NCBI GenBank assembly: GCA_904420065.1
Contig: CAJFTU010000011.1
Location: 1-64,000, forward strand
Reading direction: 5' to 3'
Source: an uncultured Emergencia sp.
Lineage (GTDB): Bacteria; Bacillota; Clostridia; Peptostreptococcales; Anaerovoracaceae
Length of the DNA: 64,000 nucleotides
The notes under the pieces were generated by a model. The model had not been told where the DNA came from, did no database searches, and worked only from the letters and a program-made list of their open reading frames with translations. A program made the translations under genes and the position numbers. Positions 1-64,000 of this stretch are shown piece after piece. Each line of letters opens with the position of its first letter. The first letter of the stretch is position 1.

Positions 1-150
1 GCCAGCTAAAGCCGGGGAGTTCTCGCACGAGACCTACCAGCGATTTCTTTCAGAAATCGGGTTAGGGCGGCGGTAAACTCCAGGCCAGCTAAAGCTGGGG
101 AGTTCTCGCACGAGACCTACCAGCGATTTCTTTCAGAAATCGGGTTAGGG
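1..150. repeat. Two-copy 83-bp palindromic tandem repeat upstream of rpsH
   Basis: Two copies (1-67 and 84-150) differ at one base over 67 bp and are separated by 16 bp. Each contains nested inverted repeats: CCAGC-TAAA-GCTGG, TCTCG-CA-CGAGA, and CGATTTCT-TTC-AGAAATCG. The one difference (GCCGG versus GCTGG) leaves an A-C mismatch in plus-strand RNA but a tolerated G-U pair in minus-strand RNA. The element sits where an rpsN-rpsH spacer would be expected inside a ribosomal operon. Neither copy has a start codon with a ribosome site, so I treat it as a noncoding repeat. It may continue left of the window. Confidence 0.85.
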
Positions 151-185
151 CTTCGAACCATGCAAGAGGAAGGAGATATACTGTA

Positions 186-584
186 ATGACAATGACAGAT
201 CCGATCGCGGATATGCTGACGAGAATCAGAAATGCCAATACTGTAGGTCACGAAACAGTTGAGATCCCTGCGTCGAAGATCAAAAAATCCATCGCAGAGA
301 TCCTGCTCGAAGAAGGCTACATCAATGGTTTTGATGTTATAGATGATAACAAGCAGGGCATCATCAAGGTACAGATGAAATACGGTGCCAACAAGGAAAA
401 GGTAATCAGCGGAATCAAGAAGATTTCGAAGCCGGGACTGAAAGTTTACGCCAAGGCCAATGAAGTGCCTAAGGTACTGGGCGGACTGGGAATCGCAATC
501 ATCTCCACATCCAAGGGAGTTATCAGCGATAAGAAAGCCAGAAGCCTGGGTGTCGGCGGCGAAGTAATTTGTTATGTATGGTAG
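186..584 (+). CDS. rpsH: 30S ribosomal protein S8
   Basis: S8 binds the central domain of 16S rRNA early in 30S assembly and, in other bacteria, represses the spc operon by binding its mRNA. The 132-residue product has the normal family length and starts with the typical [18 protein letters not shown] sequence. The glycine-rich C-terminus ([11 protein letters not shown]) is also characteristic. AGGAAGGAG lies just upstream of the ATG. It is the first complete gene of the spc block in the window, and rplF follows after 12 bp. Identification is secure. Confidence 0.98.
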
Positions 585-596
585 GAGGGGATAGAT

Positions 597-1139
597 ATGT
601 CAAGAATAGGCAAAAAACCGATCGCGCTTCCTGCCGGTGTGGAAATTACTGTAGACGCAGACAATCTGGTTACAGTAAAAGGACCAAAAGGCACTCTGCA
701 GGAACAGATCAGCAAACTGATCAGTGTAGAAGTAAAAGATAACGAAGTAGTATTCACCAGAGGATCTGATGCGAGAGAGCACAGAGCTCAGCACGGTCTG
801 GCAAGAGCTCTCGTCAATAACATGGTCGTCGGTGTTACCAATGGATACGAGAAGAAACTCCAGTTAGTCGGTGTCGGCTACAGAGCGGAGAAAAAAGGCA
901 AGAAACTGGTAATGAACCTGGGCTTTTCCCACCCTGTAGAAATGGAAGATCCGGAAGGCATCACCACAGAAACGCCGGATGCGACAACCGTAGTCGTAAA
1001 AGGAATCGATAAGGCAGCAGTTGGAAACTATGCGGCCAACATCAGAGCGTGGAGAGAACCTGAACCGTACAAGGGCAAGGGAATCAAGTACGATGACGAA
1101 GTTATCCGCAGAAAAGAAGGAAAAGCTGGAGCTAAATAA
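597..1139 (+). CDS. rplF: 50S ribosomal protein L6
   Basis: L6 binds 23S rRNA near the sarcin-ricin loop and the factor-binding site. The 180-residue protein is standard length, with the usual start [14 protein letters not shown] and the conserved C-terminal [12 protein letters not shown] segment. GGAGGGG precedes the ATG. It lies between rpsH and rplR in the canonical spc order with a 12-bp upstream gap, so co-translation within the operon is expected. Confidence 0.98.
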
Positions 1140-1157
1140 AGGAAGGAGTGAAAGAGA

Positions 1158-1523
1158 ATGGCAAAAGAAAGCAGAAATGACAGACGTGTTAAGAGACACG
1201 AAAGAGTTAGAAAAGATCTGTCCGGAACTCCTGAGAGACCAAGACTTTGTGTATATAGATCGAACAAGAATATTTCCTGCCAGATCATCGATGATGTTAA
1301 CAAAGTCACTTTAGCTTCTGCGTCTTCCCTTGACAAAGAGCTTAAGGCGGAGATCGGCTACGGCGGAAACAAAGAAGCCGCAAAGAAAGTCGGCGAAGCT
1401 ATTGCGAAGAGAGCGCTGGCAAAGGGCATCGAAGAGGTGGCTTTTGACAGAGGCGGATTCCTCTATCACGGAAGAGTAAAGGAACTGGCTGAAGGTGCTC
1501 GTGAGGGCGGATTAAAATTCTAA
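1158..1523 (+). CDS. rplR: 50S ribosomal protein L18
   Basis: L18 binds 5S rRNA and helps attach it to the central protuberance. The product is 121 residues, with a basic N-terminus, the conserved [17 protein letters not shown] stretch, and the family-typical end [36 protein letters not shown] gives a strong ribosome site. Its place between rplF and rpsE matches the conserved operon. Confidence 0.98.
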
Positions 1524-1540
1524 CAGGAGGAGAAAAAGGA

Positions 1541-2044
1541 ATGCGTAACATCATAGATGCATCCAAGCTTGACTTAAAGGAAACTATCGTCAATATCAGA
1601 CGTGTAGCCAAGACAGTTAAAGGCGGAAGAAACATGAGATTCAGCGTTACTGTAGTTGTCGGCGACGGCGAAGGCTATGTCGGCGTTGGTCTTGGCAAAG
1701 CCCAGGAAATTCCTGAAGCAGTAAGAAAAGCGACGGAAGATGCAAAGAAGAATCTGATCTATGTTCCTACAGTAGGAACCACTATACCACATACAAATAT
1801 CGGTGTTTTCGGCGCCGGAAGAGTACTTCTGATGCCGGCTGTACAGGGTACCGGAGTAATTGCCGGTTCCTCCGTGCGTACCGTACTGGAAGCAGCGGGA
1901 ATCAAGGACGTCAGAGCAAAATCCATCGGTTCCAGCAACACCGGAAACATGGCTTATGCTACACTGGAAGGTCTCAGAAACCTGAAGACTGTAGAGCAGG
2001 TTGCCAAGCTGAGAGGCAAGACGCCGGAAGAAATCTTAGGATAG
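1541..2044 (+). CDS. rpsE: 30S ribosomal protein S5
   Basis: S5 sits at the mRNA entry side of the 30S subunit and affects decoding fidelity; spectinomycin-resistance changes map to its N-terminal loop. The 167-residue product has the N-terminal dsRNA-binding S5 domain (about residues 10-75) with the [19 protein letters not shown] signature, and the C-terminal domain with [24 protein letters not shown] precedes the ATG. It is in the conserved position between rplR and rpmD. Confidence 0.98.
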
Positions 2045-2058
2045 GAGGAATACGCGAT

Positions 2059-2241
2059 ATGGCTAAAATGTTGAAAATCACTTTGACAAAGAGTACGATC
2101 GGCGCTTCCCCTAAACAGAAGAAAGTTGTAGAAGCGTTGGGACTGAAAAAGATGCACCGCAGCGTGGAACTGATAGATACACCTGCAACTCGCGGCGCTG
2201 TCGCAAAAGTAGCGCATCTTGTTACTGTAGAAGAGCTGTAA
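2059..2241 (+). CDS. rpmD: 50S ribosomal protein L30
   Basis: Small 60-residue L30 with the typical bacterial pattern [25 protein letters not shown] and the C-terminal VTVEEL. AGGAGG lies upstream of the start. The gene fits between rpsE and rplO as in other Firmicutes spc operons. Confidence 0.97.
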
Positions 2242-2262
2242 GACAGGAGGTGCAAGAATAAG

Positions 2263-2703
2263 ATGAAACTGCATGAATTAAGAGCGGCAGAGGGTTCCAC
2301 CAAGAACCGCAAGAGAAGAGGCCGCGGTACCGCTACCGGCCAGGGTAAGACCGGCGGCAGAGGTATGAACGGCCAGAAATCCAGAAGCGGGGGCGGAGTA
2401 AGACTCGGCTTCGAAGGTGGACAGATGCCTCTTTACAGACGTCTGCCGAAGAGAGGATTCACCAATATCTTCGGAACAGAATATACGACCATTAACGTAA
2501 AAGATCTTAACAGATTTGAGGCTGGAACTGTGGTTACGCCGGAACTGCTCAAGGAAGCAGGACTTGTTAAGCAGGTCAAAGACGGTATCAAAATCCTCGG
2601 TGACGGAGCTTTGAACAACAGCATCACAGTAAAAGCCAATAAATTTACTAAGTCTGCAATTGAAAAAATCGAAGCTGCCGGAGGAAAGGCAGAGGTGATC
2701 TAA
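2263..2703 (+). CDS. rplO: 50S ribosomal protein L15
   Basis: L15 is a 23S rRNA-binding assembly protein. The product is 146 residues with the basic, glycine-rich N-terminal extension ([19 protein letters not shown]) that threads into rRNA, and the [18 protein letters not shown] signature. ACAGGAGGTG precedes the start. The 3' end carries AGAGGTGATCT, which serves as the ribosome site for secY directly downstream. Confidence 0.98.
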
Positions 2704-2704
2704 A

Positions 2705-3985
2705 ATGGAAATGCTTAAGAATGTTTCACAGGCTTTCAAAGTCCCTGAAATAAGGCGCAAAATGATTTTCACCCTGCTGATGCTGGTGGTGTTCAGAATC
2801 GGATCGAACATTCCCGTTCCGGGAATTGACCGATCCGTTCTGTCCCAGGTTTTCACGGGTGAAACGGGACTCTTCGATCTGTTCGATCTGTTTTCCGGAG
2901 GTTCGTTCAGCAACTTCACCATATTTGCCTTAAGTATTACACCATATATCACGGCGAGCATTATCATCCAGCTCTTGACCATCGCCTTCCCTTACTTTGA
3001 AAGGTTGGCGAAAGAGGGTCAGGAAGGCAGAAAGAAGATGGCTCAGATCACTCGTTATCTGACCATCGTTCTGGCTCTGGTTCAGGCTTTCGGTCTGACG
3101 GTAGGTCTGTTCAGACAGGCAGTTATCGATCAGACCTGGTTCTCCTTTGTCGTCATCATACTGGTGCTGACGGCAGGAACCGCGTTCCTGATGTGGCTGG
3201 GTGAAAAGATCAATGAAAACGGTATCGGAAACGGTATCTCGCTGATTATCTTCGGCGGTATCGTAGCGAGAATTCCGAGCGGACTGCGCAGTCTGTGGAC
3301 CCAGTATTCGGATGGTTCGCTTTCCATTGTTACCCTGCTGCTGTTTGCAGTTTTCGCGATTATCGTCATCCTGGGCGTTATCGAGGTACAGCAGGGTACC
3401 AGAAAAATACCTGTTCAGTATGCAAAGAGAGTTGTGGGAAGAAAGATGTACGGCGGACAGTCTACGCACATTCCGCTGAAAGTCAATCAGGCCGGAGTTA
3501 TTCCAGTAATCTTCGCCCTGTCCATCCTGCAGTTCCCGCTGACCATTACCTATTTCTTCCCGAACACGGCCTTCACCGATTTCGTGACCAAATGGCTGTC
3601 TCCTGCGGGAAATCCGGGCGTATGGGTGTACGCGGTGCTGAACGTACTGTTGATCATATTTTTCAACTACTTTTATACAGCGGTTACTTTCAACCCTGTG
3701 GAAGTGGCGCAGAACATGAAAGCAAACGGCGGATTCATTCCTGGAATCAGACCGGGAAAAGCTACGGTTGAATATCTCAGCAGAGTTATGTCAAGAATTT
3801 CCTTCGTAGGAGCGATTTTCCTTGCCGTAATCGCCACGCTGCCGACGCTGGTGGGTCAGTTTACCGGACTCAATATCAGTTTCGGCGGAACATCGCTGCT
3901 GATCGCTGTCGGCGTAGCGCTTGATACAATGAAACAGCTGGAAAACCAGATGGTAATGAGAAACTATCAGGGATTCCTGAAATAA
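2705..3985 (+). CDS. secY: Protein translocase subunit SecY
   Basis: SecY is the channel subunit of the SecYEG translocon in the cytoplasmic membrane. The 426-residue protein is normal length with ten predicted membrane segments, starting near residues 18-36 (IFTLLMLVVFRIGSNIPVP). It includes the plug-region FDLFSGGSFSNFTIFALSITPYI and conserved cytoplasmic loops (KRVVGRKMYGGQSTHIPLK; FNPVEVAQNMKANGGFIPG). The start lies 1 bp after the rplO stop, with AGAGGTGATC inside the rplO tail, so the two are probably translationally coupled. Confidence 0.98.
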   Translation: MEMLKNVSQAFKVPEIRRKMIFTLLMLVVFRIGSNIPVPGIDRSVLSQVFTGETGLFDLFDLFSGGSFSNFTIFALSITPYITASIIIQLLTIAFPYFERLAKEGQEGRKKMAQITRYLTIVLALVQAFGLTVGLFRQAVIDQTWFSFVVIILVLTAGTAFLMWLGEKINENGIGNGISLIIFGGIVARIPSGLRSLWTQYSDGSLSIVTLLLFAVFAIIVILGVIEVQQGTRKIPVQYAKRVVGRKMYGGQSTHIPLKVNQAGVIPVIFALSILQFPLTITYFFPNTAFTDFVTKWLSPAGNPGVWVYAVLNVLLIIFFNYFYTAVTFNPVEVAQNMKANGGFIPGIRPGKATVEYLSRVMSRISFVGAIFLAVIATLPTLVGQFTGLNISFGGTSLLIAVGVALDTMKQLENQMVMRNYQGFLK

Positions 3986-3999
3986 GAGGAGATGAGCAA

Positions 4000-4647
4000 A
4001 TGCTTAGAACAGTTTTGTTAGGCCCTCCGGGAGCCGGCAAGGGTACACAGGCCGTTAAAATCGTGGAAAAGTACAATGTTCCACATATTTCAACCGGAGA
4101 CATCTTTAGGGAAAATATCAAAAACGGAACGGAACTGGGGAAAAAAGCAAAGGTCTATATGGATAAAGGGGAGCTGGTGCCGGACGATCTGGTCATCGAT
4201 CTGGCGACTTCGAGGCTCCTTGCCGATGACTGCAAGAACGGATTCCTTCTGGACGGATTTCCGAGAACGGTATATCAGGCGGAAAAACTGGATGAATTTC
4301 TTAAAGAGCACGGTCAGAAACTGGATATCATTATCGACATAGAAGTTGAAAAGGCGGAACTGATTACAAGACTGACGGGAAGACGGGTCTGCAAACAGTG
4401 CGGAGCTTCCTTCCACGTTGTAAACATTCCTCCGAAAAAAGAAGGCATTTGTGATTTCTGCGGCGGAGAGCTGATGCAAAGAGCCGATGATACTGTAGAA
4501 ACTGTGGAGAACAGGATTGAGGTATACAATCAGCAGACGATGCCTCTTGTTGACTACTATAGAAAAGCAGACAATATTGTGACTATCGACGGAGCTCTTC
4601 CGCTCGATACTGTGTTTGCTGAAATAGTAAAAGCTATAGGTGAGTAG
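4000..4647 (+). CDS. adk: Adenylate kinase
   Basis: Catalyses ATP + AMP to 2 ADP in the cytoplasm. The product is 215 residues with Walker A GPPGAGKGTQ (residues 7-16), the AMP-binding HISTGDIFR and LLDGFPRT motifs, and the RLTGRR segment. The long LID carries four cysteines (C131, C134, C151, C154) expected to bind structural zinc, as in Gram-positive enzymes. AGAGGAG precedes the ATG. The secY-adk-map order is typical of Firmicutes spc operons. Confidence 0.98.
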   Translation: MLRTVLLGPPGAGKGTQAVKIVEKYNVPHISTGDIFRENIKNGTELGKKAKVYMDKGELVPDDLVIDLATSRLLADDCKNGFLLDGFPRTVYQAEKLDEFLKEHGQKLDIIIDIEVEKAELITRLTGRRVCKQCGASFHVVNIPPKKEGICDFCGGELMQRADDTVETVENRIEVYNQQTMPLVDYYRKADNIVTIDGALPLDTVFAEIVKAIGE

Positions 4648-4648
4648 C

Positions 4649-5395
4649 ATGATCGTCATTAAATCCGAGCAGGAAATCGATATGATGAGAACCGCCGGCA
4701 AGGTGAACAGTCTGATTCTTTCACAGCTTTCGGACATCATCAAGCCGGGGATCAGTACTCTGGATATCGATGCTTTCGTAGAAAAAACGGTAAAAGCTCA
4801 CGGCATGATCGCTTCGGAAAAGGGTTACTGCGGGTATCCGGCCAGCGCCTGCGTATCCGTAAACGAGGAAGTCGTTCACGGAATACCGAGCAAAAAGCGG
4901 ATACTGCAGGAGGGCGATATCGTCAGTGTAGATCTGGTTGTCGAATACAAAGGCTATATGGCTGATGCGGCCAGAACCTATGGCGTAGGACAGATCAGCC
5001 CGCAGGCGCAGCATTTGATCGATACCGCAGAGGCCGCGTTTTTCGAGGGTATAAAATTCGCCAGAGAAGGGTATCGTCTCTTCGACATATCCCACGCCAT
5101 TCAGGAGAAGGTGGAAGGCGAAGGTTTCGGCGTGATCCGCGACTTTGTCGGCCACGGTATCGGCAGTGAGATGCACGAGGAACCGCAGATCCCAAATTAC
5201 GGAAAAGCCGGAAAGGGACCAAGGCTGCAGAAGGGCATGACATTGGCCATTGAGCCGATGATCGTCGAGGGATCCTATGAGGTGGAAGTGCTTCAGGATG
5301 ACTGGACGGTGGTTACTGTAGACGGCGGACTGGCAGCTCATTATGAAAATACTGTCGTTATAGGTGATGGTGAGCCGGAACTGCTTACCCTATAG
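4649..5395 (+). CDS. map: Methionine aminopeptidase, type I
   Basis: Removes the N-terminal methionine from nascent proteins using a dinuclear metal site. The metal-ligand landmarks are visible: VDLVVEYKGYMADAART (two Asp), FVGHGIGSEMHEEP (His), MTLAIEPMI (Glu) and the terminal ENTVVIGDG (Glu). The track begins at a GTG at 4640, but I prefer the ATG at 4649. It gives the family-typical start MIVIKSEQEIDMMRTAGK and is preceded by AGGTGAG at good spacing. Length from there is 248 residues. The start lies just after the adk stop. Confidence 0.96.
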   Translation: MIVIKSEQEIDMMRTAGKVNSLILSQLSDIIKPGISTLDIDAFVEKTVKAHGMIASEKGYCGYPASACVSVNEEVVHGIPSKKRILQEGDIVSVDLVVEYKGYMADAARTYGVGQISPQAQHLIDTAEAAFFEGIKFAREGYRLFDISHAIQEKVEGEGFGVIRDFVGHGIGSEMHEEPQIPNYGKAGKGPRLQKGMTLAIEPMIVEGSYEVEVLQDDWTVVTVDGGLAAHYENTVVIGDGEPELLTL

Positions 5396-5416
5396 AAGTG
5401 AAGAGAGGTGTATTTA

Positions 5417-5638
5417 ATGGCGAAAAAGGACGTCATCGAAGCAGTAGGAACCGTTGTGGATGCTCAGCCAAACGCAATGTTCAAGGTTAAACTGGATAAC
5501 GGTTTTGAAGTGCTTGCACACATTTCAGGAAAAATCAGAATGAACTATATAAGGATACTTCCCGGCGATAAGGTCAAGGTAGAGCTTTCCCCTTACGACC
5601 TGACGAGAGGAAGAATTATATGGAGAGATAAAGGTTAA
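5417..5638 (+). CDS. infA: Translation initiation factor IF-1
   Basis: IF-1 is a 73-residue OB-fold protein that binds the ribosomal A site during initiation. The sequence [20 protein letters not shown] through [18 protein letters not shown] to [14 protein letters not shown] matches the family throughout. The track starts at an upstream GTG (5408), but the ATG at 5417 has AGAGAGGTG at proper spacing and gives the canonical N-terminus. It sits between map and rpmJ, the usual Gram-positive order. Confidence 0.97.
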
Positions 5639-5683
5639 AGCGCCCCTGCGCCGCATCGCGCGGCGTCTTAGGAGCAGCGATGA

Positions 5684-5821
<138 letters not shown>

Positions 5822-5840
5822 TCAAATCAGTTAAATAAGC

Positions 5841-5867
5841 GTCTCATGTATGCCAGGGACATGAGAC
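5841..5867 (+). promoter_or_regulatory. Perfect 9-bp hairpin in the rpsM leader
   Basis: GTCTCATGT and ACATGAGAC form a perfect 9-bp stem with a 9-nt loop in the 127-bp rpmJ-rpsM spacer, the longest spacer in this ribosomal operon. No U-run follows, so it is not a plain terminator. It could be an mRNA-processing site or an autoregulatory leader for the rpsM-rpsK-rpsD-rpoA-rplQ half; that role is inferred. Confidence 0.5.
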
Positions 5868-5948
5868 AGAAAATATTATTGTACTTTAGAACGCCTGTCT
5901 ATATCACTCCTGGTTCAGGTGACGGAAGATAGGAGAAGGAGGAAACGT

Positions 5949-6317
5949 ATGGCTCGTATAGCCGGTGTCGACTTACCAAGAGAAAAAAGAGTAGAAATCG
6001 GTCTGACTTACATCTACGGTATCGGAAGACCAACTGCAAACGCGATTTTGGAAAAAGCGGGAGTTAACCCTGATACGAGGGTTAAGGATCTGACCGAAGA
6101 GGAAGCAGGTAAGATCAGAAAGATCATCGACAGTGATTATGTAGTAGAAGGTGACCTGAGAAGAGAAGTTTCTCTGAACATCAAGAGACTTATGGAAATC
6201 GGAAGCTACAGAGGAATCAGACATAGAAGAGGACTTCCTGTCAGAGGACAGAAGACTAAGACCAATGCGAGAACCCGCAAAGGTCCGAAGAAGACTGTAG
6301 GAAGAAAGAAGAAATAA
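5949..6317 (+). CDS. rpsM: 30S ribosomal protein S13
   Basis: S13 is a 30S head protein that contacts the P-site tRNA and forms intersubunit bridges. The start chosen is the ATG at 5949 ([20 protein letters not shown]), which has GGAGAAGGAGG upstream. The track's earlier ATG (5919) adds an unsupported [10 protein letters not shown] extension. The 122-residue product includes the helix-two-turn-helix region, the [25 protein letters not shown] signature and a basic tail. Confidence 0.97.
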
Positions 6318-6334
6318 GAAGGAGGTAGGAAACG

Positions 6335-6733
6335 ATGGCTAAGACTGTAAAGAAAACAGTTAGAAAAAAGAAAAGAGAACGTAAGAACATTGAAAAAGGC
6401 CAGGCACATATCCAATCCACCTTTAACAATACTTTAGTTACTCTTACAGATATGGACGGAAACGCTCTTTCCTGGTCCAGCGCAGGCGCTCTGGGCTTCA
6501 AGGGCTCGAAAAAATCCACGCCGTTTGCAGCGCAGATGGCTGCGGAAGAGGCCAGCAAGGCCGCAATGGAGCACGGTCTGAAAACCGTAGAGGTTTATGT
6601 AAAAGGTCCGGGATCCGGAAGAGAAGCTGCGATCAGAGCTCTTCAGGCCGCAGGTCTTGAGATCACCATGATCAAAGATATCACACCGATTCCGCACAAC
6701 GGCTGCAGACCGCCGAAGAGAAGAAGAGTCTAA
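6335..6733 (+). CDS. rpsK: 30S ribosomal protein S11
   Basis: S11 lines the 30S platform near the E site. The 132-residue product has a lysine-rich N-terminus, then the conserved [18 protein letters not shown] segment and the C-terminal [17 protein letters not shown], which are diagnostic. GAAGGAGG lies upstream of the ATG. It follows rpsM in the standard alpha-operon order. Confidence 0.98.
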
Positions 6734-6755
6734 TTGAAGGGAGGAGTAATAGAAG

Positions 6756-7376
6756 ATGGCAAGATATACAGACGCTAACTGCAGACTGTGCAGAAGAGAA
6801 GGCCAGAAGCTTTTCTTGAAGGGTGAAAGATGCTACAGCGGAAAATGCGCAATTGAGAAGAGAAATTACGCTCCCGGACAGCACGGTCAGTCCAGAAAGA
6901 AAGTTTCTGACTACGGACTGCAGCTGAGAGAAAAACAGAAGGCGAAGAGATTCTACGGAATGCAGGAAAAACAGTTCAGAAATCTGTTTGACAAGGCTGC
7001 AAGAAAACAGGGTAAAACAGGTGAAAACCTGCTGATCCTGCTGGAGACCAGACTGGATAACGTAGTATACAGACTGGGCTTCGCTTCTTCAAGAAAAGAA
7101 GCCAGACAGCTGGTTGTTCACGGTCACTTCACGGTTAACGGAAAGAAAGCTACTGCTCCGGCAATGCAGCTGAAAGCCGGAGATGTGGTCAAAGTTAAGG
7201 AAAAGAGCACCAGTTCACCGAAATTCAAAGAAGTTAAGGAAATGTCCATTACTGTGCCTTCATGGATGACAGTAGATGTTGAAAAACTGGAAGGTAAAGT
7301 TATCGCTATGCCAAACAGAGAGGACATCGATACTCCAATCGCAGAGCACTTAATCGTCGAATTGTATTCCAAGTAA
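6756..7376 (+). CDS. rpsD: 30S ribosomal protein S4
   Basis: S4 nucleates 30S assembly and, in model bacteria, represses alpha-operon translation. The 206-residue product has an N-terminal zinc motif with four cysteines (C-x2-C, then C-x4-C within residues about 9-31), a C+ form of S4. The S4 RNA-binding domain follows ([34 protein letters not shown]). GGGAGGAG precedes the start. It lies between rpsK and rpoA as expected. Confidence 0.98.
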
Positions 7377-7427
7377 TCCCTGCAGCATGAAACCGGTATT
7401 ACTTGGGAAGAGAAGGAGGTTTTTTTA

Positions 7428-8372
7428 GTGATAGAAATCGAAAAACCAACAATAACTAAATTTATAGATGAAGAGGGCGCTTATGGCAAGTTTGTCGTCG
7501 AACCCCTCGAAAGGGGTTACGGTACGACTCTTGGAAACTGCATGCGGAGAATCCTGCTCAGTTCTCTGCCCGGAGCGGCTGTAACATCTGTAAAGATCGA
7601 CGGAATACTTCACGAGTTTTCAACTATACCAGGTGTCAAAGAAGACGTTACAGAGATCATCTTGAACTTAAAGAAGCTTGCTGTAAGGTTGAACGGGGAG
7701 AATGCAAAGAGAGTCATCATCAACGCGGTAGGACCGAAGGAGGTAACCGCTGCGGATATCATCGGCGATTCGGAGATGGAGATCTTCAATCCCGATCTGC
7801 ATATCGCGACTCTCGAGGAAAACGCTACCTTGGTCATGGAGATCAATCTGGCGCGGGGAAGAGGCTATGTGCCTGCGGATCAGAACAAGACCGAAAGTAC
7901 GCCGATTTCGGTTATTCCGGTGGATTCCATTTACACGCCGGTTCGGAAGGTCAACTATACGGTTGAAAACACCAGAGTCGGCCAGGTCACGGACTACGAC
8001 CGGCTGAACCTGGAAATCTGGACTGACGGTTCCATCACTCCGGAAGAAGGCGTTTCTATCGGGGCCAAGATCATGCAGGAGCACCTGAATCTCTTTATTC
8101 AGCTGGATGATTCCACAGACGGAATGGAAATCATGGTCGAAAAAGAAGAAGACCAGAAGGAGAAGGCTCTCGAGATGACCATCGAGGAGCTGGAACTTTC
8201 CGTCCGTTCCTTCAACTGCCTGAAGAGAGCGGCCATCAATACGGTGGAAGAGCTGACGGAGCGTACTGAGGAAGACATGATGAAGGTGAGAAACCTCGGT
8301 AAGAAATCTCTTGATGAGGTAAAGGCGAAACTGGAAGAACTGGGACTCGGATTAAAGCCGAGTGACGATTAA
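7428..8372 (+). CDS. rpoA: DNA-directed RNA polymerase subunit alpha
   Basis: The alpha subunit assembles core RNA polymerase. The 314-residue product has the N-terminal dimerisation domain (residues about 1-230, with [25 protein letters not shown]) and the C-terminal helix-hairpin-helix domain (about 245-310, [20 protein letters not shown]) that contacts UP elements and activators. The start is GTG, with GAAGGAGG 5' of it and no better ATG nearby. rplQ follows after 17 bp. Confidence 0.98.
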
Positions 8373-8389
8373 GCGAAAGGAGAAGTGAA

Positions 8390-8731
8390 ATGCCAGGATA
8401 TAGAAAGCTGGGCAGACCGACTGCTCACAGAAAGGCTATGTTGAGAAATCTGGTAACCGATCTGTTCAGAGAAGGCAGAATTTCAACTACCGACTGCAGA
8501 GCTAAGGAAGCCAGAAGAGAAGCAGAAAAAATGATTACCATCGCAAAACGCGGCGATCTTCACGCAAGAAGACAGGTTCTCGCTTATGTTTACGACGAGA
8601 GTGTAGTAACTAAGCTCTTCGAAGAAATTGCGCCGAAGTATGCGGACAGAAACGGCGGATATACTCGCATCCTCAAGCTGGGACCGAGAAGAGGCGACAA
8701 CGCTGAAGTTGTTTTTCTGGAACTGGTTTAA
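8390..8731 (+). CDS. rplQ: 50S ribosomal protein L17
   Basis: A 113-residue L17 with the standard start [20 protein letters not shown] and the conserved [19 protein letters not shown]-terminus. AAAGGAG precedes the ATG. It is the last gene of the ribosomal transcript; an intrinsic terminator follows 12 bp after the stop. Confidence 0.98.
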
Positions 8732-8744
8732 TAGAAAAGACGAA

Positions 8745-8779
8745 AAACACCCTGTAATGGATATTATAGGGTGTTTTTT
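8745..8779 (+). terminator. Rho-independent terminator of the ribosomal operon
   Basis: AACACCCT and AGGGTGTT form an 8-bp stem around a 14-nt loop, followed by TTTTTT. It directly follows rplQ. Confidence 0.9.
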
Positions 8780-8893
8780 CATGGGCGAATATCAACGAAA
8801 GCCGCTTGCGCTCCTCTCTCTCAGCCGAAGAAGCAGCACAGCCGGCTCCGTCTTTTCCGGATTGGCAGTCAAGTCGGAAGATGGAAACGGGGG

Positions 8894-9213
8894 ATCTGCC
8901 ATACTGTTTGGTTTTTTTGCTTTTTCAGACGGACAGAATTTTTGATTCAGGAGAATCTGCCATATTGAAGAATTTTTTTCTGCTTTCAGACGGATTTTTG
9001 CTCCTTATCTATGGGAAATTTGGACAAAAAAAAGAAGATATATTGAGTAATCACTATATGTTGAAATTTTATTGATATTACGTTAACGAATTGTTGCAAA
9101 AATCATAATGTCGGCGTCTGAAAACAAAATAAATTTAAGCAGTATGGCGGATTTACTTTTTTGCTGCTTATTCGCTGTCTGAAACTGCGAAAAAAGAGGT
9201 TGGTATGGCAGAT
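8894..9213. repeat. Four-copy spaced module ATCYGCCATA...CAGAC, two copies per strand
   Basis: The 628-bp gene-free stretch 8732-9359 holds no convincing gene. It does hold four copies of a bipartite module: ATCYGCCATA, 22 variable bases, then CAGAC. Plus-strand copies start at 8894 and 8955. Minus-strand copies start at 9213 and 9152 (reading leftwards). In all four the CAGAC begins exactly 32 nt after the first base, and on both strands the two copies are 61 bp apart, giving a symmetric ++/-- layout. The sequence between the conserved ends is T-rich on the module strand but not conserved. Function is unknown; regulator sites or a mobile-repeat remnant are possible. Confidence 0.75.
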
Positions 9214-9359
9214 AGGAAAATCGGAAACAGCCGTGGATAAACTGCAGAAGCAAGGAGGCGCGAAATTTGTCTAATTTTCCTCAAATAGGAGTTGTGGACA
9301 TTGGTTGGAATGCTTTACAATAATGTTACGCGGCAGAGCCGCAGAGAGGAGGAACAACA

Positions 9360-9860
9360 ATGTCTACACTGATCATTCTGCGGGGGAATTCGGCGAGCGG
9401 CAAGTCGAGCGCAGCAGGAATCCTTCAAAAGCAGCTTGGGGCGAATACACTTTTGATTTCTCAGGACAGAGTTAGACGTGAAATGCTGTGGACTCCTGAC
9501 GGAAAAGATACCAAGGCGCTGCCTCTGATGATTACCCTTTTGCAGTACGGAGAAAATCACTGCGAGCACGTGATTTTGGAAGGTATTCTGTACGCAGAGT
9601 GGTATGGTCCTCTCTTTGAGGAAGCGATTAGATTGTTTGGAACGAGAATCTTCGCTTATTATTATGATATATCTTTCGAGGAAACCCTGAAGCGCCATCA
9701 GACGAGGGAGAAGCGCTTTGAATTCGGCGAGGAAAGCCTGCGCAAGTGGTGGAGAGAAAAGGACTTTTTGCAGAGTATACCGGAAAAGGTGTTCAGGGAA
9801 GATGTTTCTCTCGACGATGCGGTGAAGCGTATCCTCGCAGATATCGGTAATCAGCGATGA
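9360..9860 (+). CDS. P-loop kinase-like protein (zeta-toxin/AAA_33 type)
   Basis: Predicted cytoplasmic NTP-dependent kinase of 166 residues. The N-terminus carries Walker A RGNSASGKSS (residues about 8-17). A central hydrophobic strand (HVILEGILYAEWYG) and a C-terminal region with Arg-rich lid-like KRHQTREKRFEFGEE follow, as in small-molecule kinases and zeta-toxin-like folds. GGAGGAAC lies upstream of the ATG. No antitoxin-like gene adjoins it, so a toxin role is not supported. The substrate cannot be read from the sequence. It is monocistronic, flanked by long noncoding stretches. Confidence 0.75.
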   Translation: MSTLIILRGNSASGKSSAAGILQKQLGANTLLISQDRVRREMLWTPDGKDTKALPLMITLLQYGENHCEHVILEGILYAEWYGPLFEEAIRLFGTRIFAYYYDISFEETLKRHQTREKRFEFGEESLRKWWREKDFLQSIPEKVFREDVSLDDAVKRILADIGNQR

Positions 9861-10088
9861 CGATTGCCGGTCGGATCTTTTCTTTTCATTCTATACGATA
9901 TCATCCATCATTATCCATGTATCTTTTTCAAACAGCCTGACTGAACGTTTTGTCTCACGTTGCGTCAGGTTATTTTTGTGCGCAGATTTTATCCGGCAGC
10001 GCATCGACTAAGCGCGCGCCGCCGTCCATAAAGTGCTTTCAAAGCGTTCCGCCATAAGAGAATAACAATTTTCCTAAAGATTGTACTA

Positions 10089-10115
10089 TACATAAATACG
10101 AGTAAACCCTATAAT
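10089..10115 (+). promoter_or_regulatory. Candidate sigma-A promoter for the radical SAM/ABC operon
   Basis: The 307-bp gap 9861-10167 shows no gene. A perfect -10 box TATAAT (10110-10115) lies 17 bp after a weak -35 TATACA, 52 bp before the radical SAM start. I found no recognisable riboswitch in the leader. Confidence 0.45.
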
Positions 10116-10167
10116 AGACGTAATCTAATATTGAATCAATTCTTATGAAAAGGAGTTTAAGTGGGAT

Positions 10168-11223
10168 ATGAAAACGATTGACTACGATTTACGGAAAATT
10201 CTGGATAAGGCGGAAAACGACGAAGCGTTGAATCGAGACGATTGCCGGTATCTTCTCAATTTAGATGAAAAGAGCTTTGAGGCGGGACTTTTGAGGGCGG
10301 CTGCATCTTCGCTTATCCGCAGTAAAAATGACAATTCTGCGATCATATTAGGGCAGATCGGCGTCGATGTAAATCCCTGTCCGGGAGGCTGCAAATTCTG
10401 CACATTTGGAGAGGAGCACACTCATTTTGAACGCGTTCGGATGTCAGAAGAAGAGCTCTGTCAGAAGATAGAAGAATTTTGCCGCTATGGAGATTTATAC
10501 GGCCTGTACTTGATGTCCATGCACGACTACGATTTCGATCACTACCTCAAGTGTATCGAATTAGCCCGAAAAATTGCGCCGTCAACCACTCAGATATGGG
10601 CCAATGTCGGCGATACCAGTCTGGACGGGTATAAGCAGCTTCACGCCGCAGGCGTTACAGGGGTTTATCATGTATGCAGACTTCGCGAAGGAATCGACAC
10701 GGCCCTGAAACCGGAAGACCGCATAAAGTCCATGCAAAACGCACTGGAAGCCGGGCTGGAGCTGTATACCTGCTGTGAACCTATCGGGCCGGAGCATTCC
10801 GTAGACGAACTGGTGGACAATATTTTCATCGGTATTGAAATGAACATTTATCAGCATGCGGCTATGCGCCGTGTTGCCGTACCGGGAGCGCCTCTTGCGC
10901 ACTATGGGCAGATCAGCGAACTGCGGCTGGCACAGATCGTTGCGGTCATTGCGCTTGCCAGTGCCACGGTTCCGACGATGGCATACATGGGCGCTCATGA
11001 GCCAAACAAATTGTGCTATACAGCCGGGGCAAACATCATCACTGCCGAGAGTGGAGCAAACCCTCGCGACAACAGCGACGATACCGCTGAAAATCGTGGG
11101 ATGGACATGGCCCGCTGCCGCAAGATGATGTTTGAATGCGGATTTGATTATCTGCGCCGCGGCGATGAAAGCAAGATTCCTCTCGACTTTGATTATCTGC
11201 TGAAAACCGATTCCTGGCAGTAA
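10168..11223 (+). CDS. Radical SAM protein (BioB/HydE-like fold)
   Basis: The 351-residue protein carries the 4Fe-4S/SAM motif CPGGCKFC (CxxxCxxC; C71, C75, C78), followed by a TIM-barrel-like body. It resembles the BioB/HydE/PylB-type radical SAM group, including a GANIITAESGANPRDNS region where BioB-type proteins have a C-terminal substrate loop. AAAGGAG precedes the ATG by about 13 bp. The gene starts a tight operon with an ABC binding protein (12-bp gap) and two permeases, so it probably modifies or makes the transported small molecule, or a compound derived from it. The reaction is not identifiable from sequence alone. Confidence 0.8.
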   Translation: MKTIDYDLRKILDKAENDEALNRDDCRYLLNLDEKSFEAGLLRAAASSLIRSKNDNSAIILGQIGVDVNPCPGGCKFCTFGEEHTHFERVRMSEEELCQKIEEFCRYGDLYGLYLMSMHDYDFDHYLKCIELARKIAPSTTQIWANVGDTSLDGYKQLHAAGVTGVYHVCRLREGIDTALKPEDRIKSMQNALEAGLELYTCCEPIGPEHSVDELVDNIFIGIEMNIYQHAAMRRVAVPGAPLAHYGQISELRLAQIVAVIALASATVPTMAYMGAHEPNKLCYTAGANIITAESGANPRDNSDDTAENRGMDMARCRKMMFECGFDYLRRGDESKIPLDFDYLLKTDSWQ

Positions 11224-11235
11224 GGAGAGAAGAAG

Positions 11236-12480
11236 ATGAAAAAGCCAACGATAAAACGCTTTGCCCTCCTGCTTATTTTCAGCGTGATTTTAGGCCTGAC
11301 TTCCTGCGGCGGTCAATCCGGCGGCCAATCGGCGGAATTTGACCCGGACTGGGACTACGACACGATCGTAGAGCAGGCAAAGGGGCAAACGGTCAATTTT
11401 TACGGATGGGGAGGAAACGAGGCTAACAACCGCTGGATTGATACGGTTTTAGCCCCGATAGTAAAAGAAAAATACGATATTACCCTCGAGCGCATGCCTA
11501 TGGCCATCGAGGAGGTTATGGGAAAATTGGTCGGTGAAAAGCAGGCGGGACAGGAAAACGGTTCGATCGATATGATTTGGATCAATGGCGAAAACTTCTA
11601 TTCGGCCAAGGAAAACGATCTGCTGTTCGGACCGGTTACGGATTATCTGCCCAATTTTTCCAAGTATGTGGATGCGGAAGCAGAAAATATTAAACTGGAT
11701 TACGGCTATCCTACTGACGGCTACGAATCGCCTTACGGAAACAATCAGATGGTGCTGATTACCGACAGCGCAAAAACGTCGGAGACTCCTCAGAACGCCG
11801 CCGAGTTTATGGAGTTTGTCAAAGCTCATCCGGGACGGGTAACCTATCCGGCGCTGCCTGATTTCACCGGACGCACCTTTGTGGTAAATTTGATCTACGA
11901 TATAGTGGGATACGAGCAGTTTCAAACTATGGAAGCCGATAAGGAAACGGTTCGGGAGGCGATTGAACCGGCGATAGAGTATCTGAAAGAGCTCAATCCT
12001 TATCTGTGGAACGAAGGGAAAACTTTCCCCGCTACCATCGCTCAGGTGGATACCATGTTCGCCGATGGGGAGCTGGATTTTACCATGAGCTGCTATCCCT
12101 ATACCTACCTGACAGAGGTGGAAAAAGGAACGTTCCCGAAAACGGTCCGCTCCTTTATCTTTGAAAACGGCATGGCGGCCGACACGGATTTCATCGCTGT
12201 TGCGGCAAACTCGCCCAACAAGGCTGCCGCTCTCGTGGTCATGAACGAAGTGCTCAGTCCGCAGATGCAGGCTGCCCGACTGGAAGTGGCTAAAATCTGT
12301 CCTGCCGTTGACAGCGATCGCATGTCCGATGAAGAACAGCAACTGATCGAAGACGCCATGCCTTCAGGCGACGGTACGGTTTCTCTAAAAGAACTGGATG
12401 ACAAGAAATTGCCGCAGATGCCTGCTAAACTGGTACCGATTATTGAAGAGATTTGGCTGGAGGAGGTTGTCGGCAAGTGA
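11236..12480 (+). CDS. ABC transporter substrate-binding lipoprotein, YnjB-like
   Basis: Extracellular solute-binding protein of 414 residues. It has a lipoprotein signal peptide: a basic start MKKPTIKR, a hydrophobic stretch, and lipobox GLTSCGG near residue 24. The mature part has the FYGWGGNEANNRWIDTVLAP and IDMIWINGENFYSAKENDLL features I associate with the YnjB/ThiB-like iron/thiamine/spermidine-binding superfamily. It follows the radical SAM gene by 12 bp and overlaps the permease gene. The substrate is unknown; YnjB itself has no firmly established ligand. Confidence 0.85.
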   Translation: MKKPTIKRFALLLIFSVILGLTSCGGQSGGQSAEFDPDWDYDTIVEQAKGQTVNFYGWGGNEANNRWIDTVLAPIVKEKYDITLERMPMAIEEVMGKLVGEKQAGQENGSIDMIWINGENFYSAKENDLLFGPVTDYLPNFSKYVDAEAENIKLDYGYPTDGYESPYGNNQMVLITDSAKTSETPQNAAEFMEFVKAHPGRVTYPALPDFTGRTFVVNLIYDIVGYEQFQTMEADKETVREAIEPAIEYLKELNPYLWNEGKTFPATIAQVDTMFADGELDFTMSCYPYTYLTEVEKGTFPKTVRSFIFENGMAADTDFIAVAANSPNKAAALVVMNEVLSPQMQAARLEVAKICPAVDSDRMSDEEQQLIEDAMPSGDGTVSLKELDDKKLPQMPAKLVPIIEEIWLEEVVGK

Positions 12481-13367
12481 GACAGCGGAAGTTTCCTTTC
12501 CTTCTTTTGATGCCGCTCATTGTTTTAACTGTTCTCGTGTTGAGCGGAGCAGCGGTCTGCCTGGTTCAGAGCATTGGCATCATTCCGTCCCTCGGTTTGA
12601 CAAACCCCACATTGCAGTATTTTGCCGATTTGCTCAAGGGCAATGGGGAAGGATCTTCTGCAAGCCTGCTGGACAGCGCGGGAATCAGCCTGTATATCGC
12701 TTTCGCTTCCTCCCTTTTGTCGGTTTCCATCGGTGTTTTGCTGTGCAGAGCGGTGATTTCCTGTAAAAGGGCAGAAGGTCTCATGAGACAGCTGCTGACG
12801 GTTCCCATCATGCTGCCTCATACAGTGGCTGCGCTGTTTACCGTGTTTCTGTGCTCACAGTCCGGTATTTTTTCCCGATTGCTGTATATTATGGGCGTGA
12901 TTCCGGATCAGGATGCCTTTCCTGCGCTGCTGTACGATGAAGGAAGCATCGGTATTATAATGGCATACCTGTGGAAGGGAATCCCTTTTGTCTGTTATTT
13001 TGTTCTGCCCTCGATGAAGGGGATCGATCCGGCGCTGTACGAAGCGGCTTACAGCATGGGAGCCACAAAATGGAAGTCCTTTTTTCGAATCACACTGCCG
13101 ATTTGCCTGCCGGCAATTCTTGGGGCGCTGTTTATCCTGCTGTCCTACAATTTCGGTGCATATGAGCTGCCCTTTTTACTCGGAGCCACGTCTCCGAAAG
13201 CTTTGCCTGTACAGGCATATATAGAATACACCCATCCGGATCTTTTGCATCGTCCGTACGCTATGGCGATGAATGCAGTGATGCTGCTCATATCGTTGGT
13301 ATTTGCCGTTTTGTGGTGGAAGTCCTATTCCTTTGCCTGTAAGCGAACGGGAGGAAGACAGCAATGA
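12477..13367 (+). CDS. ABC transporter permease, YnjC-like first subunit
   Basis: Inner-membrane permease of about 296 residues with six predicted membrane segments. It carries the binding-protein-dependent transport motif near residues 185-205 (YEAAYSMGATKWKSFFRITLP), which docks onto an ABC ATPase. The track starts at 12453, but the GTG at 12477 overlaps the upstream TGA (GTGA), has GGAGGAGG at 9-bp spacing and gives a plausible start VRQRKFPFLLLMPL. No ATPase gene follows the two permeases. Confidence 0.88.
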   Translation: MRQRKFPFLLLMPLIVLTVLVLSGAAVCLVQSIGIIPSLGLTNPTLQYFADLLKGNGEGSSASLLDSAGISLYIAFASSLLSVSIGVLLCRAVISCKRAEGLMRQLLTVPIMLPHTVAALFTVFLCSQSGIFSRLLYIMGVIPDQDAFPALLYDEGSIGIIMAYLWKGIPFVCYFVLPSMKGIDPALYEAAYSMGATKWKSFFRITLPICLPAILGALFILLSYNFGAYELPFLLGATSPKALPVQAYIEYTHPDLLHRPYAMAMNAVMLLISLVFAVLWWKSYSFACKRTGGRQQ

Positions 13368-14152
13368 AACGAAGATATCATTTCTTTTCTGCTGCGATCA
13401 TGGTCCTGTGCGGTTTGTGCATTTTGCTTCCGCTGCTTGTCCTGGGACTGTGGAGCGTGGCGGCCAACTGGCCGTGGCCGGAGCTTTTTCCGCAGCGGTT
13501 TTCCTTACGCGCTATAGGCGAGTTGTTCGGCGGATATTCGGGCGCCATGGAAGCGCTGGGCACGTCTGTTCTGCTGGGATCGGCTGCCGGACTGATCGCT
13601 ACCGCCGTAGGCGTCATGGCAGCACGGGCGGTCGTCTTTTATGATTTTCCCGGTAAACGCTGGGTTTCGCCTGCAGCCATGCTTCCCATTCTGCTTCCCG
13701 GTACGGCGCTCACCATGGGCCTGCACGAAATCTTTCTCCGCTTAGGACTGGCCGATACTTTCGCAGGAGTTGTTATCGTACATGTCATCCTTGCCGTGCC
13801 ATATACGGTAAAGCTGATGATCGACGCTGCGACTTCGATCGGCTGTTCTTATGAGGAAGCGGCGAGGACGCTTGGCGCCAACGGTTTGCAGGCCTTTGCG
13901 CTTGTATCTGCGCCGATGCTGCTTCCGGGAATTGCCGCTTCGTTTGTAATGGCATATATCGTCTCTTTTGGCGATTACTTCAGCGCTTTGCTGATTGGAG
14001 GGGGAAATGTGCGTACCTTTACGGTGATGATGGTGCCCTATTTTCAAAGCGGTGATCGAACGATGGCGGCGGCCTACAGTGTGACCTATGTGATCGTAAC
14101 ACTTGCCGTATTTATCGCGCTGGATCTTGTGATAAAGCGGATAAACAAATGA
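13364..14152 (+). CDS. ABC transporter permease, YnjC-like second subunit
   Basis: 262-residue permease with six predicted membrane segments. Its own EAA-type motif is about residues 164-185 (YEEAARTLGANGLQAFALVSAP). The ATG overlaps the stop of the preceding permease gene (ATGA), implying coupled translation and a heterodimeric channel. It is the last gene of the operon and a terminator follows 12 bp later. An ATPase must come from elsewhere in the genome if the transporter works. Confidence 0.88.
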   Translation: MKRRYHFFSAAIMVLCGLCILLPLLVLGLWSVAANWPWPELFPQRFSLRAIGELFGGYSGAMEALGTSVLLGSAAGLIATAVGVMAARAVVFYDFPGKRWVSPAAMLPILLPGTALTMGLHEIFLRLGLADTFAGVVIVHVILAVPYTVKLMIDAATSIGCSYEEAARTLGANGLQAFALVSAPMLLPGIAASFVMAYIVSFGDYFSALLIGGGNVRTFTVMMVPYFQSGDRTMAAAYSVTYVIVTLAVFIALDLVIKRINK

Positions 14153-14163
14153 TTGACGGAACG

Positions 14164-14201
14164 AAAACCGGCGCATTTCCAGCGTCGGTTTTGTCGTTTT
14201 C
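14164..14201 (+). terminator. Intrinsic terminator after the ABC operon
   Basis: AAAACCGGCGC and GCGTCGGTTTT pair around a 7-nt loop with one mismatch, followed by a T-rich tail (GTCGTTTT). Confidence 0.8.
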
Positions 14202-14279
14202 GGATTGGCACGGCGCTGAACGCCGTCAGAATGTTAGACAGCGCTGAACCGGATAGACAGATGCGCAGCAAATCAGCCG

Positions 14280-14308
14280 TTGACAGGCAGGCTATCCCAT
14301 GCTATATT
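14280..14308 (+). promoter_or_regulatory. Sigma-A promoter for the padR operon
   Basis: TTGACA (14280-14285), a 17-bp spacer and TATATT (14303-14308). AT-rich partly symmetric sequence downstream (ATGTAGATATATCGAATATTGAT) could be an autoregulatory PadR operator. The rest of the 347-bp gap 14153-14499 holds a terminator and a leader of about 190 nt with no recognised element. Confidence 0.7.
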
Positions 14309-14499
14309 GAATGTAGATATATCGAATATTGATACAAAGTTTAAAAATATAATTTGATCTGACGTATGGATTCCGATTGACACCGTATATCTGCGACAGG
14401 CTCATGCATAGGAGAAACAAACGCCTTGCATTTGCTTTTATCGCCGTGTGGATACCTTGTGGCGGGATCAATTCGATCATCTGACAGAGGAGGGAGAGC

Positions 14500-14829
14500 G
14501 TGGCAAGAGAACAACTGAAAACGCTGACAGAACCCATGTACTACATCCTGCTTGCTCTGCTTACAGAAAACCACGGCTACGGAATTATGCAGACGGTGGA
14601 AAAGCTGACAGACGGTCGGGTAGTTATCGGCGCGGGAACACTGTATTCCCTGCTCGGCCGATTTGAAAAAGAGGGATTTATCGAGCAGACGGCAGAGAGG
14701 GAACGGCGAAAAATATATGTCATTACCGAAAGCGGTCGGAAAATACTTCAGGAAGAATATAACCGGCTGAATCATCTGGTAGAAGACGGGCAGATTTTTT
14801 TTGCCCGGCAGAGAAGAGGTGAAGAATAG
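14500..14829 (+). CDS. PadR family transcriptional regulator
   Basis: 109-residue winged-helix protein. Typical PadR features are EPMYYILLALLTENHGYGIMQTVEKLTDGRVVIGAGTLY split over residues about 9-48, then LLGRFEKEGFIEQ and an Arg/Lys wing (ERERRKIYVITESGRKIL). The start is GTG with AGAGGAGGGAG upstream. It is followed 41 bp later by a DUF2812 membrane protein, a very common PadR partner, so it most likely represses this small operon in response to an unknown effector. Confidence 0.92.
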   Translation: MAREQLKTLTEPMYYILLALLTENHGYGIMQTVEKLTDGRVVIGAGTLYSLLGRFEKEGFIEQTAERERRKIYVITESGRKILQEEYNRLNHLVEDGQIFFARQRRGEE

Positions 14830-14870
14830 GGGCTCCTGTTCTATGTGAAAAGTCAAAAGGGAGGTATGGT

Positions 14871-15695
14871 ATGCGGTACAAACTGCAGACATGGGAATAC
14901 GACATTTTCAGCAACGAGGAAGCGGAATGCCATCTTGAAGAGATGGCGGAAAAGGGATGGGCGTTGTTCAAGATTACCCAGGAGTGGATGCCGATTGCCT
15001 GCTATAGAAGAGAGGCGGCCGCAGCGGGCCGCAGATATGCGGTGACGGCGGTGCCTGATGATGCAGAGGATTTTTTTCGGATGTGCGAAGACGCGGGTTG
15101 GAAAAAGATCGTTCACCTTGGAAACTGGCAGTGTGTGTTGGCAGCCGACGATCCGAAAACCGGTCCTCTGTTTTCGGACAGGGACTCGCAGTACAGCCAT
15201 GAGCTGGAGATGATACAGGACAGCGGAAATCTTCCGTTGAGCGGAGAAATAATCGGTCTGATCGTTTTGATTTTGCTCTTCTTGTTCATGGATTTATCCA
15301 TACTCGATCCTCGGCCTTGCGTTATCTTGACAGCGTGCATTCCTCTGCTGCTCTTTAAGATTGCCGCCGACGCTATAGAGCTTTTATTTCTAAGACGGGC
15401 TGCCCGTCTGGCCCGTTCCGGTATCGATATTAAAAAGCCCGTTTGGCTCAGGCGGTCGGTTACCGGTCTGAATAAGGGAACGACGGTTATTGTTCTGGCG
15501 ATGATCGCTTTCGAACTGGTCTGGTTCGTGTTTTTGCAGCCCAGCTTAACGGGAAGTCTTGCTGTTTTGGCTATTCTTCCCCTGTTCCTCGCCGGCTTTT
15601 ATCTGCGCGTAATCAAAGAGTGGAAGGCTCTCGGAGTTATTATGATGTTCCTTGGAGCGTTTCTGTTCTATGCGGGAATATCCCTGATCGGCTGA
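14871..15695 (+). CDS. DUF2812 domain-containing membrane protein
   Basis: 274-residue protein. The N-terminal DUF2812 region (residues about 10-105) includes the typical EEAECHLEEMAEKGWALFKI and CEDAGWKKIVHLGNWQCVLA patterns. The C-terminal half has about five hydrophobic segments. The cellular role of the family is not established; pairing with PadR is the recurrent context. GGAGG lies upstream of the ATG. Confidence 0.88.
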   Translation: MRYKLQTWEYDIFSNEEAECHLEEMAEKGWALFKITQEWMPIACYRREAAAAGRRYAVTAVPDDAEDFFRMCEDAGWKKIVHLGNWQCVLAADDPKTGPLFSDRDSQYSHELEMIQDSGNLPLSGEIIGLIVLILLFLFMDLSILDPRPCVILTACIPLLLFKIAADAIELLFLRRAARLARSGIDIKKPVWLRRSVTGLNKGTTVIVLAMIAFELVWFVFLQPSLTGSLAVLAILPLFLAGFYLRVIKEWKALGVIMMFLGAFLFYAGISLIG

Positions 15696-15793
15696 GGAAC
15701 GGCCGACAGAGCTGCTCGCCTTCTTGCAGACAGAACAACAGCTGTATTTTGGAGAAGGATGAATAGAGCTATCGCGGCATAATTGAAAATTTC

Positions 15794-15822
15794 TTTACGA
15801 ACGCTGCTTTTAGTGATACAAT
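15794..15822 (+). promoter_or_regulatory. Promoter P1 of cobalamin riboswitch 1
   Basis: TTTACG (15794-15799), 17 bp, TACAAT (15817-15822), immediately upstream of the riboswitch. Confidence 0.65.
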
Positions 15823-15849
15823 AACAGGAGATAAATCGTTAATGACTGT

Positions 15850-16010
15850 TTCACGTTCCAATTTACATATTGGCTAAGAGGGAAGCAAGTGTGAGTCTTG
15901 CGCGGTTACCGCCGCTGTAATGGAAGAGCGTCGATCATCAAGTCACTGGAATATCCGGGAAGACGGGGAGACGCATTGACGCCTGAGCCAGAAGACCTGC
16001 GTGAAGCAGC
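15850..16010 (+). promoter_or_regulatory. Cobalamin riboswitch 1
   Basis: The conserved cobalamin-aptamer blocks are present in order: GCTAAGAGGGAAGC, GTGAGTCTTGCGCGG, CCGCCGCTGTAATGG, the TCACTGG box, CCGGGAAGACGG and GCCTGAGCCAGAAGACCTGC. A terminator hairpin follows 53 nt later, so transcriptional control (off with B12) of the downstream repeat protein and ECF transporter is expected. The track's ORF start at 15898 lies inside the aptamer and is an artefact. Confidence 0.95.
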
Positions 16011-16062
16011 AGACAAGCCGACGGTTATCGGCAAGTCTGATATATTTTATGCGGGAATGCGG

Positions 16063-16091
16063 ACTGCAGCTTTTTGGGCTGCAGTTTTTTT
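16063..16091 (+). terminator. Riboswitch 1 expression-platform terminator
   Basis: ACTGCAGC and GCTGCAGT form a perfect 8-bp stem with a 7-nt loop, followed by seven T residues. It lies between the aptamer and the first ORF. Confidence 0.9.
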
Positions 16092-16119
16092 ATGCCAAAA
16101 AAACGAAAAGGATGGTACT

Positions 16120-17160
16120 TTGAAGGAAAAAAGAATAGATAAGGAAACAGAACAATTAAAACAATTTCTGATCTGCCATATGGCGAGAAAGAAGGATAAA
16201 GAATATCAAAAGGAAGATCGAAACTCTGTACTCAGGAAAAATTACAGCCTTACAACAGCGAGAGGACGCCGGGTCTATGAGAGTTTTACCGATGAGGAGC
16301 TTCTGGAATGTCTGCGGACGGCGGCTCGCGAGCTGAATCACGCGCCGGCCCAGAAAGAGATATTCTGGGTCCTTCGAGCATATATCAAACAACGCTTTCA
16401 GCGGTGGCCTTACGCCCTGAAAGCTGCAGGTCTTGCTGCTTCTGCCGGTAAAGGCGGAAAGACGATGGCGCAGATAGAGGCAGAAAACAAACGACTTAAG
16501 GAGCTTCTGGAGAAAGTCAGAGAAAAAGCGATAGAGCTGGGGAAAATACCTCACCCTCAGGATCTTCCTGAGGTGTGCAGCGAAGTCAGAAAATTTTACA
16601 GCGACTGGGGAAATGTCATTGAGGCGGCGAATTTAGATCCAAAATTTCTAAACAGAGAAGCGGTATACAAGATTGATAGTCTTGAGCCGGAATATCGACT
16701 CATGCTGGAGTCGGTGAAAAAACACGCATATCAGTTGGGCAGAACGCCTCTTCACGGCGAAATTGATCCAAAGGTTAAGCAGGCGTTAATCGCCCGGTGC
16801 GGTTCCTGGAGAAACGCACTGTACCAGATCGGGTTGGAACCGGTCATGCGTGTCAGACCGTTTTACGGCTTTTACATCGATCACCGAAAAGAGAACAACC
16901 GAGAAAACCATTCTGACAGTCTGTACAACTGCTTTTACAAGGTTTTGAATTTGACAGAACGAGATAAAAACAATCTGAACGTGATACGAGAGCTTTATGA
17001 GAAGAGCGGATCGATTCCGACCAAAAAAGATGTTCCTGCAGATCTGCGGGCAGAACTACAGGATTCCTGCGGATCGTGGGCTAATGTGCTGTATCAGATC
17101 GGTATAGATCCGAAAGATTATCACAGAGCGCTGAAGGGAGGAAAGCGTAATGGAAAGTAA
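16120..17160 (+). CDS. Homing-endonuclease-associated-repeat-like protein in the B12 ECF operon
   Basis: About 346 residues, starting at TTG 16120 behind an AAGGATGG ribosome site. The longer track ORF begins inside the riboswitch; an ATG at 16180 lacks a ribosome site. The protein has four degenerate repeats (residues about 57-106, 121-174, 191-241, 282-331). Each has a helix, a GxxP turn and a terminal CGSWxNxLYQIGL-like motif, resembling the DNA-binding homing endonuclease associated repeat (HNH_repeat). No HNH, GIY-YIG or LAGLIDADG nuclease core is visible. It overlaps ecfT by 11 bp and is controlled by riboswitch 1. A regulatory DNA-binding role is an inference. Confidence 0.7.
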   Translation: MKEKRIDKETEQLKQFLICHMARKKDKEYQKEDRNSVLRKNYSLTTARGRRVYESFTDEELLECLRTAARELNHAPAQKEIFWVLRAYIKQRFQRWPYALKAAGLAASAGKGGKTMAQIEAENKRLKELLEKVREKAIELGKIPHPQDLPEVCSEVRKFYSDWGNVIEAANLDPKFLNREAVYKIDSLEPEYRLMLESVKKHAYQLGRTPLHGEIDPKVKQALIARCGSWRNALYQIGLEPVMRVRPFYGFYIDHRKENNRENHSDSLYNCFYKVLNLTERDKNNLNVIRELYEKSGSIPTKKDVPADLRAELQDSCGSWANVLYQIGIDPKDYHRALKGGKRNGK

Positions 17161-18058
17161 GTGTATCGGTGAAAACAGCGAGTTCGCTTCTTATCATCCG
17201 CTGGTCAATCTGCTGTATTTCGTCTTTGTCATCGGCATCACTATGTTTTCTCTTTCGCCGTATTTTCTGGCGGTAACGCTGCTCTTTTCCTGGTTGTATT
17301 CTATTCTGCTGAAGGGGAAAAAGGGAATAAAGATGAATTTAGCCATGGGAATTTCCATACTCGTCATTATGACGGTGGTAAACCTGTTCTTCAATAACAA
17401 CGGCGAGACTGTGCTGCTGTACATCAATACCAACAGAATCACGGCCGAATCCATCGGTTACGGCATTGCCGGCGGAATCATGCTGCTGTCTGTCGTCGTA
17501 TGGTTCAGCTGTTTCAATGTGATCATGTCCTCTGACAAGCTGATCTATCTTTTTGGAAAAGCTGCGCCAGTACTCGGTCTTACCCTTTCGATGATTTTTC
17601 GTTTTATACCGCTTCTTCAAAGCCGGTTTGCAGAAATTTCCATCGGACAGAAATGTATGGGGAGAGGTCATGATCAGGGAAGTCTGATTAAGCGGGCCAG
17701 GCAGTTCACGAAGGAAATTTCTATTTTGATCGCATGGTCTCTCGAAGCTTCGATCGAAAGTGCGGATTCCATGGAAGCGAGGGGGTATGGCCTCCGAGGA
17801 AGAACCAGCTTTCATCTGTTTAAATTTACTCGCAGAGACGGGGTTTTGGCGGTCCTGTTCGCAGCGACGGGGATGATCGTGGCGGCTGCTGTGGCAAGCG
17901 GCGCTACGAATATGTATTTTTATCCGAAAATAGTCATACCGCCTATGAATGTACAGACGGCCGGCGCGTTGATCTGTTATTGTATTCTGTCAGCCGCGCC
18001 GATAATCATTGATATAACAGGAGAACTGCGATGGAAACGATCAGACTTGATTATGTAA
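17150..18058 (+). CDS. ECF transporter transmembrane component EcfT (CbiQ-like)
   Basis: Energy-coupling membrane subunit linking the ATPases to the substrate-specific S component. The 302-residue product has about five to six membrane segments and the family's cytoplasmic coupling-helix motif SMEARGYGLRGRT (near residue 205). GGAGG lies just upstream of the ATG, inside the preceding gene. It overlaps ecfA by 28 bp. Being under a B12 riboswitch, it most likely powers cobalamin or precursor uptake. Confidence 0.92.
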   Translation: MESKCIGENSEFASYHPLVNLLYFVFVIGITMFSLSPYFLAVTLLFSWLYSILLKGKKGIKMNLAMGISILVIMTVVNLFFNNNGETVLLYINTNRITAESIGYGIAGGIMLLSVVVWFSCFNVIMSSDKLIYLFGKAAPVLGLTLSMIFRFIPLLQSRFAEISIGQKCMGRGHDQGSLIKRARQFTKEISILIAWSLEASIESADSMEARGYGLRGRTSFHLFKFTRRDGVLAVLFAATGMIVAAAVASGATNMYFYPKIVIPPMNVQTAGALICYCILSAAPIIIDITGELRWKRSDLIM

Positions 18059-19692
18059 ATTTTTCCTATCCGTTGTCGGAGAAACCCGCACTGCGGGATG
18101 TGACTTTTACCATACAACCAAGTCAGTTTATCGTGTTGTGCGGAAAGTCCGGATGTGGAAAGAGCACGCTGTTGAGACAGCTGAAGAAAAATCTGATTCC
18201 CTACGGCCGGCTTGAGGGTCAGGTGCTCTATTGCGGAGAAAGAGTAGATGAGCTGCCTGACAGAAAAAGCGCGGAAGAAATCGGATTTGTACAGCAGAAT
18301 CCGGACAATCAAATTGTGACGGACAAGGTATGGCATGAGCTGGCCTTCGGCTTGGAGAGTCTGGGCCTTTCAAATTCAGCCATAAAGCGGCGTGTCGCGG
18401 AAATGGCCAGCTATTTTGGTATTCAGGGATGGTTTAGGAAGAATGTCAGCGAGCTGTCCGGCGGACAAAAGCAGCTTTTGAACCTGGCTTCAATCATGGC
18501 GATGCAGCCGAAGTTGCTGATTCTCGACGAACCCGCATCACAGCTTGATCCTATCGCAGCTTCTGAATTCCTGCAGACCGTATATAAAATAAATCGTGAC
18601 CTTGGAACAACCGTGCTGATTTCAGAACATCGGCTGGAAGAAGTATTTCCTATGGCCGACAAGGTGATGGTCATGGATGAGGGAAAGCTGATTGCTTTTG
18701 CAGAGCCGGAGCGAATCGGAGAGTTTTTATCCGGAGAAAAAGGAGGCGAACGGCATCCGATGTTTTACGGACTGCCTTCTGTGACGAGAATTTTTTCCGA
18801 GGTCTGTCCGGAAGAGAAAAGTCCGCTGACAATCCGGGAAGGCAGGCTGCGTGTTGCACAGATCCTTGACGGGAAAGAGAAAGGACGGGAACAGAAGACG
18901 GAGCAGGCAGGTAAAAAGAAGCGGGCGGCAGTCCGAAAGGGAGAGAATGCTCTTTCCGTGAAGGATGTCTACTTTCGATACGATAGAGGAAAAGAGCCGG
19001 TACTTCGCGGGCTGTCCTTTTCCGTACGGAAGAATCAGTGGTACTGTTTATTAGGCGGAAACGGTTCCGGAAAGAGCACGACGCTGAAAGTGACGGCGGG
19101 AATACTGAAGCCTCAGAAAGGGGAGGTCAAAAAAGAAGTGGAGAAGCTCTCCATGCTTCCACAGAACCCTCAAGCTCTTTTTACCGAGATTACGGTGGAA
19201 GAAGAGCTTCTTGAAGCCCTTTACTACACCAGTCTTCCTGATCGGGAAAAGATCCTGCAGATAGAGGATATGCTGACGCTGATGGAAATTGAGCATCTGC
19301 GAAAAGCCAATCCTTACGATCTCAGCGGAGGTGAACAACAGAGACTGGCGCTGGGTAAAATTCTTTTGCTGAAGCCGGAGCTGCTCCTGCTCGACGAACC
19401 CACAAAAGGATTGGACCCTTTTTTCAAGAGAACACTGGCTCAGATCCTCAGGAAATTGACAGAGAAGGGAGTGACGATCTTTATGGTTTCTCATGATATT
19501 GAGTTCTGTGCAGAATACGCAGATCGCTGCGCCATGTTCTTTGACGGAGATATCGTTTCAGAAGGCAGGCCGCAGGAGTTCTTTTCCGGGAATAGCTTTT
19601 ATACGACTACGGCTAACCGAATCGTCCGGGAATGGAATCCGAAAGCAATTACCTGCGAGGAGGTAGCGCTTTGGTTAAAAAATACGATATGA
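18031..19692 (+). CDS. ECF transporter ATPase, two ABC domains fused (EcfA-EcfA')
   Basis: 553-residue fusion of two ABC ATPases. Domain 1 (about 5-240) has Walker A GKSGCGKST, signature LSGGQKQLL and Walker B LLILDEPASQLDP. Domain 2 (about 310-540) has GGNGSGKST, LSGGEQQRLALG and LLLLDEPTKGLDP. They are joined by a Lys/Arg/Glu-rich linker. It supplies both ATPase halves of the ECF module. The end overlaps the S-component start region, indicating translational coupling. Confidence 0.94.
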   Translation: METIRLDYVNFSYPLSEKPALRDVTFTIQPSQFIVLCGKSGCGKSTLLRQLKKNLIPYGRLEGQVLYCGERVDELPDRKSAEEIGFVQQNPDNQIVTDKVWHELAFGLESLGLSNSAIKRRVAEMASYFGIQGWFRKNVSELSGGQKQLLNLASIMAMQPKLLILDEPASQLDPIAASEFLQTVYKINRDLGTTVLISEHRLEEVFPMADKVMVMDEGKLIAFAEPERIGEFLSGEKGGERHPMFYGLPSVTRIFSEVCPEEKSPLTIREGRLRVAQILDGKEKGREQKTEQAGKKKRAAVRKGENALSVKDVYFRYDRGKEPVLRGLSFSVRKNQWYCLLGGNGSGKSTTLKVTAGILKPQKGEVKKEVEKLSMLPQNPQALFTEITVEEELLEALYYTSLPDREKILQIEDMLTLMEIEHLRKANPYDLSGGEQQRLALGKILLLKPELLLLDEPTKGLDPFFKRTLAQILRKLTEKGVTIFMVSHDIEFCAEYADRCAMFFDGDIVSEGRPQEFFSGNSFYTTTANRIVREWNPKAITCEEVALWLKNTI

Positions 19693-20606
19693 CTCAATAC
19701 GAAGCTGCGCATAGAAAGAGAACCCGTGTAGCGGCGCTGTTTATCTTTCTGTTCATGCCGATTACCATTTTTCTCGGCGTACGGTTTGCCCAAAGTGAAT
19801 ACATGGTCATCAGCGTTTTGATTCTGTTTTACACGATGGTGCCCTTTTTTATGGTTTTTGAGCGGAGAAAACCCAAGGCCAGGGAAATCGTGCTTATTGC
19901 GGTGATGTCCGCGCTCACTGTCTGCGCGCATATTTTTTTTCATATCACCATCCCCGTCCAAATTGGAACAGCGATGATTATCATTTCCGGAATTTCGCTG
20001 GGGCCGGAGGCGGGATTTCTGATCGGCGCTATTTCACGGTTTGTGTGTAATTTCTACATGGGACAGGGACCGTGGACGCCGTGGCAGATGTTCTGCTGGG
20101 GAATTCTGGGCTTTCTTGCGGGGCTGGCGTTTAACAAGGTGGATCTGGACCAGCTGAAATCCAGAAATTTTAAAGTTGTCATGGGACCGGTTATCTGCAT
20201 TTTGTTCAGTTTTCTTGCCGCTTACGTCTGTTATCAGCTCTGGCCGGGAGACGACGGAACCTTTTTCGGATGGCGTCTCTATATTTTCGGCTTTGCCGGA
20301 CTTGTGGCAGGCGTACTCCTGCAGCGCAAGAGACTGCCTGTGGATGGAATAACCCTGTCCCTGTTTACCTTTTTCGTCACGTTTATCGTCTATGGAGGGG
20401 TGATGAACGTCTGTGCGCTGGTTACTTCCGCGGGAGCTCCGGGGGGAGCGGAGATCAGCTTGAAAGCGCTGAGAGCGCTGTATATCTCCGGCGCGCCTTA
20501 TGATGCGTTTCACGCAGGATCGGCGGCGCTGTGCACGTTTCTGTTTGGAAACAGTGTTATCAGAAAACTGGAGCGAATCAAGATCAAATATGGAATTTAC
20601 AAGTAG
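19671..20606 (+). CDS. ECF transporter S component, probable cobalamin type (CblT-like)
   Basis: Membrane substrate-binding subunit of about 311 residues with some seven hydrophobic segments. The start chosen is TTG 19671 (MVKKYDMTQYEAAHRKRTR), 7 bp after GAGGAGG; the track's 19632 ATG has no ribosome site. Features include REIVLIAVMSALTVCAHIFF and the GPEAGFLIGAISRFVCNFYMGQGPWTPWQM region, typical of larger ECF S components. Riboswitch 1 upstream and the operon suggest cobalamin or a precursor as ligand. Other corrinoids are possible. Confidence 0.82.
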   Translation: MVKKYDMTQYEAAHRKRTRVAALFIFLFMPITIFLGVRFAQSEYMVISVLILFYTMVPFFMVFERRKPKAREIVLIAVMSALTVCAHIFFHITIPVQIGTAMIIISGISLGPEAGFLIGAISRFVCNFYMGQGPWTPWQMFCWGILGFLAGLAFNKVDLDQLKSRNFKVVMGPVICILFSFLAAYVCYQLWPGDDGTFFGWRLYIFGFAGLVAGVLLQRKRLPVDGITLSLFTFFVTFIVYGGVMNVCALVTSAGAPGGAEISLKALRALYISGAPYDAFHAGSAALCTFLFGNSVIRKLERIKIKYGIYK

Positions 20607-20628
20607 TAAACAATAGGAGGCGATGTTA

Positions 20629-20823
20629 TTGAAAGACTTACTGAAGATAGAATACAACCGTTATTTGACGGAATTGTTAATGATGTATAACCCGATAGGC
20701 GCAGGAGAGCAGCCGAAACAAAATGTAATTTTGCGAAAAGGCGCTGATTCGGAGCAGGCAGCACACATTCTCCAACAATACAGTGGTCTGAGAGATAAGA
20801 CAGAAGAGAAGAGGCCAAGATAG
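20629..20823 (+). CDS. Small hypothetical protein at the end of the ECF operon
   Basis: About 64 residues. AGGAGG lies 8 bp before the TTG at 20629; the track's ATG at 20623 is too close to it. No domain is recognised. The protein is hydrophilic, with a Leu/Tyr-rich amphipathic N-terminal half (KDLLKIEYNRYLTELLMMYN) and a charged end. It lies 22 bp after the S-component gene and directly abuts the next small ORF, so co-expression is likely. Confidence 0.5.
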   Translation: MKDLLKIEYNRYLTELLMMYNPIGAGEQPKQNVILRKGADSEQAAHILQQYSGLRDKTEEKRPR

Positions 20824-21000
20824 ATGGCGGATCTCCTCTTGTATTTGGGTTTAGCTGCAGCCGGCTATGTTTTGACGACAAGGCTGCTGAAGAACAGAGA
20901 TCTTACTTTGGCAACCATGCTCCAAGGTTGGTGTATGCTGATTTCGGTGCAGGGATTTTCTGGCAGGACATTTACCCGATTGACAGAAGAAAAGAGTTGA
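20824..21000 (+). CDS. Small membrane protein of 58 residues
   Basis: Missed by the ORF track because of its length. The ATG at 20824 directly follows the upstream TAG. It encodes a hydrophobic N-terminus (LLLYLGLAAAGYVLTTRLL) as one membrane helix, a possible second amphipathic segment, and a charged tail. No family is recognised. Its last codons contain the -35 box of the next riboswitch promoter. Confidence 0.4.
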   Translation: MADLLLYLGLAAAGYVLTTRLLKNRDLTLATMLQGWCMLISVQGFSGRTFTRLTEEKS

Positions 21001-21008
21001 AATATAAT
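20980..21008 (+). promoter_or_regulatory. Promoter P2 of cobalamin riboswitch 2
   Basis: TTGACA (20980-20985), 17 bp, TATAAT (21003-21008): consensus boxes and spacing. The -35 lies inside the 20824-21000 small ORF. Confidence 0.85.
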
Positions 21009-21030
21009 AACTATAACTGAATAGAGTTGT

Positions 21031-21203
21031 TTTATGTTCTTCCTGTTTAGGGAAGCTAAGAGGGAAGCAGGTGAGATACCTGCGCGGTCCCGCCACTGTG
21101 ATTGGAGAGTTCTGTCCACGGTTTAACCAGCCACTGATTGAAGATCGGGAAGGCCGGACGGAGCGATTGATCCATAAGCCAGGAGACCTGCATAGAACTG
21201 TTC
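21031..21203 (+). promoter_or_regulatory. Cobalamin riboswitch 2
   Basis: All aptamer blocks are present: GCTAAGAGGGAAGCAGGTGAGA, TGCGCGGTCCCGCCACTGTGAT, GCCACTG, ATCGGGAAGGCCGG and AAGCCAGGAGACCTGC. A closing stem GTTCT/AGAAC is visible. It controls the surface-protein operon beginning at 21309. Confidence 0.95.
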
Positions 21204-21250
21204 TTTTCCGGCGGTGAACCAGGAAGAAGAATTTTTGTGCCAGTAAATAC

Positions 21251-21281
21251 GGACGGTGAAGACGATCACGGTCCTTTTTTT
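21251..21281 (+). terminator. Riboswitch 2 terminator
   Basis: GGACGGTGA and TCACGGTCC pair with one internal mismatch around AGACGA, followed by seven T residues, 28 bp before the next start codon. Confidence 0.82.
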
Positions 21282-21308
21282 GTGCCGTGAGAACAGGAGG
21301 AAAAGAGA

Positions 21309-22430
21309 ATGAAAGCGAGAAAATTGTGGACAAGAAAAATACTGGCTGTATGGATTGCTCTGTCACTACTTTTTGCCGGAAGCGCAGTCTGGAATCAACA
21401 GAACGCATACGCGGCGGAACAGGATACGATCAGCGTTTATGTAACTCTGAGCGAACGCGGGGAGATCGCCCTCGCAGACGGACAGCCTATGGCTGACGTT
21501 CCCGTCAAGGTGAAAGCCGACAACGGTACGGCTACGGTAGACGACGTCATGGAGGCTTTCCACCAGCTCTATAAACCGGGAGAGTATACCTGTGACCAGT
21601 ATGTTACGCAGCTTTGGGGCATTGAGACCAGCAATACCCTGTTTTTCATCAATGATCTGGCTTTGACCAGCGGTGTACAGTACGAACCGGTAAAGGATGG
21701 GGATCATATTACTGCTTCTGTTAATGCCGACGACAGGTATTACGCAGATTATTACTGCAGCTTTGACCGGAAATCCGTAACAGCTGTCAGTGGAGATACC
21801 GTTACGCTGAAGCTTACTGGATATATGGGGATGTCTGAAGAGAAAACTCCCGTATCGATTGCCAATGCACAAATTGGCGTGATTACGGATCAGGGGTTCC
21901 AGGCTCTGGAGGGGGTCAGGACTGATGAAAATGGAAATTTCACTGTCCGGTTAAGCAAAGAGCAGTATGAGCCCGGTAAAACTTATATACTTTCTGCTAT
22001 AGGAACAGTGAAGACGACAGTTACAGATTGGTCTGCAGAAGGGATGCCATCTGTAGAAGTGGAAGCGCCGCTGATCGCTCCGGCATGTATTCTGAAAATT
22101 GAAAGCGGTATTGTCGCCGGCGTAAAAAATACAAAGATTACATCGGTGAAGGCAAAGGCGTCAAAAGGAAGCGTGCTGATCACCTGGAAAAAATCTGCCG
22201 GTTACAAAGTGGATTGCTTTCAGATCTTCCGGTCGGTAAAGAAGGACAGCGGATACGGAAATAAAGCGTATTTCACCACCAAGCACGGTGGCCTGAACGG
22301 CTGGTATAGAAATACAAAGTCCCTGAAAAAGGGGAATCGTTACTACTATAAGGTACGGGGCGTACGGGTAGTAGACGGAGAAAAGATTTATACAAATTAT
22401 TCCGTCCCGGTCGGCGTCACGGCTAAATAG
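21309..22430 (+). CDS. Secreted protein with degenerate DUF4430-like domain and one C-terminal Fn3-like repeat
   Basis: 373 residues. A signal peptide (residues 1-35, cleavage near AYA-AE) is followed by a region about 38-150 that resembles a diverged DUF4430/transcobalamin beta domain (TVDDVMEAFHQLYK; NTLFFINDLALTSG; VKDGDHITASV). A beta-rich domain about 155-260 follows (carboxypeptidase-regulatory-like TDENGNFTVRL). One Fn3-like repeat (about 270-373) carries the shared GGLNGWYRNTKSLKKG and [10 protein letters not shown] motifs. No LPXTG is present. AGGAGG precedes the ATG. First gene after riboswitch 2, so probably a B12-responsive surface protein; ligand binding is inferred. Confidence 0.78.
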   Translation: MKARKLWTRKILAVWIALSLLFAGSAVWNQQNAYAAEQDTISVYVTLSERGEIALADGQPMADVPVKVKADNGTATVDDVMEAFHQLYKPGEYTCDQYVTQLWGIETSNTLFFINDLALTSGVQYEPVKDGDHITASVNADDRYYADYYCSFDRKSVTAVSGDTVTLKLTGYMGMSEEKTPVSIANAQIGVITDQGFQALEGVRTDENGNFTVRLSKEQYEPGKTYILSAIGTVKTTVTDWSAEGMPSVEVEAPLIAPACILKIESGIVAGVKNTKITSVKAKASKGSVLITWKKSAGYKVDCFQIFRSVKKDSGYGNKAYFTTKHGGLNGWYRNTKSLKKGNRYYYKVRGVRVVDGEKIYTNYSVPVGVTAK

Positions 22431-22452
22431 TTTTTTATTAGGGGAAAGCAAT

Positions 22453-23832
22453 ATGGATAAGGAATTCGAAAAGAAAGTAAAAAGAAAGAGACTGCGTGTT
22501 GCCGCCGTACTTCTGATCGTCATCGCCGCAGCGGTCTATTTACTTTTGGATATGGATGTGGAAAAGGCAGATTATACGGATTCGTTAAATGATGAAATCG
22601 CTTCTGCACGGGAACTGCACGACATACAGAAGGAAAATACGGGGAACGGCAAGGGAAAATACGCCGAGTATACGCTGCTGGCTTTCAAAGGTCAGATAGA
22701 GGAAGCTGAAGCTGTTGCCGGTTCTGAAGAAAGCGAGTACAACGACAAGAAGGAGGCCTATGAGAAGCTGAAGGAGCAGAGCGCAGCGTTCAGAAAAGCG
22801 GAGAACAGCGACGTTATCGAAAAGGCGGATGCAGAAAAACTGGCCGACCAGAAAAAAACAGAAGAATATACCGTTGAGATCAGATCCGGAAAAGATCTCG
22901 TCTACACCATAGACGGTGAAAAAATCTCAAGCCCGAGAGTGATGAATCTGACGGCCAGGGACGAGGAGGGCCCGTATTATGAAAAGATCAGCGGAATTCT
23001 TCAGGAACTCTCCCTGCAGGGGCAGATCATTTCTTTCTATCAGACAGGATCCTTCGGAGCCGAATTGAAGGCAAAAATCCCGTTTTACAGTGAGAAGGAA
23101 ATCGATGCTTATGCGTACAAGGTGGATTTGAAAAACGACAGTCTCAAGTACGTATCAGCAGCAAGGGTTGATACCGAAGAACAGACTGCCGAATTCACAG
23201 TGAAGGAAGGCGGAGATTATGTCATTCTAACTAAGAAGCTGCATCAGGATGGGAAAAAGACGGTAGATATTGAAAAGGCAGAAAAAGAAGCGGCAGAGAC
23301 AGAGGCAGAGTCGTCAGAAAAGAACAGCGGAAGCGGATCTGTTTCAGACAGCAATAATGACGGCGGAGGAAGTAATCAAAACGGCGGCTCATCGCCGGCA
23401 GCGAAGCCGGATTCGGACAATATTACCGTAACAATAGAAATACGGTGCGATACGTTGGCGCAGGACCTCTCCAAACTGGAGGACCCGGCTCTGAAGGCGT
23501 ATGTACCGAGCGACGGTACAATTCTGTCAAGAACCAAGGTGACCGTCAAACCCGGTTCTACCGTCTTCGACGTTTTGAACAAGGTGTGCCGGGACAAGAA
23601 TATTCAGGTGGAGTCATCTTACACGCCGATGTACGGTTCGTACTATGTCGAGGGAATCAATTATCTCTACGAATTCGACGGAGGCAAGCTGAGCGGATGG
23701 ATGTATAAGGTCAACGGATGGTTTCCGAACTACGGATGCTCTTCCTATACGCTGAAGGACGGAGACGAAATCGTCTGGTGCTACACCTGCGACCTGGGCA
23801 AGGATGTAGGCGGCGGCAGCAGCGTATCATAA
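22453..23832 (+). CDS. Membrane-anchored DUF4430 (transcobalamin-like) protein
   Basis: 459 residues. The N-terminal cytoplasmic KKVKRKRLR is followed by one membrane anchor (about 15-34). A charged helical, probably coiled-coil stretch spans about 45-130, a beta-rich middle domain about 135-265, and a Ser/Gly/Asn linker about 290-320. The C-terminal DUF4430 domain (about 325-455) has the hallmark [15 protein letters not shown] and [14 protein letters not shown]. In transcobalamin and intrinsic factor the equivalent domain covers one face of B12. The anchor would hold the domain at the outer membrane face, well placed to pass ligand to the ECF S component (inference). It lies 22 bp after the previous gene. 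Confidence 0.82.
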
Positions 23833-23863
23833 ACGGACTGGTGAATGGAAAGGAGAAAAACAG

Positions 23864-25540
23864 ATGAAGATGAAAAAGAAAATCTTGTCACTGCTCATTA
23901 TTTTGTCCCTATTGGTGACATCTGCGACAAGTTTGGCCTACGGCGCAGAGAACCGTTCGGTTTCTTACCGAACCGCCATGGACACGACGGCCGATTATAT
24001 GGTAAATCAGCTGAAGTCTCCGGGTTACGGCGCAGAGTGGATAATCCTGGGTCTGGCAAGAAGCGGAGCCGACGTGCCGGAATCCTACTACGACACCTAT
24101 TACAGGGATGTGGAAAAGACCGTAAAGGACAACAGAGGCGTTCTGGATAACCGTAAATATACCGAATATTCCCGGGTGATCCTCGCCCTTACGGCTATAG
24201 GTAAAGACCCTTCAAACGTAGGAGGTTACAATCTGCTTGAAAAGCTGGCGGATTTTGAAAACGTAATCTGGCAGGGGATAAACGGACCGATTTGGGCGCT
24301 GATTGCTTTGGACAGCGGCGATTACGTCATCCCTCAGGTCAGCGGCGTTGAGACACAGACCAGTCGGGAGCTCCTTATCGACGAGATCCTCTCTCAGGAA
24401 ATTGACGGCGGAGGTTTCTCTCTCGACGGCAACGAACCGGATTGTGATATTACGGCGATGGCTGTGCAGGCGTTGTCCGGCTACATGGATCGAAGTGATG
24501 TCAAAGCAGCAGTTGACAGGGCAGTAGAGGTACTGTCGTACATGCAGAAGGCTGACGGAACCTTTGCCTCCTGGGGGACGAAAAACGCAGAGAGCATCTG
24601 CCAGGTTATCGTTGCGCTGGCCGCGCTGGATATAGATCCGGTAAAAGACGACCGCTTTATTCGGAACGGCAATACGGTTATAGATGCTTTACTGACCTTT
24701 TACGATGAAAACGGCGGTTTCCGGCACGTAAATACCAGCACAGCGGGCTATGAGCCGATCGTCAACGGTATGGCTACGGAACAGAGTTACTACGCGCTGA
24801 CCGCTTACGACAGACTTCTTGCGGGAAAGACGTCTCTCTACGATATGAGCGACGTTGAAAAAGAAGATGACACTACTACGGATCCGCCGTCCCGGGATGA
24901 AGAGGAAGTGATTGAAGCCGTGGAAGAGGCATCTGTTAAGGCATCCACCGTCCTTGGCGACGGTTATATCAAGGTGCAGTGGACGACGAGCGGAAGTCAG
25001 CCGGTAGATGCTTATGAGATCTACCGTTCACTGAAGAAGGACAGCGGCTATGGCAGTGAACCGTACTATACCACAAAACAGGGCGGTTTGAGCGGATGGT
25101 ATAAAAACTCCAAGGGTCTGACCAAAGGAACTCGATACTATTATAAAGTACGAGGGAAGAAAACCATTGACGGAAACATCTGCTATACGAAGTGGTCCAA
25201 TGTGGCGTACCGAACTTACAGCGGAATTGGAGCGGGCGTAAGAAACACGACGATCAAGGCGAGCTCTGTCGCCGGAAAGGGCTATATTAAAATCAGCTGG
25301 AAAAAATCTGCCGGCTATGCCGTGGATAAGTATCAGGTATTTCGGTCGACCAAGAAAAATTCCGGATACGGTACAAAGGCCTATTTTACAACAAAAAACG
25401 GTACGGTTAGCAGCTATAAGAACACTGCGGGATTGAAGAAGGGAACGCGTTATTACTACAAGGTCAGAGGCGTTCGCCAGTTAGACGGAAGCAACGTCTA
25501 TACGCAGTGGTCCAACAAGGCCTATCGTATAGCCAAATAG
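23864..25540 (+). CDS. Secreted alpha/alpha-toroid protein with two C-terminal Fn3-like repeats
   Basis: 558 residues. A signal peptide (about 1-27) precedes an alpha/alpha-toroid region (about 30-325) with terpenoid-cyclase/prenyltransferase-type repeats ([56 protein letters not shown]). The catalytic DxDD motif of squalene cyclases is not seen. This is the fold class of the N-terminal domain of intrinsic factor and transcobalamin. After an acidic linker, two Fn3-like repeats (about 345-450 and 455-558) close the protein. Third gene after riboswitch 2. I infer a partner of the DUF4430 protein in B12 capture. Confidence 0.82.
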
Positions 25541-25635
25541 AATCGCATGTAACCATATTTTGGTAACATAAATGCCTCTAAAAAATAAAGACTGAGTGCC
25601 TGCAGCCGAAGAGGAGGCCGAATGTACGGATTGCT

Positions 25636-25824
25636 TTATCGATTGTATAAGGCTTCCTTTTCGGGGGTTCGGGCGCACAGCGAAGGGGCGAAAAGGAATG
25701 ATAAGGTATCACCGCATACTAACGGATGTTTCTTCCGTTGAGTAGGAACGTTCACGATATAATTTTCTAAACAGCCTTTTTTACAGGAACCTTGAGGATG
25801 TTCTGTTTTATTATTGCTTTTCAT
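25636..25824 (-). CDS. Possible small cysteine-containing protein, minus strand
   Basis: 62-residue ORF starting at ATG 25824 (minus) after AAGGAGG. It begins MKSNNKTEHPQGSCKKGCLE and has four cysteines in all (CKKGC plus two more). No family is recognised. The ribosome site lies in a 9-bp palindrome (CATACCGCC/GGCGGTATG), which could mask translation or be a stand-alone hairpin. It is the only coding candidate in the 769-bp stretch 25541-26309. Coding status is doubtful. Confidence 0.3.
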   Translation of the reverse strand: MKSNNKTEHPQGSCKKGCLENYIVNVPTQRKKHPLVCGDTLSFLFAPSLCARTPEKEALYNR

Positions 25825-25848
25825 ACCGCCTCCTTCGAGGCGGTATGA
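25822..25848. repeat. 9-bp stem palindrome in the 25.6-25.9 kb intergenic region
   Basis: CATACCGCC and GGCGGTATG around TCCTTCGA. No T-run follows on the plus strand. It overlaps the putative ribosome site and start of the minus-strand small ORF. Confidence 0.55.
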
Positions 25849-25930
25849 TATTTCTGTAAATCTCAAATTTTCGCTGTTCCTTCAGGAGATCTTTCTGTTA
25901 GCTGCACGGTGAAGGTGAACGGCAAAACTC

Positions 25931-25959
25931 TTGACGTAAATGCATAAAGAGAGTATAAT
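25931..25959 (+). promoter_or_regulatory. Promoter P3 of cobalamin riboswitch 3
   Basis: TTGACG (25931-25936), 17 bp, TATAAT (25954-25959). Confidence 0.85.
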
Positions 25960-26020
25960 TTATACAGCGAAAGGAGGGATAGAAGACTCAGAAAACGCTT
26001 AAAAATCAATAGTGTGATGA

Positions 26021-26187
26021 CATTTTATGTTCTCCCCTTGCGTAGAGGGAGCTAAGAGGGAAGCAGGTGAGAGTCCTGCACGGTCCCGCCACTGTAATGG
26101 ATGTGTATCTTCCAAATTGCCACTGGATAATGTCCGGGAAGGCGGAAGAAACAAAGGATCCTAAGTCAGGAGACCTGCATAAGATGA
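26021..26187 (+). promoter_or_regulatory. Cobalamin riboswitch 3
   Basis: GCTAAGAGGGAAGCAGGTGAGAG, TGCACGGTCCCGCCACTGTAATGG, GCCACTGG, CCGGGAAGGCGG and AAGTCAGGAGACCTGC are all present. The P1 stem CATTTTATG/CATAAGATG is visible. It controls the 1,900-residue protein. Confidence 0.95.
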
Positions 26188-26246
26188 GGATTTGCGGCGA
26201 GGATACCGAGAAAATCCGGATATAGATACAGATACAGTAAATTCGG

Positions 26247-26275
26247 ACTGTAGGCAGAGTGCCTGCAGTTTTTTT
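26247..26275 (+). terminator. Riboswitch 3 terminator
   Basis: ACTGTAGGC and GCCTGCAGT pair with one mismatch around AGAGT, followed by seven T residues. Confidence 0.88.
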
Positions 26276-26309
26276 ATTGCAGGCAAAATTTAAGAAAGGA
26301 AGAGAAGAA

Positions 26310-29300
26310 ATGAAAGAGAGAAAACAGAGTTTGAAAAAGGTTCTTGCGCTGTTTCTCAGTGTCTTGATCGTCTTCAGCATGATGCCGCAGATGGCGTTTG
26401 CCGATACGACAGCAGAGGCAGATTCTGAAAGTACTTGTAAAGTAACCGTAACCTCCCAAGAGGATCAGAAGTTTTTGCACAAACCGCTGATCGATACAGA
26501 GGTGCAGTCGAATCTTGCTGAGGAATATGGATATGCGGATAGTGTTTCCGGCAGCGTCTCAGCTCTGGATGCTCTGGTAGAGGCGCATATTGCCAAGTAT
26601 GGTGCATCTTTTACAAAAGAAAGTGCAGAGAACTATTTGCAGCTTGATGAGCAGGGCAATGTAACTCGGTATTTTGAGACAGAGACCGCCGATAGTGGGG
26701 TTGTGCTGAACGGGCAACTTTTGCAGAGCTCGCTTGGCACTACAGAATTGGAAGCGGGAGACCGACTGGAATTTTTCTGCTATGCGGCGCCTGAAAAACA
26801 GGATATATATATAGGATTTTCAGGTTCGTATCGTACCGGCAGCAGTGTAGATTATCCCTGGACGCCGGTGACCAGTACTAAGAAAGTCGGAGGGAAGGCA
26901 TTTTCCTTATACTGCTACGGTTTTAATGTGGCGCAGTACGGCACTTTAGAAGAATCGGGACGTTTGCTTGGTGCAGAAAGCATGGACGATATGCAAATCG
27001 GCATAGTTGATGTGAATACCGGTGAAGTGACGCCAATTTCAGATGCGGTTACTGGGGGAAGTTATGCAAGCGCAAGTATAACGCTTGAGCAGACATCAGG
27101 AGAGGTTTATTTAACAGCATATAACGAAGCGTTGAATATTATTATGCCGCTGATTAAAGTTGAAATGGTAGCGGACCCTTCGCTGAAAGTGCTGGAGCTC
27201 TATGCAAATCAAAGCGATTATAACGAACGCAAGAATTCACTCACTATAACGCCTACACTACAGGATGGGCTGTATGAGTATTCGGTAGATGTGCTTGATT
27301 ATGTCAAAGCCAACGGCGTATATATTTATTCCAGCTTTTCTGCGGATCCGAAAGCGTCTACCAATGAATATCTTGGAGAGAAATTAACCAAGATGGTCAG
27401 TAACCAATGGGGTGGCTGGAGCGGCGGCAACGTGGCGAAAGCAAATAACGGATACTTCAATGTTTACTATAGCGGCAGCATGGGAAAAGTTGCCGATTAT
27501 AAGATAAAAGCCAACGTTGTTGCAACGCTGAAAGGCCTGGAACTTGAGGGAATCGTAGATAAAGCCTTTGATACAGATGAGAAGTCCTATCACGCTTATC
27601 TTGATTCCAATGCAGTAAAGACTACGATTAAAGCAACCGGCTACAGCACCTCTTATACGATTAAAGCAAACGGAAAGGAAATAACCAACGGAGAGTCTTC
27701 TGAGCTGGAGTTGGACTGCGATAAGAATGGTCGCATGGAGGTAGATATCTCGGTTTCTTCTGAGGAGTGCAAAGAAACAATCTACCATATCCAATTTGAA
27801 AAAGAACCGGCAACAGAAGCGCCGACTGTTTTACAGCAGCCAAAATCCGCAGATTATATTCTTGGAGAGGAAGCGGAGGCATTGACGACGAAAGCCAGTG
27901 CCAGCGGCACGGTTGCGTATCAGTGGTACAAGAACACCACGGAATCGACAGATGGCGCGCAAGCCATAGACGATGCGACGGGAATGTCTTATACGCCGTC
28001 TGTGGAGGAAATCGGAACCACTTATTATTACTGTCAGTTTACGAATAAGAAAACCAACGAAAAAAGAGTATCGAATTTTGCGAAAGTTGTTGTTGATCCG
28101 GATCCGACTCCGCAGGCAATATTGACTCCGGTCGGCAATGAGTTGGATGAGGAGTATGATTATGTCTGGCATACAGGTTTTGTATATAACATCGGCGAAT
28201 CTGCAAGACAAATCTCCGTTGAGGTAACAAATCAGCTGGAGGGTGCGGAGTACAGCTATGAATGGATGCGTGCTACGGCAGTCCCAAATGGTGAAACCGG
28301 AAAAAACGGATCGAACAAATATACAACAAAGACAATAACTCCTTCTACTGCACCGAACGATGCAACGAATACCGGTGTCTTTTGGCGCTGCAAAGTTACC
28401 TGCAAATTTAAAGGAAAGACCTATAGAGCTTATGCAACAACCGGTGAGAAATCCGGGGAAGAAGATGTGACAGGTGTTTATGTGTTTGTAAAGGCAACGG
28501 ATGCTTCTGCGCCCAAAATTTCTAAACAGCCGGTAGGCAAGGAGGATCTGGAAGTCAGTGACAAAGATACATACAGACTTTCTATTACTGCTCAGAAAGA
28601 CGACGGAGGTACGTTAACCTATCAGTGGTATGTGAATACGACGAATAGTAATACGGGCGGTACTCCTATTGACAGTGCGACGACGAATTCTTATTCGGCT
28701 CCGCTGAACGAAATCGGCGAGTTCTATTACTACTGCGTCGTAACGAATACGCTGCAGGGAAAAACAGCCTCGGTAACGTCTGATCCGGCAAAACTTGTGA
28801 TCACAGATCCAAGTGAAATGGCAACAGAGAAACTGAAGGAAGCAGAAATAACAGGCGACGGTACAGAAAACTCACCGTACCAGATTGAGACGGCAGAACA
28901 GCTTGCTGTCGTACAGGAATTGGTTAACGACGGTTATGGATTTGAAGGCCAGTACCTGGCTTTAAAAGCCGATATCACTCTGCCGGCCGACTGGGAACCG
29001 ATGGGTGTAACCAAAAATGGAAAGAACGATATTCAAGGAGGAGCAAATCTCAATCCGTTCAGCGGCAAACTGGATGGTGAAAATCATCAGATTACAGTGC
29101 CGGAGGGCGGACTGCCGCTGCTTGGCTATGTAAAAGAAGCTGAAGTCCGCAATCTGAAAATCTTTGGCGAAGAGATTGACGGCTACGGACTGGTAAATAA
29201 TTTCGAGGGCGTAGGCTTATCCGGCAGTGCAATCGTCATTGACCATGTGACCCTGGTAAAGGGAACAAAGACGAAAAAGGCCGGACTTCTTGGCGCCAAT

Positions 29301-32012
29301 AACACGAATAACCCCTTTGCGGGTTGTTCCGCAGGATTTGTGGCAACCATTACGAATTGCACAATTGAGGAAGGCGTAATCGTCGGATACGATGGAAATG
29401 AATCCAATATCGGCGGATTTGCAGGCAGAATGCAGGGAACCGTTGAGAACTGCGTCAATCATGGAACAGTCAAAGGAAAGAACTATGTCGGCGGTATCGT
29501 CGGATCCAGAGATAACGCCATGGGTGCATGCGTGATAAAGGACTGCACTTTTGACGGCATTGTGACGGCGACAGGCGAACAGGTTGGCGGCATCATCGGC
29601 GGCGCATATGTAAATTCAAGCGCGCCAAATGGTGTAAGAGTGGCAGTCACAGGAAATGAAGCCTCCGGTAGAGTTACCGGAAAGAATTATGTTGGCGGTA
29701 TTATGGGCGCGGACTACTATGTGAATCAGAACTGGGGAAGCGGTTCCTTCAAGCTTAACAAGTTCTCCGGAAAGGTGGAAGCGACAGACGGCGATTATGT
29801 GGGCGGTGTGATCGGTTACCTTGCCAGTCTGAACAAATATGACAATGTTACCGGCAACTATTACGCAAGCGATTGCGGGGCAGAAAAAGGTATCGGGTTT
29901 GTAAAGTATGTGGATACCAGCTGCAAAACTCATGAAACGGAAAGCGGCGCGACTTATGTAGACACTTCTGTGGAGAAACCGGATATTTCGGGATTCACAA
30001 AGGATAATCATAACAGAACAGACGATCCTTTAGGCGCAGATGCGGTTAAATTGACCTATTCGGATGATCAGACGGAACCGATTCTGATCGATCTGGCGAT
30101 TACCGGCAATTATAAAACCGAGTATCTTGTCGGCGACGCATTCTCTTTTGAGGGAATGACTATTACGGCAACGTATCATACAGGAGAGACGAAGACGATT
30201 GACCCGAAACTGGTCAAAGTAGAAAACTTCAACTCGTCGCAGCGAGGATCTCAGGAAGTGACGTTGACCTACGACGGCATAAGCACAGTAATTAACGTAA
30301 CGGTTATGAATCCTGAGGGCGAAGATATTACGGTAAACGTGAGAATTCTCGGAGATACGCTTCACGGAGAATCCGCGCAGAACGTACATACTTTAACAGA
30401 TAACAATCTGCTGGTTTGGATGGAGACGAAGTCTGTTACAGTAAGCAATAACGCCACCGTTTGGGAAGCTTTGCAGAAAGCAATTGAAGGGACGGATATT
30501 TCGATGACGAATCCGACCGGAAACTATATTTCTGCAGTAACCAAGGGCAGCCTTACTCTTGCAGAAATGGCCAACGGCCCGAATTCCGGCTGGATGTATA
30601 CCCTCAATGGAACTCATCCTGAGTATGGAGTGAGTGAGCAGTATTTGAGCAATAACGATTTCATTGTACTTCACTACACCGATGATTACACGAAAGAAGA
30701 AGGTTCCGATAAGTGGGAAGAAGAGGAAATCGTTACGTCCAAAGATGTGGCGGCTTCCGTCAGCGGCAGCGAGGCTTCGGCCAACGTCAGCGCCTCCGAT
30801 ATGGATCAGCTGATTCAGTCCGCAATCGACGGCAATGCTGCCGAAATTACACTGAACGTCACCGGCGCCGGTCAGAGCAGCAAGGTTACGGTGGAAATTC
30901 CGAAAGCGTCTCTGCAGGCCGTCGCCGATAAGACCGACGCTTCCCTGAAGGTGGATACCGCATTGGGTCAGGTGACCTTTGACCGCAGAGCCATGGACGA
31001 AACCGTTAAGGCCGCCTCCGGCAGCACCATCCGCATCGTCCTGGAAAAACGCAGTCTGAGTGCCGAGCAGAAGGAACAGCTGGGCAGCAATGCGGCCATG
31101 ACCGCCGTTTCCCTGTGGTCCGGTCAGCAGGAGATTCGGGATCTGGGCAGCGGGAAGCTGACCGTCGGCCTGCCGGTATCCGGCGAACTGACCGGAAAGC
31201 GCCTTGCCGCAGCAACCGTTGATCCGGAAGGCAAGCTGAGCAAGATCAGCGGCAGAACCGTCACCGTCGGCGGAAAGAATTACTATCAGTTCACCCTGTC
31301 CGCCGGAGGAACCTTCGTCCTTGCGGAAGAAACCCTTCTTGATGCGGCCATCGCCGCCCAGGATGAGGAGAATCCACTGATCGCCGGTGTGGAGAACACC
31401 ACCATCGAGGCCAGCTCCGTACTGGGCGACGGATACGTCAAGGTGAAGTGGACCAAGAGCGCAGGCTACAAGGTAGACGCTTACGAGATCTATCGTTCGA
31501 CGAAGAAGGACAGCGGCTACAGGGACACGCCGTACTTTACGACAAAGCAGGGCGGCCTGAGCGGCTGGTACAAGAACACGAAGGAACTGAAGAAGGGAAC
31601 CCGGTACTACTACAAGGTGAGAGGAAAGCGGGAGATCGACGGAAAGACGTATTACACGCAGTGGTCTAACGCAGCGTATCGAACCTATAAAGCCATCGGA
31701 AAGGGCGTGCGGAACACGAGCGTTAAAGCGTGGTCCACAGCAGGAAAAGGCAATATCCGGGTGAACTGGAAGAAGAGCGCGGGCTATGCCGTAGACTACT
31801 ATCAGGTTTATCGTTCGACAAAGCGGAACAGCGGCTATGGAGAAACGCCGTACTTCACGACGAAGGAAGGCGGCCTGAGCGGCTGGTATAAGAATACGAA
31901 GAACTTGAAGAAGGGAACCCGATACTACTACAAGGTACGGGGCGTGCGGGAGATGGACGGCAAGAAGGTCTATACCCAGTGGTCCAATCTGGCTTACCGC
32001 GTGGCTAAATAG
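26310..32012 (+). CDS. Giant secreted multidomain protein with DUF4430 and Fn3-like repeats, B12-regulated
   Basis: 1,900 residues from ATG 26310 (ribosome site AAGGAAGAG; the track's 26259 start is inside the terminator). Signal peptide about 1-31 (AFA-DT). Then a long unassigned beta-rich region; two Ig-like domains (about 505-590 and 733-830, each with YQWY); GLUG-type repeats (about 990-1190, GGIVGS/GGIIGG/GGIMGA); a bacterial Ig group-3-like domain (about 1260-1335); a DUF4430 domain (about 1339-1465, [16 protein letters not shown]); a low-complexity/beta linker; and two near-identical Fn3-like repeats (about 1691-1900). No LPXTG or S-layer domain is present. Probable surface adhesin or ligand-capture protein. 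Base composition shifts to GC-rich after about 30,740. Confidence 0.85.
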
Positions 32013-32036
32013 TTTACAGCAGACAGAAAAGCGCAT

Positions 32037-32079
32037 AGGATGCCGGGAGACGAAAGCCGTCCCGGCATTCTTACTTTTT
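32037..32079 (+). terminator. Intrinsic terminator after the giant gene
   Basis: ATGCCGGGA and TCCCGGCAT pair around an 11-nt loop (GACGAAAGCCG), followed by TCTTACTTTTT. Confidence 0.85.
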
Positions 32080-32148
32080 GTTGTACTCACAGACGATATC
32101 CTTTATACTGTAAGGCAGAGAAATATCCATGCCGGAAGGAGAATGAAG

Positions 32149-33168
32149 ATGGTTTCAGATTATTACATCAGCGCCATAGATTGCTGGCAGGGTCGAATCG
32201 ACAGCGACCGGGACTATGACGCTTTTCGGTGGCATCAGTGGGTCAGGCCGTTGAACCTGTCGGAAAAACAGGAGCCCTTCGAAGGTCCGTTGGGGTTTGC
32301 TTTCATTGGATTCTGCAGCGAGCAGGGCGTAGAGCGGAACAAGGGGAGGGTCGGAACGGCTCTGGCTCCGGATTTTATCCGCAGGCAGATGTCCAATCTG
32401 CCTTGCATTTTTTCGCCGGAAGTAAAGCTGTTCGATGTGGGAAACATACTGTGTCAGGAGATTTCCATGGAAGAAGGACAGCGTTTGCTGGGCGAAGCGG
32501 TAAGGGAGATTTTGGGCCTGGGACTCTTTCCCATCGTACTCGGCGGGGGCCATGAAACCACCTTCGGTCATTTTCTGGGTCAGCTTGCAGATCTTGAGGG
32601 AGAAGGGGAAAAACCGGAACTGGGCATCGTCAATTTTGACGCCCACTTTGATCTGAGACCCTACGACAGCGGCAGCTCGTCAGGTTCCATGTTCCGACAG
32701 ATTGCCGATATCTGCAGCGAGAAGCAGATGAACTATCACTATATGCCTTTGGGTATTCAGCGGCACAGCAATACTATACAGCTGTTTAAGACGGCTCGGG
32801 AAATAGGCGTGGATTACATCCTGGCAAAAGAAATTCAGCCATCCAATTATGCCGCTGTTTTGGAAAAGGTGGACACCTTCCTGTATCCGTGCAGTTCCGC
32901 CTATATTACCGTGTGTACAGACGTGTTCTCTTCGGCATTCGCTCCCGGCGTCAGCGCGACCCAGTCCCTGGGTTTGGATCCGGAGACGGTGCTGCCTATC
33001 ATCAAACATATCCTGCGGACACGAAAGGTGAAAGGGTTTGACATATGCGAAATTTCCCCCAGGTTTGACCAGGACAACACGACGGCCAATTTGGGCGCGG
33101 TGGTGATCTTCGCTGTGATCGATACGATCTGCAGACTGCAGAACCTTCACATCGATCTGGAGGACTGA
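32149..33168 (+). CDS. Formimidoylglutamase-like ureohydrolase
   Basis: Arginase/ureohydrolase-fold protein of 339 residues. Metal-site motifs are GGGHETTFGH (about residue 135) and NFDAHFDLRP (about 163). The third motif reads CTDVFSSAFAPG where many members have a D-x-D. Overall pattern, including the SSSGSMFRQI loop, is closest to HutG, which splits formiminoglutamate into glutamate and formamide; agmatinase or a related amidinohydrolase is the alternative. I chose ATG 32149 because the ATG at 32143 is too close to GGAAGGAG. No other histidine-degradation gene is nearby. It has no cobalamin aptamer of its own. Confidence 0.78.
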   Translation: MVSDYYISAIDCWQGRIDSDRDYDAFRWHQWVRPLNLSEKQEPFEGPLGFAFIGFCSEQGVERNKGRVGTALAPDFIRRQMSNLPCIFSPEVKLFDVGNILCQEISMEEGQRLLGEAVREILGLGLFPIVLGGGHETTFGHFLGQLADLEGEGEKPELGIVNFDAHFDLRPYDSGSSSGSMFRQIADICSEKQMNYHYMPLGIQRHSNTIQLFKTAREIGVDYILAKEIQPSNYAAVLEKVDTFLYPCSSAYITVCTDVFSSAFAPGVSATQSLGLDPETVLPIIKHILRTRKVKGFDICEISPRFDQDNTTANLGAVVIFAVIDTICRLQNLHIDLED

Positions 33169-33208
33169 AGCCCGGAACTTCTGCTTTCGGGCAGGAACGG
33201 TACTGATC

Positions 33209-33237
33209 TTGACAGCGGGTCACGCTGCTGATATACT
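33209..33237 (+). promoter_or_regulatory. Promoter P4 of cobalamin riboswitch 4
   Basis: TTGACA (33209-33214), 17 bp, TATACT (33232-33237). Confidence 0.85.
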
Positions 33238-33266
33238 TAAAATACAGAAGACAGGTTGAATATTCT

Positions 33267-33433
33267 GCTCTGTGTTCTCCTGAACAGATAATCTGTCAGG
33301 AGCTGAGAGGGAAGCAGGTGAGAGTCCTGCGCGGTCCCGCCACTGTAATGGAGGAGTGCTGTCGAAAATGCCACTGTAGATCGGGAAGGCAGACGAGTGC
33401 GTTGATCCCTGAGCCAGGAGACCTGCACAGAAG
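33267..33433 (+). promoter_or_regulatory. Cobalamin riboswitch 4
   Basis: GCTGAGAGGGAAGCAGGTGAGAG, TGCGCGGTCCCGCCACTGTAATGG, GCCACTG, ATCGGGAAGGCAGACG and GAGCCAGGAGACCTGC are present, with a P1 stem CTGTG/CACAG. Located in the 546-bp gap 33169-33714. Confidence 0.95.
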
Positions 33434-33488
33434 CGTCCTTGGCGGCGGAGTACCGCAGAGAGGAAAGAGAGATATACAGTAGAATACG

Positions 33489-33517
33489 GACTGTGGCTTT
33501 TGCCGCAGTCTTTTTTT
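33489..33517 (+). terminator. Riboswitch 4 terminator
   Basis: GACTGTGGC and GCCGCAGTC pair (one wobble) around TTTT, followed by seven T residues. The next gene starts about 200 bp later; the stretch 33518-33714 holds no gene I can support. Confidence 0.9.
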
Positions 33518-33714
33518 CTGGTATAGAGATTTTGAAGCAAAGTGCGGCCTGCGGGCAGCCGACTGTTCGCAGACGCAGGTAAAACGTTCTCTTCTTTGTC
33601 TGAATGGTATTGCTTTCCGATTCTGCGGCGTCTGCTTTCCCAAAAAGGTATACACCGCTGAGCTCCGTCAGATGAAGCGGCCTGGGCAAAAATTGTCAGA
33701 GAGGAGAATTGGAT

Positions 33715-34299
33715 ATGAATTTAAACTGGTTTAAAGATCCGGAGCACGTGGTATATGCCGATGTTGAAGAGTTTATTGAAAACTTTGCGAAGGAGACAGG
33801 GATCGATGATCTTCGGGAAAAGATAGAGGCATTTGATGCCCATCCGACGAAAGAGGGTTTGACGTTAAAGGGGAAGAAGAGAACCACGATCAGGTTGTTT
33901 ATTCCAGATCTGGTATTCGATGAGCATATTGAAATGGGAGAAAATATCTGGATTTATATGGGGGAAAGTTATGAATGCTATTGTCTGTACGGTCTCGGGG
34001 ACAAGAATTTCTGCGAAGATGCTAAAGAGTATAAGTTCTTCCGCCACAGAGACTGCGAATACTTCCCTTGCCATCATACGGAGGAAGAAGATAACTTTAA
34101 CTGTCTGTTCTGTTACTGCCCACTCTATGCCATGGGAAGAGAGTGTGGAGGGAATTTCTTCTATCTGGATAATGGCGTAAAGGACTGCAGCGGCTGCGCG
34201 GTACCCCATAAGCGATCCAATTACGATTACATGATGCGAAAGCTAACTGAATTTCATCGGATTCTTCGCGAAAATGACGACAAAAAAACAGAAAGTTGA
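33715..34299 (+). CDS. Cysteine-rich small-domain protein, probable metal binder, B12-regulated
   Basis: 194 residues from ATG 33715 (AGAGGAG 8 bp upstream; the track uses a TTG two codons earlier). The N-terminal half is unassigned. The C-terminal half (about 100-170) has closely spaced Cys/His: CEYFPCHH, CLFCYCPLY, the ECGGNFFY segment and KDCSGCAVPHKRSNYDYM. This pattern fits the cysteine-rich small domain (PF04071 as I recall), which I believe is linked to cobalamin/cobinamide genes in other genomes. Riboswitch 4 upstream supports a corrinoid or cobalt role. The precise function is unknown. Confidence 0.75.
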   Translation: MNLNWFKDPEHVVYADVEEFIENFAKETGIDDLREKIEAFDAHPTKEGLTLKGKKRTTIRLFIPDLVFDEHIEMGENIWIYMGESYECYCLYGLGDKNFCEDAKEYKFFRHRDCEYFPCHHTEEEDNFNCLFCYCPLYAMGRECGGNFFYLDNGVKDCSGCAVPHKRSNYDYMMRKLTEFHRILRENDDKKTES

Positions 34300-34312
34300 G
34301 GAAAATTCACAT

Positions 34313-34341
34313 TTGACTTATTGTGCTGTCTGCAATATAAT
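34313..34341 (+). promoter_or_regulatory. Promoter P5 of cobalamin riboswitch 5
   Basis: TTGACT (34313-34318), 17 bp, TATAAT (34336-34341), just after the cysteine-rich gene. Confidence 0.85.
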
Positions 34342-34359
34342 AAAAATGTAGTTAAATAC

Positions 34360-34530
34360 AATTTTATGTTCCTCTGTTCGGGTATTCCGGAAGAGGCTAA
34401 GAGGGAAACAGGTTAGATTCCTGTGCGGTCCCGCCACTGTAATGGAGGAGTTCCGCCGTATACGCCACTGGCTTTTGCTGGGAAGGCAGACGGAGCGTCG
34501 ATTCCTGAGCCAGGAGACCTGCATAAAATT
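34360..34530 (+). promoter_or_regulatory. Cobalamin riboswitch 5
   Basis: GCTAAGAGGGAAACAGGTTAGA, TGTGCGGTCCCGCCACTGTAATGG, GCCACTGG, GCTGGGAAGGCAGACGG and GAGCCAGGAGACCTGC are present. The closing stem AATTTTATG/CATAAAATT is perfect. Part of the 416-bp gap 34300-34715. Confidence 0.95.
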
Positions 34531-34582
34531 TTTTCTGATCCGGCGGTGAACCGGGCTCAGAAAGTACAAGAACAGCAAATAC

Positions 34583-34612
34583 GGGCTGTGGGGTTATCCA
34601 CAGCCCTTTAAT
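34583..34612 (+). terminator. Riboswitch 5 first terminator
   Basis: GGGCTGTGG and CCACAGCCC form a perfect 9-bp stem with a 6-nt loop, followed by TTTAATTT. Confidence 0.85.
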
Positions 34613-34651
34613 TTGGGATGGATAACCGAGCTTTTCATTCTTTTTTCATCT

Positions 34652-34688
34652 TTGAGGCAGGCTTCGTCACCCTGCCTCAACTTTTTTT
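34652..34688 (+). terminator. Second terminator before the TIM-barrel gene
   Basis: TTGAGGCAGG and CCTGCCTCAA form a perfect 10-bp stem with a 9-nt loop, then CTTTTTTT. It ends 27 bp before the next start codon. Confidence 0.9.
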
Positions 34689-34715
34689 GACGAGAATGAC
34701 AGGAGAGGAAAGAAC

Positions 34716-35486
34716 ATGAGAGAACGACTCTATATTGCCACCTATGCAGAGAACGCGGAAGAAGTGATCCGGCAAAACGGGTTGAACGTTGAGCTGGACG
34801 ATCTGTGTTATTCGGCCAGCCTGGATAGGGAGAACGAAGAAGATACGCTGAAGAGGATGAAGGCGGAAATTACCGAAACAGAAGCCGAACGTGCCATCGT
34901 TCACGGGCCCTTTACGGAGATTATTCCGGCTTCCATTGATCATCGGGCGGTAGAACTGGGAATGGAGAGACTGAACGAAGCTTTTCGCCTTGCGGAGCGG
35001 GCAGGGGTGAAGCGAATGGTCGTCCACTCCGGTTACGTACCTTTGCTGTATTTTCGTCAGTGGCATATAGAAAAGTCCTGCGCCTTCTGGAGAGCCTTTA
35101 TGGAGGACAAGCCGAAAGACTTTCACATCTACATAGAAAATGTCTTTGAGGATGAACCGGCGGTGATGCGGGAACTGGTGGAATCCATCGATGATCCGCG
35201 CGTGAAGCTGTGCCTGGATGTGGGCCACGCCAGCGCGGCTGCGGGCCCGGACTGCGATATTTTCCACTGGATCGAGGTTTTGGCGCCATATATCGGTCAC
35301 TTTCATCTTCACAACAACGATGGGAAAGAGGATCTCCACGCGCCTCTTTCCGAAGGGGTTTTGGATATGCAACAGATCTTGCGCTGTATTGAAGAGCGCT
35401 GCGCGGAAGATGTGACACTGACCATAGAAAGCCGAACCTGCCAATCCGGCGTCGATTGGCTGAAAGAGAAGGGCTTTCTGCGGTGA
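34716..35486 (+). CDS. Sugar phosphate isomerase/epimerase-like TIM-barrel protein
   Basis: 256-residue protein of the xylose-isomerase-like/AP-endonuclease-2 superfamily. Metal-site landmarks are visible: HSGYVP, IYIENVFEDEP (Glu), LCLDVGHA (Asp, His), HFHLHNNDG (His) and TIESR (Glu). ACAGGAGAGG precedes the ATG. The gene follows riboswitch 5 but two terminators intervene, so transcription is either tightly B12-controlled or driven by an unseen promoter. The substrate is unknown; a link to corrinoid remodelling is speculative. Confidence 0.78.
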   Translation: MRERLYIATYAENAEEVIRQNGLNVELDDLCYSASLDRENEEDTLKRMKAEITETEAERAIVHGPFTEIIPASIDHRAVELGMERLNEAFRLAERAGVKRMVVHSGYVPLLYFRQWHIEKSCAFWRAFMEDKPKDFHIYIENVFEDEPAVMRELVESIDDPRVKLCLDVGHASAAAGPDCDIFHWIEVLAPYIGHFHLHNNDGKEDLHAPLSEGVLDMQQILRCIEERCAEDVTLTIESRTCQSGVDWLKEKGFLR

Positions 35487-35738
35487 AGCGGAAAAGCTTT
35501 TTAACAAAAACGACGAGACCGGAAACCTGATTTTGTTTCTGACCATAAAACGGTTCGGAGACAAAATCTTTTTTTGATTAAACGGGGCAGACAGAACGGC
35601 GGGGTCGATCTTCGCTCTCATCAAAAGGCCGTCTTCGGCCCTTTGACGCCGCCCGGGAATTTGGTGCAAACCCATAGCGGATGAACGCCATTTGTGATAA
35701 AATAAAACGCGGACAGAAAAGAGATAGGAGAAGAATAC

Positions 35739-37946
35739 GTGATTTTAGACAGACTTAACGATAAACAGCGGGAAGCAGCGTCGAGGATCGACGGACCGCT
35801 GCTGATTCTGGCCGGCGCCGGATCGGGCAAGACCAGCACGATGACCAGCCGAATCGCTTATATGGTCGAACAGGGAATTTCCCCGTATAATATATTGGCC
35901 GTGACCTTTACCAACAAGGCTGCGGCGGAGATGCGCGGCAGGGTGGAAGAACTGACCGGACGGTGCGAGGACATGTGGATCATGACCTTCCACGCCATGT
36001 GTCTGAGAATCCTGCGCATGCATTGTGAACGGATCGGTTACGGCCATAACTTTGTCATCTACGACGGTACCGATCAGAAAACCATAGTAAAAAACATACT
36101 CAAGGAACAGAATATTAACGACAAGGAGTTCAGCGCCCCTTATCTGCTCAGCATCATCAGCTCCTGCAAGGAAAAAGCCGTGACGCCGGAGCAGTACAAG
36201 GCGGATATGGAGGAGAACTTTAAGACCAAAATCATCTACAACGTCTTTCAGGCTTATGAGGAACAGCTGAAGAGCAATAACGCCATGGACTTTGACGATC
36301 TTCTGCTGAATACGGTCCGTCTCTTTGAGCAGGACGAAGCCGTGCTGATGAAGTATCAGAACCGTTTCCGCTACATCATGGTGGACGAGTATCAGGATAC
36401 GAACCGTATGCAGTACAGGCTGGTGAAAATGCTGGCAGAAGAGCATCACAACCTGTGCGTGGTCGGCGATGACGACCAGTGCATTTATCAGTGGAGAGGA
36501 GCGGATATCCGCAACATCCTGGACTTTGAAAAGGATTTTCCGGAAGCAAAGGTGATCAAGCTGGAGCAGAATTACCGCTCGGCGGGAAATATCCTGGCGG
36601 CTGCTCATTCCGTCATTTGCAACAATCGGGGCAGAAAGAGCAAAAAACTCTGGACGGAAAAAGAGGCCGGAGAGAAGATCCTCTACCGTCGAGCCGATTC
36701 GGAAAAGGACGAGGCGGCCTTTATCGCCGCAGAAATCGACCGGCTGAAGAACAGAGACAGGAAGTACAGCGATTTCGCCATCCTTTACCGGATCAACGCT
36801 CAATCCAGAAACTTTGAGGAGGCTCTGACCCGTTTTGACATTCCCTACAGAGTTCTTTCCGGGCTGCGGTACTATGACCGAAAGGAAATCAAAGATCTGA
36901 TGGCTTATATGCGGTTGGTGATCAATCCGCAGGACGATCTGTCCCTGAAACGGATCGTAAACGAGCCGAAGCGGGGGATGGGGGATAAGACCATTCAGAA
37001 GATTGAAGCCTTTGCCCGGCTTAGAGGGCAGAGCCTTCTACAGGCTCTGTGCGACGAAGAAGTGCAGGAAACTCTGCCGGCAAAGGCTTACAGCGGAATT
37101 AAAGCCATGACAGACTGCATAACCATGTGCGCTCAGGAGAAGGATAACCTCAGAGTGTCGGATATCTACGACCATCTGTTGGTGGACACGGGTTATATGA
37201 AGGCCCTTGAAGACGCCAATACGGTGGAAGCAGAGGGGCGCATCGAGAACCTGATGGAGTTTAAATCCGTAATCTACGATTACGAGGAACAGGCGGAAAA
37301 TCCTGGTCTGGAAGAATTTATGGAAAAGATCACTCTGATGGCCGAAGTGGACAACCACGACGAAAATCAGGATGCGGTAGTCCTGATGACCATGCACAGC
37401 GCCAAAGGTCTGGAGTTTCCTGTGGTATTCCTTCCGGGACTGGAGGATGGCCTCTTTCCGGGGCACAAGGCCTTCGATACGGCCGACGGAATGGAAGAGG
37501 AGCGCAGGCTTTGCTATGTGGGCATGACCCGGGCAAAGGAAAAACTCATCCTGACAAGCGCGGCTATGCGGACGCTCTATGGAAGAACCGATTATACCAG
37601 AGAATCGCAGTTTCTCCGAGAAGTCGACCAGAAACTGCTTGAAGGCGACGCCGTCTATGTACGGAAGAAGGAGACCGGACCGGGCGTATATACCGGATCG
37701 GCAGACGGGTTCAGAGAGAAAGAGAGCCCTCGCCCTTACGATGCGCTTCGCACAGCCAGAGCGGCTACGAGAGCTAATGCTGCTGCAGGAGAGACGGATT
37801 TCGCGCCGGGAGACAGAGTCCTCCACGCCAAGTTTGGAGAGGGACTGGTCATCGATCAGGACGACAGGACCATCGTGGTTATTTTCGACCAGGTCGGACA
37901 GAAGAAGATGGCCAAAGGCATAGCGCCTTTGAAAAAGATACAGTGA
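35739..37946 (+). CDS. pcrA: UvrD/PcrA-type ATP-dependent DNA helicase
   Basis: Superfamily 1A 3'-5' helicase of 735 residues for repair and rolling-circle replication. Motifs: Q motif LNDKQREAA, Walker A GAGSGKTS (about 27-34), Ia VTFTNKAAAEM, Walker B MVDEYQDTNRMQ, III GDDDQCIYQWRGAD, IV/V VLMTMHSAKGLEFPVVFLPGL and VI RRLCYVGMTRAKEKL. The C-terminus ends in a Tudor-like domain (GDRVLHAKFGEGLVI), as in PcrA. Start is GTG with ATAGGAG upstream. It heads a pcrA-ligA pair, a frequent Gram-positive arrangement. Confidence 0.95.
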   Translation: MILDRLNDKQREAASRIDGPLLILAGAGSGKTSTMTSRIAYMVEQGISPYNILAVTFTNKAAAEMRGRVEELTGRCEDMWIMTFHAMCLRILRMHCERIGYGHNFVIYDGTDQKTIVKNILKEQNINDKEFSAPYLLSIISSCKEKAVTPEQYKADMEENFKTKIIYNVFQAYEEQLKSNNAMDFDDLLLNTVRLFEQDEAVLMKYQNRFRYIMVDEYQDTNRMQYRLVKMLAEEHHNLCVVGDDDQCIYQWRGADIRNILDFEKDFPEAKVIKLEQNYRSAGNILAAAHSVICNNRGRKSKKLWTEKEAGEKILYRRADSEKDEAAFIAAEIDRLKNRDRKYSDFAILYRINAQSRNFEEALTRFDIPYRVLSGLRYYDRKEIKDLMAYMRLVINPQDDLSLKRIVNEPKRGMGDKTIQKIEAFARLRGQSLLQALCDEEVQETLPAKAYSGIKAMTDCITMCAQEKDNLRVSDIYDHLLVDTGYMKALEDANTVEAEGRIENLMEFKSVIYDYEEQAENPGLEEFMEKITLMAEVDNHDENQDAVVLMTMHSAKGLEFPVVFLPGLEDGLFPGHKAFDTADGMEEERRLCYVGMTRAKEKLILTSAAMRTLYGRTDYTRESQFLREVDQKLLEGDAVYVRKKETGPGVYTGSADGFREKESPRPYDALRTARAATRANAAAGETDFAPGDRVLHAKFGEGLVIDQDDRTIVVIFDQVGQKKMAKGIAPLKKIQ

Positions 37947-37996
37947 GAAAGCGGATATTTCCGATACGATAAAAAGAGAAAGGCAAATCTTTATTT

Positions 37997-39970
37997 ATGG
38001 AAGATAAGAGAAAGCTGATTGAAGAGAAGACTGCCCTTCTCAACCGGGCGGCAAAGGCATATTATCAGGACTCGGAAGAGATCATGTCCAATTATGAGTA
38101 CGATAAGCTTTACGACGAGTTGGTCCGGTTGGAGGAAGAGACGGGAATCGTCATGGCGGGAAGTCCGACGCAGAAGGTGGGATATGAGATTCTTTCCGAA
38201 TTGCCCAAGGAGCAGCATCAGAGACCGATGCTTTCCCTGGATAAGACCAAGAGCCGGGAAGAGCTGAGAGACTGGCTGGGCGGGCAGAAAGGACTTCTGT
38301 CCTGGAAACTGGACGGGTTGACCATCGTGCTTACCTATGAAGAGGGAAAGCTGTCCAAAGCGCTGACCAGAGGAAACGGCCAAGTCGGCGAAGTGATCAC
38401 TGCTAACGCTCGTACTTTTGCCAATATTCCGGTGGTGATTCCCTACAAGGGCAGGCTCGTTCTGCGGGGAGAAGCGGTAATCAAGTACAGCGACTTCCGG
38501 AGGATCAATGAAACGATTCCCGAAGCAGACGGAAAGTATAAAAATCCACGGAACCTGTGCAGCGGTTCGGTTCGTCAGCTGAACAGCCGGATTACGGCCC
38601 AGCGCAGCGTTCACTTTTTTGCCTTCGGATTGGTAGAAGCGGCGAATGTGGATTTTTCCAACAGCAGGGAAGAACAGATGCAATGGCTTTCCGGTCAGGG
38701 ATTTTCCACGGTGGAATACCGGGCGGTTACAGCGGAGAACATACTCAGTGCGGTAGACGACTTTGAAAACGCGGTTTCGGACAACGACATTCCTTCTGAC
38801 GGACTGGTTCTGACCTTTGACGATATAGCCTACAGCCAGAGTCTGGGCGCCACATCCAAGTTTCCGAGGGATTCCATCGCTTTTAAATGGCAGGATCAGA
38901 CGGCGGAGACCGTCTTGCGCCAGATCGAATGGAGCGCTTCGAGAACCGGTCTCATCAATCCGGTTGCCATCTTCGATCCCGTACAGCTGGAAGGGACTAC
39001 GGTCAGCCGGGCTTCGGTGCACAATATCAGTGTCATGCGGGAGCTGAAGCTGGGAATCGGCGACAGGATCACGGTGTACAAGGCCAACATGATCATACCG
39101 CAGATCGCGGAAAATCTGACCTGCAGCAACAGCGTCAGCGTACCAGATCGCTGTCCGGTATGCAGGGGAACTGCGGAAATCAAAGACGAAAACGGCGTGC
39201 AGACGCTGTACTGTATCAATCCGAACTGTCTGGCCAAGCAGATAAAGAGTTTCACCCTGTTTGTTTCCCGCGACGCCATGAATATAGACGGCCTTTCCGA
39301 AGCGACCATAGAGAAACTGATTGGAAAAGGGCTGATCAGAGAGCCGGCGGACCTGTTCAAGGTAGAGAATTACAGAAAAGAAATTACAGAGATGGATGGC
39401 TTCGGAGAGAAGTCCTTTGAGAATCTGAAAGCGTCCGTGGAAAAGGCCAGGGATACCACGCCGGAGAGGCTTCTCTACAGTCTGGGTATTCCGGGAATCG
39501 GCGCGGCCAACGCCAGGCTGATCGCCAGAGCATGCGGCCGCAAGTGGGAAAAGATGATGTCTCTGACCCGGGATCAGCTGTTGGAAATCGACGGCATAGG
39601 CGACGTTATGGCAGACGCATACGTGAGTTATTTCAGCGATCCCAAAAAACGGAAGACAGCCGATGACGTGGTCAGTATGGTAAGACTGGATGAGGAGACG
39701 GAGGAAACGGAGAATTTCCTTCAGGGAATTACCTTTGTCATTACCGGTTCTCTGCAGAGCTTTCCTAACAGAGGAGCACTGAAAGAGGCTATAGAGAGAG
39801 CCGGAGGAAAAGTGTCCGGTTCAGTCAGCGCGAAGACGGGGTATCTGATCAACAACGATCTTGCCTCTGCTTCGGGTAAAAATAAGAAGGCCAGAGAACT
39901 GGGCATTCCGATTATCGACGAGGAAACCATAGTTCGCTGGCTTGAGACAGGAGAAAGAGAAGATGCTTAA
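37997..39970 (+). CDS. ligA: NAD-dependent DNA ligase
   Basis: 657 residues. It has the N-terminal NAD-binding region, the adenylation site WKLDGL (K104), OB domain, zinc finger with four cysteines (CPVC, CINPNC), helix-hairpin-helix repeats (about 445-570) and a C-terminal BRCT domain (about 580-655). Oddity: most LigA proteins read ExKxDG with EPK before the active lysine; here it is SWKLDG, so the usual Glu is replaced. This may mark a divergent clade. The 3' end overlaps the next gene by 8 bp. Confidence 0.94.
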   Translation: MEDKRKLIEEKTALLNRAAKAYYQDSEEIMSNYEYDKLYDELVRLEEETGIVMAGSPTQKVGYEILSELPKEQHQRPMLSLDKTKSREELRDWLGGQKGLLSWKLDGLTIVLTYEEGKLSKALTRGNGQVGEVITANARTFANIPVVIPYKGRLVLRGEAVIKYSDFRRINETIPEADGKYKNPRNLCSGSVRQLNSRITAQRSVHFFAFGLVEAANVDFSNSREEQMQWLSGQGFSTVEYRAVTAENILSAVDDFENAVSDNDIPSDGLVLTFDDIAYSQSLGATSKFPRDSIAFKWQDQTAETVLRQIEWSASRTGLINPVAIFDPVQLEGTTVSRASVHNISVMRELKLGIGDRITVYKANMIIPQIAENLTCSNSVSVPDRCPVCRGTAEIKDENGVQTLYCINPNCLAKQIKSFTLFVSRDAMNIDGLSEATIEKLIGKGLIREPADLFKVENYRKEITEMDGFGEKSFENLKASVEKARDTTPERLLYSLGIPGIGAANARLIARACGRKWEKMMSLTRDQLLEIDGIGDVMADAYVSYFSDPKKRKTADDVVSMVRLDEETEETENFLQGITFVITGSLQSFPNRGALKEAIERAGGKVSGSVSAKTGYLINNDLASASGKNKKARELGIPIIDEETIVRWLETGEREDA

Positions 39971-40958
39971 AATCGGAAAACTGGACAGCGACGTACTGCA
40001 GAAAATTGTCCTCGATAAGATCAGATACAAGCGGCGCGAAGTGAAGACCGGAGCGGGGATCGGCGAAGACTGTGCGGTTCTCGACTACGGCAGATATGAG
40101 TGCGTGATTTCCACCGATCCGATCACTGCGGCGATCAAGGATATCGGCAGACTGGCCGTGTATATTTCCTGCAACGATATCGCCAGCAACGGCATAGAAC
40201 CGTTGGGTATTACTCTGACCATGATGCTGCCGCCGGGAACCACCGAAGAAGACGTGTCGACCATCATGGATCAGGCGGCTGCGGCGGCGGAAAACGCCCG
40301 CGTGCAGATCATCGGCGGACATACGGAGGTCACCGAAGCAGTAAATCAGCCGGTGATCGTTTCCACGGCTTTCGGAAGAGGACTTGCAGGAGAGTCCCAG
40401 AGCGCCCACGATATGCGGCCCGGGGACTGCATTTTAATGACCAAAACGGCAGGACTGGAAGGAACGGGAATTATCGCGGGAGATAAGGAAGACCAGCTGA
40501 GCGGATTGCTCAGCCCCGAAGAGATAGCAGAAGCGAAGAAGCTTCTCGATCAGGTAAGCGTGGTCAGAGAGGGAGTTATCGCAGGGGAAATCGGAACCGC
40601 CGGAATGCACGATGTGACAGAAGGCGGAATTTTAGGCGCCGTCTGGGAGATGTGCCGTATTGCTGAACTGGGCGCCGAGGTTTGGGAAGAAGAAATCCCG
40701 GTTCATCCGACGACTCGTAAAATCGCAGAACACTTCGGAATAAATTATCTGAGGCTGATATCCAGCGGCTGTATGCTGATTATGGCTCCCGAGGAGAAAA
40801 AATCGCGTATAATGGAGGCTGTAGCAGCAGCAGGAATACAGATCAGCTGCATAGGTCGTATCGGCCTGAAGAAGGACGGTCTGTATCTGGTCGGAAGAGA
40901 CGGAAAGAAGCAGGAGATCGATCCTCCTGCTGCAGACGAACTGTACAAGGTGGTGTAG
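39963..40958 (+). CDS. AIR synthase-family protein (HypE/ThiL-like)
   Basis: About 331 residues from ATG 39963 (GGAGAAAGAG upstream), overlapping ligA by 8 bp. The N-terminal AIR-synthase fold has GAGIGEDCAVLDYG and STDPITAAIKDIGRLAVY, plus the NDIASNGIEPLG motif. The second half has GHTEVTEAVNQPVI, TKTAGLEGTGIIA and HDVTEGGILGAVWE. Architecture is that of ATP-using HypE/SelD/PurM/ThiL proteins. The C-terminal PRVC-type motif of HypE is absent, so hydrogenase maturation is not supported. The substrate is unassigned. Confidence 0.85.
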   Translation: MLKIGKLDSDVLQKIVLDKIRYKRREVKTGAGIGEDCAVLDYGRYECVISTDPITAAIKDIGRLAVYISCNDIASNGIEPLGITLTMMLPPGTTEEDVSTIMDQAAAAAENARVQIIGGHTEVTEAVNQPVIVSTAFGRGLAGESQSAHDMRPGDCILMTKTAGLEGTGIIAGDKEDQLSGLLSPEEIAEAKKLLDQVSVVREGVIAGEIGTAGMHDVTEGGILGAVWEMCRIAELGAEVWEEEIPVHPTTRKIAEHFGINYLRLISSGCMLIMAPEEKKSRIMEAVAAAGIQISCIGRIGLKKDGLYLVGRDGKKQEIDPPAADELYKVV

Positions 40959-40960
40959 GT

Positions 40961-41848
40961 ATGTATGAACTGATTCAGGCCGGAGAAAAGACTTATTACA
41001 TAGACTGTCCGGCTAAAATTGGCATTTATCGCGTCAGCGGCGACGAGGTTTGCCTGATCGACAGCGGAAACGATAAGAACGCGGGAAAAAAGGCTCTCCG
41101 CATACTGGAAGAGCAGGGCTGGAAGCTGAAAATGATTCTGAATACCCACTTTCATGCGGATCACATCGGCGGAAATGAGTTCCTTCAGCAGAGAACCAGC
41201 TGCATTATTTACGGCTGGGGAAGCGACAGGGTGTTCACCGAATGTCCCGTTTTGGAACCGGCGTTTCTCTTTGGAGCCTATCCCCCTGAGGAACTGCGGC
41301 ACAAGGCGCTGATGGCCAAAGCCAGCCAGGTGACCGAATTGAAGGAGGAGAACCTGCCGGAAGGCCTGTCTCTGATTCCGCTGCCTGGACATTCAGACGG
41401 TCAGTTCGGGCTCAGAACCGACGACGATGTAATCTTCCTCGCCGACAGTCTGGTAGGAGAAAATATACTGAAAAAATACAGGATATCCCACATCTTCGAT
41501 GTGCGTCGCTATTTGGAAACCCTGAAAAAGGTGAAGGATCTGGAAGCGAAACTGTTCGTACCGGCCCACGGGACGGTCTGCAGCGACATCAGGCCTCTTG
41601 CCGAAGCAAATATTCAAAACACGCTGTCCGTCATGGAGGACATCCTGTCGCTGTGCGCCGAGAAGATCAGCTTTGACGACTGTATGGCGAGAATTTTTGA
41701 GAAATACGGTCTCCCATTCGATATGGTTCAATACAGTCTCAACAGCTGCACCGTTAAGAGTATGCTGTCTTATCTCCACGAAGAGGGAAAAGTGGAGATC
41801 GTGACGGAAGACAATCATTTGTACTGGCGCAGTTATCAGGAATTATGA
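40961..41848 (+). CDS. MBL-fold metallo-hydrolase
   Basis: 295 residues with the metallo-beta-lactamase HxHxDH motif THFHADHIGG (about 63-72), a later PGHSDGQFG and the metal-ligand region FVPAHGT. A C-terminal extension (about 215-295) may be a winged-helix-like domain. It begins 2 bp after the preceding stop. Substrate unknown; many homologues act on thioesters or glutathione adducts. Confidence 0.88.
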   Translation: MYELIQAGEKTYYIDCPAKIGIYRVSGDEVCLIDSGNDKNAGKKALRILEEQGWKLKMILNTHFHADHIGGNEFLQQRTSCIIYGWGSDRVFTECPVLEPAFLFGAYPPEELRHKALMAKASQVTELKEENLPEGLSLIPLPGHSDGQFGLRTDDDVIFLADSLVGENILKKYRISHIFDVRRYLETLKKVKDLEAKLFVPAHGTVCSDIRPLAEANIQNTLSVMEDILSLCAEKISFDDCMARIFEKYGLPFDMVQYSLNSCTVKSMLSYLHEEGKVEIVTEDNHLYWRSYQEL

Positions 41849-41849
41849 T

Positions 41850-41878
41850 TTGACATCAGAAGCAAAACACAATATAAT
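41850..41878 (+). promoter_or_regulatory. Promoter of the SRP RNA gene
   Basis: TTGACA (41850-41855), 17 bp, TATAAT (41873-41878), about 20 bp before the RNA. Confidence 0.88.
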
Positions 41879-41896
41879 AGAGTGTACGAAAAAATG

Positions 41897-42058
41897 AAAA
41901 TTGCCCTTTCATAGCTTCGCTTGGCATGGTTTGGGTCCTGCGCAATGAGATGCCGTGAACCTTGTCAGGTCCGGAAGGAAGCAGCAATAAGCGGAAGTTC
42001 TTATGTGCCGCAGAGCAGCCTTCTCCGACGCCTGCGGAGCTATGAAAGGGCAATTTTA
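41897..42058 (+). ncRNA. ffs: Signal recognition particle RNA, small bacterial type
   Basis: The universally conserved helix 8 motif is present: GTCAGGTCCGGAAGGAAGCAGC with the GGAA tetraloop. It is flanked by long complementary ends (AAAATTGCCCTTTCATAGCTTCGC pairs with the 3' GCGGAGCTATGAAAGGGCAATTTT). The RNA lies in its common Firmicutes location just upstream of dnaX. The outer stem plus the T-run probably also acts as terminator, so mature ends may lie a few bases inside. Confidence 0.93.
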
Positions 42059-42088
42059 CGTTGATATGACAGACAGGGGAGGGAAGCC

Positions 42089-43684
42089 ATGTATACCGCC
42101 TTATACCGCAGCCAGCGACCGGAGGTGTTTTCGGAGGTAATCGGTCAGGATCACATCGTGAAAATTCTCAGGCATCAGATCGAAACCGGCACAGTCAGCC
42201 ACGCCTATCTGTTCTGCGGAACGAGAGGAACGGGAAAGACGACTACAGCCAGGATTCTGGCCAAAGCCGTAAACTGCCTCGATGAGTCGGAACGGCCCTG
42301 CGGCCGGTGCGCCAACTGCATAGCCATCAAGGAAGGAACCTTCATGGATGTCATCGAAATTGACGCGGCTTCCAATAACGGCGTGGAGAACATCCGAGAG
42401 CTCCGCGAAAGCGTCAAGTATCCTCCCGCAGTGGGTCGAAAAAAAGTATATATCATCGACGAGGTACACATGCTTTCCACCGGCGCGTCTAACGCCCTGC
42501 TGAAAACGCTTGAGGAACCGCCGGAAAACGTGATGTTTATCCTGGCGACTACGGATCCGCAGAAGCTTCCGCAGACCATCCTTTCCCGCTGCATGCGTTT
42601 GGACTTCCGACGGGTATCGGAGAATGTTCTCGTTTCCCATATGGAAAGAATCTGTGAGGAACGGGGAGTAAACATTACGGATAGTGCGGTGAGACTTTTG
42701 GCTTCCAACGCCGACGGATCGGTTCGGGACGGGCTCAGCCTGCTGGATCAGTGTCTGGCATCGGGAGAGAAGGAACTGGACCGGGATACGGTTCTGGAAT
42801 TTTTGGGAACGGTATCGGCCGAATTTTTCATCGATCTGACGGAGCGGACTGCTCTGGGCGATGCGGCCGGCGCTTTGATTCTTCTGGATCAGGCCCTGCA
42901 GGAGGGAAAAGACGTCAAGCAGCTGATGAAGGACTGGATGTCCCATTACCGGAATCTGTTGATCACCAAATATATTCGCAATCCGGAGGATATGCTGAAT
43001 ATGTCCTCGGAAAATATAGAAAAGCTGCGGCAGCAGAGCAACCAGATTTCTCTCGATGAGATTAACGACGGGATTGTTACGCTGTCCAGAACCATAAGCG
43101 ACGCCAGGTATTCGACGCAGCCGAGAATCCTTTTAGAGCTGGCTATCGTTACCATAGCTTCGGGATTGTCCACACAGCCGGCAGAAAAACCAAAGAGACA
43201 GCAGCGAGCCGCCCAGCCGAAAATGCAGAGCAGGGTGGCAGCGCAGGAAAAGAGAACCGCTTTGCCGGATCGAAAACAGGCGGCTGCTAAGGAACAGAAT
43301 CAACCGGATCAGGATCGGGGAACTCCGGCCGACGGGAGTACAGGGGGCAAGTCTGTTCAATACGATCTTGAGGAGATCTGGACCAGAATCTTCGAAGAAG
43401 GGGAAGACATCAAAGGCAGCTTCAATCTGATCCGGACAGGGGCGGTGCTGGCAGGCATCAGCGACGAGGATTTTAAGGTTATCGCTCACAGCGAGTTTAT
43501 AAAAGAATACGTGGAGGCCAATCAGTCGCATATCTGCAGACTGATGGAGAAAATCACGGGGAAAAAGCTGAAGCTGATCTGCCGGACGGAGAATCAGGAA
43601 GAAATTCCCGACAGGAACGAGGAAATGGAGAAGCTGGCCCGTGAGGTGAGCGATGAACTGCATATAAAAGTAAGAGTTGAGTAA
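42089..43684 (+). CDS. dnaX: DNA polymerase III subunits gamma/tau
   Basis: Clamp-loader ATPase of 531 residues. AAA+ domain has Walker [10 protein letters not shown] (about 45-53), the zinc module [15 protein letters not shown], Walker [11 protein letters not shown] and sensor 1 LATTDPQ. The C-terminal half is Gln/Ala/Lys-rich (about 360-420), then a tau-like domain. AGGGGAGGG precedes the ATG. Order ffs-dnaX-ybaB-recR is classical for Firmicutes. Confidence 0.96.
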
Positions 43685-43700
43685 GACAGGAGGAAGAGAT

Positions 43701-44057
43701 ATGGGAAAAGGTATGAGAGCAGGCAAGAAGCCTAAAGCGCCGGGCGGCGGCAGCATGCAGAAACAGCTGCAGCAGATGCAGGCGATGCAGAGACAGATGG
43801 AAGCGCTGCAGGCTGAGTTGGAAGAAAGGGAAATCACCGCCACAGCAGGCGGCGGCGCAGTCAGCGTAACCGTAAGCGGAAAGAAAGAGATCGTCAGTCT
43901 GAACATAGACAAGGAAGTCGTCGATCCGGACGACGTGGAAATGCTTCAGGATCTGATCACCGCAGCGGTCAACGAGGCTATGCGGCAGGTCGATGAGATG
44001 TCCGGAGAAGAGATGGGCAAGCTGACAGGCGGTCTGAACATTCCGGGATTGATGTAA
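43701..44057 (+). CDS. YbaB/EbfC family nucleoid-associated protein
   Basis: 118 residues from ATG 43701 (ACAGGAGGAAG upstream; the track's GTG at 43677 is inside dnaX). It has a Met/Gln-rich N-terminal helix, then the conserved [15 protein letters not shown] and [19 protein letters not shown] segments. The family binds DNA as a dimer. It abuts recR, with stop and start sharing a base (TAATGA). Confidence 0.95.
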
Positions 44058-44656
44058 TGAAACAGTATCCTAAAGCGCTGGGCAGGCTGGTGGGAGAACT
44101 GTCAAAACTTCCGGGCATCGGCGGAAAAACGGCCCAAAGGCTGGCCTTCCACATCCTGTCTCTGTCGGATCGGGAGGCAGAAGCCCTGGCCAATTCCATT
44201 CTGGATGCCAAGCATACGATGCGGTATTGCTCCGTCTGCGGCAACCTTACGGACAGCGATCCCTGCAGCATCTGCACGGATAAGAGCCGCAGGCAGGATG
44301 TGATCTGCGTGGTGGAAAATCCCCGCGATGTTATGGCCATGGAACGGATAAAGGAATTTGACGGCCTGTATCACGTTCTTCACGGCGCCATATCGCCGAT
44401 GGACGGCATCGGTCCGGAGGATATCAACCTGAAACCGTTGATCGTTCGCTTGCAGAACAGCGATGTAAAGGAAGTTATCCTGGCGACCAATCCCAACATC
44501 GAGGGGGAGGCTACAGCCATGTACATAGCGCGGCTTCTGAAACCTTCTGGGATCAGAGTCAGCCGGATCGCCAACGGTATCCCGGTAGGCGGCGACCTGG
44601 AATATGCCGATGAAGTGACGCTGCTGAAAGCGATGGAAGGACGAAGAGAGCTGTAA
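44057..44656 (+). CDS. recR: Recombination protein RecR
   Basis: 199-residue RecFOR-pathway protein for gap repair. Helix-hairpin-helix [20 protein letters not shown], zinc finger [16 protein letters not shown] (about 57-72), and Toprim domain from [15 protein letters not shown], plus the [22 protein letters not shown] end. It overlaps ybaB by 1 bp. Confidence 0.97.
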
Positions 44657-44672
44657 AATACAGCTCTCTTTT
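44645..44672 (+). terminator. recR terminator
   Basis: AGAGAGCTGT and ACAGCTCTCT form a perfect 10-bp stem around AAAAT, followed by TTTT. The 5' arm overlaps the last recR codons. Confidence 0.88.
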
Positions 44673-44862
44673 AGATAGTCAAGCCTTTTTCTTTGGCAAT
44701 CTGTATCAGGTAGGAATATTTGGCTTTGGCGGCCAGCAGGTTATAGGAAGCGTAATCCACAGCGCTGAAATCGGTCAGCTCGTTGAAAAGGCACGTGGCC
44801 TGCTCCAGTTCAGACTGGGCATTTTTTATGGAATCCAGTATTATCGCTTCATCCGGTTTCAA
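44671..44862 (-). CDS. DUF2508 (YaaL-like) small protein, inverted
   Basis: 63 residues if started at TTG 44862 (minus strand), which has GGGTG at good spacing; a start at ATG 44913 gives 80 residues but no ribosome site. The end DYASYNLLAAKAKYSYLIQIAKEKGLTI is typical of DUF2508. In Bacillus-type genomes recR-yaaL-bofA lie on one strand. Here the middle gene is reversed between recR and bofA. Function unknown. Confidence 0.75.
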   Translation of the reverse strand: MKPDEAIILDSIKNAQSELEQATCLFNELTDFSAVDYASYNLLAAKAKYSYLIQIAKEKGLTI

Positions 44863-44955
44863 TTTATCACACCCTTTAAAGTTATTTAATTCTATTTTAT
44901 TCCACTTCAGCATATTTTATACAAGTAGTAACTTTTTTATCGGAGGAGATCAGGT

Positions 44956-45216
44956 ATGGAAACAGAGATGGGAGTATTTCTGACCTTTGGCGGAGCGCTG
45001 ATTTTAATTTTTTTGCTGGGAAAGGCCCTGGTCGTTCCTTTCAAAGTTGTGCTGCGGCTGATCTTGAACAGCATCGCCGGAGCCGTGCTGATTGTTGTAA
45101 TAAATTTCATCGGAATGAATATCGGAATATGGATTCCCATGAACGCGGTGAATTCGTTTGCCGTGGGTATTTTAGGCGTGCCGGGTGTGGTACTTCTGTT
45201 GTTGCTCTGTAATTGA
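44956..45216 (+). CDS. bofA: BofA-like pro-sigma-K processing inhibitor
   Basis: 86-residue membrane protein. Two hydrophobic segments, then the family C-terminus with GMNIGIWIPMNAVNSFAVGILGVPGVVLLLLL. In Bacillus BofA restrains SpoIVFB during sporulation. CGGAGGAG precedes the ATG. Position downstream of recR supports the call and indicates a spore-forming lineage. Confidence 0.9.
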   Translation: METEMGVFLTFGGALILIFLLGKALVVPFKVVLRLILNSIAGAVLIVVINFIGMNIGIWIPMNAVNSFAVGILGVPGVVLLLLLCN

Positions 45217-45243
45217 TATATGAAAAGTGAATAAGCATGTATA

Positions 45244-45294
45244 TTGTATTATTGTAGATACAATATTGACACCGGCGGCGAATTGAGTTAAAGT
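45244..45294 (+). promoter_or_regulatory. PFOR promoter with adjacent inverted repeat
   Basis: TTGACA (45266-45271), 17 bp, TAAAGT (45289-45294). A perfect inverted repeat ATTGTAT-N8-ATACAAT (45244-45265) abuts the -35 box and is a candidate operator; it does not match the Rex consensus I know. Confidence 0.7.
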
Positions 45295-45346
45295 GTTTTC
45301 ATTGTTTTGTTTTTAGTACAAAGTAAGAGAATGGGAGGAAAAACTT

Positions 45347-48300
45347 ATGACTAAAAAGAGAATGAAAACTATGGATGGGAATACAGCGGCAGCACAGGTA
45401 TCCTACGCCTTTACCGATGTGGCCGCTATCTATCCGATTACGCCGTCGTCCACCATGTCGGAAGCTGTCGATGAGTGGGCTGCGTATGGAAAGAAAAATA
45501 TATTCGGACAAACCGTCAGGGTGGCGGAGATGCAGTCCGAAGCCGGAGCGGCGGGAACCGTTCACGGCTGTCTGGCTTCAGGCGCTCTGACGACTACATA
45601 TACATCTTCACAGGGCCTTCTGCTGATGATTCCCAACATGTACAAGATTGCCGGAGAAATGCTTCCCGCCGTCTTCCACGTGGCGGCCAGAACCGTGTCC
45701 AGCCACGCGCTGTGCATTTTCGGCGATCATTCCGACGTGATGGCGGCCAGGCAGACCGGCTTTGCCATGCTATCTTCAAGTTCCGTTCAGGAAGTTATGG
45801 ACCTGGGCGCCGTGGCTCACCTGTCTGCCATAAAGGGCAGCCTGCCGTTTCTTCACTTTTTTGACGGATTTCGAACGTCTCACGAGATACAGAAGATCGA
45901 GACCATCGAGTACGACGATCTCAGAAAGCTGGTGGACCAGGAGGCGCTGGACCGCTTCAGAAAGAGAGCGCTCAATTCAGAGCACCCGGTAATCCGGGGT
46001 ACCGCGCAGAATCCGGATATCTTCTTCCAGTCCAGAGAAGCTTCTAACCGGCAGTACGACGGACTGGGTGAAATTGTCGCCGAATATATGGATAAAATCA
46101 GCGATCTTACCGGACGAAAATATCGGCCGTTTGATTATGTCGGCGCTCCGGACGCAGAAAACATCATCGTGGCTATGGGTTCGGTCTGTGAGACTATCGA
46201 GGAATCCATGAACAAGCTCATCGCAGAAGGGCATAAGATCGGTCTGATCAAAGTGCGGCTGTACCGTCCTTTCGTCAAGAAGTATTTCATGGAAGTGCTG
46301 CCGCGGACAGTGGAGCGTATCGCCGTCCTGGACCGCACCAAGGAACCGGGAGCCATCGGAGAACCCCTTTATCAGGATGTCAGAGCCATGCTCTACGGCG
46401 AGAAGTATGCGCCGGAGGTTTACGGAGGCAGATACGGACTCGGTTCAAAAGATGTGACGCCGGGTATGGTCAGAGCCGTCTACGACAATTTATATCACAA
46501 GCATCCTAAGGATCACTTTACCGTGGGTATCGAGGACGACGTGACCGGTCATTCCCTGCCGTACACCGTGGGTATTTCCAGAGAACCGGAAGGCACGATC
46601 AAGTGCAAGTTCTGGGGATTGGGCTCCGATGGAACTGTGGGCGCAAACAAGACGGCGATAAAAATTATCGGTGACAAAACCGACATGTACGCCCAGGGGT
46701 ATTTCGCCTACGATTCAAAGAAATCCGGCGGCGTAACCATATCTCACCTCCGTTTCGGCCACAATCCGATTCAGTCCGCTTATCAGATCAATCAGGCCGA
46801 TTTTGTCGCCTGCCACAATCAGGCCTATCTGCGGCAGTATGATATGCTCAAGGATCTGCAGAAGGGCGGCATCTTTCTGCTCAACAGTCTGTGGGAACCG
46901 GAAGAGATGGGCGAAAAACTCCCTGCAAAGGTAAAGCGGGATCTGGCGAAAAAGGAGATCAATTTTTATACCATAGACGCATGGAAGATCGCAGAAGAGA
47001 TCGGTCTCGGCGGCAGGATCAACATGATCATGCAGGCGGCCTTTTTCAAGCTGACGCAGGTAATTCCTACGGATGACGCCGTCCGCTATCTGAAGGAGGG
47101 CATAGAGAAGACCTACAAACGGAAGGGACGCCAGATTATCGAAATGAACTGGAAAGCCGTAGATCAGGGAATCAACGCTGTGAAAAAAGTGGAAATTCCT
47201 GCAGACTGGATAGATGCGGAAGATCAGCCGGGAAGGGTCATCGACCTGCCGCCGTTCATCGAAGACATTCTGATTCCGATGAACAGTCAGGAGGGAGACG
47301 ACCTTCCGGTGAGCCGTTTTCTCGATATGGCCGACGGAACATTCCCGCTCGGAACCAGCCGATATGAAAAACGGGGCGTGGCAGTTCATCTGCCGAGATG
47401 GGAGGCGGACAAGTGCATACAGTGCAATCAGTGTTCCTTTGTATGTCCGCATTCGGCTATTCGTCCGGTACTGCTCAACGAAGAGGAACAAAAAGCGGCC
47501 CCGGCCGGATTTAAGACGATCAAAGCTCAGGGCGCCGGCCTTTCCGGCCTTGGCTACCGGATGCAGCTGTCCGCGCTGGACTGCATGGGCTGCGGGAACT
47601 GCGCCGATATCTGTCCGGCGAAAGATAAGGCTCTGCGAATGGTTCCTTACGCCGACGAAGTGGGAGAAGCCGCCAACTGGGAATACGCCATGTCCGTCAG
47701 CAGAAAAGAGCTGGCTATAGATAAAACCTCGGTAAAGGGAAGTCAGTTTTCCATGCCTTACTTCGAGTTTTCCGGGGCGTGCGCCGGCTGCGGTGAAACG
47801 CCGTATCTGAAGGTGATTACCCAGCTTTTCGGCGACCGAATGATGATCGCCAACGCCACGGGCTGCTCATCCATATGGGGCGCTTCCGCTCCGTCTATGC
47901 CTTACTGTAAAGATGAGAACGGGCGCGGACCGGCTTGGGCAAACTCCCTCTTTGAGGACAACGCCGAGTTTGGCTACGGCATGGTGCTGGCGGAAAAGCA
48001 GATGCGGGATAAAATCGAAAGCAACATGAGAGCGCTGATGGAATTGGACATCGATGAAGAGCTGAAAGACGCTTTTAAGGAGTGGTTGGAATACAAAGGA
48101 AACGGTCAGATGTCGCGGAAGGCCAGCGAAGACGTTCTCTCTGTCATAGAAAATTTGCATACGGGAGACCAGGTTATCCGCAGTCTCTGTGAAAGAATCT
48201 TGAGATACAAGGATTTTCTGGTAAAGAAATCCATCTGGGCCATTGGCGGAGACGGATGGGCCTACGACATCGGATACGGCGGTCTGGATCACGTGTTGGC

Positions 48301-48874
48301 CTCCGGCGAGAATATCAACGTGCTGGTGTTTGATACGGAAGTCTATTCCAATACGGGAGGTCAGGCGTCTAAGGCAACTCCTGCCGCTGCTGTGGCTAAG
48401 TTTGCGGCCTCGGGCAAGAAGATCAAAAAGAAGGATTTAGGCGCTATGGCCATGTCTTACGGCTACGTTTATGTGGCGCAGGTGGGCATGGGAGCGGATA
48501 AAAATCAGTTTATGAAAGCGGTAATCGAGGCCGAAAGCTATGACGGTCCGTCGCTGATTATCGCTTATGCGCCTTGCATCAACCATGGCATTAAAAAAGG
48601 TATGGGAAAATCTCAGGAGAATATCAAAGAAGCGGTGGAGTCCGGCTACTGGCACCTCTACAGGTACAATCCGGATCGAAAAAAGAAGGGCAGAAATCCG
48701 TTTGTGCTGGATTCGAAAGAGCCGTCCAAACCGTTTAAAGATTTCCTCATGGGACAGAACCGTTACGCTGCTCTGGCAAAGGAATTCCCGGATTCTGCGG
48801 ACAGATTGTTCGCCGTGACGGAGAAAGAAGCCAGGGAAAAGTACGAGAATTACAGGAAACTGGCGGAGGAATAA
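45347..48874 (+). CDS. nifJ: Pyruvate:ferredoxin (flavodoxin) oxidoreductase
   Basis: Single-chain homodimeric PFOR of 1,175 residues, oxidising pyruvate with CoA to acetyl-CoA, CO2 and reduced ferredoxin. Domains in order: pyrimidine-binding (YPITPSSTMSEAVDEWA near 27), domain II, gamma-like domain (GLGSDGTVGANKTAI), two ferredoxin-type 4Fe-4S clusters (CIQCNQCSFVCPHSA; CMGCGNCADICPAKD), and the TPP-binding domain with proximal-cluster cysteines (CAGCGETPY) and GDGWAYDIG. Central enzyme of clostridial fermentation. Monocistronic with its own promoter and terminator. Confidence 0.97.
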   Translation: MTKKRMKTMDGNTAAAQVSYAFTDVAAIYPITPSSTMSEAVDEWAAYGKKNIFGQTVRVAEMQSEAGAAGTVHGCLASGALTTTYTSSQGLLLMIPNMYKIAGEMLPAVFHVAARTVSSHALCIFGDHSDVMAARQTGFAMLSSSSVQEVMDLGAVAHLSAIKGSLPFLHFFDGFRTSHEIQKIETIEYDDLRKLVDQEALDRFRKRALNSEHPVIRGTAQNPDIFFQSREASNRQYDGLGEIVAEYMDKISDLTGRKYRPFDYVGAPDAENIIVAMGSVCETIEESMNKLIAEGHKIGLIKVRLYRPFVKKYFMEVLPRTVERIAVLDRTKEPGAIGEPLYQDVRAMLYGEKYAPEVYGGRYGLGSKDVTPGMVRAVYDNLYHKHPKDHFTVGIEDDVTGHSLPYTVGISREPEGTIKCKFWGLGSDGTVGANKTAIKIIGDKTDMYAQGYFAYDSKKSGGVTISHLRFGHNPIQSAYQINQADFVACHNQAYLRQYDMLKDLQKGGIFLLNSLWEPEEMGEKLPAKVKRDLAKKEINFYTIDAWKIAEEIGLGGRINMIMQAAFFKLTQVIPTDDAVRYLKEGIEKTYKRKGRQIIEMNWKAVDQGINAVKKVEIPADWIDAEDQPGRVIDLPPFIEDILIPMNSQEGDDLPVSRFLDMADGTFPLGTSRYEKRGVAVHLPRWEADKCIQCNQCSFVCPHSAIRPVLLNEEEQKAAPAGFKTIKAQGAGLSGLGYRMQLSALDCMGCGNCADICPAKDKALRMVPYADEVGEAANWEYAMSVSRKELAIDKTSVKGSQFSMPYFEFSGACAGCGETPYLKVITQLFGDRMMIANATGCSSIWGASAPSMPYCKDENGRGPAWANSLFEDNAEFGYGMVLAEKQMRDKIESNMRALMELDIDEELKDAFKEWLEYKGNGQMSRKASEDVLSVIENLHTGDQVIRSLCERILRYKDFLVKKSIWAIGGDGWAYDIGYGGLDHVLASGENINVLVFDTEVYSNTGGQASKATPAAAVAKFAASGKKIKKKDLGAMAMSYGYVYVAQVGMGADKNQFMKAVIEAESYDGPSLIIAYAPCINHGIKKGMGKSQENIKEAVESGYWHLYRYNPDRKKKGRNPFVLDSKEPSKPFKDFLMGQNRYAALAKEFPDSADRLFAVTEKEAREKYENYRKLAEE

Positions 48875-48895
48875 AAAAAGAGTGTCACGTATATA

Positions 48896-48944
48896 AGAAA
48901 AACCGGATCGCTGCTGAGGGAGCAGAAGATCCGGTTTTCTTTTG
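48896..48944. terminator. Bidirectional terminator between PFOR and the MFS gene
   Basis: AGAAAAACCGGATC and GATCCGGTTTTCT pair, with an inner GCTGCT/AGCAG stem, and T-rich flanks on both sides. It serves the convergent genes. Confidence 0.88.
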
Positions 48945-48968
48945 TCGATAGACTTTGCTGCCGATGGT

Positions 48969-50249
48969 TCAGCATTTGCTGCAGCAGCTTTTGCCCTTCA
49001 AGTTATCGTCGCGGCTCAGTGAAGAGAGACGATTTTCTCGGCGGAGGACCAGACTGATAACAAACAGAGCGGCCAGACTAACCAGAGAAACCAACAGCCA
49101 ACCGCCGAGATAGGAATTACCGATCAGGAAGTGACTCATAATCATCGGTCCCGCGCACTGCCCCAGACTGGTGGCAAAGCTGTTCAGTGATTGGTATCTG
49201 GCCCTGTAGGCTTCCGGCGCCCTTGAGCCGATGAAGATTCCGCCGGTAGTGTTGTAGATGATCTCTCCGCAGGTCCAGAGAGGAACCAGCGCCAGATAGA
49301 CCGTCGGGTTGTTGGAAAGAGCGTAGATACCGAAGGCGGCTACAAAGGAGGCAGACGCTGCGAGCATGCTCTTTATCGGCTTCCATTTTCTAATCAGCAG
49401 AGACAGGAACGGCGTCAGTACCACGCAGCAGATTCCGTTGATCAGCCAGAGACGGGAGATCAGCAGAGAGCACTGTTCCAGACCGAGGACGCCTTTGTAC
49501 TGAAGGGGAATCATGAAGGAAATCTGCGTGTGGCAGAAAACCAGAAGGATAAGAGTCAGGATAAAGCCGAGAAGGGTTTTGTCCTTCGCGACCATATAGA
49601 GAAATCGGAACCGGCGGGAAGTAAGTGTTGTTTCGGATGTTTGTCTGTCTCCGGCTGCTTTTCGCGCCTTCTCCGGAACGAATTCGTCTTTGACAAAGAG
49701 GACTACGATGATCATGCAGGCCAGCCAGCCCAGTCCCTGTCCCCAGAAGATCCACGGATAGTAGTTGTAGAACAGGATGCCGGCAAAGACCTGACCGACG
49801 GAAAATCCCACGTTGATGCAAAGATACAGCAGAGAGAAACACTGCGATCGGTTTGATTCGTTGCTCCAGTCGGTGACCAGAGCGGCGAAAGTCGGAAGGA
49901 CGCCGCTGAAGATAAAGTTGGAGAGCAGAATAACGCCGATGACATAGGGCGTTCGGCAGATCAGCCCGCCGATGAAGAGGTTGACTGCGCCGACAGTCAT
50001 CGCTGCTACCAGAACTTTTTTTCGCCCCAATACGTCCGACAGGCGGCCCAGCAGGAAGGCTCCGGCTATGCCGCAGAGGGAACTGCACATCAGCACGTAA
50101 CCGGCCAACACCTCGGAAAAACCCAAAATGGAGGTCAGAATCAGGCTGGTGAAGGAAAAGATGAACATTCCCATAGCGGTAATGATACGCGCGCTGCAGA
50201 GAATGTAGACCCCTCTGGGAAGGCCCTTGTATTGAGAGATAAATTTCAT
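48969..50249 (-). CDS. MFS transporter
   Basis: 426-residue major facilitator permease from ATG 50249 (minus), preceded by AAGGAG at about 10 bp; the track's 50303 start adds an unsupported leader. Twelve hydrophobic segments are expected. The loop 2-3 motif appears as LLGRLSDVLGRKKVLV, typical of drug/H+ antiporter-like families. The C-terminus ends KGKSCCSKC, an unusual cysteine cluster. Substrate unknown. Confidence 0.87.
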   Translation of the reverse strand: MKFISQYKGLPRGVYILCSARIITAMGMFIFSFTSLILTSILGFSEVLAGYVLMCSSLCGIAGAFLLGRLSDVLGRKKVLVAAMTVGAVNLFIGGLICRTPYVIGVILLSNFIFSGVLPTFAALVTDWSNESNRSQCFSLLYLCINVGFSVGQVFAGILFYNYYPWIFWGQGLGWLACMIIVVLFVKDEFVPEKARKAAGDRQTSETTLTSRRFRFLYMVAKDKTLLGFILTLILLVFCHTQISFMIPLQYKGVLGLEQCSLLISRLWLINGICCVVLTPFLSLLIRKWKPIKSMLAASASFVAAFGIYALSNNPTVYLALVPLWTCGEIIYNTTGGIFIGSRAPEAYRARYQSLNSFATSLGQCAGPMIMSHFLIGNSYLGGWLLVSLVSLAALFVISLVLRRENRLSSLSRDDNLKGKSCCSKC

Positions 50250-50306
50250 ACTTTCTATACTCCTTGTCAGAATCTTAAATATACCGGGATAAATTTTCTG
50301 CATTGT

Positions 50307-50349
50307 AAATCCCGGCCTGTCCGCAAGGTCTCAAACCAGACCGGGATTT
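50307..50349 (-). terminator. Terminator-like hairpin after the first NSS gene
   Basis: On the minus strand AAATCCCGGTCTG and CAGGCCGGGATTT form a 13-bp stem with one mismatch. The U-run is short, so it may be a weak terminator or a leader of the MFS gene. Confidence 0.6.
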
Positions 50350-50389
50350 ATAAATCATCTGTTTTTTCTGTTGCTTTTTCTGTTCTTTC

Positions 50390-51793
50390 TTAAAACCATC
50401 CTAATTTAAAGAAGATATCGATCTGTCCGAGCAGGACCAGTACCATGATCGGCGGTACGATCCACTTGATGCAGAAATGGAAATAGTTTTTCATTTTAAA
50501 TCCGCCGTTGTCCAGAGCGATCTCGTCATCCGTGTATCCGGGACGGATCCAGCCGAAAATAATCGACATGATCAGGGCGCCTAAAGGCATCAATATTCCC
50601 TCAGAGATGAGATCGAAAGTATCCAGCCATGTGCTCTGGCCGAAGATTTGCGGAAATCCGTTGGAACCCAGTCCATCCAGGGAAATAAACGTAGTTTCTG
50701 CAGCTACGATGATGCCCATGATCCAGGTAATCTTATTGCGGTTAGGTTTCTTTCCCTTCTCGATCTGCTTGTCCATGATCACGGAATCGACGGCTTCAAG
50801 CAGGGCGATGGAAGAGGTGATCGCCGCGATAAAGACCAGAAGATAGAAGAGAAAACCGAAGATCGGTCCCGCACTGCCCATGGCCTGGAATACGGTCTGC
50901 AGTGTCACATATAGCAGTCCCGGACCGCTGGCAGGATCCAGTCCCGCGGCGAATACGGCGGGCATGATGGCGAAGGACGCCATAACGGCAACGATGGTAT
51001 CGGATACCGGAATAAGTATGGCGTTGCGCTCCAGGCTTTCACTTTTTTTCATATAGGAACCGTATGTGATGGTGATGCCCATACCCAGAGAAAGCGAAAA
51101 GAACATCTGCCCGCCGGCAGAAGCCAGTACGCTGATCCAGCCGAAACCCGTAAAAGGTTCAAAGTTCGGCTTAAGTATGAATTCAAGGCCTTTGTCCGCA
51201 CCATCAAGGGTCACGCTCCTGATAATGACGATAAAGAGCAGGATAAACAAAGCCGGCATGGCAATTGTGGAGAATTTCTCTATTCCCTTTGAAACGCCGC
51301 CTCTTACGATGAGTATGGTAAGGAGGACAAAGATGAGGGAAAAGATAACCGTCTGCGGTTGATTTGAATAGAATTCAGCGAAATATTCGGCGCTGTCGGC
51401 GCCGCCTACGCCCCAGTCAGCGTTAAAAAAATCCCCCAGATTGGCAACAGCATACTTGATGCAGTAACCGCCTAACATACTGTAGAAACCCAGGATCAGC
51501 AGCGGAGAAATCCAGCCGAACCAACCGACAAACCGGTATTTCCGGTCTATGGAATTGTAGGCGCCTACTACACCTTTCCCCGATTTACGTCCCAGCGATA
51601 ATTCTGCAAGGCAGATGATGACGCCTACCAGAGCGACGAGAATTAAATAGACAATTAAAAAGGCAAAACCGCCGTTCATCCCCATCTTATAGGGAAATCC
51701 CCATAAATTTCCTAATCCAACAGCGGAGCCTACGGCGGCCATCAGAAAGCCGAAACTGCTTCCCCACTGTCCTTTTTCATGCTGATGTTCCAT
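50390..51793 (-). CDS. Neurotransmitter:sodium symporter (NSS/SNF) family transporter, copy 1
   Basis: 467-residue sodium-coupled amino-acid or amine symporter of the LeuT fold, about 12 membrane helices. N-terminal WGSSFGFLMAAVGSAVGLGNLWGFPYKM contains the sodium and substrate-binding TM1 unwound region. AGGAGG precedes the ATG. It is closely related to the next upstream gene (51897-53297). The substrate is unknown. Confidence 0.92.
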   Translation of the reverse strand: MEHQHEKGQWGSSFGFLMAAVGSAVGLGNLWGFPYKMGMNGGFAFLIVYLILVALVGVIICLAELSLGRKSGKGVVGAYNSIDRKYRFVGWFGWISPLLILGFYSMLGGYCIKYAVANLGDFFNADWGVGGADSAEYFAEFYSNQPQTVIFSLIFVLLTILIVRGGVSKGIEKFSTIAMPALFILLFIVIIRSVTLDGADKGLEFILKPNFEPFTGFGWISVLASAGGQMFFSLSLGMGITITYGSYMKKSESLERNAILIPVSDTIVAVMASFAIMPAVFAAGLDPASGPGLLYVTLQTVFQAMGSAGPIFGFLFYLLVFIAAITSSIALLEAVDSVIMDKQIEKGKKPNRNKITWIMGIIVAAETTFISLDGLGSNGFPQIFGQSTWLDTFDLISEGILMPLGALIMSIIFGWIRPGYTDDEIALDNGGFKMKNYFHFCIKWIVPPIMVLVLLGQIDIFFKLGWF

Positions 51794-51845
51794 TGGAACT
51801 ACCTCCTAAAATCAAATCCTGAATAGTAGAGTCGTTTCTTTTATG

Positions 51846-51885
51846 TGAAAAAAAGGGATGATCTCTTTTGGAGAATCATCCCTCC
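51846..51885 (-). terminator. Terminator between the NSS genes
   Basis: On the minus strand GGGATGAT and ATCATCCC pair around an inner TCTCC-AAAAGAGA stem, followed by eight T residues. Confidence 0.88.
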
Positions 51886-51896
51886 GGCAATTAGCT

Positions 51897-53297
51897 TTAG
51901 AATAATCCTAAACCGAAGAAGCTGTTCATCTGACCTACAAAGACGAAGAGCAGGAATACCGGGGCGATCCACTTGAGGCAGATCTTGACAAAGGATCTGG
52001 TCTTGTACTGGCTGCCCAGTTTCACTTCGTCGTCGATGTAATTCGGATAGATCCAACCGATCATGATGGCCATGAACAGGCAGCCCAGAGGCATCATGAA
52101 TCCTTCAGCAAACAGATCGAAGGTATCCAGCCACGTTCCCAGTCCAAACAGATGAGGCAGAGGACCCGCGCCCATAGCGTCGATTGCGACGATCAAAGAA
52201 CCGACGGTAGTGATTGCGATGATGGTCCAACTGATCTTGGTTCTGCTCGGCTTTTTTCCTTTTTCCCTTGCTCTATCAAGGAAAGCGGCTACGGCGCCTT
52301 CGAGCATACCGATGGAAGAAGTCAGCGCAGCGAAGAATACCAGCAGATAGAAGATGGTTCCAAAGATCGGGCCGGCAGATCCCATCGAGTTGAATACAGT
52401 CTGCAGGGTTACAAAGAGCATTCCCGGACCGGCAGCCGGTTCCATGCCTGCGGCAAATGTGGCCGGGATGGTCGCCAGAGCGGCAAGAAGCGCCACGGAA
52501 GTATCCATGATCGGCACGAGAATCGCGTTCTTTTCCAGGTTTTCGCTTTTGCTCAGGTAAGATCCGTATGTAATCATGCAGCCGGATGCCAGCGACAGAG
52601 AGAAAAAGAGCTGTCCGCCGGCGAGACCGAGAACGGTGATCCAGCCGGTTCCCTTAAATACTTCCAGGTTTGGTTTAAAGATGAATTCCAGACCTTCTCC
52701 CGCACCTTCGAGGGTACAGCTGCGGATTACGGTGATTACCAGCAGGATAGCCAGACCCGGCATGGCCACGGTGCAGAACTTCTCTATACCGCCTGAAACA
52801 CCTTTCATGACGATGAATACGGTCAGTACGATGAAGATGCCCGCATATACAATCGGAGCGGCGCCGCTGGATACGAACGTATCGAAGTAGGATTGGCTGT
52901 CGCCGCCGCCGATACCCCAGCCAGCTCCGAAGATATCGCCCACGTTGGCGATGATGTACTTGATGACGTATCCGCCCAGTACGCAGTAGAACGTCAGCAG
53001 GAAGAACGGGGTCAGGATAGCGATCCAGCCGTTAAATGCGAAGCGCTTATCGATTTTTTCATAAGAACCGATGGCGCTCAGCTGTCCTTTACGTCCGATG
53101 GCGAACTCGCCCAGCATACACGGGTAGCCGACGAGAATAGCCAGAACCAGATAAAGGATTAGAAAGGCAAAGCCTCCTCCGTTTCCCATCTTGTAAGGGA
53201 AACCCCAGAGGTTGCCGAGACCGACTGCAGAGCCTACCGCAGCCATCAGGAAGCCAAAATTGCTTTTAAATTGGTCTTTATTGGATTGTTGTTCCAT
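51897..53297 (-). CDS. Neurotransmitter:sodium symporter (NSS/SNF) family transporter, copy 2
   Basis: 466-residue paralogue of copy 1 from ATG 53297 (minus), with AGGAGG 8 bp upstream; the track's 53351 start lies upstream of this ribosome site. TM1 signature KSNFGFLMAAVGSAVGLGNLW and many shared blocks, for example the FKGTGWITVLGLAGGQLFFSL region. Copy 1 lies downstream on the same strand beyond a terminator, so copy 1 probably has its own promoter or relies on read-through. Substrate unknown. Confidence 0.92.
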   Translation of the reverse strand: MEQQSNKDQFKSNFGFLMAAVGSAVGLGNLWGFPYKMGNGGGFAFLILYLVLAILVGYPCMLGEFAIGRKGQLSAIGSYEKIDKRFAFNGWIAILTPFFLLTFYCVLGGYVIKYIIANVGDIFGAGWGIGGGDSQSYFDTFVSSGAAPIVYAGIFIVLTVFIVMKGVSGGIEKFCTVAMPGLAILLVITVIRSCTLEGAGEGLEFIFKPNLEVFKGTGWITVLGLAGGQLFFSLSLASGCMITYGSYLSKSENLEKNAILVPIMDTSVALLAALATIPATFAAGMEPAAGPGMLFVTLQTVFNSMGSAGPIFGTIFYLLVFFAALTSSIGMLEGAVAAFLDRAREKGKKPSRTKISWTIIAITTVGSLIVAIDAMGAGPLPHLFGLGTWLDTFDLFAEGFMMPLGCLFMAIMIGWIYPNYIDDEVKLGSQYKTRSFVKICLKWIAPVFLLFVFVGQMNSFFGLGLF

Positions 53298-53360
53298 TGA
53301 ACTACCTCCTAAAAAAATTAAATAAATGCAGTAACGGGATTGTTTATTCAACCCTATTTC

Positions 53361-53390
53361 ATTATAAACTGAGTATTAAGGTAAAGTCAA
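53361..53390 (-). promoter_or_regulatory. Promoter of NSS copy 2
   Basis: On the minus strand TTGACT, 18 bp, TATAAT. The 401-bp gap 53298-53698 also contains an extended -10 (TGTTATAAT at 53589-53597) facing the plus-strand ybaK-like gene, and no other element I recognise. Confidence 0.78.
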
Positions 53391-53698
53391 TTTGTATACA
53401 ATTTGAATGCAAAGCTGTCAGGTAAATCACAGAGTTGACGGACGGATTTGTTTTCAAAAGATAAATTTTGCTTTAATTGTTATTTTTTTGTCGATAATCG
53501 GCGAAAGATTCCTGTCGTCCCGTATTCCATGAATATTCTCCGGGTTCTAAAAAAGTGCAATATTTCATAACAAAAGTAGAAAGGATGCGTGTTATAATAG
53601 AGCTGACCTGAACAGGCGGCCTTACCGTCTGCAGGGAAAATCGACAGAAGAAACTAGACCTCCGATCCGAAATAAGGGCCGGGAAGAAAGGAAGAGAG

Positions 53699-54187
53699 AT
53701 GGCTATAGAGAAAGTAAGAGCGTATTTCGAGCAGTTGGGTATCGCTGACAGAATACAGGAGTTTGACGTGTCAAGCGCCACAGTGGAACTGGCGGCGCAG
53801 GCGGTCGGCGTTGAGGGCGCCAGGATATGCAAGACGCTGTCCTTCAAGAGTCCGGAGGGCTGCATTTTAATCCAGACAGCGGGAGATACCAAGATCGACA
53901 ACAGTAAGTTTAAGGGGTTTTTCGGTATGAAAGCGAAAATGCTGTCGCCGGAAGAGGTGTTGATGTATACAGGGCATGCGGTAGGGGGAGTCTGCGCTTT
54001 TGCGGTAGAGAATCCCCAGGTAAAGATCTACTGCGACCAGTCGTTGAAACGGTTCGACACCGTGTTTCCTGCCTGCGGAAGTGCAAACAGCGCGATCGAG
54101 CTTACCTGCAGCGAACTTTTCAATTATTCCCGGGCGTTGGAATGGATCGACGTAAGTAAAGTGATAGAAGCGAAAAGTGAAAAATAG
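53699..54187 (+). CDS. YbaK/EbsC-type aminoacyl-tRNA deacylase
   Basis: 162-residue protein of the YbaK/ProX editing family that hydrolyses mischarged tRNA (Cys- or Ala-tRNAPro type in characterised members). Typical blocks: AAQAVGVEGARICKTLSFK, GDTKIDNSKFKGFFG and the AVGGVCAFAV segment. GAAGGAAGAG precedes the ATG. It is followed 15 bp later by a yitT-like gene. Confidence 0.88.
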   Translation: MAIEKVRAYFEQLGIADRIQEFDVSSATVELAAQAVGVEGARICKTLSFKSPEGCILIQTAGDTKIDNSKFKGFFGMKAKMLSPEEVLMYTGHAVGGVCAFAVENPQVKIYCDQSLKRFDTVFPACGSANSAIELTCSELFNYSRALEWIDVSKVIEAKSEK

Positions 54188-54202
54188 AAGAAAGGGGATT
54201 AG

Positions 54203-55078
54203 ATGAGAACAATACAGAAAGACAGCAAGGTGAAAAAAGAAGTAAAACGACTTCTGTTCTGTACGGTCGGAGCAGTGGTTATCGCGTTTAATATCAAAAG
54301 TTTCGTCAATACAGGCGGATTGTTTCCCAGTGGATTCAGCGGAATTACGCTTTTGATCCAGCAGATCTGTGATACGTACTTTGATTTTTCCGTTCCTTAT
54401 TCTGCCGTTTATATTCCGCTGAACCTGCCGCCGATCTATATCGGCATACGGTATCTGGGAAAGAAATTTACCTTCTATTCCATCTACGTCATCGCTTTGA
54501 GCAGTATTATGACGGATCTGCTGCCCGCTTTCAGGATAACCAATGATGTGCTGCTGATCTGTATTTTCGGCGGAATCATCAACGGCATATCGGTTTGTCT
54601 GTGCCTTTTTGTCGGAGCCAGCGCAGGCGGTACGGATTTTATCTCCATTTACTTTTCTGAGAAGAAGGGAATAGACGCATGGAATTACATCTTTATGGGA
54701 AATGTGTGTATACTGATTACGGCCGGTATACTCTTCGGCTTTGATCGGGCACTCTACTCGATCATCTTTCAGTTCTGCAGCACCCAGATCATTCAGATGC
54801 TGTATAAGAGGTATCAGAAGCACACTTTGCTGATCATCACCGATCAGCCCAGTGCCGTATACGGAAGAATCAGCGAGATTACTCACCACGACGCCACGCT
54901 GTTCAAGGGCACCGGCTGTTATGAAGGCGCGGAAAGGAACATGGTCTATTCGGTAGTCTCCAGTGAAGAGGTGAATATGCTGACGAAAGAAATCCGCGAA
55001 ATCGATCCAAAGGCGTTTATCAATGTGATTAAGACCGAACAGGTTAACGGAAGGTTTTATCGCAGACCCAATGACTGA
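54203..55078 (+). CDS. YitT family membrane protein
   Basis: 291 residues. About five hydrophobic segments form the YitT/DUF161 core (NTGGLFPSGFSGITLLIQQI; GASAGGTDFISIYFSEKKG). A C-terminal cytoplasmic DUF2179 domain (about 205-288) includes GRISEITHHDATLFKGTGCYE. Biochemical function of the family is not established. AAAGGGG lies upstream. Confidence 0.9.
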   Translation: MRTIQKDSKVKKEVKRLLFCTVGAVVIAFNIKSFVNTGGLFPSGFSGITLLIQQICDTYFDFSVPYSAVYIPLNLPPIYIGIRYLGKKFTFYSIYVIALSSIMTDLLPAFRITNDVLLICIFGGIINGISVCLCLFVGASAGGTDFISIYFSEKKGIDAWNYIFMGNVCILITAGILFGFDRALYSIIFQFCSTQIIQMLYKRYQKHTLLIITDQPSAVYGRISEITHHDATLFKGTGCYEGAERNMVYSVVSSEEVNMLTKEIREIDPKAFINVIKTEQVNGRFYRRPND

Positions 55079-55119
55079 GGCTTCTGCGGCGGATAAAGAG
55101 ATAAAGGAGAAACAAGGCG

Positions 55120-55707
55120 ATGAATTTTTTGGAAGAACGGATCGTAAAGGATGGGGTTGTAAAAGAGGGAGGAGTGCTCAAGGTGGACAGCTTCCTCAAT
55201 CATCAAATGGATATACAGCTATTCGAGACAATGGGCGAAGAGTTCAAACGCCGTTTTGCAGGCAAAGCCATCAACAAAATTTTAACCATCGAGGCGTCGG
55301 GCATCGGTATCGCCTGCATTGCGGCCAGGCATTTTGACGTTCCCGTAGTCTTCGCGAAGAAAACAAAGAGCATCAATATAGACGGTGAAGTCTATGCCGC
55401 CGAGGTGGAGTCCTTTACGCACCAAACGGTAAACCGTGTGATCGTATCGAAAAAGTTTCTTTCTGCTGAAGACCGGGTGCTGATCATCGATGATTTTCTC
55501 GCCAACGGATGCGCTTTGCAAGGCTTGATTCAGATCGTCGAAGGAGCCGGCGCCCGTGTGGAGGGAATCGGAATAGCGATAGAAAAAGGTTTTCAGCCGG
55601 GCGGACAGCGGATCCGGGAAAGGGGATATCAGCTGGAATCGCTGGCTATTGTAGAGGATATGGATTGCCGTACCGGAAAAATCCGGTTTCGTCCGCAGAA
55701 GGTGTAA
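55120..55707 (+). CDS. xpt: Xanthine phosphoribosyltransferase
   Basis: 195-residue type I PRTase converting xanthine and PRPP to XMP for purine salvage. N-terminal [29 protein letters not shown] is diagnostic of Xpt, and the PRPP loop is [11 protein letters not shown] (about 124-134). AAAGGAG precedes the ATG. The 41-bp gap upstream leaves no room for the purine riboswitch often found before xpt. Confidence 0.95.
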
Positions 55708-55796
55708 GGCGTGGATATAGCCCGATTATATCGGATAGCTGTTTATTGTGTTTTTATCCGGCCTGTGCTATGATGCACAGGAGAGGAGGAGGTTTA

Positions 55797-56684
55797 TTGG
55801 AACTTCGCGTATTGAACTATTTTCTGGCTATCGCCAGGGAAGAGAACATCACCAAAGCGGCCAGGCTGCTCCATATCACCCAGCCCACTCTTTCGAGGCA
55901 GATCATGCAGCTGGAGGAAGAGCTGGGTGTAAAGCTGTTTTATCGGAGCAATCATCACATCGTGCTGACCGAAGAGGGGATGCTGCTCAAGCGGCGGGCG
56001 CAGGAGCTGCTCAGCCTGGCGGAAAAGACGAAAAAAGATTTTCTTCGCAGAGATCAGAATCTGACGGGGGAAATCATGATCGGCAGCGGGGAATTTCTGG
56101 GAACCAAGCTGTTTTCAGAGATGATGGCGGCCTTTCAGAAGAAACATCCCCTGGTTCGCTATCAGATCTACAGCGGAAATGCGGTCAACATAAAGGATTA
56201 CATCGAAAGAGGGCTGTTGGATCTTGGCGTGATGGGAGAGCCTGTAGACATCCGCAAATACGAATTCATCTCCATGCCGGTCAAAGAGAAATAGGGCGTT
56301 TTGGTACGGGCAGATGCAGAACTGGCCAAGAAGGAATACGTTCAGGTAGAGGATCTGATCGAGATGCCGATGGTCATCGCTTCCCGCGATCTGAGAAGCG
56401 AGCTGGGAAGCTGGTTTGGAGACGCCTTTGATCATCTGCACATTATGGCGAAGGGAAACCTTCCTTATAATGAAGCGATGATGGTCAGCAGCGGAATCGG
56501 GATAGCGATCTGTATCCAGCTCCACTGCGCCTATGAAGATCTCAAGTTCATCCCTCTGTACCCGGCTGTAGAGACGCGTACGGCTCTTGTCTGGAAAAAA
56601 GACCAGATTTTTCCGCCGACCACGGCGGCATTTATCGAGTTCATCAGGCAGTATATTGCCGATGTGACGGATCGCAAAAAGTAA
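55797..56684 (+). pseudogene. LysR family regulator interrupted by an in-frame TAG
   Basis: Reading from TTG 55797 (GAGGAGGAGG upstream) gives an N-terminal LysR helix-turn-helix (FLAIAREENITKAARLLHITQPTLSRQI) and the start of the effector domain, ending at TAG 56292-56294 after MPVKEK. The same frame continues without another stop to 56684 (GVLVRADAELAKKEYV to FIRQYIADVTDRKK). The break falls where relatives have Trp (KxxWGVLV), so a TGG to TAG change is the simple explanation. Total length of about 295 codons matches intact LysR proteins. Confidence 0.85.
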
Positions 56685-56710
56685 AACAAGAAATACAGCA
56701 AAAGAAGAAA

Positions 56711-56739
56711 CAGCGCAGTTAAACCGCGCTGCTTTTTTC
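56711..56739 (+). terminator. Terminator after the LysR pseudogene
   Basis: CAGCGCAGTT and AACCGCGCTG pair with one mismatch, followed by CTTTTTTCT. Confidence 0.85.
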
Positions 56740-56824
56740 TACATATATGTTATTATTTTTAAAAAAATAACGATGCTGTCTGCGGAGTGTCAGGTCTGCG
56801 GAATACCGTTCAAAGAGAGGTGAT

Positions 56825-57202
56825 TCAGTTCCTGCTTTCTTCAGTTGGACATGCGATTTCGACCATGGCTTCGATCATGTGGTGAAGGAGCTGGGCCTGT
56901 TCCGTATCGGCGGCTTTGTAGTAGACCTCTTTTCCGTCCCGGCGGCTCACGATGAGACCGCCGCTTTTCAGCTGTCTCAGATGATGAGATACGGCAGGAC
57001 TGCTCATGTCTACCAGTGCGGAGATATTGATGACGCATTCTTCGCAGTGACACAGAAGCCAAAAGATCCGGATGCGGCTCCCATCGCCCAGCTGTTTGAA
57101 GATATCCGCAACGGTCTGGAACTTGTCGACGTTAGGCATATCTTTCAGTTTTTCTTCTGCCTTCTGTCCGTGATCATGGGGAAGTTTTTTTTCTGTCGTC
57201 AT
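56825..57202 (-). CDS. ArsR/SmtB family metal-responsive repressor
   Basis: 125 residues. Winged-helix core includes FKQLGDGSRIRIFWLLCHCEECVINISALVDMS and the recognition helix SPAVSHHLRQLKSGGLI. A CxCxxC cluster (CHCEEC, about 51-56) at the alpha-3 position, plus N-terminal HDH, suggests soft-metal sensing as in CadC/CzrA-like members. AGGAGG precedes the ATG. It is divergent from the HMA/P-type ATPase genes that it probably represses. Confidence 0.92.
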   Translation of the reverse strand: MTTEKKLPHDHGQKAEEKLKDMPNVDKFQTVADIFKQLGDGSRIRIFWLLCHCEECVINISALVDMSSPAVSHHLRQLKSGGLIVSRRDGKEVYYKAADTEQAQLLHHMIEAMVEIACPTEESRN

Positions 57203-57305
57203 AGGTAACCTCCTGTTCTATAAGGGATATTCTACCATAATCCTGTTCTGCTGCAACCGGATTTTTATGGGGAAAGAAAAATTCCCATTCTTTTTGAAAA
57301 ACGTG

Positions 57306-57333
57306 TTGACTTTTTTGAAGAATGGTGTATATT
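57306..57333 (+). promoter_or_regulatory. Promoter of the metal-efflux genes
   Basis: TTGACT (57306-57311), 16 bp, TATATT (57328-57333). Confidence 0.7.
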
Positions 57334-57343
57334 AAAATTAACA

Positions 57344-57361
57344 ATTAAGCATTCGTTTAAT
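57344..57361. promoter_or_regulatory. Operator-like palindrome 1 (ATTAAGCA-N4-TTTAAT)
   Basis: ATTAAGCATTCGTTTAAT lies about 10 bp after the -10 box. A nearly identical sequence occurs before the ATPase gene. Position and symmetry suggest the ArsR-family repressor binding site. Confidence 0.65.
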
Positions 57362-57402
57362 CGATTGCGTGCAGAGCTATGGGAATCAAAGGAGATAATA
57401 CG

Positions 57403-57621
57403 ATGAAGAAGACTTATAAGATCGATGTAGACTGTGCAAACTGCGCCAATAAAATGGAAGCGGCAGCCAAGAATACCGACGGCGTCAAGGACGCAGTCGT
57501 AAACTTTATGGCGTTGAAAATGATCGTAGAGTTTGAAGAGGGACGTAAACCGGAGGAGGTCATGCCGGAAGTGCGCAAGAACTGCCAAAAAGTTGAGTCT
57601 GACTGCGAGGTATTTCTGTAG
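57403..57621 (+). CDS. Heavy-metal-associated (HMA) domain protein
   Basis: 72-residue metallochaperone-like protein from ATG 57403 (AAAGGAG upstream; the track's 57379 start is before it). It has the ferredoxin-like HMA fold with metal-binding CxxC in DCANCANKM (about residues 9-17) and a second cysteine pair near the C-terminus. The downstream P-type ATPase lacks an N-terminal HMA, so this protein may supply that domain in trans. Confidence 0.9.
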   Translation: MKKTYKIDVDCANCANKMEAAAKNTDGVKDAVVNFMALKMIVEFEEGRKPEEVMPEVRKNCQKVESDCEVFL

Positions 57622-57641
57622 ACCGTATTTTCATATGCAAG

Positions 57642-57687
57642 AGGGCGCCCTTAACGGCAATCCCGGCCGGATAAGGGTGCTTTCTTG
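57642..57687 (+). terminator. Attenuator-like hairpin between HMA and ATPase genes
   Basis: GCGCCCTTA and TAAGGGTGC pair (one wobble) around an inner CCGGCCGG-type loop, followed by TTTCTT. Confidence 0.65.
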
Positions 57688-57704
57688 ACGAATACAAATA
57701 AATG

Positions 57705-57722
57705 ATTAAGCAAATATTTAAT
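57705..57722. promoter_or_regulatory. Operator-like palindrome 2 (ATTAAGCA-N4-TTTAAT)
   Basis: ATTAAGCAAATATTTAAT, matching operator 1 at 14 of 14 non-spacer positions, sits 20 bp before the ATPase start. Confidence 0.65.
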
Positions 57723-57741
57723 TATAGAGAGGTGATATCTC

Positions 57742-59697
57742 ATGTCCAGAAAGCAGAAGAAGATGCTGATCCGCATAATTATCGCGTCAATACTCCTGAT
57801 CGGGGTGAGTTTTGTGCCGATGGAGACTGTCGGCAGATATATCGTTTCGCTGCTTGGCGCACAAGCTGCAGGATTATCAGTAAAAGAAGCCGCCAATGGA
57901 GCGGGACTTGTGCTCTATCTGATCCCTTACTTTATCATCGGCTATGATATTCTGCTCAAAGCATTGAAGGGGATAAGAAACCGTCAGGTATTTGATGAGA
58001 ATTTTCTGATGGCTGTCGCTACAGTCGGCGCTATCGCTATCGCTCTTTACGACCAGAGCGGAGAATATACGGAGGCTATCGCTGTAATGCTGTTCTATCA
58101 GGTGGGCGAGCTGTTCCAGAGTTATGCGGTAGGGAAAAGCCGGCGCAATATCAGCGATCTGATGGATATTCGTCCGGATTATGCCAATGTGGAAATCAAC
58201 GGCAGGCTGGAACAGGTCGATCCGGACGAGGTGGAGATCGGCAGCGTAATCGTCGTTCAACCGGGAGAAAAGGTACCTATCGACGGTATCGCAGAGGAAG
58301 GCAGTTCTTCCCTGAACACCAGCGCTCTTACCGGGGAAAGTCTTCCGCGGGATGTGAAGGAAGGCGACGAGATTATCAGCGGCTGCATCAATATGACCGG
58401 TTTGCTGAAGATAAGGACAACAAAGGAGTTTGGCGAATCTACGGTTTCAAAGATTTTGGATCTGGTAGAAAACGCCAGCTCCAGGAAGTCCAAGTCAGAA
58501 GCTTTCATTTCCAGATTTGCCCGCGTATATACGCCGGCGGTTTGCTTTGCCGCTCTGGCTCTGGCGGTTCTGCCTCCCCTTGTCCGCCTCTTTTTCATGG
58601 ACACGACGGCGGAGTGGGACATATGGATTTACCGCGCGCTGACGTTCCTGGTCATCAGCTGCCCATGCGCGTTGGTCATCAGCATACCTCTCAGCTTTTT
58701 TGCCGGCATCGGCGGCGCCAGCAAAGCCGGCGTACTGGTGAAAGGATCCAATTATCTGGAAAGCCTTTCGAAGACCAAAATCGTTGTATTTGACAAGACC
58801 GGTACACTGACCCAGGGCGTCTTCCAGGTCAACGAAATCCACCACAGTGATATGCCTGAGGATAAACTCATAGAATACGCGGCCCTGGCGGAAAGCTCAT
58901 CCTCTCATCCGATCAGCAAGAGCCTGCAGAGGGCCTACGGAAAGGAAATCGATCGATCCCGGGTGACGGATATACGGGAGATCAGCGGAAACGGCGTTAT
59001 TGCCAAGGTTGACGGTATAGAGGTGGCGGCCGGAAACGACAAATTGATGGATCAGCTGGGGATTACGTACATCGGCTGTCATTCCGTAGGAACGATCATT
59101 CACATGGCCGTAGGAGGAAAATACGCCGGACATATCGTTATTTCCGATGTTGTCAAACCCCGCGCAGCAGAGGCCATAAGACAGCTCAGAAATGCCGGTG
59201 TGCGCAGGATTGTTATGCTGACCGGCGACTCACGCAGCGCAGGAGAAAAGGTGGGTAAGGAACTGGGACTGGATCAGGTCTGCAGCGAACTGCTTCCGGC
59301 GGACAAGGTGGCGAAGGTGGAAGAACTGATCGCCGGAAAACCGGAAAAGGCGAAGCTGGCCTTTGTGGGCGACGGTATCAACGATGCGCCGGTATTGAGC
59401 CGGGCGGACATCGGCATTGCCATGGGCGCGATGGGATCTGACGCCGCCATCGAAGCGGCCGACGTGGTGCTGATGGATGACGATCCGATGCAGATTCCGA
59501 AGGCGATAAAGATTTCCCGAAAGTGTCTGCGGATCGTATATCAGAATATCGTATTTGCTATCGGCATTAAGCTGATCTGTCTTGTTCTTGGCGCAGTGGG
59601 CATCGCCAATATGTGGCTGGCCATCTTCGCCGATGTGGGAGTAATGATTATCGCTGTACTCAATGCGATTCGAGCTCTCTTTGTAAAAAATCTGTAA
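57742..59697 (+). CDS. Heavy metal translocating P1B-type ATPase
   Basis: 651-residue metal-efflux pump. It begins directly with membrane helices (no HMA domain). Motifs: actuator TGES (about 197), metal-site SCPCALVIS in TM6, phosphorylation DKTGTLT, SSSHPISK, ATP-binding GDGINDAPVLSRADIG. CPC plus the sequence of the last helices fits the Zn/Cd/Pb/Co subgroups better than copper (no copper-type NMSS...). Co-located ArsR repressor and HMA chaperone support metal resistance or homeostasis. Confidence 0.94.
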   Translation: MSRKQKKMLIRIIIASILLIGVSFVPMETVGRYIVSLLGAQAAGLSVKEAANGAGLVLYLIPYFIIGYDILLKALKGIRNRQVFDENFLMAVATVGAIAIALYDQSGEYTEAIAVMLFYQVGELFQSYAVGKSRRNISDLMDIRPDYANVEINGRLEQVDPDEVEIGSVIVVQPGEKVPIDGIAEEGSSSLNTSALTGESLPRDVKEGDEIISGCINMTGLLKIRTTKEFGESTVSKILDLVENASSRKSKSEAFISRFARVYTPAVCFAALALAVLPPLVRLFFMDTTAEWDIWIYRALTFLVISCPCALVISIPLSFFAGIGGASKAGVLVKGSNYLESLSKTKIVVFDKTGTLTQGVFQVNEIHHSDMPEDKLIEYAALAESSSSHPISKSLQRAYGKEIDRSRVTDIREISGNGVIAKVDGIEVAAGNDKLMDQLGITYIGCHSVGTIIHMAVGGKYAGHIVISDVVKPRAAEAIRQLRNAGVRRIVMLTGDSRSAGEKVGKELGLDQVCSELLPADKVAKVEELIAGKPEKAKLAFVGDGINDAPVLSRADIGIAMGAMGSDAAIEAADVVLMDDDPMQIPKAIKISRKCLRIVYQNIVFAIGIKLICLVLGAVGIANMWLAIFADVGVMIIAVLNAIRALFVKNL

Positions 59698-59759
59698 TGG
59701 TGAATTACCAGTCAAAGCAGGCAGTTCCGTCTGGCTGCTTTAACCGGATGCAGAATCGA

Positions 59760-59811
59760 GCCGCAGCCCTTTGCCGAATATATCGGTAAAGGGCTGCGGC
59801 AGTTTTAGTTT
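59760..59811. terminator. Strong bidirectional terminator between ATPase and kinase genes
   Basis: GCCGCAGCCCTTT and AAAGGGCTGCGGC form a perfect 13-bp stem with a 15-nt loop, followed by AGTTTTAGTTTT. A second smaller hairpin (AAAGCAG/CTGCTTT, 59717-59743) lies just upstream. Confidence 0.9.
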
Positions 59812-61103
59812 TCGGCATTGTTTTTAACAGGCAGCAATACGGTGACGGAGAATTGCTCTTCATCCGATGAGATGGAAAGCGTACCGCCGGACTGGGAAAC
59901 CAGGCCTCGAACGATAGAAAGGCCGAGGCCGCGCCGTCGACCGTTTCCTCTGCCTGAGGGAAGTGCAGCGGCTTTCTTTGAAGCGCCGGAAACGCTGTTC
60001 TCGATGTAATAGCTGAAATTGCTGCCGGATAGCCGTCCTTTGAGGAGAATCCTGCGTCGGGAAACGTCGGGAATTTTGCCGCATGCTTCTATGGCGTTGT
60101 CCAGCGTATTTGCGATCAGTGAGCAGAGTCCTACTTCGTCGATGCCGGGATTTTGAGGAAGCTCCAGGAAGATGCGGCAGTCGATTTGCCTTTCTGCAGC
60201 GAGTCGGTACTTTACGTTTAAGAGGGCGTTGACCGTCTCCATACGGTAGAATTCTTTTGGAGAGGCGGAAGAAATTTCCTGAGAAAGTTCTGACAGGTAG
60301 TTCTGCGCCTGCAGGACTTTTTCCTGGGTGATAAGGCTCTGGGCTACGCTCAGATGATTAGCCATGTCGTGACGGAGCTCGCGCACCCGCTTCTGCTCCC
60401 GGCGGAGATCCTCGTAGTAGGATTGCTGAGCCTGCAGCATATCCGCTGCGGCGGCTTCTCTGACCTTGTTGGAAACAAAAGCGCAGAGACGGCATATTCC
60501 CAGATTGGTCAAAATGCAGGCGGCACAGGCAGGCCAGATGGTGAACGTGCGGTAGTAAAGACTGACTTGCGCGATCAGGGTGATGGCGCCGAGAAAAGAG
60601 GAAAGACACAGAACAGAGATCATGAGCCAAATCTGCGCAGAGAGATGGGTTCGGGTCGGATTGAGCCACTTTCGGGTAAATCGAAGGATCAGCAGCCAGA
60701 AAGGTATCCGCAGGAGGGAAAACAGCAGATGAAGCGCGTTTTCGGCCAGCGGAGACATGTCCATCTGAAAAACGTGCAGCCAGATCACGTATCCGCCGTT
60801 TTCTGTCAGATAATAGAAAGAGATCCACAGCGGATAGACGATCAGAGTGACTGCCGTTTTGATCAGAAACGGATTGGTAAAAAACAGGAGAACGCCGGGA
60901 AGCAGAAAGATCAATATGCCCAGTGTGGCCGTAGTTTCACCGGGTAGGATTATGGGTGACGACAGGAAAAAGAGCAGGAGGTAAAACGATATGCGCGCCC
61001 ACTTCTGAGGGCGCAGAGTAAGGCAGCTTTCAAATACCCGGTAGATCAGACATGAAAGGATAAAGGAAAGGGGAAAATTGACCAGATAGGCGGGTTCGAA
61101 CAA
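59805..61103 (-). CDS. GHKL-domain sensor histidine kinase (AgrC-like)
   Basis: 432 residues. The N-terminal half (about 1-215) has six or seven hydrophobic segments. The phosphoacceptor region is RELRHDMANHLSVAQ (about 240), followed by an ATPase domain with N box LIANTLDNAIEACG and G-rich GRGNGRRRGLGLSIV. This is the architecture of peptide-sensing AgrC-type kinases. It follows the LytTR regulator gene on the minus strand after 26 bp. No AgrD-like peptide gene was seen nearby. Confidence 0.92.
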   Translation of the reverse strand: MFEPAYLVNFPLSFILSCLIYRVFESCLTLRPQKWARISFYLLLFFLSSPIILPGETTATLGILIFLLPGVLLFFTNPFLIKTAVTLIVYPLWISFYYLTENGGYVIWLHVFQMDMSPLAENALHLLFSLLRIPFWLLILRFTRKWLNPTRTHLSAQIWLMISVLCLSSFLGAITLIAQVSLYYRTFTIWPACAACILTNLGICRLCAFVSNKVREAAAADMLQAQQSYYEDLRREQKRVRELRHDMANHLSVAQSLITQEKVLQAQNYLSELSQEISSASPKEFYRMETVNALLNVKYRLAAERQIDCRIFLELPQNPGIDEVGLCSLIANTLDNAIEACGKIPDVSRRRILLKGRLSGSNFSYYIENSVSGASKKAAALPSGRGNGRRRGLGLSIVRGLVSQSGGTLSISSDEEQFSVTVLLPVKNNAEN

Positions 61104-61129
61104 GAGGATGCCTCCTTTCTTTTGTTTTT

Positions 61130-61834
61130 TTATTCGAGCATGTATCTGGCGTAGGCGATGGAGAGGGAGTGTTTGTAGGAGCGGCTGACCGGAAGAGGTA
61201 TTGTCCGTACAATGGCTCGGTTGGTTTCCGGCGAATCCAGATATTTCAGATTGATGATGTAGCGGTTATGTATGCGGACAAAACAAGAAGGAAGCCTGCT
61301 TTCCAAGTCGCTCAGCTTCCCGTAAAAAGAATGTGTTTCGTCAGCGGTTACGATGTGCACCTGATGGCGCTCGCTGAAAAAATACTGAATCATATCGAAG
61401 GGAATTCGCAGACTTCCTCTGCGGTGATCCAGAAAGAAACAGGTTTCTCTTGTCAGATCCAGTGTGGAAAGAGCGCTTCGCAGAGAAGCGATGATCTTCT
61501 CCTTTTTGTAGGGCTTCAGAATATAGTCCAGGGCGCGGACTTCATACCCCTGAAAAACGAATTCGGGATAGACCGTAACAAAGATGATTACGGCGGCAGG
61601 GTCCAGACTGCGTATTTTTCCGGCTGCGTCTATACCGTTTATATTGTCCAGTTTGATGTCCAGATATAAAATTTTCTGCCCCTGGATTTTTTCGTATTCC
61701 GATAAAAGCTCTTCGCCGGAAGAATATTCTGTGATCCGGTAGGAGATCCCTTTCAGTCCCAGTTCCGTCTCCAGAATCTGTTTTAATTCTCCCCGAAGCA
61801 CTTTGTCATCGTCGCAGATGATAATATTGAGCAT
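61130..61834 (-). CDS. LytTR family response regulator
   Basis: 234 residues from ATG 61834 (MLNIIICDDDKVLRG); the track start at 61870 adds a non-canonical leader. Receiver domain about 1-120 (DDD pocket, phospho-Asp in ILYLDIKL, and the Lys in ILKPYKKEK), LytTR DNA-binding domain about 135-230 (FFLDHRRGSLRIPFDMIQYF; SCFVRIHNRYIINLKYLD). Partner of the adjacent GHKL kinase. The divergent ABC exporter is a plausible target. Confidence 0.92.
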   Translation of the reverse strand: MLNIIICDDDKVLRGELKQILETELGLKGISYRITEYSSGEELLSEYEKIQGQKILYLDIKLDNINGIDAAGKIRSLDPAAVIIFVTVYPEFVFQGYEVRALDYILKPYKKEKIIASLRSALSTLDLTRETCFFLDHRRGSLRIPFDMIQYFFSERHQVHIVTADETHSFYGKLSDLESRLPSCFVRIHNRYIINLKYLDSPETNRAIVRTIPLPVSRSYKHSLSIAYARYMLE

Positions 61835-62018
61835 GTGTGATTCCGGGCCTTTCTTCATTTTCTTCATCAATCATACTACAGAAAATCGGCGATTTCATCT
61901 GGAAATACAAAACTTGCTGAAAAAGATGTCAAACGTGCAGACTTGCCGTATCGAAAAGGGCAAGGCGTTTTTTTATAATGTTTAATGTTTGCAAAAAACA
62001 AAAAGGGAGGAAAATGAG

Positions 62019-62777
62019 ATGCTAAGGGTAAACCATCTGTACAAGAGCTACCGCTCCGGCGGCAGCGTCTACGAAGTATTGAAAGATGTAAATTTCCAGG
62101 TAAGAAAAGGAGAGTTTGTTGCTGTGATGGGACCTTCCGGAAGCGGAAAAACCACGCTGCTAAACTGCATTTCCTGCTTTATTCCCCATGACAGGGGAGA
62201 AATTCTCTTAAATGGCGGCGATCTTTCCGTCCTTTCCGAAAAAGAAATCGCCAGGGTCAGAAATGAGGATTTGGGATTTGTGTTCCAGGACTTTATGCTT
62301 CTGGACGGCCTGACGGTCTTTGAAAATGTATGCATTCCCAAGGTAATCAAAGAGGAAAACTATGTTGAAATGGAGAAAAAGGCGGAAAAGCTGTTGTCTC
62401 TTTTCGATATTGCAGCGATCAGGGATAAGTTTCCGGCGGAAATCTCCGGCGGACAGAAGCAGCGAACGGCTGTAGCCAGGGCACTGATGAACGATCCTTT
62501 TCTGATTTTGGCCGACGAGCCGACTGGCAATCTGGACAGCAAGTCCAGCGAGGCGGTGATCGGCGCCTTCGTCAGCGCGAAGAAAGAGCTGGGCGCGACG
62601 ATTTTCATGGTTACCCACGACAGCTTTTCGGCCAGCTATTGCGATCGGGTAATCGTGATGAAAGACGGAAAGGTATTCCGGGAACTTACGAGAAACGGCG
62701 GGAGAAGGGAGTTTATGAATCAGCTCCTTGAAGTTCTGTCAGCGATGAACAGTGGTGAAGGCTATGACGCTGAGTAA
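62019..62777 (+). CDS. ABC transporter ATP-binding protein (MacB/BceA-like)
   Basis: 252 residues from ATG 62019 (GGGAGG 8 bp upstream; the track begins 10 codons earlier). Walker A GPSGSGKTT (about 38-46), Q-loop FVFQDFMLL, signature ISGGQKQRTAVARAL, Walker B LILADEPTGNLDS and switch VTHDS. Pattern fits exporters of the LolD/BceA group that pair with FtsX-like permeases. It overlaps the next gene by 14 bp and is divergent from a two-component system. Confidence 0.93.
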   Translation: MLRVNHLYKSYRSGGSVYEVLKDVNFQVRKGEFVAVMGPSGSGKTTLLNCISCFIPHDRGEILLNGGDLSVLSEKEIARVRNEDLGFVFQDFMLLDGLTVFENVCIPKVIKEENYVEMEKKAEKLLSLFDIAAIRDKFPAEISGGQKQRTAVARALMNDPFLILADEPTGNLDSKSSEAVIGAFVSAKKELGATIFMVTHDSFSASYCDRVIVMKDGKVFRELTRNGGRREFMNQLLEVLSAMNSGEGYDAE

Positions 62778-64000
62778 AGTGTGGGGAAAACTGCGAAAAG
62801 GAATCGGTCGCAGTACAATCAGTTTCGATTCTGCATCGGCTTTGCGGTACTGCTGATTACCTCTTATCTGATGATGCTGCAGAGCCCTATGATTCAGCAG
62901 ACCCTTCCGGAGGGCGGCGATTCGCGGAAGCAGATCTATATGATCTTCGCGCTGGCGGCAGCGGGCTGTATCGTCTTTGTCGTCTACGCCACCGGCCTCT
63001 TTTTGCGCTACAAGAGCAGGGAGATCGGGGTTTTTCTGGCTCTGGGCGCGGATAAAAAGCGGATCGGAAGAGCGCTCAGCGCAGAAATCTGCAGGTGCAG
63101 CCTCTTTGCCGTTCTGATTGGAATCCTGGGCGGATGCGCTTTGGCATGGATCATCGGCACGGTTTTCAAGAAGGTGATGCCCGAAGTGACCACCTATGGG
63201 TTCTCTCTTTCCGCGTCCGGACTGATCATGAGTCTTCTGTATGCAGCAGCTCTTTTGATCATATTGGCCGTTTTGGCGGTCAGATCCATGAAACGAAGCA
63301 ACATTATGGATATCCTCAACGAGCAGAGAAAGCAGGAACCGCTGAAAAAGATGGTCAATACCGGTTATCTGATCCGCGGAACCGTTTTTCTCGTTCTGGG
63401 CGTCCTGTTGGGCTTTGTAATGCCTACCGTAGTGGTGAACCTGACTAAGCATTATCTCGGAGCCTGGACCAATCTGTTTTACCTTCTGGCTCTTGTGGGC
63501 TTGTATCAGATTTTGGTCTATTCTATTTCCTGTCACAGACGGGGACGGAATCCGGAAAAGTATTACCGAAATGTGATATCCTACGGGATGCTGAAGTTTC
63601 AGGGCCGTTCTATTGTGCGAAATATGCTGGTTATCACGCTGCTGCTGATGGGAAGCCTGTTCGCCGTGTTTTATGTGCCGGTGAACAATGTGGCGGCGGG
63701 CAGCACTTTATCCGCCTATGAGTCGATGTACGCTTATTTCTATACGGAAGATATGGAGGGATTTTCCAAGGAGGATGTGGAAAAGATGGCGTCAAACTAC
63801 GGACTCGAGGTGGAAAACTTCCGGGAAGCGGAGCTTGTACAGGCCGTGGGAAGCGGTGTCAACCGGGATAATGTGGACGAAAACGGGGATTTAGAGGAGA
63901 TTTATGAGGAAAAATATCGGGTGTATGAGTTTATCAGCGCTTCCGATTTTGAACGGATGACCGGTCAGCAGACAGACATCGAATCGGGTTCCTATTACAT
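62764..64000 (+). CDS. ABC transporter FtsX-like permease, apparent frameshift, 3' end outside window
   Basis: The ATG at 62764 starts MTLSKVWGKLRK, the usual start of BceB/FtsX-like permeases, but that frame stops at a TGA near 62856. The conserved protein continues in another frame from about 62799 (RNRSQYNQFRFCIGFAVLL...) to the window end, with membrane segments, the LGADKKRIGR cytoplasmic motif (about 95) and a large extracytoplasmic region beginning near 63690. One extra A in the run CGAAAAGG (62794-62801) would join the two. Alternatively, translation may start at GTG 62781 in the second frame, but no ribosome site is seen. The ORF track misses it because it has no stop in the window. 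Confidence 0.72.

Follow-up and report, generated by a model that had tools for sequence, protein, structure and literature searches.

We propose that the gene at 23864..25540 (+ strand, 558 aa) of the 64,000-nucleotide stretch of DNA analysed here, referred to below as the window, encodes the alpha module of a transcobalamin/intrinsic factor-like corrinoid-capture system in which the alpha and beta modules are carried by separate exported polypeptides, and that this module binds its ligand and is not catalytic. We place the probability of this reading at roughly 0.78. An earlier note on this DNA, which gave the same coordinates, had suggested a binding role and a parallel with intrinsic factor. 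Our analyses support both, with most of the support coming from outside 23864 itself, namely from the neighbouring DUF4430 gene, from the model of a naturally fused relative and from the linkage to cobalamin riboswitches and a CbrT-like importer.

The gene is the third of an operon (21309, 22453 and 23864, with intergenic gaps of 22 and 31 bp) that is headed by a cobalamin riboswitch (21017..21209, +; Rfam RF00174, 123.7 bits, E 1.4e-30). The riboswitch is preceded by a promoter-like site, TTGACA-17 nt-TATAAT (20980..21008, +), which matches the consensus at 12 of 12 positions, and is followed by a terminator hairpin with a T run (21251..21281, +, from a fold of 21240-21300) that forms its expression platform; comparable hairpins also lie behind the other four cobalamin riboswitches of the window. 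The B12 regulation claimed in the earlier note thus holds at the level of the operon, with no riboswitch immediately before 23864. The first gene (21309..22430, +) encodes a predicted exported protein with one fn3-like repeat and a weak DUF4430-like stretch that scores 17 bits, below the cut-off. The second gene (22453..23832, +) encodes a protein predicted to be membrane-anchored and extracellular, with a transcobalamin-type beta (SLBB/DUF4430) domain at 23554-23787 (75 bits, E 5e-21), so that a toroid and a transcobalamin-type SLBB domain are found in one operon, in genes only 31 bp apart. The DUF4430 family is also matched by human transcobalamin (25.0 bits against a cut-off of 23.8), for which we used a sequence identical to PDB 7qbf_A over 409 residues, and the assignment of the transcobalamin beta-domain to this family has been reported before (PMC4350170). 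A fourth DUF4430 domain of the genome lies outside the cluster, in a 160-residue open frame (G000 C46:120852-121073).

Upstream of the toroid operon, a second cobalamin riboswitch (15836..16018, +; 114.1 bits) heads a transporter operon that comprises a CbiQ-like EcfT transmembrane component (17150..18058, +; PF02361), a fused double ECF ATPase, EcfA-A' (18031..19692, +), and an ECF S-component resembling CbrT, the cobalamin type (19632..20606, +). Homologs of EcfT stand beside toroids at 30 of 40 loci and homologs of the ATPase at 33 of 40. The sole strong match of the S-component family among solved structures is ECF-CbrT (profile A6 against 6FNP, E 1.1e-20), which imports both cobalamin and cobinamide (PMC5997447), and by this likeness we infer cobalamin as the substrate. 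Directly behind riboswitch 15836, and before EcfT, lies an ORF (16033-17160; listed from 15898) whose product contains the homing-endonuclease-associated HNH_repeat four times and has no evident role in B12 uptake; an ORF resembling it, likewise behind a cobalamin riboswitch, occurs at another locus (L047 3580-4017).

Five of the seven cobalamin riboswitches of the genome fall inside the window, and the remaining two head an operon for corrin biosynthesis and the genes of an ECF-type importer of cobalt. Downstream of the toroid, the riboswitch at 26010..26196 (+; 124.2 bits; terminator 26245-26271) precedes a giant exported protein of about 1900 residues (26310..32012, +) that contains DUF4430, Big_3 and two fn3-like repeats, and whose own promoter, cobalamin riboswitch and terminator are arranged as they are before the toroid operon. 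A fourth riboswitch (34350..34540, +; 114.0 bits) precedes a TIM-barrel protein (34716..35486, +; PF01261, 6e-24) that is weakly CbiR-like (42 bits to NF041277, whose cut-off is 105). CbiR is a cobamide-remodelling enzyme (PMC7733943), and a gene of this kind would fit the import of foreign cobamides. Two relatives from the same family also have homologs of 34716 in the vicinity of toroids (L054:14173-14976 and L056:4568-5449), that of L054 again directly behind a cobalamin riboswitch. The remaining riboswitch (33255-33444) controls a Cys-rich zf-like protein (33709-34299; PF04071).

The protein encoded by 23864 begins with a predicted signal peptide (an N-terminal hydrophobic segment of the kind found in 39 of 41 toroid proteins, this one included), in agreement with the export proposed in the earlier note. 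Its toroid domain resembles the cyclases and prenyltransferases as that note had described, with sub-threshold matches to SQHop_cyclase_C (1.5e-5) and Prenyltrans (7e-4) and an AlphaFold2 model of residues 28-333 (23945..24862, +) that shows paired helices at a pLDDT of 95.7 and a pTM of 0.93. One alternative to weigh is therefore a toroid that works outside the cell as a class II terpene cyclase, or that derives recently from such an enzyme and still uses a prenyl substrate. By sequence profile the toroid is closest to squalene-hopene cyclase (E 2.8e-20), nearer than to transcobalamin, and it shares with squalene-hopene cyclase and drimenyl diphosphate synthase both the alpha/alpha fold and, around the motif, the residues DxD and TA. 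Where cyclases have DxDD, however, 23864 has D193-C-D195-I-T-A-M (24440..24460, +; domain positions 166-172 in the alignment with relatives), and DxDD is absent from all 51 aligned toroid relatives. Most of them have D-x-D-[I/L/M/V]-T-[A/G]-M; over all 51, the first Asp is conserved in 86% and the second in 98% (50/51), and the residue after the second Asp is I, M, V or L in 47 of 51. Two of the three DxDD acids are thus kept, including the cyclase general-acid position (D195), and the third is lost. QW repeats (Q....[FW]W) are not found in the toroid domain; the dipeptide QW occurs in the protein only at 372 and 548, both outside the toroid. The alignment of the 51 relatives contains no conserved Cys column and one partly conserved His (73%), which leaves the toroid with neither the Asp-Cys-His zinc site of prenyltransferases nor the thioester of TED domains and bears out the earlier note's statement that neither DxDD nor a prenyltransferase zinc motif is present. 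Together with predicted secretion and with partners unlike those of the cyclases, namely DUF4430, B12 riboswitches and a CbrT-like transporter, the loss of the third acid and of the QW motifs makes a cyclase very improbable in our view.

The structural comparison that the earlier note had proposed, with intrinsic factor, transcobalamin and squalene cyclases, gives a divided answer for the toroid alone. In Foldseek searches, catalytic enzymes, the drimenyl diphosphate synthases, do have the lowest E-values (4e-5), but their TMq does not exceed 0.57, whereas transcobalamin reaches 0.59-0.61 (E 6e-5) and intrinsic factor 0.60 (1e-3), and the third active-site acid of the enzymes is missing. On structure, then, the toroid by itself could go either way, with a tie between transcobalamin and the drimenyl-diphosphate synthases, and it is the DUF4430 partner and the fused relatives that settle the likeness to B12 carriers. 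In several relatives the toroid and DUF4430 are fused in the animal order, the alpha/alpha toroid followed by the beta-domain in a single chain (among them L044, L045, L046, L059 and L060), whereas they are split in the window. In three of these (L044:8707-10338, L045:7657-9267 and L046:6984-8657) a hydrophobic, probably membrane-spanning stretch lies between the two domains. We modelled a natural toroid-DUF4430 fusion, L072 (pLDDT 90.5). Its top 15 PDB matches are exclusively transcobalamin, haptocorrin and intrinsic factor (E 2e-12 to 2e-9). The isolated transcobalamin beta-domain comes next (2e-5), and not until 6e-4 does a cyclase or prenyltransferase appear. The beta-domain of L072 superimposes on human TC-beta with a TMt of 0.83 and an rmsd of 2.0. 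The packing of the two domains in this apo model is unlike that of holo-transcobalamin (rmsd ~18 A over both domains), as may be expected of a ligand-free model. A viral structure library gave no match below 0.001.

At the level of sequence, the kinship with transcobalamin is much fainter. Profiles of the toroid or of DUF4430 did not reach transcobalamin among solved structures (for the toroid, none at E<1), and the kinship consequently rests on fold and Pfam. Aligned against a three-species transcobalamin set, the profiles give E 0.009 for the toroid and 0.001 for the beta-domain. One local alignment pairs D195 with Asp176 of human transcobalamin; since another run used a different register, we draw no conclusion at the level of residues. 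The Pfam family of the animal toroid, PF01122, is not matched above its curated cut-off by 23864 or elsewhere in its genome, and is weakly matched by 2 of the 51 relatives.

Behind the toroid, 23864 carries two fn3-like repeats (aa 353-451 and 458-556; 24920..25531, +), common to 21309, 26310 and the toroid protein of a same-genus relative (L052); our guess is that they anchor these proteins on the cell surface. Such repeats, the giant neighbours with Ig-like domains and weak TED_complement matches in 13 of the 51 relatives could be taken to indicate that the toroid is a structural or adhesion module of the surface, as in cell-wall proteins of the TED or fn3 type, with B12 control being incidental. 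Against this, the missing conserved Cys leaves no thioester, small toroid proteins devoid of the repeats exist beside DUF4430 and ECF genes, and the association with a CbrT-like S-component extends over many genera. We therefore give this explanation hardly any weight.

That association was quantified in 291 genomes of the class, representing 180 genera, in which the toroid is present in 85 genomes and 64 genera. DUF4430 occurs in 82 of these 85 genomes and in 51 of the 206 others, and a CbrT-like S-component in 78/85 and 27/206, respectively, although the Fisher tests applied to these counts ignore shared ancestry. Among 41 loci studied in detail, comprising that of the window and 40 selected by hand for their diversity and the length of their contigs, in some cases with prior knowledge of a nearby riboswitch, 37 have DUF4430 either as a fusion with the toroid or within 500 bp of it, 30 have a same-strand cobalamin riboswitch upstream, 31 have EcfT and EcfAA', and 30 have the S-component. 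In an unselected set, at least 41 of 80 genomes have a riboswitch within 15 kb upstream of the toroid.

The host, an anaerobic bacterium, itself carries, on contig C9 (L082), a riboswitch-led cobalamin biosynthesis operon with cbiD, cbiL, cbiF, cbiG, cbiH, cbiJ, cobA/hemD, hemL, cobB/cbiA and a cobD-like gene, and elsewhere in the same genome (L083, G000 C31) a riboswitch-led cbiM-cbiQ-cbiO cobalt importer. Judged by its gene content, it is predicted to be a B12 producer that also has a capture system, and its need for scavenging is, given this operon, not obvious. We considered auxotrophy as the general driver and rejected it. Of the 85 toroid genomes 18 have cbiD, as against 56 of the 206 others, which is no significant difference, and as most genomes of both groups (67/85 and 150/206) lack it, the toroid shows no tie to auxotrophy in the 291-genome sample. 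The biosynthesis operon also bears on the identity of the ligand, as a host with its own corrin-ring pathway could be limited by a precursor. The ligand might then be cobinamide, a lower-ligand base, alpha-ribazole or another tetrapyrrole in place of an intact cobamide, with B12 control reflecting the need of the pathway. Cobinamide is taken by ECF-CbrT (PMC5997447) and also by transcobalamin (PMC5599065), and ligands vary across the SLBB superfamily (PMC1796856). We nevertheless consider such a ligand unlikely, given that whole cobalamin is what the nearest relatives of known structure bind, for the two domains and the S-component alike; the CbiR-like gene of the cluster is a further, weak hint at imported complete cobamides.

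Taken as a corrinoid-capture system, the genes of the window suggest the following sequence of events. Low intracellular adenosylcobalamin would permit read-through of the operon, as the riboswitch, promoter and terminator imply, and the products of 23864 (the toroid) and 22453 (the DUF4430/SLBB protein) would reach the outside of the cell by their predicted N-terminal signal or anchor. There the two polypeptides would sandwich one corrinoid, as their folds and animal relatives suggest. The ECF transporter of the upstream genes, made up of EcfT, EcfAA' and the CbrT-like S-component, would then receive and import it, perhaps for remodelling by the CbiR-like enzyme, a step that is speculative. 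A split binder is physically plausible in view of the human protein, in which TC-alpha and TC-beta, expressed apart, assemble only upon addition of cobalamin (PMC5599065). The window may encode a naturally split intrinsic factor whose alpha and beta parts join only around a corrinoid and pass it to an ECF-CbrT-like importer, with a corrin-making host recapturing or remodelling cobamides; this fuller picture is tentative, and we rate its chances as slightly short of even.

The family to which these proteins belong is not new. Bacterial toroid-SLBB B12 scavengers, together with the parallel to intrinsic factor, were predicted from sequence by Burroughs, Balaji, Iyer and Aravind in 2007 (PMC1796856), and the novelty of our findings is accordingly modest. 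Like that clade, the system described here is exported, combines a toroid with a transcobalamin-type beta-grasp domain and has CbiQ/CbiO-like transporter genes in the toroid neighbourhood; both also have a second SLBB protein encoded in conserved operons and a proposed role in B12 scavenging. It differs in that toroid and SLBB are separate genes in an operon headed by a cobalamin riboswitch, and in that the hosts considered in 2007 usually lack key B12 biosynthesis enzymes (PMC1796856), whereas the present host carries a biosynthesis operon. What is new here is the split form, the quantified linkage to riboswitch and transporter, and the occurrence of such a system in a host equipped with an operon for cobalamin biosynthesis. 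In the open-licence literature that we searched, no experimental study of the bacterial toroid-DUF4430 family came up, an absence that is itself weak evidence. With the animal carriers transcobalamin, intrinsic factor and haptocorrin (PF01122 and PF14478) the system shares the alpha/alpha toroid fold and the DUF4430 beta-domain, and the fused relatives of the window proteins resemble these carriers further in joining both domains, identically ordered, in a single chain. In contrast to these carriers, the window protein does not match PF01122, shows marginal sequence similarity, has no conserved toroid cysteines, is divided between two polypeptides and is a predicted binder. The S-component resembles that of ECF-CbrT (PDB 6FNP, PMC5997447) by sequence profile, but its gene has toroid and SLBB genes as neighbours, and it comes with an EcfT and fused ATPases of its own. 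A functional parallel is offered by the surface-exposed B12-binding lipoproteins of gut Bacteroides, which also capture B12 at the cell surface to feed an importer; these belong to a Gram-negative outer-membrane system and are likened to the window by function alone (PMC6143338).

Finally, if our reading is correct, intrinsic factor-like capture proteins would be widespread in this bacterial class, given a toroid in 64 of the 180 genera sampled, with a bearing on the competition for B12 among anaerobes and between them and their hosts. Moreover, it has been proposed that animals acquired their B12 carriers from Gram-positive bacteria (PMC1796856), and this origin would become directly testable on bacterial proteins.
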